From the NCBI GenBank assembly GCA_023660015.1, contig JAGXOG010000007.1:1-40563 (forward strand): a DNA stretch of 40,563 bases. Direction: 5' to 3'. The position numbers and the translations under genes were made by a program. Under the pieces are notes generated by a model. It was not told the DNA's origin and did no database searches. It saw only the letters and a list, made by a program, of their open reading frames with translations. Within the stretch, counting starts at the first letter, position 1; every line of letters begins with the position of its first letter. Source of the stretch: Elusimicrobia bacterium LH_S2 (GTDB taxonomy: Bacteria > CG03 > SLGR01 > JAGXOG01). This document shows positions 1 through 40,563 of the stretch, piece after piece.

Positions 1-1
1 G

Positions 2-70
2 GAAGGTAATTTAAGACGGATGATTTTAGCTGCTGCTATGGTAATTGATATTGACAATTTTGAAAAATAA
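2..70 (+). CDS. C-terminal end of an ORF truncated by the window edge (unknown product)
   Basis: Frame 2 reads EGNLRRMILAAAMVIDIDNFEK* to TAA at 68-70; start lies outside the window. Confidence 0.4.
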   Translation, partial: EGNLRRMILAAAMVIDIDNFEK

Positions 71-99
71 GGATTTGATATTAAACAAGGGTTTTAAAA

Positions 100-959
100 A
101 TGAAAAAGTGGAAAATTAAAATAGGTGAAAAAATTTATAGAGCAGATAGCACCAAGAAGACCCAAAATACATAAAAGCAGGAAAAATTCCTGAAGATGCT
201 CTGGTAAAAAGCGGAAATGAAAAAAGTTGGAAACTAATAAGGGAAACTATAGAATTTGAAAAATTTTTTACCACCGGACTGTCCCTGGAAGGTGAAGAAG
301 AAAAACCCACAAAGCAAGAGATAAAAGAAGATGTAAAGGTATGTCCTAAATGTAATTATGAAAATCCCACAGATACTGAATACTGTTCTATGTGCAAATA
401 TTCTTTTATAAAAGAAGAAAGAAGACCTGAATCTATTTCAGCCCCCAGGTCTTCTTATGAAGAAAAAAATAAGATTATTGGCTTGGATTTTTCTAAGATT
501 ATTCTGGTTATAATACTTGCCGCAGTGGCTTATGGCGGGTGGAAAGTTTATAATAGATTTACCGAAACTCCTCAGGAAAGATATTTTCGCCTAAAGGAAA
601 AAGTTGAAACAAAAATAGATAAAATAATAAAAGAAGAAAAAGAGTGGATGCAGCATTGGGATAGAAAGCAATCAAAGATTTTAAAAAACCCTGATAAATT
701 TGATAGGTTGGGAAAAAAGTGTTTTAAGGATATGAAAAAGCATATGCAATGGCACGACGATAAATGTAAGGAGGTTAGCCGCATATTACGTTCTATGTCA
801 AAACTTTCTGCTTTTGATGATAGAAGATATTGTGGTGCGAAATAAATAAAAAAATGGAACAAACACGAGGCATTTCTTAAGAAAGTTGGATATAGGGAGT
901 GGTGTGAAGAACAATTTAACAGACTTACAACAGCATTTGGTATGACTAAAAGCCGGTAA
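100..959 (+). pseudogene. Degenerate paralog of the 1022-2128 gene: GYF_2-like N-terminus, zinc ribbon, TM segment and charged C-terminus
   Basis: ATG at 100 begins MKKWKIKIGEKIYRADSTKK, near-identical to the protein at 1022. One nt is missing near 163 relative to that copy. The reading frame resumes through CPKCNYENPTDTEYCSMCKYSF (ORF 390-845), meets TAA at 843-845, then continues in frame as IKKWNKHEAFLKKVGYREWCEEQFNRLTTAFGMTKSR* to 959. Confidence 0.7.
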
Positions 960-1021
960 CTGAATTGAAAGAGAAACAATTTTGAAAAACAGGGATTTGA
1001 TATTAAACAAAAATTTTAAAA

Positions 1022-2128
1022 ATGAAAAAGTGGGAGATTAAAATAGGTGAAAAAATTTATAGAGCAGATAGCACCGAGAAAACCATAAAATATATAAAAG
1101 CAGGAAAAATCCCAAAAGATGCTCTGGTAAAAAGCGGGAATGAAAAAAATTGGAAACCAATAGGAAAAATTATAGAATTTGAAAAGTTTTTTACCACCGG
1201 ACTGTCCCTGGAAGGTGAGAAAGAAGAACCCAAAAAAAAAGAGATAAAAAAAGATGTAAAGGTATGTCCTAAATGTAATTATGAAACTCCCACAAGTGCT
1301 GAATACTGTTCTATATGCAAATATTCTTTTATAAAGGATAAGAATAGGAAAGAAAGTATTGATATTCCAAAGCGCAGGATAAAAGCCGAAAGGAAAATCT
1401 CAGCAAATGTATTAAAAAAATCATGGATGCAATGCCTGCTGGCATTTTTTATTTCTTTTTTCATAACTCCCAAATTGAGAATAATCTGGTATCCATTCAG
1501 ATTCATAAAAGTATTCTGGCATGAAATAGGCCATACTGTTTTGTATTGGCTTTTTGGGTATTTTGCCATTCCTGCTGTAGATCCATTAAGTACTGGTGGA
1601 GTATCTTTGGCTGTATCATCTAATTCTGCTGTTCCATTTTTTATAATAGGCATATTAATTGTAGGTACATATCTTATAAGAAAGTATGACTATGGAATTT
1701 ACTTAGGAACAGGAATTACGGTTTTTTATGGAATATTAGCATTTACCCCGGCCGGGGACTGGCTTATCTGGGCAGGTGGTATTCTGGCTGAATATATTCT
1801 AATTGGGGTATCTCTTTACTTTTGTCTCTTTAAAAGAAGATTTAAAGTGAAGGGAGAAAGATTTCTCTATGGGCTGCTGGGATGGATATCTTTTAGAGAA
1901 CGGCTGCAATTTCTATTTAAGTTAAAAACAAGTGAAATATTTTATAAAAATTATATTCATGGTCAGGGCTGGCAAAAAGGTTTGATAGGAGATCTTGCCC
2001 GTATATCATTTGATATAAATCATAAGTTTTCAGTAGATAGTTTTGATACTATAGTAAATATATTTATTGCTCTGATATTTGTTCCTTTAATAATATTGGC
2101 ATATATCTCAGTACGACGTTTTAAATAA
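1022..2128 (+). CDS. GYF_2-like domain, zinc ribbon and multi-pass membrane protein with HEIGH (M50-like metalloprotease) motif
   Basis: 368 aa. N-term IKAGKIPKDALVKSGNEKNWKPIGK resembles GYF_2/DUF4339; CPKCNYETPTSAEYCSIC is a CxxC...CxxC ribbon; VFWHEIGHTVLYWLFGYFAIPAVDP is an HExxH motif followed by several hydrophobic helices. Confidence 0.6.
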   Translation: MKKWEIKIGEKIYRADSTEKTIKYIKAGKIPKDALVKSGNEKNWKPIGKIIEFEKFFTTGLSLEGEKEEPKKKEIKKDVKVCPKCNYETPTSAEYCSICKYSFIKDKNRKESIDIPKRRIKAERKISANVLKKSWMQCLLAFFISFFITPKLRIIWYPFRFIKVFWHEIGHTVLYWLFGYFAIPAVDPLSTGGVSLAVSSNSAVPFFIIGILIVGTYLIRKYDYGIYLGTGITVFYGILAFTPAGDWLIWAGGILAEYILIGVSLYFCLFKRRFKVKGERFLYGLLGWISFRERLQFLFKLKTSEIFYKNYIHGQGWQKGLIGDLARISFDINHKFSVDSFDTIVNIFIALIFVPLIILAYISVRRFK

Positions 2129-2204
2129 TAGGGTAGAAACTGCTTAAATAAATCATTAAAAGGCATCCTAAATATTTGTAAGATTGTTTTTTCACCGTTC
2201 TATC

Positions 2205-2264
2205 TTATTCTTTGGCCTCGGCGCTGAGCTCTCCTTTCGTGCCAACCTGCTTAAAGATGCTCAT
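2205..2264 (-). CDS. Possible 19-aa micro-ORF with strong Shine-Dalgarno
   Basis: Reads MSIFKQVGTKGELSAEAKE*. AGGAGG lies 6 nt upstream of ATG (minus-strand AGGAGGAAATATATG). Confidence 0.3.
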   Translation of the reverse strand: MSIFKQVGTKGELSAEAKE

Positions 2265-2429
2265 ATATTTCCTCCTGAAGAACCCCCCGGCATAAATTTT
2301 CAATAGTTCTCATTACCCTTCCGGATTATCCGAAAAGAGCCCGGCCACTTACATTTTGCCAAACTTTTGCTAAACCTTTTTTGGGACATTGTGAGTTATT
2401 GTTTTTACCTCCTTTGTAAATTACAGAAA

Positions 2430-2510
2430 CTATTTTATATCATCTAATATTCCCCTAACCATCACATGATATATTCCATCATCAATTGTAAATCTTGAAC
2501 TTCTTGGCAT
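2430..2510 (-). pseudogene. N-terminal remnant of a RAYT / IS200-like (Y1) transposase
   Basis: Minus strand reads MPRSSRFTIDDGIYHVMVRGILDDIK*, matching the usual MPRxxR...GxxYHVxxRG N-terminus of REP-associated tyrosine transposases, and stops after 26 aa. Confidence 0.55.
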
Positions 2511-2527
2511 AACACTTCATTTACCTT

Positions 2528-4618
2528 CTATTTATTTAAAAAAACAGAACCGTCCCCTTTTTTGGGAAGAGTGAAACTAAATACGGAACCTTTTCCCGGT
2601 TTTGATTCTGCCCATATTCTTCCTCCGTGAGCCCGGACTATCTCCTTTGATACGTTGAGGCCTATTCCGGTACCACCGCGCGACCGGCCGTTAATCTGTT
2701 TAAACCTGTCAAATATCTTTTCGCACATTTCCGGCGGCATGCCTTCACCTGTATCCTGCACGTATATTCTTATGCGGCCGGCTTCTTTTTCTGAACCCAG
2801 GATTATTGTTCCGCCGCGCGGAGTATATTTCAGGGCATTGCCAAGTAGATTTATGATTACTCTCTTTATAAGTTTTTTATCCGCATTAACATTGTCAAAG
2901 CTATCCCTATATTTTTTTATTTCCAATTTAATATCTGCATTCTCAGCCTGTGCGGTAAAAGTCTCTTTCATTTCCTGAAAGATATTCTTAATATTAAATT
3001 CGGACTTATCCAGTTCCATATTGCCCGACTCTATTTTTGCCAGATTTAATATATCGTTTATCATTCCCATAAGCCTGTCGGCTTCCGCTTTTAAAACATT
3101 TAAATATTTATTTTCTTCTTTCCCTATGTCTTTGCCTATTTTTAATTTTACCAAATCAGCCATTCCCATAATAGCGGAAAGCGGATTTTTAAGGTCGTGA
3201 GTTATAGACTGCATAAATTTTTCCTTCATCTCTTCTATCTTTTTTTCCAGAGTAATATCTCTTATAACTTTGACCCGGCCGATTTTCTTCCCGCCGGTTG
3301 TAGTTACTTCATCAGTGAATACCTTTATAACTTTTTTCTTTTCTTCTCCTGACAAATCAATTTCGGTTTCTTTTAAGCCTTTAAATATTTTCCTGGTTTT
3401 TTTACTCCGGCTATAATTGTCTATATGCCCGCCTTCGGTTATTTCTTCTTTAAGCCCCAGAAGTTCCTTTGCTCTGTCATTAGCCAGCATTATATAACCG
3501 TCATAATCGGTAAGGACAATTCCGTCATCTATGGAAAAAATTATAGCCTTGGTCTTTGTTCTTTCTTCTATTATCTTATTTATCTGGAGATCATGGTACC
3601 GTTTCAATGATTTTACCATTTCGTTGAAAGTATCCGCTAAAATTTTCATCTCGTCGCGTGTATTAACTTCAACCGTTTTTGTAAAATCACCTGAAGATAC
3701 GGCTTTTGCCCCCTCGGTAAGTTTAAGAATGGGACCCGAAAGTCGGCGGGCAAAAAGATAAGCCACTGCAGCAGCCAGAAAGATAGTATCTATTATCCAT
3801 CGGTATGCAGTCTTTTTAACCTCAATAATTGAAGCATAGGCATATTTAAAAGGCTGTTGGGTTACTATGCCCCATCCCATACTTTTTACCGGAGCAAATG
3901 CGCTTACCTTTTTAATCCCCTTATAACTAAAATCCATTGTACCTATGCTGGCTCTGGCTAAAACAGCTTTAACCGGGGGGATATCCAGTTTTTCTCCTTC
4001 CCGGGAGGACTCCGGGTGCGCTAATACTTTCCCTTCCTCATTTACTAAAAAAACTAACGCGCGGGTGCCTATATCCGTATTTTTAATATCTTCCCATATA
4101 TTATTCAAAATTATGGTGATAAATATATAACTTTTTTCCAGGGGATAAATTATATCCAGGCGGGGTTCGTTCTCTCTGTAATATACGCCGCTTACCGCCG
4201 GGCCTTTTTTTGCCCGCCTAAAAAGATCCGTCTGCGCGCGGTTGGAAAAAGCTGCTTCACTCTCATAATCGGGGTGATATGTCTTGATATATTCCTCCCC
4301 GTCGGAATTAAGCATGGATACGCTTATAAAATATTCAGAAGAAGTAAGCAGCGACCTGATAAGCACCTGTTTAGCATTAAAATCAAGGGACTCCACCGAC
4401 TGGGAATTTATAAGAAAGAGAAGTTTTTCTCTTAAAGCCACTATAAAATTATCCACCTTGTCGGCTAAATATTTTGCTGTATTTATATGATTGGTTCTTG
4501 TTGAATACCTTAGCGCTTCCTGGTTAATATCTATAGTTTTATATCCTATAAAAGAAAGCGGAACTACCGCCACTAAAACAAGTATGGTTATAAACTTATA
4601 TAATAATTTAAAGTTCAA
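2528..4618 (-). CDS. Sensor histidine kinase (periplasmic Cache-like sensor, HAMP, PAS, HisKA, HATPase_c)
   Basis: Two N-terminal TM regions, HAMP (RRLSGPILKLTEGAKAVSSGDFT), PAS-like region, H-box SITHDLKNPLSAIMG, N-box NLLGNALKYTP, DTGEGMPPE, GGTGIGLNVSKEIVRAHGG. Confidence 0.93.
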   Translation of the reverse strand: MNFKLLYKFITILVLVAVVPLSFIGYKTIDINQEALRYSTRTNHINTAKYLADKVDNFIVALREKLLFLINSQSVESLDFNAKQVLIRSLLTSSEYFISVSMLNSDGEEYIKTYHPDYESEAAFSNRAQTDLFRRAKKGPAVSGVYYRENEPRLDIIYPLEKSYIFITIILNNIWEDIKNTDIGTRALVFLVNEEGKVLAHPESSREGEKLDIPPVKAVLARASIGTMDFSYKGIKKVSAFAPVKSMGWGIVTQQPFKYAYASIIEVKKTAYRWIIDTIFLAAAVAYLFARRLSGPILKLTEGAKAVSSGDFTKTVEVNTRDEMKILADTFNEMVKSLKRYHDLQINKIIEERTKTKAIIFSIDDGIVLTDYDGYIMLANDRAKELLGLKEEITEGGHIDNYSRSKKTRKIFKGLKETEIDLSGEEKKKVIKVFTDEVTTTGGKKIGRVKVIRDITLEKKIEEMKEKFMQSITHDLKNPLSAIMGMADLVKLKIGKDIGKEENKYLNVLKAEADRLMGMINDILNLAKIESGNMELDKSEFNIKNIFQEMKETFTAQAENADIKLEIKKYRDSFDNVNADKKLIKRVIINLLGNALKYTPRGGTIILGSEKEAGRIRIYVQDTGEGMPPEMCEKIFDRFKQINGRSRGGTGIGLNVSKEIVRAHGGRIWAESKPGKGSVFSFTLPKKGDGSVFLNK

Positions 4619-5010
4619 CTTTTTTTAAATTTATCACCTAATATTTCTTTTATGGTGGGAATTAAATCTTCGCCTAAATTTGATTTTTCCAGATACCCTT
4701 CGGCGGATCTCTTAAAATATCTCTCCTGAGGGCCGCTAAATCCTCCGGCGGTATAGATAATAACAGGCAGCCGCGATAATTTTGGATTCTTACGAATCCA
4801 TTTTAATACCTCTCCGCCGTCCATAACCGGCATAGAATAATCAAGAATGAGAAGATCAATAAGCGGATTCTTTTTCAGGGACTCAACTGCTTCCCTGCCG
4901 TTACGAACATCAGTAATCTGGACGTTATAAGGCGCCAGATATGCTTTGATTATCATCCGCACATGCATCTCGTCATCGGCAAGTATTATATTTAACTTTT
5001 TTTTATTCAC
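4615..5010 (-). CDS. Single-domain response regulator (REC)
   Basis: ADDEMHVR, LLILDYSMPVMDGGEVL, VIIYTAGG, K in YLEKSNL; no output domain. 4-nt overlap with the kinase start. Confidence 0.9.
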   Translation of the reverse strand: MNKKKLNIILADDEMHVRMIIKAYLAPYNVQITDVRNGREAVESLKKNPLIDLLILDYSMPVMDGGEVLKWIRKNPKLSRLPVIIYTAGGFSGPQERYFKRSAEGYLEKSNLGEDLIPTIKEILGDKFKKS

Positions 5011-5351
5011 TTTAACTTTTTATCGCCGAATATTTTGACCAATTCGTCTTTTAATTTTTCCGCGATGACCGGTTTTACCATATATCCCGGAGTCCTCTTT
5101 TTTAAACCGCCCTCGGTTTCTTTTATAAACCCTTCCCATGTAAGAATAATAGACGGCGGCCATGGGCTAATTTTTTTAGCTAACTCCAGGCCTGAATGAT
5201 CTATAATAACTGCATCGTAGGTTCCCTCTCTTAAGAGTTTGAGGGCATCTGCACCACTTGAGGTTTCGTCGGATTCAATACCCATCATCTGAAGGTGGGA
5301 CTTAGTCAGCAGTCTATTAGCGTATTCGTCATCGCATACTAAAAACTTCAC
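5007..5351 (-). CDS. Atypical single-domain receiver protein with shortened beta3-alpha3 loop
   Basis: VCDDEYANR, YDAVIIDHSGLELAKKI (no MPxMDG loop), IILTWEGF, YMVKPV; 4-nt overlap with the next gene. Confidence 0.8.
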   Translation of the reverse strand: MKFLVCDDEYANRLLTKSHLQMMGIESDETSSGADALKLLREGTYDAVIIDHSGLELAKKISPWPPSIILTWEGFIKETEGGLKKRTPGYMVKPVIAEKLKDELVKIFGDKKLK

Positions 5352-5353
5352 TT

Positions 5354-6853
5354 TTAAGGCTCCTTTCCCGCATAAAACTTACTTTTATAAGCAATAATAA
5401 AACAAGAAGCTATATCACTGTCAAACTGAGAGCCGCTGCAATCCTTAAGTTCTTTTAATGCTTCATCTTCGCTTAACGCTTTACGATAAACTCTACTGGA
5501 TATCATGGCATCAAAAGCGTCAACCACAGTAAGAATACGGGCCGGGTAAGGGATATCCTCTTTACTCAAGCCATCCGGATATCCGTCCCCGTCCCACCTT
5601 TCGTGATGATGTTTAATAGCGTCAAGCAACGGCGCAAACTCTTTTATATGTTCCAATATCTTTACCCCTTTTTGGGGATGTTCTCTTAATATTATCCACT
5701 CCTCGTCAGTAAGTTTTCCTTCTTTAGTAAGTATATAACCGGGAACAGATATTTTACCGATATCATGTAGAAGCGCGGAAAGTTTCAGGTTTTCCATTTT
5801 CTCTTCCTCAAGACCCAAAGCCCTGCCTAAAAGCATAGCATAGATGGTAACCCTTCTTGAGTGACCGTGGGTATATGGGTCTTTACCGTCAATTGCCGCA
5901 GCAAAAGCCTTAACCGAAGATATCAAAAGCTTATGTATATCTTTGTAAAGCTTTAGTCTTTCATAAGTTGACGCTATTTCCCTCGCAACACTTTTTGCCC
6001 ATACCAATTCACTGCCTACAAAGTCTTCCCGGGCCGCGCTACCCGAGACAACAAAAACCCCGACGGCATCGCCGGCTACTAAAAGCGGAACTGCTATTAT
6101 TGCTCTTATATTTGAATTTCCCGAGACATCGTCTATAACCCTATTGTAGTTTTCGTATTCATTTACATCCTGTATCATACGTGGCCTCCTGCTTTCTAAA
6201 ACCTCTCCCGTTATACTTCCTGAAAATGAACTTGTGAAATTTTGACCAGCGCCGTTTTGATCGTAATAATACCGGTTTCCCTCCTCGTCTTTCATATATA
6301 TCCTTACTCCGGAGGCATTTAAATGATTTTTAAGGTGGCCGGCAAGGATTCCCACCAGCGAAGATATATTTTTATCCGAGGAAGTATTCTGTGAAGAATT
6401 AATAATTGTATTCATAACCATAGCATCTTCCAAAAGCTTTTTCTTTAACTGATGCTCTTTAATAAAATGAGCAAGGGCGCGGGCTATTTTGTCAACCAAA
6501 CCCGTATCTTTTTTTGAGGTAAGACAAATTACTATCCCCACTTGCTGTTTTTTGTATTTGATAGGGGATATAACGGCGTACTTGTATCCTGCGTGTCTCT
6601 CTTTTAATGAAAAAGCAGAATCTTTTTTATTTATAAGTTCTTTTGCCCTTAAATTTATTTTGGAAAAAAATTTATCCTCTTTTATAAAATTAAACTTAGC
6701 CGAACTTTCATCTAATACCCCTACGTTCCAAAGCGTTTTTCTTATTTTTTTTGAGAGGCGGGAAGTTATTAATTCCAGTAATTCAGAGGTTGGTTTATCT
6801 GAATCAAGGCACCTGTAAATAAATTCAGTGGATATATCTCTATCATTAAACAA
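5354..6853 (-). CDS. GAF and HD-GYP domain protein (putative c-di-GMP phosphodiesterase)
   Basis: GAF-like region followed by LLHDIGKISVPGYIL, HPQKGVKIL, HHHERWDGDGYPDGL, ARILTVVDAFDAM. Confidence 0.92.
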   Translation of the reverse strand: MFNDRDISTEFIYRCLDSDKPTSELLELITSRLSKKIRKTLWNVGVLDESSAKFNFIKEDKFFSKINLRAKELINKKDSAFSLKERHAGYKYAVISPIKYKKQQVGIVICLTSKKDTGLVDKIARALAHFIKEHQLKKKLLEDAMVMNTIINSSQNTSSDKNISSLVGILAGHLKNHLNASGVRIYMKDEEGNRYYYDQNGAGQNFTSSFSGSITGEVLESRRPRMIQDVNEYENYNRVIDDVSGNSNIRAIIAVPLLVAGDAVGVFVVSGSAAREDFVGSELVWAKSVAREIASTYERLKLYKDIHKLLISSVKAFAAAIDGKDPYTHGHSRRVTIYAMLLGRALGLEEEKMENLKLSALLHDIGKISVPGYILTKEGKLTDEEWIILREHPQKGVKILEHIKEFAPLLDAIKHHHERWDGDGYPDGLSKEDIPYPARILTVVDAFDAMISSRVYRKALSEDEALKELKDCSGSQFDSDIASCFIIAYKSKFYAGKEP

Positions 6854-6937
6854 AATTAACTCCCGGAATTATCCGGCATTAACTATCCCAAATAATATTG
6901 AGACAGTTTTAGCAAAAATAAAAAATTTTAATAAATA

Positions 6938-7933
6938 TTAAGCTTTGTTATTTGAACCCAGGACATTTGTTATCTTATGTTTATAGAGTTCCTTCAGGGA
7001 TTCGCGGGCCGGGCCGAGATATTTTCTGGGGTCAAATACTTCCGGCTTTTCATTAAATACCTTACGCACCGCGGCAGTCATCGCAAGGCGCCCGTCTGAA
7101 TCAATATTTATTTTACATACCGCAGATTCGGCAGCTTTCCTCAATTGTTCCTCGGGAATTCCTATAGCGTCTTTAATATCTCCCCCGTTATCATTTATTA
7201 TTTTCACTATATCTTTAGGAACGGATGACGAACCGTGAAGCACAATAGCAAATCCCGGAAGTCGCTTTTCTACTTCTTTTAAAATATCAAACTTAAGCGG
7301 CGGCGGAATATATTCTCCTGCTTCATTTTTTCTACACTGCTCGGGAGTAAATTTATTTGCGCCGTGAGAAGTGCCGATGGATATAGCCAAAGAATCCACG
7401 TTGGTTTTTTCAACAAAATCCTGGACCTCTTCAGGCCTGGTATAAGTAGATTTTCCCGCTGCTACCTCATCCTCTATGCCGGCAAGAACGCCGAGTTCTC
7501 CTTCTACAGTAACATCATATTGATGGGCGTACTCAACGACTCTTTTAGTCAGCTTAATATTTTCATCATAAGGATGAGACGAACCGTCTATCATTACCGA
7601 AGAAAAACCTAAATCTATACAACTTTTGCAAAGCTCGAATGTATCTCCGTGGTCAAGGTGCAAAGCTATCGGAATGCCGTCGCCTATTTCTTTGGAATAT
7701 TCCACCGCTCCTTCGGCCATATACCTGAGCAGCGTTTGATTGGCATACTTTCTGGCTCCCGAAGAGATCTGAAGAACAACCGGGGATTTTGTTTCCGAAC
7801 AGGCCATTATTATAGCCTGCAGCTGTTCCATATTATTAAAATTATATCCCGGTATCGCATACCCCCCGCCAACTGCTTTTGCATAAATCTCTTTAGTGTT
7901 TACCAAACCTATCTCTTTATAATTTACAGTCAT
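6938..7933 (-). CDS. fba: Fructose-bisphosphate aldolase, class II
   Basis: HLDHGDTFELCKSCIDLGFSSVMIDGS, EGELGVLAGIEDEV, ISIGTSHGANKF, VLHGSSSVP. Confidence 0.95.
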   Translation of the reverse strand: MTVNYKEIGLVNTKEIYAKAVGGGYAIPGYNFNNMEQLQAIIMACSETKSPVVLQISSGARKYANQTLLRYMAEGAVEYSKEIGDGIPIALHLDHGDTFELCKSCIDLGFSSVMIDGSSHPYDENIKLTKRVVEYAHQYDVTVEGELGVLAGIEDEVAAGKSTYTRPEEVQDFVEKTNVDSLAISIGTSHGANKFTPEQCRKNEAGEYIPPPLKFDILKEVEKRLPGFAIVLHGSSSVPKDIVKIINDNGGDIKDAIGIPEEQLRKAAESAVCKINIDSDGRLAMTAAVRKVFNEKPEVFDPRKYLGPARESLKELYKHKITNVLGSNNKA

Positions 7934-7997
7934 TTTTAAAACTCCTTTATATTTCTCCTACTAACTATATAATAAATATCATATCTTTAACAAATAA

Positions 7998-8336
7998 TCA
8001 ACAAGTAAGATGAAATGCCGCACCATCCCTACCGGCGGAAAACCGGCTGTTAAATATCTCAACTGCTCGTGCCGTCTTTTGAACTATAAGTTCAATCCCC
8101 CTTTCTTTACATTTAGAATATACCCCGCTGTCAACTTTCATACCCCCGTAGGCGCCGGTGCCGACAATAAGCTTTTCCGGAGAATTTTTCCATATCTTTT
8201 TCAAATCCGGCTGCCTTAACAGGTGGCCTTCCTTTCTCCACCAAGAATCCACATTGTGTTTATATATAATCAGGTCGCTAAGATATTTTTCCCCGTCTAT
8301 TGTAATATTCCCGAAACTGTAGTGTTTAATCTGCAA
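7998..8336 (-). CDS. Mth938-like domain (DUF498) protein
   Basis: 112 aa; pattern SFGNITIDGEKYLSDLIIY...WWRKEGHLL...LIVGTGAYGGMKV...TARAVEIFN. Confidence 0.8.
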   Translation of the reverse strand: MQIKHYSFGNITIDGEKYLSDLIIYKHNVDSWWRKEGHLLRQPDLKKIWKNSPEKLIVGTGAYGGMKVDSGVYSKCKERGIELIVQKTARAVEIFNSRFSAGRDGAAFHLTC

Positions 8337-8338
8337 CT

Positions 8339-8824
8339 TTAAATTTTTTCCGTTTTAAGTTTTTCATAAACAGAATTCAGGGATTCGGATATAACTTCCT
8401 GGTTTCCAATTACAGGCATAAAATTGGTGTCTCCCTCCCAGCGGGGCACTACATGCATATGCAGGTGTTCTTCAAAGCCGGCGCCGGCGGTTTTGCCTAT
8501 ATTCATGCCTATATTAAACCCGTGAGCCTCCATTAATTCTTCTATCCGCCGGACATAAAACCGCACAACATCCATTAATTCCTCTAATTCTCCCCTCGAA
8601 AGGGACTCCAGATTTGCCTTATGGCTGTAAGGCGCGACCATGATATGCCCATTATTGTAGGGATACTTATTTAAAACCGCAAATACTTTTTTACCCCGGT
8701 ATATAATATGATTTTTTCTGTCTTCTTTCTCGGCGGGTTTCAGGCAAAATATACATTCCTTAGTATCGGAATTAGTGATATATTCCACGCGCCACGGCGC
8801 CCAGACAGGCCCTTTCTTATTCAT
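8339..8824 (-). CDS. HIT family hydrolase
   Basis: CIFCLKPAE, NNGHIMVAPYSH, EEHLHMHVVPRW. The provided ORF starts at 8920, but its N-terminal 32 residues overlap another plausible small ORF; the likely start is ATG at 8824 (MNKKGPVWAPWRVEYI). Confidence 0.92.
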   Translation of the reverse strand: MNKKGPVWAPWRVEYITNSDTKECIFCLKPAEKEDRKNHIIYRGKKVFAVLNKYPYNNGHIMVAPYSHKANLESLSRGELEELMDVVRFYVRRIEELMEAHGFNIGMNIGKTAGAGFEEHLHMHVVPRWEGDTNFMPVIGNQEVISESLNSVYEKLKTEKI

Positions 8825-8987
8825 CCTTTTTCCACAAACCCAGGGCAATAAATATCCATCCCGAGACCAGCAGTAAGGGGGATATGAAACCGGCAATATT
8901 AGTAGCTTTTCTGTTAACAAAAAAAAGTATTATAAAACCGGCGACTAAAAGACCCCCTCCCGTCTGAAGCAATCTATTGTATTTCAT
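8817..8987 (-). CDS. Small two-TM membrane protein (56 aa), not in the supplied ORF track
   Basis: Minus strand reads MKYNRLLQTGGGLLVAGFIILFFVNRKATNIAGFISPLLLVSGWIFIALGLWKKDE*. Its ATG overlaps the tyrS stop as ATGA, and its end overlaps the HIT start by 8 nt. Confidence 0.65.
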   Translation of the reverse strand: MKYNRLLQTGGGLLVAGFIILFFVNRKATNIAGFISPLLLVSGWIFIALGLWKKDE

Positions 8988-10159
8988 GATTTTTCCAGCC
9001 TTATAAAATCCTTTTTGCCTATCTTAAGAGTACCTTCTTCATTGCCGTCGAATCTATACCCCGGATATGTCATTTTTTTTGAATTTATAGTAACACCACC
9101 TTGTTTAATAATTCTTTTTACTTCTGATTTTGTATAACCTCCGAAGACTAAATATACCGCATCTACAAGTTTTTCCCCTTCCTTAACTTTGACGATATTT
9201 TTAATCTCGCCCGGGGCTTTGCCTTTTGCGAAAATACGCTCGAAACTATCGGCTGCCTCAGAGGCAAAATTTTCATCGTAATATCGCTCAACAATTTCAA
9301 AAGCCAGCTTCTTCTTAGCCGTCAGGGGAGGCAACTCTTTTATCTTATCCATATCATCCGCAGTCAGCAAACTATAATATCTTATCATCAATTCATCAGA
9401 AAGAGACATAATTTTACCGTAAATTTCTGCGGGCGGTTCATTTATTCCTATGTGATTGCCGTAACTTTTGGACATCTTTTTTACGCCGTCGGTGCCCTCA
9501 AGCAAAGGCATGGTAAGTATGGCCTGGGGGGATTGCCCGTGAGTTTTTTGAAGTTCCCTGCCCACTAAAAGATTAAATTTCTGATCAGTTCCCCCTATCT
9601 CTATATCCGAATTAAGTTCCACCGAATCATACCCCTGCAAAAGCGGATACAGAAATTCTGTAATGGTTATGGGATTTCCCAAATCATATCTCTTTGAAAA
9701 ATCATTTCTCTCCAGCATCCTGGCCACTGTATATGACGAAGATAGATTAATAATTCCCTCTGCCCCCAGCTTATCCAGCCACTTTGAATTTTTTACAAGC
9801 TTAATATTTTCTTTTGCCAGCACCTTAAATATCTGTTTCTTATACCCGGCAATACTTTTTTGTATCTCTTCTTTTGTAAGTTCCGGCCTTTCTTTTATCC
9901 TGCCAGACGGGTCCCCTATCCGGGCGGTAAAATCACCTATTATAAATATGACTTTGTGCCCCAGCTCCTGGAATGCTCTTAGCTTTTCCATTACAACGGT
10001 ATGGCCCAGATGGAGATCCGGAGCGGTAGGGTCCGCTCCGAATTTTACTGTAAGGGGCTTACCGGCTGCAACTTTATTTTTAAGTTCTTCCAGCCCGATA
10101 ATTTCCTCAGCTCCGCGGGTAATTAATTCCATCTGTCTTTTAATATCTCTTTTTCCCAT
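8984..10159 (-). CDS. tyrS: Tyrosyl-tRNA synthetase
   Basis: FGADPTAPDLHLGHTVVMEKLR, GGTDQKFNLLVGRELQ, KKMSKSYGNHIGI, C-terminal S4-like region. Confidence 0.97.
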   Translation of the reverse strand: MGKRDIKRQMELITRGAEEIIGLEELKNKVAAGKPLTVKFGADPTAPDLHLGHTVVMEKLRAFQELGHKVIFIIGDFTARIGDPSGRIKERPELTKEEIQKSIAGYKKQIFKVLAKENIKLVKNSKWLDKLGAEGIINLSSSYTVARMLERNDFSKRYDLGNPITITEFLYPLLQGYDSVELNSDIEIGGTDQKFNLLVGRELQKTHGQSPQAILTMPLLEGTDGVKKMSKSYGNHIGINEPPAEIYGKIMSLSDELMIRYYSLLTADDMDKIKELPPLTAKKKLAFEIVERYYDENFASEAADSFERIFAKGKAPGEIKNIVKVKEGEKLVDAVYLVFGGYTKSEVKRIIKQGGVTINSKKMTYPGYRFDGNEEGTLKIGKKDFIRLEKS

Positions 10160-10334
10160 GTTTTTTAAGTTTAATAAAAATCTTATTTATTATCAAATTA
10201 ACGCCCCTCCGGACGGGCTCTTTTAAATAACAAATTTACTGTCCAAAAAAAGCTGTCCGCTATAGTTGAGCTGCGACCCGTCAATAATCTTACAGGCATT
10301 GAAAGTATGCTTTTTTAATTAAGCATTAAATTAT

Positions 10335-10362
10335 TTGCCAACCCCGTCTAATTTTGTATAAT
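10335..10362 (+). promoter_or_regulatory. Sigma70-type promoter for the PBP1A gene
   Basis: TTGCCA (10335-10340), 16 nt spacer, TATAAT (10357-10362); predicted start site near 10369. Confidence 0.6.
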
Positions 10363-10372
10363 TACAATCGAT

Positions 10373-12538
10373 ATGAGTAGAAAAAAAATATATATTATTT
10401 CAGCAGCATCCGCAGTGGCAATTACTCTTTTAGGTTTATGGCTGCTGCTTCTTTCTTATGCAAAGGATTTGCCTTCAACCTCTTCGCTTGTGCAGTATAA
10501 ACCCAGCCTCGTAACTCAGATATACGATATTCACGGCAAAATTATAGACGAACTCTATATTGAGCACCGGAATCTGGTCCCCTTAAGGGATATTCCGGTA
10601 GATCTTCAAAACGCTGTTATAGCCACCGAAGACGCGAATTTTTTCAACCACTGGGGGCTTGATATTATGGGGGTTTTCAGGGCATTTACGGCAAATCTTA
10701 AAGCAGGCCATGTCGTCCAGGGGGGGAGCACGATAACCCAGCAGCTGGCTAAGGTCATGTTTCTTACCCCAAAGCGAACATTAAAGCGAAAGATAAAAGA
10801 ACTTATGCTGGCTATCTATATTGAGCGGACTTTTTCTAAAGAAGAGATACTTCAGTTCTACCTCAATCAGATATATTTTGGCGAAGGGGCCTATGGCGTC
10901 GAAACCGCTTCTAAAATATATTTTAATAAATCAGTGGAAGATTTAAATCTCTCCGAATGCGCCATGCTGGCCGGCCTGCCCAGGGCTCCTACTTCATATT
11001 CGCCCAGCAATAATATTTATAAGGCATATCGGAGGCGGGCAATAGTGCTTAGCAGACTTAAAAAATTAAATTTAATTACGGAAGAAGAAAGAATTAATGC
11101 CAATTGCCGGTCTCTAAGTTTTAAGACATCCAAAAAAGAGGAGAGAGCGGCGCCTTATTTTGTGGAACAGATAAGAAAGACTCTTCTTCCGGAGCTGGGA
11201 GCAAATATGCTCTATAAAGGGGGATTAAGAATATATACTACTCTTGATATGGATATTCAGAAAACCGCCCGGGAAACAGTTCTCGAATTCCTCCAAAAAT
11301 TTGACGACATAAAAAAAAGGGAACTTAAGAAAGAAAAGCAAAAAGAACTCGGCCTTGGAACGATTGATGAGGTTGAGCTTTCTACATCTGATTTTAAACC
11401 TGTCCAGGGAGCCCTGATAGCTATTGATCCGCGTAATGGACAGGTCAGGGCTATGGTCGGGGGTAGGGATTTTCAAGAGAGCGAATTTAACCGGGCCATA
11501 CAGGCTAAAAGACAGCCCGGCTCAGGTTTTAAGCCCTTTATATATACCGCAGCAATCGACAACGGTTTCACGGCAGCATCGATTTTAGAAGACAAGCCGC
11601 GAGTATATTACAATGACGGGGTAAACTGGAAACTACTGGCAAATACCACCAGCCTTCACCAGTTAAATATTGACTTTAACCTTCTGCAAAAACTTAAAAA
11701 TATAACTAAGGAACTTGAGGAAGACGAAATACCCGGTGATACACTGGACAAGATTGAGGAGCTGAACGAATTAAAAGAAAAAGTATGGGCACCTCAAAAT
11801 TATTCCAAAAAATTCCACGGAAATGTAACATTGAGAAACGGAATAGTAAAATCAATAAATGTAGCTACTATAAACCTCATAAGCAAAATCCGTCCGGTAA
11901 CCGCATTATACTATGCCCACAAAATGGGTATAAGAAGCAGTCTTCCCCGGACCCTCTCTTTAGGTCTGGGCTCCGGAGAACTCGCCCCTATCGAAATGGC
12001 ATCGGCATTTTCTGTCTTTGCTAACAACGGAATTAAAACTAAACCTTATTTTATCACAAAAATAGAGGATTACTCGGGCAATATAATCAAGGAGAATTAC
12101 CCCGTTGAAGAACAGGTACTTTCTCCCCAGACAAACTATATTATGGTAAACTTAATGCAGCAGGTATGCAAATACGGCACGGGCTGGTATACCAAGCGCC
12201 TCAAGCGTCCCCATGCCGGGAAGACCGGGACCACCAACGATTTTTCCGATGCTTGGTTTACAGGATACGTCCCTAACCTCTCGGCTTCTGTCTGGGTGGG
12301 CTATGACGATCGATCAACCCTGGGCGACCGCAAGGTCGGAGGAGTAGTAGCCGCGCCGATATGGACAAAATTTATGCAGGAAGCCCTCGTTCATACACCG
12401 GAGCTTGATTTTCCGGTTCCGGACGGAATAAAATTTGTAAATTTTGATCCCGACACGGGAAAACTGGCTACCGAATATTCGGAGAACACCATTCTCCAAC
12501 CATTTGTAAAAGGTACTGAACCGAAGGATTATTTTTAA
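10373..12538 (+). CDS. Class A penicillin-binding protein 1A
   Basis: N-term TM; GT51 motifs ATEDANFFNHWGLD, GGSTITQQLAK; transpeptidase RQPGSGFKPF (SxxK), KSIN (SxN), GKTGTTND (KTGT). Confidence 0.96.
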   Translation: MSRKKIYIISAASAVAITLLGLWLLLLSYAKDLPSTSSLVQYKPSLVTQIYDIHGKIIDELYIEHRNLVPLRDIPVDLQNAVIATEDANFFNHWGLDIMGVFRAFTANLKAGHVVQGGSTITQQLAKVMFLTPKRTLKRKIKELMLAIYIERTFSKEEILQFYLNQIYFGEGAYGVETASKIYFNKSVEDLNLSECAMLAGLPRAPTSYSPSNNIYKAYRRRAIVLSRLKKLNLITEEERINANCRSLSFKTSKKEERAAPYFVEQIRKTLLPELGANMLYKGGLRIYTTLDMDIQKTARETVLEFLQKFDDIKKRELKKEKQKELGLGTIDEVELSTSDFKPVQGALIAIDPRNGQVRAMVGGRDFQESEFNRAIQAKRQPGSGFKPFIYTAAIDNGFTAASILEDKPRVYYNDGVNWKLLANTTSLHQLNIDFNLLQKLKNITKELEEDEIPGDTLDKIEELNELKEKVWAPQNYSKKFHGNVTLRNGIVKSINVATINLISKIRPVTALYYAHKMGIRSSLPRTLSLGLGSGELAPIEMASAFSVFANNGIKTKPYFITKIEDYSGNIIKENYPVEEQVLSPQTNYIMVNLMQQVCKYGTGWYTKRLKRPHAGKTGTTNDFSDAWFTGYVPNLSASVWVGYDDRSTLGDRKVGGVVAAPIWTKFMQEALVHTPELDFPVPDGIKFVNFDPDTGKLATEYSENTILQPFVKGTEPKDYF

Positions 12539-12570
12539 ATAAAGTTAAATAAACGGAGGTCAATAGAGAT

Positions 12571-13080
12571 ATGAATTTAAAAAAACAGATTATGGATATA
12601 GCTGGTTTTATGGCAATATCGGCCCGCACCGCTCCCAAGGCTAAAGGCGTCGATAACTTAAAAATAAAGATATTTCCTAAAGAGAAACTCAAAGATATTG
12701 CCGGGGCCATGAAAGAAACAGGAGAAAAAACAAACCGTCCGGAGACCTTTAACCGGGACGCCGAATCAATAAAAAAATCCTCATGCCTCCTGGTTATTGC
12801 CACTACTTTTTCTACCCTGGATTTAGATTGCGGGTTCTGTGGCTTTAAAACCTGCGATCTGGCGGCATCGGCAGGGGCAAGTTGCGCCTACAACTCGGGA
12901 GATTTAGGTATAGCGGTAGGTTCGGCAGTATCAACGGCATCTGATTTTAATATTGACAATAGAATCATGTATACTGTTGGATATACGGTAAAGGAAAATA
13001 ATTTAATGGGCAAAAATATCAGGATGGCTCTTGGGATTCCCCTTTCAGCTACATGTAAAAACCCATTTTTTGACCGGTAA
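12571..13080 (+). CDS. DUF2148 (ferredoxin-like, cysteine-rich) protein
   Basis: ISARTAPKAKGVDNL N-terminus, DCGFCGFKTCDLAA, DLGIAVGSAVSTASDFNIDNRIMYTVG; GGAGG upstream. Confidence 0.85.
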   Translation: MNLKKQIMDIAGFMAISARTAPKAKGVDNLKIKIFPKEKLKDIAGAMKETGEKTNRPETFNRDAESIKKSSCLLVIATTFSTLDLDCGFCGFKTCDLAASAGASCAYNSGDLGIAVGSAVSTASDFNIDNRIMYTVGYTVKENNLMGKNIRMALGIPLSATCKNPFFDR

Positions 13081-13086
13081 TATTTT

Positions 13087-13434
13087 ATGACCAGAAGAAC
13101 TATATCCGGAACTGTTTGGGGGATTGTGCTCACTATTTCTTTTTATTTACTTTCCGTACTAATTAACTTCAGCTGGGGTTTTGGCCCGTCCCTGTCGGTC
13201 GGAGCGGCTATTGTCGCCGGCGGGCTCCTGGGCATGATTATCGGGTCTAACGAAATGGCACTCTCGGGGGGAGCTCTTACAGGGGGAGTCGTATTTGGCT
13301 TGATTTTTACAGTTCTGGGAAGTTTTACCGTCCCCATCGGCAACTTTCTGCTTTTTTTTATCCAGGGCGCACTTCTGGGAGCCGTGGTGGGGATAATATG
13401 CGCTCTCTTTGTTCAGATGGTAAGTTTTAGCTAA
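13087..13434 (+). CDS. Small glycine-rich membrane protein, function unknown
   Basis: 115 aa with about four hydrophobic helices. Confidence 0.7.
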   Translation: MTRRTISGTVWGIVLTISFYLLSVLINFSWGFGPSLSVGAAIVAGGLLGMIIGSNEMALSGGALTGGVVFGLIFTVLGSFTVPIGNFLLFFIQGALLGAVVGIICALFVQMVSFS

Positions 13435-13442
13435 ATTTAACG

Positions 13443-14066
13443 GTGAAACGAGCCTTAAAAGTATATAAACTGCTCAAAAAACTCTACCCGGATGCCTCTA
13501 TATTGTTGAACTATAAATCTCCGTGGCAGCTGCTTGTGGCTACTATTCTTTCTGCCCAAAGCACCGACAAAAGAATAAATATTATTACCGAAAAACTTTT
13601 TAAGGATTATCCTAACCTCAGCGATTACGTTAATATGTCCGAAAAGGCATTAATTAAATATATACGTCCGGCAGGATTTTATAATAATAAAGCAAAAAAT
13701 ATTTTAGATTCAGCAAGAATAATTTATAGAAAATTTGACGGCAAAGTACCCGACAGTATGAAGGATATAATTAAACTTCCTGGTGTAGCCCGCAAAACAG
13801 GCAATGTGGTTTTATCTAACGCCTACGGCAATATTGAGGGCATCGCCGTTGATACTCATGTAAAAAGGCTCTCCCGGAGACTGAAATTTACAGAAAATAA
13901 AAATACTGATAAAATTGAAAGAGACCTCAAAAAAATATTTCCAAAAGAAAAGTGGTATATGCTTAACTATCTTTTGATAGAACACGGACGAAATATCTGT
14001 ACCGCCCGCAGCCCGAACTGTAAAGAATGTGTTCTAAATAAACTCTGCCCTAAATGCGGCCTTTGA
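13443..14066 (+). CDS. nth: Endonuclease III
   Basis: LSAQSTDKRIN, LPGVARKTGNVV (HhH), VDTHVKRLSRRL, C-x6-C-x2-C-x5-C cluster (CTARSPNCKECVLNKLC). GTG start. Confidence 0.96.
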   Translation: MKRALKVYKLLKKLYPDASILLNYKSPWQLLVATILSAQSTDKRINIITEKLFKDYPNLSDYVNMSEKALIKYIRPAGFYNNKAKNILDSARIIYRKFDGKVPDSMKDIIKLPGVARKTGNVVLSNAYGNIEGIAVDTHVKRLSRRLKFTENKNTDKIERDLKKIFPKEKWYMLNYLLIEHGRNICTARSPNCKECVLNKLCPKCGL

Positions 14067-14208
14067 CTTTACTGCCTCCTTTTCTTTTATTACAAAAAAA
14101 GTAATCAATCAAAGATAGGCCGCCTTCATAAACTTCGGTGAGTAAAGCAGGCAAAAATAAAGGCTCTTTTTACCATTATCTAACCAAGCGGGGTTGGCGT
14201 TGGCGGCC

Positions 14209-16911
14209 CTATTTTTTCGATTCCAGCGCACCATGGGCCGCTGACAGCCGGGCTATGGGAACCCTGTAAGGTGAACAGGAAACATAGTTGAGCCCTGTCC
14301 GATGGCAGAATTTTACTGATTCCGGCTCCCCTCCGTGCTCGCCGCAAATTCCGATTTTAAGGTCTTTTGCCGTACTCCGACCGCGTTTTACTGCCATCTT
14401 GACAAGTTGTCCGACGCCTTCCTGATCCAAAGCGACAAAAGGATCCTGCGGCAGAATCTTTTTTTCAACGTATTCCGGCATAAATTTACCGGCATCATCA
14501 CGCGAAACTCCCAGCGTCATCTGGGTAAGGTCATTTGTCCCGAAAGAAAAGAACTCAGCGTTTTTGGCCACTTTATCGGCTACAAAGCACGCCCTGGGAA
14601 TCTCAATCATAGTACCTACTTTATAATCAACTTTCTGCCCGGACTCTTTTATAACTTTTTTAGCTACTTCTCTTATAACCTCTTCCTGGTTTTTAAACTC
14701 ATGTTCGGTAGCAATTAAAGGGACCATGATTTCAGGATGAACTTCAACGCCCTCTCCGGCCAGTTTACAGGCTGCTTCCATTATTGCCCTGGACTGCATA
14801 CGGGATATTGTGGGGAAAGTTATACCCAGCCGGCAGCCCCGGTGGCCGAGCATGGGGTTGATCTCACTGAGCGATTCGGCCTTTTCTTTTATGGTCTCAG
14901 CCGAAATGCCTATCTTTTCAGAAAGCTCCTTTATGGCTTTTTCTCCGTTGGGAAGAAATTCATGCAGCGGAGGATCCAGCAGCCGTATAGTAACCGGAAG
15001 TCCTTCCATGGCTTGAAAAATTCCTATGAAATCTTCTCTTTGCATAGGCAAAAGTTTTTCCAGTGCCTCGTCTTTTGCCTCTCCTTTATCAGAAAGAATC
15101 ATTTTCTGCATAGCAGGAATTCTGTCCTCACCAAAAAACATATGTTCCGTGCGACAAAGCCCTATGCCCTGAGCCCCGAACTCCCTTGCTTTCTTTGCCT
15201 CTTCGGGAGTATCGGCGTTTGTTCTTACACCAAGTTTTCTGAATTTATCGGAAAGCTTCATTACCTTAGCAAAATTTCCGGTTAGTTTAGGAGTCTTTAG
15301 TTCTACTTTACCATCTATAACTTCTCCATTAGTGCCGTTTATGGTAATCCAGTCACCTTCTTTATAATCTTTATCCTTAAACCGGCAGGTTTCGGATTTA
15401 ATATTTATTGTAATATCACCGCAGCCGGCCACACATGGGCTGCCCATCCCCCTGGCAACTACTGCCGCATGTGAAGTCATTCCCCCTTTAGCGGTAAGAA
15501 TTCCCTCGGAAGCATGCATCCCGCCGATATCCTCGGGGGAAGTTTCGTTTCTTATTAGAAGTACTTTTTCACCGTTAGCGGCTTTTTCTTCCGCATCGTC
15601 GGAATCAAATACTATTTTCCCTACTGCCGCTCCGGGTGAGGCAGGCAGGCCCTTGCCTATAATTTCAACTAAAGCTGCCGGGTCTATCTGGGGATGAAGC
15701 AACTCGTCAAGTTTTTTAGGCTCTACTCTCATTACTGCTGTTTTTTCATCTATGAGGCCTTCCTCAAGCATATCCACAGCAATTTTTACCGCAGCAGTGC
15801 CAGTTCTTTTTCCTGTCCTGGTCTGCAATATATAAAGTTTACCTTCTTCAATAGTAAATTCCAGGTCCTGAACATCTTGATAGTGTTGCTCAAGTTTTTC
15901 TCTTACTTCAACAAGTCGGGCAAAAGGTTCCGGCATTCTCTCTTCAAGAGAAGGGAATTTTTCACATCGTTCTTTTTCGAGTACTTTTTTTGTTTCTGCC
16001 CAAATTTTAGAGTCCTCCACGGTAAGCTGACACGGAGTTCTTATCCCGGCTACCACATCTTCCCCCTGGGCATTGGTTAGATATTCTCCGTAATACTTAT
16101 TATCGCCGGTGGAAGGGTTTCGGGTAAAGGCCACACCGGTTGCCGAATTTTCTCCGGTATTGCCAAAAACCATCGTCTGTACATTAACCGCTGTACCCAG
16201 CAATCCTGTTATATTGTTTATTTTCCTGTATTTTTTAGCCCGGGGATTATTCCAAGAACCAAATACAGCATCTATTGATTTATAAAGCTGCTCTTTGGGA
16301 TCGTCGGGAAAACTATCCTCGCCGGTTTCGGACTTATAGACCTCTTTAAATATCCCTACTAATTCCTTAAGGTCTTCAGCGGTAAGGTCTGTATCTTTAT
16401 CAACGCTTTTCTCTTTTTTCATTTCTTCAATTTTTTCTTCAAATTTTTCGCCGTCGATACCCATTACTACGTTGCCAAACATCTGGATAAATCTTCTATA
16501 TGAATCCCAGCCGAATCTTTTATTGCTACTTATCTTAATTAGCCCTTGAACCGATGCGGGATTGAGTCCCAGATTAAGAATTGTATCCATCATGCCGGGC
16601 ATAGACTGCGCGGCGCCGCTACGGACAGAGACAAGCAGGGGATCTTTATCGTCGCCTAATTTCTTTCCCATAAGGCCCTCAAGTTTTGATAGGCTTTCCT
16701 CAATCTGTTTTTTCATATCCTCAGGATAATTTCCTTTCTCTGAATAATAATTACATACTTCGGCAGTTATAGTAAACCCCGGCGGTACCGGAAGTCCGAT
16801 ACTGGTCATCTCCGCTAAATTAGCGCCCTTACCGCCCAGTAATTTCTTCATCTTTGTCGAACCGTCGGTCTCCCCTTTGCTGAAAAAATAAATATGCTTT
16901 TGTTCTGTCAT
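14209..16911 (-). CDS. ppdK: Pyruvate, phosphate dikinase
   Basis: GGKGANLAEMTSIGLPVPPGFTI, GGMTSHAAVVARGMGSPCVAG, GLCRTEHMFF, GICGEHGGEP. Confidence 0.98.
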   Translation of the reverse strand: MTEQKHIYFFSKGETDGSTKMKKLLGGKGANLAEMTSIGLPVPPGFTITAEVCNYYSEKGNYPEDMKKQIEESLSKLEGLMGKKLGDDKDPLLVSVRSGAAQSMPGMMDTILNLGLNPASVQGLIKISSNKRFGWDSYRRFIQMFGNVVMGIDGEKFEEKIEEMKKEKSVDKDTDLTAEDLKELVGIFKEVYKSETGEDSFPDDPKEQLYKSIDAVFGSWNNPRAKKYRKINNITGLLGTAVNVQTMVFGNTGENSATGVAFTRNPSTGDNKYYGEYLTNAQGEDVVAGIRTPCQLTVEDSKIWAETKKVLEKERCEKFPSLEERMPEPFARLVEVREKLEQHYQDVQDLEFTIEEGKLYILQTRTGKRTGTAAVKIAVDMLEEGLIDEKTAVMRVEPKKLDELLHPQIDPAALVEIIGKGLPASPGAAVGKIVFDSDDAEEKAANGEKVLLIRNETSPEDIGGMHASEGILTAKGGMTSHAAVVARGMGSPCVAGCGDITINIKSETCRFKDKDYKEGDWITINGTNGEVIDGKVELKTPKLTGNFAKVMKLSDKFRKLGVRTNADTPEEAKKAREFGAQGIGLCRTEHMFFGEDRIPAMQKMILSDKGEAKDEALEKLLPMQREDFIGIFQAMEGLPVTIRLLDPPLHEFLPNGEKAIKELSEKIGISAETIKEKAESLSEINPMLGHRGCRLGITFPTISRMQSRAIMEAACKLAGEGVEVHPEIMVPLIATEHEFKNQEEVIREVAKKVIKESGQKVDYKVGTMIEIPRACFVADKVAKNAEFFSFGTNDLTQMTLGVSRDDAGKFMPEYVEKKILPQDPFVALDQEGVGQLVKMAVKRGRSTAKDLKIGICGEHGGEPESVKFCHRTGLNYVSCSPYRVPIARLSAAHGALESKK

Positions 16912-16961
16912 AACTGCTCCTTTTTATATTAAATTCATACTTCTGCTTAATCTCTAATTAA

Positions 16962-16989
16962 AATTTAATTATTTAAATTATTATGTCAA
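16962..16989 (-). promoter_or_regulatory. Candidate sigma70 promoter for ppdK
   Basis: Minus strand TTGACA (16984-16989), 16 nt spacer, TAAATT (16962-16967); GGAG RBS before the ATG at 16911. AT-rich context weakens the -10 call. Confidence 0.4.
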
Positions 16990-17288
16990 CTTTCACCATC
17001 TTTAATTATCTTTAGAAAATCAGAGGATGAGGCCCCTTTTATTTTTATTACTTTATCTTTTGACCTTTAGCCCGAGATAATTCTTATATTTGATTTTGAA
17101 ATATTAAGTTTGCCTGCCAAAAATTTTACAAGCTCTTTATTGGCCTTTCCTTTTTCCGGTGGTGCGTTCAGATAAACTTTAATCTTTTTAGCTGAATTTC
17201 TCCCGGGATAATAGCGTATTTCTTTTTTTGAAGAGCCGGGCTGAACCCTAAGATGAACTTCCAGTAAATCAGCTTTTTTGGCTGCCAA
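16986..17288 (-). pseudogene. DUF167 (YggU-like) protein interrupted by an in-frame TAA
   Basis: LEVHLRVQPGSSKKEI...VYLNAPPEKGKANKELVKFLAGKLNISKSNIRIISG, TAA (17067-17069), then in frame RSKDKVIKIKGASSSDFLKIIKDGES*, which matches the usual G..SRxKxVxIxG C-terminus of the family. Confidence 0.75.
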
Positions 17289-19371
17289 CTTCCAGTTCCG
17301 ATATATCCCCGGCCGGGGCAAACAGTTCAAAAATATTTTTTAACATAGCCAGGCGGTTTTTTCTAAGATTTTCATCTTCACAAATTACCATAACTTCATC
17401 AAAATAACTGTCTATGGGTTCTTTCATAGATGCCAGATTATCAAGGACTTTGCTGTATTTTTCATCTTTTAAAAGGCTCTCAACTTCTTTTGAAACTTTC
17501 CGGTATATAATGCTTAATTTTTTTTCTTCGGCTTCCTTTAGTTTTCGACCATCGTATTTCTCGGGTATGGCGATGCCGATCTTTCCGGCCTGTTTTAAGA
17601 TATTATTAATCCTTTTAAATGCAGTTATAAGCAATTCAAAGCCTTTTGACTTTTTTATTTCAGAAATGGCTTCCGCCTTTAAAGATAACATCCCGGGATT
17701 AAGATTCCCACCGGACATCACGCACCTTACCACATCATATTCAAAATTATTTACAAGATGATTTTGAAGTTGATTTTTAATAAATTTATCTATCTTTTCC
17801 GTATTACGCTTATTTAATTTTATGCCCTGTCTTTTATATATCTTTAAGCTCTTTGCAACTATGATTCCGATATCTATATCCCAGTTAAATCCCGACATAA
17901 TCTTTATGAGTCCTTTAACTGAACGCCTGAGTCCAAATGGATCCGCAGACCCGCTGGCCGCTACGCCGGCTCCTATATTACCGCAAACAGTATCTATCCT
18001 GTCGGCAACTCCCACTACAGCCGCTAATTCAATAGTTGGAATATCGTCGCCCGCGGCGGCCGGATAATAATGTTCCCGCACCGCAAGAGCTACATCTTTA
18101 TCTTCACCGTCAAGACCGGCATAAATAGAACCTGCCGTGCCTTCAAGTTCGGGGAATTCTTTTACAACATACGAAACAAGGTCCGCCTTGGCAAGTTTTG
18201 CCGCACGAATTGATTTACCAGCAAAAGTTTTATTTTTCCTCAAAAGATTAGATATATATTCGGACAAGTTTTGCAAGCGCCTGGATTTATCATAAAGATT
18301 ACCGAGACCCCGGCCGAATTCAACCCCTTTGAGATCCCGGACATATTCTTCAAGCTTCTTTTTTCTGTCTTTATTTAAGAAAAATTCAGCGTCTTGGAGC
18401 CTGGCAATTAAGACTTTCCGGTACCCTTCCCTTATAGTTTCTAAATGTTGGGAAATACCGTCCCGGATACCTACAAAATAATTAAGGAGATTACCGTCTC
18501 TGTCTTCTACCGGAAAATACTTCTGGTGATGTACAAGGCAGGCTTCAATGATTTCTCTGGGCATACGGAGGTACCGTTCGGGAAAAGAGCCTTTTATGCC
18601 GGTAGGAAATTCAACAGAGTTGCTTATCTCCTTTAATAACTTTTTATTTTTCACTGGATATCCGCTGGTATATTTTAAGGGCCTGGCTACTGCTTTTTTA
18701 AGAGAGTCCATCCTCTCTTTTGAATCAGCATAGACATAATTACGCCTTAACAATTTTTTATAATCTTTAATCTCATCTACATAAACTTTACGGTCAGCAA
18801 ATATATAATGCCCTCTTGAAGAACGGCCCGAGCTTAACGAGCCCAACTTAAATTTTACCGCCTGCTTCCCGAATTTAACCATAAGCCAGCGTATGGGACG
18901 CGGAAAACTTACAGGGGAGCCGGGCCATCTCATAGTTACAGGAAAATCAAAGCCGTTAATTAAATCAATAACAAACTCCGGTATAATATTTCTTACCGCA
19001 TCTGGAGATATTTCCCTCTTGCAGAAATAGTATTTACCTTTAGGAGTATCTTTTTTAATTAAATCCTTAAATTTAACTCCCAAACCCCGGGCAAAACCAA
19101 GCCCGGCCTTTGTGGGCTTGCCGTCCTTTACGGCAATATCTGCAGGTGGACCTTTTTTAATTTCTGTTACGGATTTTTGATGCCCATCAACCCGGTTAAC
19201 CTTTAGGGCTATACGTCTTACGGATACCATAATTTCTATAGAACTATGGCCAATACGGTATTTTTTAAAAAGAGCAGATGCTATATCGCCGGCGGTCTCC
19301 TCTATTAAATCTATATCAGATGGGGGAAGGTCTTCACATCCGATTTCAATAAGAAGAGGATAACTGTTCAT
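17269..19371 (-). CDS. glyS: Glycyl-tRNA synthetase beta subunit
   Basis: [74 protein letters not shown]. Confidence 0.97.
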
Positions 19372-20204
19372 TTAATTATAAACCTTTTGGCTACTTTATA
19401 GGCCAACTTTCTTACCCTCTCTATATACCGGTTTCTCTCATCAACGCTTATAACACCTCGGGCGTCAAGAAGATTAAAAGCATGGGAGGCTTTCAGCACA
19501 AAATCATAAGCGGGTCTAAGAAGTTCTTTTTCCAAAAGCTGGCCGCACCTTTCTTCATACCGTCCGAATAATTCTTTCTGCAGGCCGGCGTCTACTTCTT
19601 CAAAGTTATAGCGGGAAAATTCCTCTTCGTCTTTTAAGTGAATATCACCGTAAGTATAATCTTTGTTCCACTGTATGTCATAGACGCTCTCTACTCCCTG
19701 CAGAAAGATCGCAATACGTTCCAGCCCGTAAGTCAGTTCAACGGGGATTTCTTTAAGATTAACGCCCCCTACCTGCTGGAAATACGTAAACTGAGTTATC
19801 TCCAGACCGTCGAGCCATACCTCCCAGCCCAACCCCCAAGCCCCCAAGGTGGGAGATTTCCAGTCATCTTTAACTAAACGAAAATCATGCTCTTTTAAAT
19901 TAATGTTGAGTTGTTTTAAACTGCTTTTATATAGGGCCTGTACATTATCCGGGGAAGGCTTAAGAATTACCTGGTACTGATAATAATGCTGGAGCCTGTT
20001 TGGATTCTCGCCGTAACGGCCGTCGGCAGGGCGGCGGACCGGTTCCACATAAGCCACATCTGCAGGGCGCCCGGCAAGAGAATAGAAAAAAGTCGCGGGA
20101 TTAAATGTACCTGCTCCCACTTCTATGTCATACGGCTGGAATAAGAGGCATCCCCTGCTGCTCCAGTAATTATTTAGCCGGGTTATCAGTTCCTGAAAAT
20201 ACAT
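19368..20204 (-). CDS. glyQ: Glycyl-tRNA synthetase alpha subunit
   Basis: [69 protein letters not shown]. Confidence 0.98.
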
Positions 20205-20976
20205 TTTTTTCCTTCATGACTTTTAAATTCATATCCACCCGTTTATCTTCATTTAAAATTCTTTCTAAAAAGTTAATTGACTTAAGTTTTTTACCAAACT
20301 CATATTTTATAAATTTTTTAATGATATTTCCAATTTCACCCTGCGCCTTTTTGCTTATAACATATTCTATACTTAATTTTTTAATAGCCGCCGGCACCTC
20401 TGCTGACAGCGGCCAGCTTACCCCCTTGCGGTGTGAATATCGCCGGCAGTATAAGCTTCCTTCGCCCGGGAAAAAACGCGGTTTTTTAAAATCCTTTCTG
20501 CCGCATGCGGGGCATTCAAAAAAATCAAGACGGTAACCGGCTACTTTTAGAAGTTTAAAAATAAAGAGCCAGGTAACCGCAGGCACCTGGCCGCCGGCGG
20601 ATATCTCTTCAAGAGAGCCAGCCAGAAGGTCATATACCCCGGGGTGCGGGTTGTCTTGCGTGGTTAATATATCCACAGATTCAAGCATCAGGGCGCAATA
20701 CGCATATATTCTCATATCTTCTCTTAAAATCAAATTTGAACGCACTGTATTCGCTCCGGTTATTATCGACAGTTCCCTCTTTGGTTTTCGGTAGAGCATA
20801 AATTCATTCACTGTAAGAGGTTCAAGTGATGCGCCAAATTTTGATTTAATTCTCCGGGAACCCTTAGCTACCGCTCTTACTTTTCCCAGGCGGCGGGTTA
20901 ATATAATCACTATTCTGTGACCTTCTCCGAAATCATAGCTCTTTATTACTATTCCTTTACTTCTTTGCAGATACAC
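20170..20976 (-). CDS. recO: DNA repair protein RecO
   Basis: [57 protein letters not shown]; zinc-binding-like CPACG region; conserved position upstream of glyQS. Confidence 0.92.
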
Positions 20977-20977
20977 T

Positions 20978-22342
20978 TTAAAGCAATATAGCCGTAGCCA
21001 GCAGGAAATATATAGTTAGTCCCACTACATCTATAGCCGTAGTAACTATAGGACCGGTAGCTACTGCAGGGTCAATATTAATTTTATCAAAAAAAACAGG
21101 CAAAATTGCTCCCATTGTAGAAGCGACGGTCATAGATATAGCTATTCCCAAACCTGCCACCAGCCCGATTAAGGCCAGGTTTTCTCCCCCCGAATAACTT
21201 ATGTGAGCTACAGCTCCCAAAAGAAGTCCGTAACTAAGCCCCAGAACAAGCCCGATTTTAACTTCCTTAAATATTGATTTACCGACCGCATTCAGATCAA
21301 TTTTACCCAGAGCCAACCCCCTGACTACGATTGTTGAGGACTGTACCCCTATGTTTCCCCCCATGTCCATAATAACAGGGATAAAAGCCGCAACGGCTAC
21401 CACCCTGGTGAGGGTCTCTTCAAACGCCCCTATTATCGCCAAGGCTGCCAGACCCCCCAGCCAGGAGACGAAAAGCCACGGCCAGCGGATTTTAGCAATT
21501 TTAAAAGCAGATTTGCTCAAAAGTTCCTCACTTTCTGTTCCTGCCATCCGGACAATATCTTCGGTAGCTTCCTGGTGTACCACGTCCACTATATCATCAA
21601 TAGTAATAACTCCCAGCAGCTTATCCGCCTCATCTACCACCGGCACGGAAAGAAGGTCATAATGGGTAAAAAGCTGGGCGACCTCTTCCTGGTCGACCGA
21701 AGCCTCGACTTTTATGTTATCAACGGGCCGGGCTACATCTGAAATATACTCCTCAGGGAAAGATGCTATAAGCCGCTGCAGCGATATGCCTCCCATAATT
21801 TTTCCCGAAGAATCTGTTGAATATAGCGCATAAACATTCTTTACTTCCTTGGTATTTAATGACTTTTGTAGGGTAATCAGTGCTTTGCGAGCGGTCATTT
21901 TCGGTTTTAAAGTAACGTATTCGGTAGTCATCTTGCCGCCGGCGGTCTCGTCCCCGTAAGAGATCAGTTTATTTACATCTTCAACTTCTTTCTCTTTCAT
22001 CAAGCTGAAGAGTTTATCTAATTTCTCTTCGGAAAATTTTTCAAAAAGATCGACTCGCTCGTCGGACGCCATCTCATCTAAAATCGGCCCCAGTACACCC
22101 GCCCGGATATTTTCAATAATCTCCTTCTGGTAAGCCAACTCTATTCTCTCAAAAAGTTCAACCTTGCGGTCAAATTCTATCGCGCTGAAGACCTCCATCC
22201 TTTCAGTCAAAGAAAGTTTCTGCCAACCTTCAGCAAGATCAACCGCCGGCAGATAATTAACTACGACGGCCAGGCTCTTCTTATCACCTGAATCTATAGC
22301 TCCTTTTATATCGGGTATGTATATATTTATATTATTGCTCAT
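20978..22342 (-). CDS. mgtE: Magnesium transporter MgtE
   Basis: N-terminal MgtE_N superhelix, paired CBS domains, C-terminal TM domain with PVIMDMGGNIGVQSSTIVVRGLALG and DPAVATGPIVTTAIDVVGL. Confidence 0.95.
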   Translation of the reverse strand: MSNNINIYIPDIKGAIDSGDKKSLAVVVNYLPAVDLAEGWQKLSLTERMEVFSAIEFDRKVELFERIELAYQKEIIENIRAGVLGPILDEMASDERVDLFEKFSEEKLDKLFSLMKEKEVEDVNKLISYGDETAGGKMTTEYVTLKPKMTARKALITLQKSLNTKEVKNVYALYSTDSSGKIMGGISLQRLIASFPEEYISDVARPVDNIKVEASVDQEEVAQLFTHYDLLSVPVVDEADKLLGVITIDDIVDVVHQEATEDIVRMAGTESEELLSKSAFKIAKIRWPWLFVSWLGGLAALAIIGAFEETLTRVVAVAAFIPVIMDMGGNIGVQSSTIVVRGLALGKIDLNAVGKSIFKEVKIGLVLGLSYGLLLGAVAHISYSGGENLALIGLVAGLGIAISMTVASTMGAILPVFFDKINIDPAVATGPIVTTAIDVVGLTIYFLLATAILL

Positions 22343-22374
22343 GTCTTTTAATATAACAAATAGTTATTTGCCCT

Positions 22375-23661
22375 TCAATTCTCATCTACCCTGACCTCGA
22401 CATCAAGAACCCTTTTTGGAGTAGATTTTAAGACCCTGAAACGGCATCGCCCGTATTGAACCTTTTCACCGCGGTCCGGAAGATACCCTAACTGCCCTAC
22501 AATAAGCCCGCCCAGCGAATCATACGTATCTTCGGGAAGATTAATTCCCAAATAATCGTTTATCTTATCCAGATCTTCAACTGCTTTAATTATCCAGGTA
22601 TTTTTTGAAACCATTCTTATAGTTTTCTTTTCTTTATCGTACTCATCAAATATCTCACCGGTAATTTCTTCAACTATATCTTCGATAGTGACTATTCCTG
22701 CCGCTACTCCGTACTCATCTACAACCACGGCAATATGGTTATTCCCTCTTCTGAACTCCTTGAGTAATTCGCTGATAAGCTTTGTCTCCGGCACAAAAAA
22801 AGGTTTTCTAAGAACTGTTCTTATGCTAAAATCTCTCTTGCCCGCAAGAGCCGGGAGCAGATCCTTGACATAAAGCACCCCTAACAGATTATCTATATTA
22901 TCCTTATATACCGGGAACCTGGAATGGCCCATGTCAAATGCTTTCTCTATAAGTTTATCCTTTTTTATGGATATGTCGAGCGCTTTCATATCTACCCTGG
23001 GAACCATGACTTCCCTGACCACCGTATCGCTGAATTCCAGAAGCTGAGAAATCATCTTTTTCTCGGCTTTAAATATAACTCCTTCTTTGGCCCCTATATC
23101 TATCAGCCCTTTAATCTCTTCATGTATATATATTGGACTTTTCTTCTGAGATTCGGTGCCGAAAATTTTTATCACATTATTTGAGATTACGGTAAAAATT
23201 TTAACTGCCGGGGATATAAAGACGTCTATGACCTTAAGAGGACCTATTATTAAGGAAGAGACCTCCATAGAATTTCGGCGGGCATAGGCCTTAGGAGTTA
23301 TCTCGGCAAATACCAGGACTATTATTACTGTAATGAAAGTGCTTATAGTTGTTGCCATAGCCGAATTCCAGCCATAGAGGGTGCTTAAATCAAGAGCTAT
23401 GGTAGTCATCATAACCGATACCCCTATAACACTCACAGCAGTGCCTATAAGAGTGGATGTAAGCAGCCGGTTGGGATTCTCAAGCCAGGCGGAGAGTTTA
23501 ACTACACCTTTTGTTTTTATAAGATTCTTAACCTGAGATTTCCTGAGCATGGTTAGGGCGGTCTCTGATACCGTAAAAAATACGGTAGAAAGAAGCAAAC
23601 CTAAAAGCGCCGGGAGTTTAACCGCTACTATCGATATCATATTCATCGTATATCTCCCCAA
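22375..23661 (-). CDS. CNNM/HlyC-CorC family transporter (DUF21, CBS pair, CorC_HlyC)
   Basis: DUF21-type N-terminal TM region, VREVMVPRVDMKAL, SRFPVYKDNIDNLLGVLYVKDLL, VVVDEYGVAAGIVTIEDIVEEITGEIFDEYD. Confidence 0.92.
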   Translation of the reverse strand: MGRYTMNMISIVAVKLPALLGLLLSTVFFTVSETALTMLRKSQVKNLIKTKGVVKLSAWLENPNRLLTSTLIGTAVSVIGVSVMMTTIALDLSTLYGWNSAMATTISTFITVIIVLVFAEITPKAYARRNSMEVSSLIIGPLKVIDVFISPAVKIFTVISNNVIKIFGTESQKKSPIYIHEEIKGLIDIGAKEGVIFKAEKKMISQLLEFSDTVVREVMVPRVDMKALDISIKKDKLIEKAFDMGHSRFPVYKDNIDNLLGVLYVKDLLPALAGKRDFSIRTVLRKPFFVPETKLISELLKEFRRGNNHIAVVVDEYGVAAGIVTIEDIVEEITGEIFDEYDKEKKTIRMVSKNTWIIKAVEDLDKINDYLGINLPEDTYDSLGGLIVGQLGYLPDRGEKVQYGRCRFRVLKSTPKRVLDVEVRVDEN

Positions 23662-24607
23662 CTATTTCTTCTATTAAATCTTCAATGGTAATAAGCCCTT
23701 TTATCTTGCCGTTTATCTTTACCAGGGCAATGTGAATCCTTTGCTTGCGAAGCTTTTTAAACAAATTGTAACAATTTTCTTCTCCGAAAGTTATATAAGC
23801 GGGTCTGGCAATAGCGGAGAAATCAATCCTCCTACCGGAATTTAAAATACCTATAACGTCTTTTATATAAACAAACCCCCCATAATTATCTATCTTGTTT
23901 CTGTAGGCGGGTATCCTGGAATATCCACTTTTAAGAAGATTTTTCATAATTTTAGAATACTTCCAGTTAAGGTTAATCGCCTCTATCTTTTTGCGGGGAG
24001 TCATAACATCTTTAATTAAGGTCCTGGTTAGAAATAGTACCTTCCCCATCATCTTGCTATCTTCCTTGCCAAACGTGCCGCTGTCGGTTATATCACGCAG
24101 GTATATGTCAAGTTCTTTGCGGGAAATAGATTTTTCTTTTTTCTTTCCCATACTCCCGGCTAAAAATCCTGATACCTTATTTAAAAGCTTTATCGGCCCT
24201 TTCATAAATCTAAAGAACCTCATAAAACTCTTATAAAAGAGGGAAACTATCTTTTCCGGGTAAGTATTAGCAAAAGTCTTGGGAATTATCTCTCCAAACA
24301 TCAATATTAAAATTGAAGAGCAGACTATAGATATTATCTCAATAAAAAAATGGGATATTTTCCATAAACTGGTAAATTCAACTAATAGGAGGGTAAATAA
24401 GGCAGTAAATACAATATTTATAATATTGTTCCCAATTAAGATACCGGTTATTATGGATCCTGGCTCGTCAATCCAGAGGGTCAAAGATTTGATTTTTCCC
24501 TTAGACCAGTCTTTAATTTTAATTTTCCCCAGAGCCATAAGTCCGGTCTCCAGCGAAGAAAAGAACATTGAACCTACTATAAGAAAAAACAGAATAATAT
24601 AAATCAT
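23618..24607 (-). CDS. CNNM/HlyC-CorC family transporter (second, lacks the C-terminal CorC_HlyC domain)
   Basis: DUF21 TM region, IKDVMTPRKKIEAI, YSRIPAYRNKIDNYGGFVYIKDV, KINGKIKGLITIEDLIEEIVGEIYDEYD, ending just after. Confidence 0.9.
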   Translation of the reverse strand: MIYIILFFLIVGSMFFSSLETGLMALGKIKIKDWSKGKIKSLTLWIDEPGSIITGILIGNNIINIVFTALFTLLLVEFTSLWKISHFFIEIISIVCSSILILMFGEIIPKTFANTYPEKIVSLFYKSFMRFFRFMKGPIKLLNKVSGFLAGSMGKKKEKSISRKELDIYLRDITDSGTFGKEDSKMMGKVLFLTRTLIKDVMTPRKKIEAINLNWKYSKIMKNLLKSGYSRIPAYRNKIDNYGGFVYIKDVIGILNSGRRIDFSAIARPAYITFGEENCYNLFKKLRKQRIHIALVKINGKIKGLITIEDLIEEIVGEIYDEYDIDSSG

Positions 24608-24611
24608 ATTA

Positions 24612-25331
24612 TTAAATCAGTATCTGCAGAATAAACAAGGTAATTGTAATTCCCAGTATGCCGCCCGCTAAAACTTCCCAGAACGTATGTAACCCGGAAG
24701 ATACCCTTGACTGGGCAACAATACCGGCGATAAAAGAAGCCAGAAAAAAATAATATATATTGCCGGAGGCAAAAAATATTATTGTAGCTATAGAAAAGGA
24801 TACCGCCGTATGTATACTCGGCATCCCCCCGGTCAGGAAGGCTTTTTTGCCGTATATAGCTTTTATAAAAAAAGAGAGCACTACCACAAGAAAAATAATA
24901 ACTCCGGTAAAATAAGGCGGGTAGGCGGCAATCTTGGTAAGGACTATAGAATGTTCAAAAATTTCCAGGATTTCTTTTTTAACAAAAACAAGGTACCCTA
25001 CTACCATTGCCGACAAGGCTGCAAATAAAACGGCGCCCGCGGCAAGGTCCTTTATGATTTTTGCCAGCGGATGATGCTCCTCAGTTACAAGGTTCACCAG
25101 GTATTCCAGGGCCGTATTAAAAATTTCGGTTATAAGCACAAGGGCTATGGTTATTATAATCAATATTAATTCTACCCTGGAAAGATTTAAAAAAAGTGAC
25201 GCAAATAAAACCAATACCGCAAAAATGATATGTATGCGCATGCTTTTTTGGGTCTTTACGGAATGTACGAGACCGTCTATGGCGACATTAAATCTGTCTA
25301 TTATAGATGGTTTGCGATTTTGTCCTGGCAC
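24612..25331 (-). CDS. DgkA-family lipid kinase fused to PAP2/DUF212-like phosphatase domain
   Basis: DgkA signature EIFNTALEYLVNLVTEEHHPLAKIIKDLAAGAVL, then GKKAFLTGGMPSIHTAVSFS...SRVSSGLHTFWEVLAGG. Confidence 0.85.
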   Translation of the reverse strand: MPGQNRKPSIIDRFNVAIDGLVHSVKTQKSMRIHIIFAVLVLFASLFLNLSRVELILIIITIALVLITEIFNTALEYLVNLVTEEHHPLAKIIKDLAAGAVLFAALSAMVVGYLVFVKKEILEIFEHSIVLTKIAAYPPYFTGVIIFLVVVLSFFIKAIYGKKAFLTGGMPSIHTAVSFSIATIIFFASGNIYYFFLASFIAGIVAQSRVSSGLHTFWEVLAGGILGITITLFILQILI

Positions 25332-25774
25332 TTTTGCAACTCCTCACCTTCTTCCCAGCCGGCCACGTGTAGCAAACCGTGTATAATTAATAAATAAATT
25401 TCTTCCTTGAAACTGTTTTTGTAACGCCCGGCCTGCTTTTTTGCGGTTTCGGCCGAGATTATTATCTGACCGATAAGGGGAACTTCCTCCCGGGGAAAGG
25501 CTTCTCCTTCTTCAAGTGAAAAAGCAATTACATCGGTCAGCCGGTCCCTCCCGAGAAATTTTCTGTTTATCTCTTTTATTTCATTATCGCTTACTAAATT
25601 AACATCTACCTGAAAATTCAACGGCGGACGGATAGAGAGCCGCCAGTAAGAACCTATAATTATTCTGCTTATCTTCTCTAATTTTTTAGCTGACAGCAGA
25701 TTGCCTGCCCCCTTAATATTTACCCGACAGACGCTACTCAACTGCTTTTTCTTCTTTATCCTCCGGATACTCAA
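25301..25774 (-). CDS. ybeY: YbeY-like endoribonuclease
   Basis: VNLVSDNEIKEINRKFLGRDRLTDVIAFSL, IIISAETAKKQAGRYKNSFKEEIYLLIIHGLLHVAGW; third zinc His not conserved. Confidence 0.88.
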   Translation of the reverse strand: MSIRRIKKKKQLSSVCRVNIKGAGNLLSAKKLEKISRIIIGSYWRLSIRPPLNFQVDVNLVSDNEIKEINRKFLGRDRLTDVIAFSLEEGEAFPREEVPLIGQIIISAETAKKQAGRYKNSFKEEIYLLIIHGLLHVAGWEEGEELQKCQDKIANHL

Positions 25775-27137
25775 TTCTTGAATGATATATACCGGAGAGC
25801 GTATTAATAAAACTTTTCTGTATCTGCTTCAGGTTGGACAAAGTTATTTCACAACGGTTTAACTGATTATCTATAAATTTATTATTAATAATTTTTGTAA
25901 CGAGTGCCGATATACGTGAGAACGAAGGTTCTTCAAGAGACCGGCAAGCTGCTTCTACCGAATCGGCCAGCATTAAAACCCCTCCCTCTTTTGTCCCCGG
26001 ACATGGACCGGAATATCTAAAATCATTTTTATCTACAGAATCTTTGTCATTAGTTTCTTTAAGAACCTTATTGTAGAAATATCCCATCAGAGTTGTGCCG
26101 TGATGCTGCTGTATAGCGTCTATTAAAATACGGTCGAGGTTATATTCCCCGGCCAGATTAACACCGTCTTTAACATGTCTTTTAAGTATTAAGGCGCTTA
26201 TATTAGATTTAAGATTATCATGTCTATTTGAAGATTCAATTTGATTTTCTATGAAATAATGCGGATTTTTCAGCTTTCCTATATCGTGATAATATGCGGA
26301 TACCCTTGCTAAGAGGGGATTTGCACCTATCATTTCACAGGTATGTTCGGCAAGATTGCCCACCATCAGAGAGTGATGATAGGTTCCCGGTGCCTCAAGC
26401 ATCAAACGTTTTAAGAGCGGATGATTAAAATCCCCCAGCTCGAGAAGTTTTATATCGGTAGTTATTTTAAATATATTTTCGTAAAAAGGCAGAAGCCCCG
26501 CCGCAATTATTATAGAAATAAAAGCATTTCCGGCTCCCCATGCAATATTGATACCTGTATTTAACAGCGACGCCCCGCCGATAAGGCTAAATGCACTTAT
26601 AGATAGTGTATTTATCCCCAGTACATAAAGTCCGCAACTGTTTAAATCTTTCCGGTTTCTTACACTTTTTGCCGCATAGGCCCCAACAATACCGCCGACA
26701 AAATATATCACAAAAAGCTCAAACGAAAAACCGGTTATAATTACTGTAAACATAGTGATAAGAAATACGCCTACAACTGATAAGGCCGGATTAAATAATA
26801 TCGACATCAAAATTCCGGCGGCGGCAGTAGGCAAAAAATAGACCGAAAGAGCATCGTTAAAATGCGCCAGCAGCATAAAAAATAACATTATCACGACAAG
26901 CGTTTCTACAAGGAGTATATCTTTCGGAGAATGCAGAAAGTCCGGAAAATAAATTTTAATTAAGATATAAGCTGCAATTGTAATTAATGCCAGAAAAAAC
27001 AATATTCCCGTTACGGCCGGCAGTTTAATTCCCATATTTATTTCCGTTGCTATAATTGCCGCGAAAATTATAACTGCAAAAAGAATTTTTGCTGTTCTTA
27101 TCTTAAGAATTATTTCTTTTATTTTTTTTAAAAACAT
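25734..27137 (-). CDS. 7TM-HD family (PgpH-like) HD phosphohydrolase, ectodomain-less
   Basis: Hydrophobic 7TM-like region followed by EAPGTYHHSLMVGNLAE, ARVSAYYHDIGKLKNPHYFIENQ, QHHGTTLMGYFY, MLADSVEAACRSL. Confidence 0.9.
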   Translation of the reverse strand: MFLKKIKEIILKIRTAKILFAVIIFAAIIATEINMGIKLPAVTGILFFLALITIAAYILIKIYFPDFLHSPKDILLVETLVVIMLFFMLLAHFNDALSVYFLPTAAAGILMSILFNPALSVVGVFLITMFTVIITGFSFELFVIYFVGGIVGAYAAKSVRNRKDLNSCGLYVLGINTLSISAFSLIGGASLLNTGINIAWGAGNAFISIIIAAGLLPFYENIFKITTDIKLLELGDFNHPLLKRLMLEAPGTYHHSLMVGNLAEHTCEMIGANPLLARVSAYYHDIGKLKNPHYFIENQIESSNRHDNLKSNISALILKRHVKDGVNLAGEYNLDRILIDAIQQHHGTTLMGYFYNKVLKETNDKDSVDKNDFRYSGPCPGTKEGGVLMLADSVEAACRSLEEPSFSRISALVTKIINNKFIDNQLNRCEITLSNLKQIQKSFINTLSGIYHSRIEYPEDKEEKAVE

Positions 27138-28011
27138 TATATGCGTTTATTATTTTTTTAACCAGATTATGCCGCACAACATCATATTCGTCAAAATATA
27201 TAAATTTAACCCCATTTATATCTTTCAAGATACTCTGTATTTCTATTAACCCGCTGACTTTATTCTTTGCAATGTCTATCTGGGTTATATCCCCGGTAAC
27301 TACTACTTTAGAATTAAACCCTATCCGGGTCAAAAACATCTGCATCTGCACCGAAGAGGTATTTTGCGCCTCATCAAGTATTATCATTGCGTCGTCAAGC
27401 GTACGCCCTCTCATATAGGCCAAAGGGACTATCTCAATAACTTCATCATTGCGAAGAGACTGAAATTTTGCAGGCCCCAGCAGAGTATAAAAAGCGTCGT
27501 AAAGAGGCCTAAGGTAGGGATTAACTTTCTCCTGCAGGTCACCGGGCAGAAATCCCAGCTTTTCGCCTGCTTCCACAACCGGGCGGGTAAGCACTATCCT
27601 GTCAATGTCCCCTGCTTTGAGTGCACTTACTGCCTTCGCGCAAGCCAAAAAGGTTTTGCCCGTGCCTGCTGGGCCTATAGCTACAACGAGGTCTCTTTTT
27701 TTCATTGACTCGAAGTAATTTTTCTGTTTCCCGGTCAGGGGTTTAATTGGTTTGCCGGTAGTTGTCGTGACAACCGCCGAATTACTCGACGTTGTTTTTT
27801 CCTGAATCTTATCTTTAAAATTTCTTATAACTTTTTTTACGTCTTTTTTGTTACCGCTTACCGAAGCGCTATTCCCCCGGGCATGTATAACCACATTATA
27901 CTCGGACTCCATCTGCTTAAGATATCTATCGTATTCCCCAAAGGCCTTAAAAGTATCGGCCTGGGTTGGGAATTGTATCTCTTTAGATAGATGCCCTTGG
28001 CGGTTATTCAT
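27103..28011 (-). CDS. phoH: PhoH family ATPase
   Basis: AIGPAGTGKTFLACAKAV, RPVVEAGEKLGFLPGDLQEKVNPYLRPLYDA, MRGRTLDDAMIILDEAQNTSSVQMQMFLTRIGFNSKVVVTGDITQID. Confidence 0.96.
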   Translation of the reverse strand: MNNRQGHLSKEIQFPTQADTFKAFGEYDRYLKQMESEYNVVIHARGNSASVSGNKKDVKKVIRNFKDKIQEKTTSSNSAVVTTTTGKPIKPLTGKQKNYFESMKKRDLVVAIGPAGTGKTFLACAKAVSALKAGDIDRIVLTRPVVEAGEKLGFLPGDLQEKVNPYLRPLYDAFYTLLGPAKFQSLRNDEVIEIVPLAYMRGRTLDDAMIILDEAQNTSSVQMQMFLTRIGFNSKVVVTGDITQIDIAKNKVSGLIEIQSILKDINGVKFIYFDEYDVVRHNLVKKIINAYNVFKKNKRNNS

Positions 28012-28044
28012 GAAAAATCGCAGTTAATTTATCATATAGAAATT

Positions 28045-28740
28045 TTATTTGGTTCCGGGAATAGCCATCTTCTGTCCCGGGTAGATTAAATTCGGGTCTT
28101 TAATCTTTTCACTGTTTGCTTTATATATCCTTTTCCATTTCCAGGGATCGTTATAAATATTTTCTTTGGCAGCTATATTCCAGAGGCAATCTCGGTCCCG
28201 GGCCCACGTGCCGACTATGTATATCCCGGTTTTTAATGCCTCTATACGTTCTTTTGAAATTTCTATGGATTCGGCGGCCATTTTGTTTGCCCTTATATAA
28301 TTTTCTTCTCCAAATTCTGTTTTAGCTTCAGCGAGCAGTTCCTCTGATTTCCCAATATCACCACCTAATTCATCAAGTTCATCTATAAGCTCCACCGCTT
28401 CTTTGATGGAAGTTTCGGCATCGCTAAGAGCTCTTTGCCAGGCTAGTATCTTCTCTTTAAGGCCCCGCGCGATAGAACCAGCGCGGACTGCTTCGGATTT
28501 AGCTTTATTAAAATTTTTATTATCAAAAAGATCTTTTGCCACCTGGAGTATCCCGGTTGCTTTAGTAACATCAGCCCCCAAAGAGTCGGCTTCGTTAATC
28601 TCGGATTCTGCTAAAACAATAGCTCTTTCAGCTTCAAGGCTGGATACGTCCACCATGGGTATCTTACTTTTTTTTGTACACCCCTGAGCCAGTATTGTTA
28701 GTCCCAAAAATATTAAACTTACAGTGCGAATTTTTCTCAT
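28045..28740 (-). CDS. LysM-domain lipoprotein with DUF4398-like helical repeats
   Basis: Signal with lipobox LAQGC; two related helical repeats; C-term LysM DCLWNIAAKENIYNDPWKWKRIYKANSEKIKDPNLIYPGQKMAIP; AAGGAGG RBS. Confidence 0.85.
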   Translation of the reverse strand: MRKIRTVSLIFLGLTILAQGCTKKSKIPMVDVSSLEAERAIVLAESEINEADSLGADVTKATGILQVAKDLFDNKNFNKAKSEAVRAGSIARGLKEKILAWQRALSDAETSIKEAVELIDELDELGGDIGKSEELLAEAKTEFGEENYIRANKMAAESIEISKERIEALKTGIYIVGTWARDRDCLWNIAAKENIYNDPWKWKRIYKANSEKIKDPNLIYPGQKMAIPGTK

Positions 28741-28806
28741 CTATTCCTCCTTAAATTCAATGATATCAGCAATAATATTACCAATAAAAAATTCTAATGC
28801 GCCCAT
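28741..28806 (-). CDS. Possible 21-aa upstream ORF abutting the LysM lipoprotein gene
   Basis: Minus strand ATG at 28806 reads MGALEFFIGNIIADIIEFKEE*; its TAG is immediately followed by the ATG of the next gene. Its last codons contain the RBS of the next gene. Confidence 0.3.
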   Translation of the reverse strand: MGALEFFIGNIIADIIEFKEE

Positions 28807-28868
28807 TACATGAAACCTAAAAAAACTTTTTGCTACACCAAAATATAATCAACTTTCATAATTTGATT

Positions 28869-30651
28869 TTATAGTTTATCTTCCGGTATGTCAACCCTCA
28901 ATCCAAGTTCTTCTAACTGCTTAAAATCAACCATGGACGGAGCTTCCGTCAAAGGAGAATATGCTTTCTGAGTTTTAGGGAAAGGAATAACCTCACGTAT
29001 TGATTTTAAGTTAAGCATCATTGTAATTAACCGGTCCAGTCCGAAAGCAAATCCGCCGTGCGGCGGAGCTCCGTATTTTAGTGCATCAAGTAAAAATCCG
29101 AATTTTTTCCGCATTGACTCTCTATCTACCCCCAGAATTTCAAAAACTCTTTGCTGCAAATCAGAAGAATGGATACGGATACTGCCCCCCCCCTATTTCC
29201 GAGCCGTTTAATACGATATCATAAGCCCGGGCCCTGACTTTATCGGGGCTGATTTCCAATCTGTCTTCATCTTCAGTGACCGGAGCGGTAAACGGATGAT
29301 GAAGCGCTTTATAGTCCCCGGTTTCTTTATCTTTTTCAAATAACGGATAACCCGTTATCCATAGCAGTTTAAATGTCCCTTCTTCTTTTCCGCCCAGTTT
29401 TCTTCTTAAATAATCAAGGGATTTGCATACTACCTCCTCCCGGTCGGCCACGAAAAATAAAATATCCCCGGCAGATGCTTTAAAAGTTTCTGATATACTC
29501 TCAAGCTGGTTTTTTTTAAAAAATTTTACAATCTGGGAACTGTACCCTTCGTCGGTAACCTTAATCCAGGCAAGCCCCTTTGCGCCGTATTCTTTAAGTT
29601 CCTCGGTAAGTTTATCTATCTTACTCCGGGAAAATTTGTCCGCGCCGGATATCTTTATTCCTCTTACCGCGCCGCCGCGGGCTGCTTTTTTAAATACATT
29701 AAAGTTAGATTCCCGGGCAATATCCGTTATATCTTTTATCTCTACCGGAATTCGCAAATCAGGTTTATCTGTTCCGTATTTCAACATTGCCTCATCGTAA
29801 GTCAGGGAAAGAAACGGAGTTTCAATTTCCACCCCGAGAAGATCTCTGAATATACAAGCCATATATTCTTCCAGCAGAACTTTTAATTCTTTTTCGTCTA
29901 TAAACGACATCTCCAAGTCAAGCTGGGTAAACTCCGGCTGACGGTCCTGCCTTAAGTCTTCGTCGCGAAAACATTTTGTAATCTGAAAATACCGCATAAA
30001 CCCGCCTATCATAAGAATCTGTTTAAAAAGCTGGGGGGATTGGGGGAGAGCGTAAAAACTGCCCGGATTTAACCGGGAAGGGACTAAAAAATCCCTCGCC
30101 CCCTCGGGCGTTGAACGTGTCAAAACAGGCGTTTCTATCTCATAAAATTCCTTATTTGAAAAAAAGTTCCTGGTCAACTGATAAAGCCGGTGCTTAAATA
30201 TAAGGTTTTTCTTTAATTTTCCCATTCTCATCTCAAGGTAACGATATTTTAATCTCAGGTCTTCTCCCACCTCCTCAAGATTTTTTAAATCATACGGCAG
30301 TTCCCTTGCTTTATTTAAAACTTTCAGCTCTTTTACCCGCACTTCAATTTCACCGGTCTTTATTTTATCATTTACCGTGCCCTCGGGACGGTTAGCAACT
30401 ATGCCTTTTACTGAAATAACATATTCGTTCCTTAAAGCATGGGCTTCTTTAATTAAGTCGGCGCTTTTATCATCTGCGGCGCTACTTTTATCCCGGCCGA
30501 AAACTATCTGAGTAACTCCATGCAGATCCCTTAAATCTATAAATATAACTCCGCCGTGATCTCTCCGGCTTGAAACCCAGCCGGCAAGCGAAACTTCTTT
30601 TCCGGTGTCTTTAACTGTTAACTGTCCGCAATTACCGGTTCTTTTAAACAT
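28869..30651 (-). CDS. aspS: Aspartyl-tRNA synthetase, interrupted by a +1 frameshift in a C9/G9 tract
   Basis: ORF 29161-30651 (LSPVQ-type class II core: [36 protein letters not shown]) ends [14 protein letters not shown]; the -1 frame gives [25 protein letters not shown]..., continuous with ORF 28869-29159 ([15 protein letters not shown]). Confidence 0.93.
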
Positions 30652-31885
30652 CTATTTTTCTCATTAAATTTTCGATATCATCCCTCGGGAACTGCTGCTG
30701 GGTACCTCTTTCCATATCCCTTAAAGTAACAGTACCATTTTTTTCTTCTTTACTACCGATAATCAGGACTCTGGCTATACCGTTTTTATCGGCTATCTTA
30801 AATCTTTTCCCTGTAGATATATCTTCGTAATCTTCACTTAGCGAAAGACCTTTTTTCCTTAAATCACCTGCAAGCCGGCGACAGGTCTTGATATCCCCCC
30901 CATTAACCTTAATTAGAGCCGCAGCCGCATTCGGGGATATTTTTATGTTCGATAGACTTGATAGACGCTCCATCCCCAGAGCCCATCCGCAGGCCGGCAT
31001 AAGGGGGCCTCCCAGTTCCTTCACTAATTTATTATATCTCCCTCCGGCAATAACTACTGAGGATTTTACTTCAAATTCAAAAACCGGGCCGCTGTAATAA
31101 TCAAGTCCTCTGACCAGACCACTGTCGGTGGAATATTTAATTCCTCTCCGGTCTAAAATTTCTTTGAGCTTTTCCATATAATCATTACATTTGCTGCATA
31201 AAAATTCATCTATTGAGGGCAGGTCGGAATATATTTCTTGGCAGACGCGATTTTTACAATCCAACACTCTTAATGTATTTGTTTTTAGGCGCCGTCTGCA
31301 ATCCGGGCAGAGCTCTTTTTCTTTGCCCTCAAGTTTTTTCTTTATCGCTTTCTTATAATTTTCCCTGTCTTCTGCACACCCCAGAGAATTTATGCTCAAA
31401 CTAAAATCTTTTACCCCACATAATTTCAGCAGTTTGTAGGCAAGCTCAATTATTTCCGCATCCTGAAACGGACTGGGGGTGCTGTAAAGTTCGCAACCAA
31501 TCTGGTAAAACTGGCGGTACCGGCCTTTCTGGGGCCTTTCGTACCGGAACATAGGCCCGAAATAATATATTTTCCGGCGGACTTTTCCGTCTAACTGCCG
31601 CCTGTGGATAAGGGCCCGGGTCGCACCTGCGGTACCTTCCGGCCGGAGGGAAACCCCCCTGCCTTTTTTGTCTTCAAAAGAATAGATCTCTTTGGAAACT
31701 ATATCCGTATCCTGGCCAATACTGCGGGCAAAAAGCGCAGTATATTCAATAACCGGCAGATATATTCTGCTGTATCCATAACTTTTGAAAAGCCCGGAAG
31801 CCCTATCGGTTATTTCGTTAAATAAAGCCGCTTCTTTTCCGGCTATATCCCTGACTCCCCTTAATGACTTATATTTTTCTGACAT
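30644..31885 (-). CDS. hisS: Histidyl-tRNA synthetase
   Basis: RGVRDIAGKEAALFNEI, LRPEGTAGATRALI, GPMFRYERPQKGRYRQFYQIGCE, GLVRGLDYYSGPVFEFE. Confidence 0.97.
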   Translation of the reverse strand: MSEKYKSLRGVRDIAGKEAALFNEITDRASGLFKSYGYSRIYLPVIEYTALFARSIGQDTDIVSKEIYSFEDKKGRGVSLRPEGTAGATRALIHRRQLDGKVRRKIYYFGPMFRYERPQKGRYRQFYQIGCELYSTPSPFQDAEIIELAYKLLKLCGVKDFSLSINSLGCAEDRENYKKAIKKKLEGKEKELCPDCRRRLKTNTLRVLDCKNRVCQEIYSDLPSIDEFLCSKCNDYMEKLKEILDRRGIKYSTDSGLVRGLDYYSGPVFEFEVKSSVVIAGGRYNKLVKELGGPLMPACGWALGMERLSSLSNIKISPNAAAALIKVNGGDIKTCRRLAGDLRKKGLSLSEDYEDISTGKRFKIADKNGIARVLIIGSKEEKNGTVTLRDMERGTQQQFPRDDIENLMRKIDV

Positions 31886-31893
31886 ATTATTCC

Positions 31894-33267
31894 TTATTTT
31901 CTAAACCACCTGGCGCCCGAAAGAGTATCCTTTATATAAATACCTTCTTTTAGCAGTTTATCCCGTATCTTATCGGCGGCGGCATATTTTTTTTCTTCCC
32001 GCAAGCGGCGCCGCTTTTCTAAAAGCTTTTCCACCCGGTCCGCATCGGGACCCCGATCAATACTTAAATTTATCCCCAGTATATTTTCCATAGCTGAAAC
32101 CGCCGCCAGCCCTTGAGATATATCTAATTTATTAAAATCACCTTTTAAAAATTTTTCTGTAAGAGGGTTTACTATCTTAAATACTTCCCCTATAGCTGCC
32201 GAAGTATTTAAATCATTATTTAAAACATTTTCTACCGTTTCCGGTAATTTAACCTTTCCTTTGTCACTATCCGGAACTTTTCCAAAGACCTGATATAATT
32301 CTTTTTTAAATTCACAAAGTTTATTAAAAGCCTTTTTTGTATCGGCAAGTTCTGATATATCAAAATTCAGTACCTGCCTGTACCCAGTAGATAAAAGATA
32401 CATTCTTACAATCATCGGGTCATAATTTTCAAGCAGGTCGTTTAAGAGAAAAAAATTACCCGTGCTTTTAGCCATCTTGTCGCCTTTTAAGTTCACCATA
32501 CCGTTATGTACCCAGAATTTAACCGGATTTTTTCCGGTTAAAGCCTCCGACTGAGCTACTTCATTTTCATGGTGCGGGAAGATAAGATCCAATCCTCCGC
32601 CATGTATATCAAATTTTTCCCCTAAAAATTTTTTTGATAATACAGAACATTCTATATGCCAGCCGGGCCGGCCTCGGCCCCAGGGGCTTTCCCAACTAAA
32701 CTCTTTATCTTTTTTCCATAAGGCAAAATCCGATTTATTCTTTTTTTCAGCGGCATGCTCTGCGTCTGCAGAAAGCATATCCTCCGGATTCCGGCCGGAA
32801 AGCTTGCCGTAATTCTTAAAGCTATCTGTGCTGAAATAGACACTGCCTGCGGATTCATAAGCGCTGCCTTTGCGGATAAGGCCTTTTATAAAAACTATTA
32901 TTTCATCTATATTTTCGCTTACCCGGGGATAGAGCGTGGCCGGGCGGACATTAAGAAGCTCCATACTTTTCAGAAACTCATTAAAATATTTCCCGGCTAT
33001 ATCATCAGGGGTTTTACCGGTATCCCGGCTTTTCTTAATTATTTTATCATCTATATCAGTAACATTTTGTATATATTTTACATCGTAGCCGAGATACTCC
33101 AGATATCGCCTTAAAAGATCAAATACTATATAACACCTGGCATGTCCTATATGAGCATCGTCATACGGGGTTATGCCGCATACGTACATCCTGACTTCTT
33201 TGCCGGCAAGCGGCTTAAAAAGTTCTTTTTTTCCTGACAGGGTATTATATAACTGAAAATCTTTCAT
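31894..33267 (-). CDS. cysS: Cysteinyl-tRNA synthetase
   Basis: MYVCGITPYDDAHIGHARCYIVFDLLRRYLEYLGYDVKYIQNVTDIDDKII, WHIECSVLS, DIHGGGLDLIFPHHENEVAQSEA, KMAKSTGNF. Confidence 0.98.
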   Translation of the reverse strand: MKDFQLYNTLSGKKELFKPLAGKEVRMYVCGITPYDDAHIGHARCYIVFDLLRRYLEYLGYDVKYIQNVTDIDDKIIKKSRDTGKTPDDIAGKYFNEFLKSMELLNVRPATLYPRVSENIDEIIVFIKGLIRKGSAYESAGSVYFSTDSFKNYGKLSGRNPEDMLSADAEHAAEKKNKSDFALWKKDKEFSWESPWGRGRPGWHIECSVLSKKFLGEKFDIHGGGLDLIFPHHENEVAQSEALTGKNPVKFWVHNGMVNLKGDKMAKSTGNFFLLNDLLENYDPMIVRMYLLSTGYRQVLNFDISELADTKKAFNKLCEFKKELYQVFGKVPDSDKGKVKLPETVENVLNNDLNTSAAIGEVFKIVNPLTEKFLKGDFNKLDISQGLAAVSAMENILGINLSIDRGPDADRVEKLLEKRRRLREEKKYAAADKIRDKLLKEGIYIKDTLSGARWFRK

Positions 33268-33270
33268 AAC

Positions 33271-33759
33271 TTAAAAACTGTAATTTGAAGAGGGAATAAT
33301 TGTAGCTACCGTAATTGCCGATATCGCCTTTTTTTCGCCTTCCGGCCCCAGTCCTTCGTTCGTAGTGGCTTTTATATTTACATCACTTTTATGAATATCC
33401 AGTATTTCAGCAATATTTTTTATCATACCGGGAATATATGTAGATAATTCCGGTTTTTCGGCTATAATTGTAATATCGATGTTATTGACCTCATATTTTT
33501 TATTTTCTATCATCCCACCGACTTCCGTTAAAAGAACTCCGGAATCAATATCCTTGTATGCCGGGTCGCTGTCGGGGAAATGCCTGCCTATGTCTCCAAG
33601 CGAAGCCGCGCCCAGTATAGCGTCACACAAAGAGTGATAAACTACATCAGCATCCGAATAACCTAAAAGTCCTTTCTTATATTTTATAGTCTGGCCGCCG
33701 AGAACAAGTTCCCGTCCGCTTTCGAGCTTGTGTATATCATATCCTATTCCGGTTCTCAT
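33271..33759 (-). CDS. ispF: 2-C-methyl-D-erythritol 2,4-cyclodiphosphate synthase
   Basis: RTGIGYDIHKLESGRELVLGG, GYSDADVVYHSLCDAILGAASLGDIGRHFPDSD, KATTNEGLG. Confidence 0.97.
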   Translation of the reverse strand: MRTGIGYDIHKLESGRELVLGGQTIKYKKGLLGYSDADVVYHSLCDAILGAASLGDIGRHFPDSDPAYKDIDSGVLLTEVGGMIENKKYEVNNIDITIIAEKPELSTYIPGMIKNIAEILDIHKSDVNIKATTNEGLGPEGEKKAISAITVATIIPSSNYSF

Positions 33760-34415
33760 ATTTTAAGTACCCCTCTTATATATCTGTAATCTTCGGGAGA
33801 AGTTATTTTGATATTATATTTTTCTCCTTTAATTAGTTTAATCCTCTTTCCCCCTTCATCCATTAAAGATGAAGAATCGGTAAAATTCATGCTTTTGTAT
33901 TTATCATAGGCCTCCGCCAGCTCTTTTGCAACAAATCCCTGCGGGGTCTGAACAAGATAAACCTCATCCCGGTTCAAGGTTTTTACTGAACCCTCTTTTT
34001 CTTTATATTTTACGGTAGAAACAGGGTTTAGGGCAGCTGCGGCCGCGCCGTATTTTTTTGTTGCGGCAATTACCCTTTTTATTAAATCCTGCGAAATAAG
34101 AGGCCGAACTGCGTCATGTATAAGAAGATATTTTGAGGTTACTTTTCTAATACCGTTTTTAACCGACTCACCCCTTTTTGAACCTCCGCGCGCAACTATT
34201 ACCTCCTGCTTAAATTTTGCCCGCATAATAAATTCTTCTTCTGCCATATCCTCGGGGTAAATAACTATAATATTTTTTATCTCATCCACCCGGCTGAATA
34301 TATCAGCTATGAACCCGACAACAGTTGTCCCGCCAAGCAAAAGAAATTGTTTGCGCCGGCCGTATCTCAACCCGCTGCCGGCAGCAACTATTACTGCATC
34401 AACTGACCCTGGCAA
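33756..34415 (-). CDS. ispD: 2-C-methyl-D-erythritol 4-phosphate cytidylyltransferase
   Basis: VIVAAGSGLRYGRRKQFLLLGG, HDAVRPLIS, QTPQGF, TDSSSLMDEGGKRIKLIKGEKYNIKITSPED. Confidence 0.96.
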   Translation of the reverse strand: MPGSVDAVIVAAGSGLRYGRRKQFLLLGGTTVVGFIADIFSRVDEIKNIIVIYPEDMAEEEFIMRAKFKQEVIVARGGSKRGESVKNGIRKVTSKYLLIHDAVRPLISQDLIKRVIAATKKYGAAAAALNPVSTVKYKEKEGSVKTLNRDEVYLVQTPQGFVAKELAEAYDKYKSMNFTDSSSLMDEGGKRIKLIKGEKYNIKITSPEDYRYIRGVLKI

Positions 34416-35376
34416 AGAACATCCTTCCGGAAGGTTTCTGAAGTACAGATTTAACTGTAACTTCCACTTCCTTGCCTATCTGCTGCAGGGCGCCGTCTAC
34501 AACTACCATGGTCCCGTCTTCGAGATATCCTACTCCCTGGTCTTTCCCTTTTCCTTTCTTAAGTATAAATATATTTACAGCTTCCCCGGGCAGAAGTTTT
34601 GGTTTAAGAGAATTAGCCAGTTCATTAATATTTAATACTCCTATACCCTGAGCTGCCGCCGCCTTGTTCAGGTTAAAATCACAGGTTACCAGCTTGCCTT
34701 TTAATTCATGGCACAACTTTATTAATTTACTGTCTACTGCGGCTATATTCTTGTAGTCTTTCTCATATACTTTTGTGGTTATATTATTATTTTCTCTTAA
34801 CTCTTTTACTATATCCAGCGCCCGGCGGGCTTTTTTTCTCGGACCCTCTTCAGGGGAATCGGCCAGGTTTTGCACTTCTTCAATTACAAAAGTCGGTATG
34901 ACAAATACACCTTCTATAAAACCGGTGCCGGCCACATCCAGCAGCCTGCCGTCAATGACAGCGGAAGAATCCACTACTTTCACCCCTTTTACCAGTTTTT
35001 TCTTTGTAATCTGAATTTCCCTGTCCAGCAAATCCAGTTCGCCTTTTTTGCGCAGAGCTATTATCATCCCTATATAGGCAAATACAACGCTTACCAGAAG
35101 GTCGTACTGCCCTAAAATTTCAACGATGCGAGCATTATCTATTAAGGCCGGAATAACATAATTAACTAAACTGGCTCCTATAAGTCCCAGGATTATCCCT
35201 AATATTCCGGCGATCATATCATCAAGCCGGACCTTTTCTATTAAAATTTCAGTGGCAATCACAATCAGTGCCGCAGCTGTACCTATAAGGATACCTTTCG
35301 CATCAGGTGAAATTTTCATATACCCTATCACCGGCCCGGCAATAATCACAAAAATTCTTGCTATATATACAAACAT
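34399..35376 (-). CDS. PIN/TRAM-domain membrane protein (YacL-like)
   Basis: Four N-terminal TMs, PIN domain VVDSSAVIDGRLLDVAGTGFIEG...DSPEEGPRKKARRALDIV, C-terminal TRAM GQGVGYLEDGTMVVVDGA-like. Confidence 0.93.
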   Translation of the reverse strand: MFVYIARIFVIIAGPVIGYMKISPDAKGILIGTAAALIVIATEILIEKVRLDDMIAGILGIILGLIGASLVNYVIPALIDNARIVEILGQYDLLVSVVFAYIGMIIALRKKGELDLLDREIQITKKKLVKGVKVVDSSAVIDGRLLDVAGTGFIEGVFVIPTFVIEEVQNLADSPEEGPRKKARRALDIVKELRENNNITTKVYEKDYKNIAAVDSKLIKLCHELKGKLVTCDFNLNKAAAAQGIGVLNINELANSLKPKLLPGEAVNIFILKKGKGKDQGVGYLEDGTMVVVDGALQQIGKEVEVTVKSVLQKPSGRMFFARVS

Positions 35377-35394
35377 ATCTTACTCCCTTCTATT

Positions 35395-36720
35395 TTATTT
35401 TATAATCCCTTTAATTTCTCTTACCGAATCTATAATTTTCAATTCAACTCCGGGGTCTTTAATATTTATCCTCGGCGAAGATAGAATAACCCTTTTGAAA
35501 TTATTTCTTACGGCAAATTTAATCCTGTTTTGAATATCTTTAAGGGGCAGGACCTTACCATTTAAACCTACCTCCCCTAAAAACATATCCGTTCCCTTAA
35601 TAGGCATATCCTTAAATCCCGAATATAGGGCAGTTATCACTCCTAAGTCGCTTATCCTTTCTTTTACCGTATTATGTCCGGTAATATTAAGATAAATATC
35701 GAACTTGCCCGATTTTATTCCCAGATACTTCTGGGCAATTGCAGTCAGCATAAGAAGACGGTTCCGGGAATAACCGCTTGTTCTCCTCAGTGGATATTCA
35801 AAATAATTTTCGCTTACCAATACCTGAAGCTGAACTCCTACCAACCGGGGGCCTACAGAAACAGAGCAGGCCGTCTGGCCCGTTATGCTGCCGTCAGCTT
35901 TTAATCCGGTCAGCTCACCGGCCTCTTTGAGCCCCTTTGATGTTAAATTAAAGAGAGCGAAATCTCCGCAGGCCCCGAACCTGTTTTTTTCTGCCGTAAT
36001 CATACGGGTATCGTGCTCAACAGAATCGATATATATTACCGCATCAACCATATGTTCCAGCACTTTCGGGCCGGCAATAGTTCCCTGCTTTGTTATCTGC
36101 CCGGAGATCATAACCCGGATACCTGAATTCTTAGCGACAGAAGTCAGCTGCCGGCCGCTTTCCTTAACCTGTTTTATAGTGCCGGGCGCCGAATTTACTC
36201 CCGGGGCCGCGACAGCCTGTATTGAATCCACAAAAAGTATCTCCGGTTTTTCTTTTTCAATTATCTTTTTAATCTCCCCCAGGTCTCCTGAACCTATAAC
36301 TCTTATGCTCTCGCCTTTTATTCCCAGCCTGGAAGCATGAACTTTTATCTGGGAAGGGCTTTCCTCCCCGCTGACAAATATTACCTTCCGACCGCCCTGC
36401 GAATAATTTTGGGCCAGTTGCAAAAACAAAGTGCTTTTGCCCACCCCAGGAGGTCCGGCCAGAAGAAGTATTTCATCCTTTACCAGGCCGTCGGTAATGC
36501 GGTCAAACCCGTCAATATTGCTTTTAATGCGCTCTTTTTTATTACTTTTTATCTCAGAAAGTTTTTTTAACTCCGTAGTAGCTACCGTTGCACGGGAAGG
36601 GGTGCTATCTTTTGTCTCGTATTTTGAGGTCTCTACAATGGAGTCCCAGCTGCTGCATCGGGGACAGCGCCCCATCCAGTTGGTTGACTCATACCCGCAT
36701 TCTACACACTCAAAAGACAT
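35395..36720 (-). CDS. radA: DNA repair protein RadA
   Basis: N-term C4 zinc finger CVECGYESTNWMGRCPRC, Walker A GPPGVGKSTLFLQ, AEKNRFGACGDF (KNRFG), Lon-like C-terminal domain. Confidence 0.97.
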   Translation of the reverse strand: MSFECVECGYESTNWMGRCPRCSSWDSIVETSKYETKDSTPSRATVATTELKKLSEIKSNKKERIKSNIDGFDRITDGLVKDEILLLAGPPGVGKSTLFLQLAQNYSQGGRKVIFVSGEESPSQIKVHASRLGIKGESIRVIGSGDLGEIKKIIEKEKPEILFVDSIQAVAAPGVNSAPGTIKQVKESGRQLTSVAKNSGIRVMISGQITKQGTIAGPKVLEHMVDAVIYIDSVEHDTRMITAEKNRFGACGDFALFNLTSKGLKEAGELTGLKADGSITGQTACSVSVGPRLVGVQLQVLVSENYFEYPLRRTSGYSRNRLLMLTAIAQKYLGIKSGKFDIYLNITGHNTVKERISDLGVITALYSGFKDMPIKGTDMFLGEVGLNGKVLPLKDIQNRIKFAVRNNFKRVILSSPRINIKDPGVELKIIDSVREIKGIIK

Positions 36721-37991
36721 TACTTAATTTCCAGCTCCAGCCCCACCCTGCAATCCCTCTTTTCAAGTAAATCTTCGTAACCTAACTCTAACATTAAAAA
36801 ATCCGTAAGTTTAAGCGAAGAAGAGAACCTCCACTTCGGATTTTCGCTGCGGCTGAATTCAAAAATTTCCGTTTCCAAATTTAATATACGCAGAGGGTCC
36901 CAACCCAACCCCACTCCACCGGAAGATCTTATTGCCCCCGCAAATATACTGAAATTCCCGATATCTTTTCCTGCTTTAAGAGTAAGCGCATTTACCCTGT
37001 CTCCGACAGCATCATAATTTTTATATGAACCTCCGGAAGGGTCTATGTTTTCAAAAGAGAGGTTGAGAAAACGCCGGGCAGAAGTATTTAAAGTAATACC
37101 CGCATACGACCTTAATAATTCATCCTCGGGGCTATAGGTAACTTTGCTTCGCCAAGCGGTATCAAAACCTTTAATCCTTTTAACCGCATCTTCCATATTA
37201 TTTGACGCTTCGTATATATTATCTATGGCTTTACCTATTTTACTGCTGTACTCGTCGGATGAGATAAGTTTTCCTACCGTACCCTGCCCTTCTTTTATCT
37301 TTTTCAAAATAGAAGTCAGCTCTTGGGCGGCATTTCTAAATTTTCTAATGCTCTTTGCGGTTCCTGTAAATTCACTGCCGACTACCTCATCCAAACTTTT
37401 TATAAGCTTATTAAAATTGTCTATTGCCAGGGTTAATTTTTTTCCCTCCTCTCCCAGGGATTTATTAACCGATTCGGTCATCTCACTTAAATTTTTAAAG
37501 GTATCCCCCAGGTCCGTTCCGACTCCGCCTATATCTTCAAGCCCTTCAAAAGCCCCGGTGACCTCGGCTAATCCCTCCATAAGCTTATCTATGATTTCAC
37601 CGTAACTTAACGGAGCCTGTCCAATAATTGTATCCCCGCCTTTGATCAGTGGGGCTTCCTCAGTCCCCCGGGTAATACTTAAAAAAGTATTACCGATAAG
37701 GCCCATTTGTAATATTTTAACCCGAGTATCGGTATGTATCTTAATCTCATCTCTAAGCCAAACTTTAACTTTTGCTTTATCCTTATAAAGGGTTATCGAA
37801 TCCACCCGGCCGACTTCGACCCCGTACATTTTAACCACTGAACTTGACGGTAGGTCAGCCACGTTATCAAAAAGAACCGAAAATTCATATCCTTTTTTTA
37901 AAGATACCTGCCCCAGCATAACTATAACCACCCCCATTGCCCCGAGGGCCGCTACAAAAAGAGCACCTAATTTTAGTTTTGGATTTAGCAT
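36720..37991 (-). CDS. MCE/MlaD-family protein with a coiled region and beta-rich C-terminus
   Basis: N-term TM, MCE domain (VLFDNVADLPSSSVVKMYGVEVGRVDSI, GLIGNTFLSITRG), long helical region, C-terminal alternating amphipathic segments. Confidence 0.88.
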   Translation of the reverse strand: MLNPKLKLGALFVAALGAMGVVIVMLGQVSLKKGYEFSVLFDNVADLPSSSVVKMYGVEVGRVDSITLYKDKAKVKVWLRDEIKIHTDTRVKILQMGLIGNTFLSITRGTEEAPLIKGGDTIIGQAPLSYGEIIDKLMEGLAEVTGAFEGLEDIGGVGTDLGDTFKNLSEMTESVNKSLGEEGKKLTLAIDNFNKLIKSLDEVVGSEFTGTAKSIRKFRNAAQELTSILKKIKEGQGTVGKLISSDEYSSKIGKAIDNIYEASNNMEDAVKRIKGFDTAWRSKVTYSPEDELLRSYAGITLNTSARRFLNLSFENIDPSGGSYKNYDAVGDRVNALTLKAGKDIGNFSIFAGAIRSSGGVGLGWDPLRILNLETEIFEFSRSENPKWRFSSSLKLTDFLMLELGYEDLLEKRDCRVGLELEIK

Positions 37992-38006
37992 TATTATCTC
38001 CGTTAT

Positions 38007-38747
38007 TTAATCTCTTAAAATCCCGGTATTTATATCTATAAAATTTCTTACATGTCGGTTGTCGGACTTTTTAAATTCCTCGGCATTGTCAACTTCCGCA
38101 ATGCTCCCTTCATGGAGAAAAGCTATTCTGTCGGAAATCTTGTAAGCCGTAGATATATCGTGAGTTACCATAACTGATGTTATATCCAGCTCTTTTTGAA
38201 GATCGAGGAAAAGATTACATATAACATCAGTAGTTATGGGGTCCAGACCGGTTGTCGGCTCGTCGTAAAATATATATTCAGGCCGCGTGGCGATAGACCG
38301 CGCCAGCGAAACACGCCTTTTCATCCCTATGGAAAGACTTTCTGGGAGTTTGTCTTCAACTCCTTCCAGCCGAACCATGGAAAGATATTCGGTGACCTTT
38401 CTTGCAATTTGGGCCATGCTTAAGCCAGATAACCTTTTCATCCCAAAGGCAACATTTTCAGCAACTGTGAGACTATCAAAAAGCGCATCGCCCTGGAAAA
38501 CCATCCCGAATTTTCTCTGTATCTTAGAGAGCTCCTTTAATTTTAAAGCTGTAATTTCTGTCTCGTCAATTCTTATGCTGCCCCTGTCCGGTCTCATCAA
38601 CCCTATGATATTTTTAAGAAAGACGCTTTTTCCTACCCCGGAACCACCGAGCAGAGTAAGTATTTCTCCATCAAGTATGTCAATATCTATGTCCTTTAAA
38701 ACCGGTTGGCCGGCTAAACTTTTATAAAGATTTCTTATCTGGATCAT
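38007..38747 (-). CDS. MlaF-type ABC transporter ATP-binding protein
   Basis: LLGGSGVGKSVFLKNIIGLMRPDRG, GMVFQGDALFDSLTVAENVAF, LSIGMKRRVSLARSIATRPEYIFYDEPTTGLDPI. Confidence 0.95.
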   Translation of the reverse strand: MIQIRNLYKSLAGQPVLKDIDIDILDGEILTLLGGSGVGKSVFLKNIIGLMRPDRGSIRIDETEITALKLKELSKIQRKFGMVFQGDALFDSLTVAENVAFGMKRLSGLSMAQIARKVTEYLSMVRLEGVEDKLPESLSIGMKRRVSLARSIATRPEYIFYDEPTTGLDPITTDVICNLFLDLQKELDITSVMVTHDISTAYKISDRIAFLHEGSIAEVDNAEEFKKSDNRHVRNFIDINTGILRD

Positions 38748-38748
38748 T

Positions 38749-39543
38749 TTATACCATCCCCAGCGAATTAAGCAGGCTGGACAGAAAATAATCCGATACC
38801 AGAATAAATATCATTGAAAAGACAACCGCCCGGGTTGTACTTTTCCCCACCCCTTCGGCGCCGCCCTTAGTAGTAAAACCCATATAACAGCTCACAGAAA
38901 CAATAATAAAACCAAAGAAAAAAGATTTTATCAGCCCGTTAAATACATGAACCATCTTAAGGTAAGAAACTATTTCATTTATATAGACGCTTCCGGGAAC
39001 TTCAAAATTTGTCACCGCAGCTATATATCCGCCGGTCACCCCTACTATGTCCGCAATTAAAGTCAGTACAGGCACCATTAAAATTGTTGCTATAAAAAGA
39101 GGAACCCCCAGATACTTTTCCGGGGTAGTCCCCAGCATATAAAGGGCGTCTAACTGTTCGGAAACTTTCATGGTACCTATTTGGGCAGTAATGGAAGCCC
39201 CGATCCTCCCGGCCATTACCATAGCTGTCAAAATCGGCCCCAGTTCCAGGATCATGGAAAAAGAGACCAAGCCGCCCATAAATAAAGGATAACCTAAAAT
39301 TCTTATAGTCGCCGTGCCACTCTGGAGGGCTAAAACCATTCCCGTAAAAAAAGACGACAAGATTACTATGGGAACCGAATCGGCTCCCACCCTCACCATC
39401 TGCTTAATTATATTAGCGGGTTCATCGGGCTTTTTAAAGAGCAGCAGAAATATCTTTCTTACCATATCAACTCCGCCGCCAAAACTCTCCAGAGAGCGGA
39501 CAAGTTTTATCTTCAGAGAATTAATTATATTATTTTCAGACAT
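38749..39543 (-). CDS. MlaE-type ABC transporter permease
   Basis: VPIVILSSFFTGMVLALQSG, ELGPILTAMVMAGRIGASITAQIGTMKVSEQLDALYMLG. The track ORF begins at 39591, but ATG at 39543 (MSENNIINSLKIK), overlapping the alr stop by 8 nt, is the likelier start. Confidence 0.93.
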   Translation of the reverse strand: MSENNIINSLKIKLVRSLESFGGGVDMVRKIFLLLFKKPDEPANIIKQMVRVGADSVPIVILSSFFTGMVLALQSGTATIRILGYPLFMGGLVSFSMILELGPILTAMVMAGRIGASITAQIGTMKVSEQLDALYMLGTTPEKYLGVPLFIATILMVPVLTLIADIVGVTGGYIAAVTNFEVPGSVYINEIVSYLKMVHVFNGLIKSFFFGFIIVSVSCYMGFTTKGGAEGVGKSTTRAVVFSMIFILVSDYFLSSLLNSLGMV

Positions 39544-40563
39544 CCGTAAATATCCTCGGAACCCGCGAAGATATGCAGGTTGTAATTTCATAGTTTATGG
39601 TCCCCGCAATTTCCGCAATCTCTTCGGCTGTTATACCTGCGTTTCCGGATTCTCCGATTAAGAGAGCCCTCTCTCCGACCTCTACTTCTTCCAGGTCCGT
39701 GACATCCGCCATTATCATATCCATACATACCCGTCCTACCACCGGGCAGACTTTTGCTCCGATAATAACCTTGCCCCTGTTGGAAAACATTCTGCTGTAT
39801 CCGTCTCCATATCCAACGGGCAAAGTGGCTATTTTAGAAACACGCGGAGCCCTCCACGTCCCTCCGTAACTGACAGGTGAATTTTTTGCTATCACTTTTA
39901 AGAATATTATCCTTGTTTCCCAGGAAAGAGCCGGTAGGAGGCCGAATTTTTCTTTCTGGATTCCGTCCGGATAAAGACCGTAGAGAGCAAGCCCGGCGCG
40001 CACAAGGTTAAAATGGGATTGGGGGTATTTCATAATACCTGCTGAATTCGCCGCATGGATATAAACCGGCGGGGGAGTGAGGCTTTCTGCCAACTTGCCA
40101 AAATCCCGAACCTGTTTTTTGGTAAAGAGATAATCGCTGTCAGCGGCGGCAAGATGAGTAAATATCCCTTCCGGTTCAATATAGTCGGAATTTACAGCAT
40201 AGCTGTAAAGTTCCTTTGCCGTTGAAGGAGATATACCTATTCTTCCCATGCCGGTATCGACCTTTATATGTATCTTGACTTTTACTCTTTTTTCTTCAGC
40301 AATCTTTTCAAGGGCCCAGACTGATTTTATGCTGGCGATGGTGGGAATCAAATTAAATTTAATAATAACATTAAAATTTTCAAACGGAAAAACAGAACCA
40401 AGAACAAGGATAGGCATATTAATATTATTTTTTCTTAATTTTATTCCTTCCTCTATGGTAGCAACCCCCAGCATATGAGCCCCTTCGCCTTCCAGGATTT
40501 TAGATGTCCTTATGGCACCGTGGCCATAGGCGTCGGCTTTTACGACCGCAAGAATCTTTGAGG
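39536..40563 (-). CDS. alr: Alanine racemase (N-terminus truncated by window edge)
   Basis: Open frame to the window end with LAVVKADAYGHGA (PLP lysine), ICTHLAAADSD-like region, VSYGGTWRAPRVSKIATLPVGYGDGYSRMFSNRG, VGRVCMDMIMADVT. Confidence 0.95.
   Translation of the reverse strand, partial: SKILAVVKADAYGHGAIRTSKILEGEGAHMLGVATIEEGIKLRKNNINMPILVLGSVFPFENFNVIIKFNLIPTIASIKSVWALEKIAEEKRVKVKIHIKVDTGMGRIGISPSTAKELYSYAVNSDYIEPEGIFTHLAAADSDYLFTKKQVRDFGKLAESLTPPPVYIHAANSAGIMKYPQSHFNLVRAGLALYGLYPDGIQKEKFGLLPALSWETRIIFLKVIAKNSPVSYGGTWRAPRVSKIATLPVGYGDGYSRMFSNRGKVIIGAKVCPVVGRVCMDMIMADVTDLEEVEVGERALLIGESGNAGITAEEIAEIAGTINYEITTCISSRVPRIFTDV

Follow-up and report, generated by a model that had tools for sequence, protein, structure and literature searches.

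What does a protein do that joins a GYF-type module and a zinc ribbon to a polytopic membrane domain with a metalloprotease-like HEIGH motif? The question is raised by an open reading frame at 1022-2128 on the forward strand of the window (the whole stretch of DNA analysed, 40,563 nucleotides), which encodes a three-part product of 368 aa: a GYF_2-type domain, a zinc ribbon and a polytopic membrane domain. The gene lies on contig C108 of a draft genome (1.04-Mb, 66.6% complete), close to the contig's left end. The reading frame is as an earlier note had described it, with VFWHEIGHTVLYWLFGYFAIPAVDP, the AGDWLIWAGGILAEY segment, a CPKC...CSIC zinc ribbon and a GYF-like N-terminus all there, and the fusion of these modules to an M50-like domain that the note proposed was seen in no other sampled genome. 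The best reading is of an unusual combination of individually ordinary parts, a domain variant of an M50B-like membrane metalloprotease. Little work has been done on the bacterial family to which the protease part belongs, and its members are scattered. The parts of the gene are:

1022..1201, forward strand: GYF_2-type domain, residues 1-60 (hhalign, AF2, Foldseek)
1265..1318, forward strand: zinc ribbon CPKC-X10-CSIC, residues 82-99 (sequence, weak Pfam matches, homologue Cys)
1403..2125, forward strand: M50B-like membrane domain of about six helices, residues ~128-368 (PF13398 score, hhalign, hydropathy)
1520..1534, forward strand: HEIGH, residues 167-171, with predicted zinc ligands His167 and His171 and predicted catalytic Glu168 (invariant in core homologues)

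From domain composition, homology and conserved residues, we infer that the product is fairly probably a zinc metalloprotease integral to the membrane, from the M50B-like branch of the site-2-protease superfamily, equipped with a cytosolic recruitment module. Judged from the sequence, His167 and His171 of HEIGH, together with Asp324 ahead of the last helix, would hold zinc within the membrane, and Glu168 would activate water. Glu257, in a hydrophobic helix between HEIGH and Asp324, probably lines the active site, and the substrate cut could be membrane-embedded or membrane-proximal. Both the zinc ribbon, which all of the family has, and the GYF domain, an addition confined to this lineage, would face the cytosol and most likely serve for docking or as a scaffold, recruiting substrates or regulators to the protease.

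Kinship of the membrane domain to Peptidase_M50B

Helices were assigned by hydropathy in the 368-aa protein and its homologues. The best Pfam match for the membrane part was Peptidase_M50B (PF13398; E 2.8e-5), with 24.4 bits, 1.6 bits short of the cut-off of 26; the orthologues L007 (26.1) and G012 (29.4) pass it. Comparison by hhalign with eight PF13398 members gave a local probability of 96.0 (E 3.9e-9) and a global probability of 97.9 (E 3.4e-12), and the global score of 58.2 compares with a mean of 14.1 and a maximum of 39.5 when the columns after HEIGH were shuffled (150 shuffles). The local match is confident from HEIGH through the two helices that follow it; further towards the C-terminus the alignment is of low confidence. 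The HExxH matching HEIGH is also present in M50B members. These probabilities (96-98) uphold the earlier claim of an M50-like membrane metalloprotease domain, here in the M50B-like branch, and by profile comparison the domain is a divergent relative of Peptidase_M50B.

As in PF13398, the HExxH follows the first hydrophobic helix, Gly-Gly is found downstream, the helix order is similar, a conserved Asp stands ahead of the last helix and NPDG is absent. In contrast to PF13398, the window protein carries an extra N-terminal zinc ribbon and GYF domain as well as the invariant Glu257, and the AGYxGS motif of M50B is missing (by eye). M50B-like proteins have been described as having HExxH, no NPDG, and a conserved downstream Gly and Asp (PMC5249076). 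This description fits, with Gly253 and Asp324 invariant and NPDG absent, the Asp pairing falling in the low-confidence part of the alignment.

There are also likenesses to Peptidase_M50 and the site-2 proteases RseP and SpoIVFB (PF02163), namely an HExGH in a membrane helix and a Gly-rich helix resembling AGPxxN. Unlike these enzymes, the window protein has no PDZ or CBS domain, gives no match to PF02163 and lacks the NxxPxxxxDG (NPDG/LDG) motif; the canonical PF02163 protease of the source genome is a separate gene (G000:C50). Searches of viral and plasmid sequences turned up no relative, and sequence comparison with the PDB gave none for the membrane domain. The full-length AF2 model (two-sequence input) reached a pLDDT of 43 and was used for no claim.

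The GYF module, the zinc ribbon and the upstream gene

The 368-aa protein scores 12.6 bits against GYF_2 in Pfam, below the gathering cut-off of 25.8, and a sibling copy in the source genome (G000:C38) scores 19.0 bits against the same cut-off. Comparison by hhalign of nine related N-termini from the same order with 21 GYF_2 domains gave a probability of 97.8 (E 1.1e-12, 56 columns). Furthermore, the AF2 model of residues 1-60 (pLDDT 75) has the order strand-strand-helix-strand-helix, and its top eight Foldseek matches in the PDB are all GYF domains (GIGYF1/2, Smy2, GltJ GYF), the best with E 3.6e-3, probability 1.00 and TM 0.70. As such, the GYF-type module of the earlier note is backed by profile and structure comparison despite the sub-threshold Pfam score.

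Classical GYF domains bind proline-rich ligands through the GP(F) motif. In the window protein YRAD stands where YGPx is expected, and with GP(F) replaced a classical proline-rich ligand is unlikely. The domain shares its fold, a full-length profile match and a bacterial origin with GYF_2 (PF14237) and the GYF domain of Myxococcus xanthus GltJ (PDB 7z3c), but not their ligand motif; a literature search for GltJ with GYF returned nothing on point. The two nearest orthologues lack GYF and begin at the zinc ribbon, and none of the other full-length homologues that were inspected showed the domain. It is a lineage-specific, local add-on, found on an M50B-like domain only in the source genome among those sampled. 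Since GP(F) is lost and the nearest orthologues have no GYF, gating by this domain cannot be a family feature.

The zinc ribbon gives weak Pfam matches below the cut-off (UPF0547, Zn_ribbon_15, Zn_Ribbon_1, DZR). Its assignment is borne out by both CxxC knuckles (CPKC and CSIC), whose four Cys are kept in nearly all homologues. A literature search for a zinc ribbon with S2P or M50 returned nothing on point.

The gene upstream had been regarded as a paralog, possibly a partner or competitor:

102..845, forward strand: broken tandem GYF/zinc-ribbon copy, then a single TM helix and a charged tail; no HExxH (DNA alignment)

The relationship holds over the N-terminal ~105 residues, to which it is confined; the remainder is unrelated, and near 165 the frame is broken by the apparent loss of 1 base compared with the other copy (DNA alignment, one draft assembly). 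Having no protease domain and no HExxH, and being frameshifted, the neighbour is not a second protease. At the DNA level, ~350 bp are duplicated at high identity between 41-420 and 961-1335 of the window, including ~60 bp 5' of the start codon, and the two copies run into unrelated C-termini. In the third copy of the module in the source genome (G000:C38), a stop falls within the matched stretch.

Within the same order, the GYF-like module also stands at the head of polytopic membrane proteins that are unrelated (L009, L061, L062, L066), some of them without the ribbon, as would be expected of a portable docking module. At L009 2-3068 (G005), three genes in tandem share this GYF-like N-terminus; two have the zinc ribbon, and all three continue into similar polytopic membrane domains that lack HExxH. 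A further GYF_2 protein with HExxH (L152) was rejected as a chance motif sitting in a disordered stretch.

It is possible, though we think it the weaker view, that the GYF/zinc-ribbon N-terminus is a passenger, copied recently and without regulatory function, and that the membrane domain plus its ribbon makes up the functional unit. Such a reading is compatible with the best explanation of the membrane domain, and the restriction of GYF to this one protein among its orthologues and inspected homologues, the lost GP(F) and the frameshifted adjoining copy would all suit it. It is opposed by a GYF fold that is intact by prediction (AF2, Foldseek) and by the persistence of the module in several further membrane proteins from the order.

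Candidate metal ligands of the membrane domain

The core alignment comprises 21 sequences, 18 below 90% identity, with a mean pairwise identity of 29%. Entry required HE-x-G/A-H, which removed one match only (L079, matching the zinc ribbon alone). HExGH, Pro184, Gly253, Glu257 and Asp324 are invariant in 21/21 core sequences. Lack of conservation of HEIGH had been named as a result that would refute the protease idea; instead, HExGH recurs in each of the other 20 core homologues, which come from many lineages. Three further acidic positions bear on the third metal ligand:

1757..1759, forward strand: Asp246, third-ligand candidate of the earlier note (not conserved)
1790..1792, forward strand: Glu257 in GGILAEY (21/21 core; C/A in two remote members)
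1991..1993, forward strand: Asp324 in GDLARI, best third-ligand candidate (21/21 core; 23/23 with the two remote members)

The column of Asp246 (AGDWLIWAGG), which had been nominated first, holds 5 D, 14 E, 1 G and 1 V, and this variability makes it an unlikely ligand, whereas Asp324 shows no variation and lines up with the M50B Asp. In hhalign, Asp324 pairs with the Asp of the M50B SDA motif in the low-confidence part of the alignment, and the same pairing arose in 6/150 column shuffles. Asp324 is a better candidate than Asp246 on conservation and alignment.

The protein could instead be a metalloprotease with Glu257 as third ligand (HExxH...E, gluzincin-like) and Asp324 in another role, which we regard as unlikely. 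Glu257 is invariant throughout the core; it lies 86 residues beyond HEIGH in a hydrophobic helix, and in the two remote members without it there is an Asp three positions before (GGD). Those same two members have C or A in its place and yet keep Asp324, and it is Asp324 rather than Glu257 that aligns with the M50B Asp. In addition, a short local hhalign match to RseP-type S2Ps (prob 75) places the Glu257 helix on the M50 AGPxxN helix, not on the ligand helix.

It is improbable that the product is a zinc-binding membrane protein other than a protease, such as an adaptor, a chaperone or another metalloenzyme keeping the HExGH site. This reading draws on the literature examined, which holds no active M50B-like (PF13398) bacterial protein; to our knowledge, no activity is known for any of them. 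The gene neighbourhood, compared across phyla, has no conserved neighbour, so that no substrate can be proposed, which is also in its favour. Against it, catalytic Glu168 is invariant in every homologue besides the His ligands, and a pure metal-binding site would not need it. Finally, a chance HEIGH motif in an unrelated membrane protein, for which the Pfam score alone, just under the curated cut-off, could be cited, is already refuted because HExGH is invariant in 21 divergent core sequences, and the profile also matches M50B.

A scattered zinc-ribbon and HExGH family

Two orthologues (~54% identity) were found elsewhere in the phylum, and none in the other genome of the same genus (94% complete). 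A three-sequence profile search found remote relatives in many lineages and further searches added more, so that zinc ribbon and HExGH domain together recur patchily across many bacterial phyla. Unnamed proteins of this kind (e.g. L011, L013, L016, L018, L021, L050) resemble the window protein in the ribbon, HExGH, Gly253, Glu257, Asp324 and similar helices, but lack its GYF domain.

A bolder and distinctly tentative proposal is that these proteins may form a distinct, widespread family of intramembrane metalloproteases, whose cytosolic ribbon would serve as a docking platform onto which lineages graft adaptors (GYF here; another domain in L050), redirecting the protease to new substrates. If true, cytosolic adaptors built into intramembrane proteases would point to substrates being selected by docking, in contrast to the PDZ-gated RseP group. 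With HExGH, Gly253, Glu257, Asp324 and the zinc ribbon as a signature, members of this scattered family can be gathered, and a residue for mutation is identified.

In L050, a different N-terminal domain of ~90 residues (1216-1490) stands ahead of the zinc ribbon. In two close relatives a metallophosphoesterase-like gene, with GDxH and GNHD motifs by eye, is found directly 3' of the protease-like gene (L007 6885-7721, L006 1231-2082), overlapping it by 4 bases in L007; there is none downstream of the protease-like gene in the window. The HEAGH and zinc-ribbon proteins L053, L056 and L080-L082 were set apart from the core, as they have no Asp324 and align poorly. They are shorter membrane proteins with a WWxGxxxxDxAPYINDA-type motif, and make up a second, apparently separate ribbon-protease-like group.
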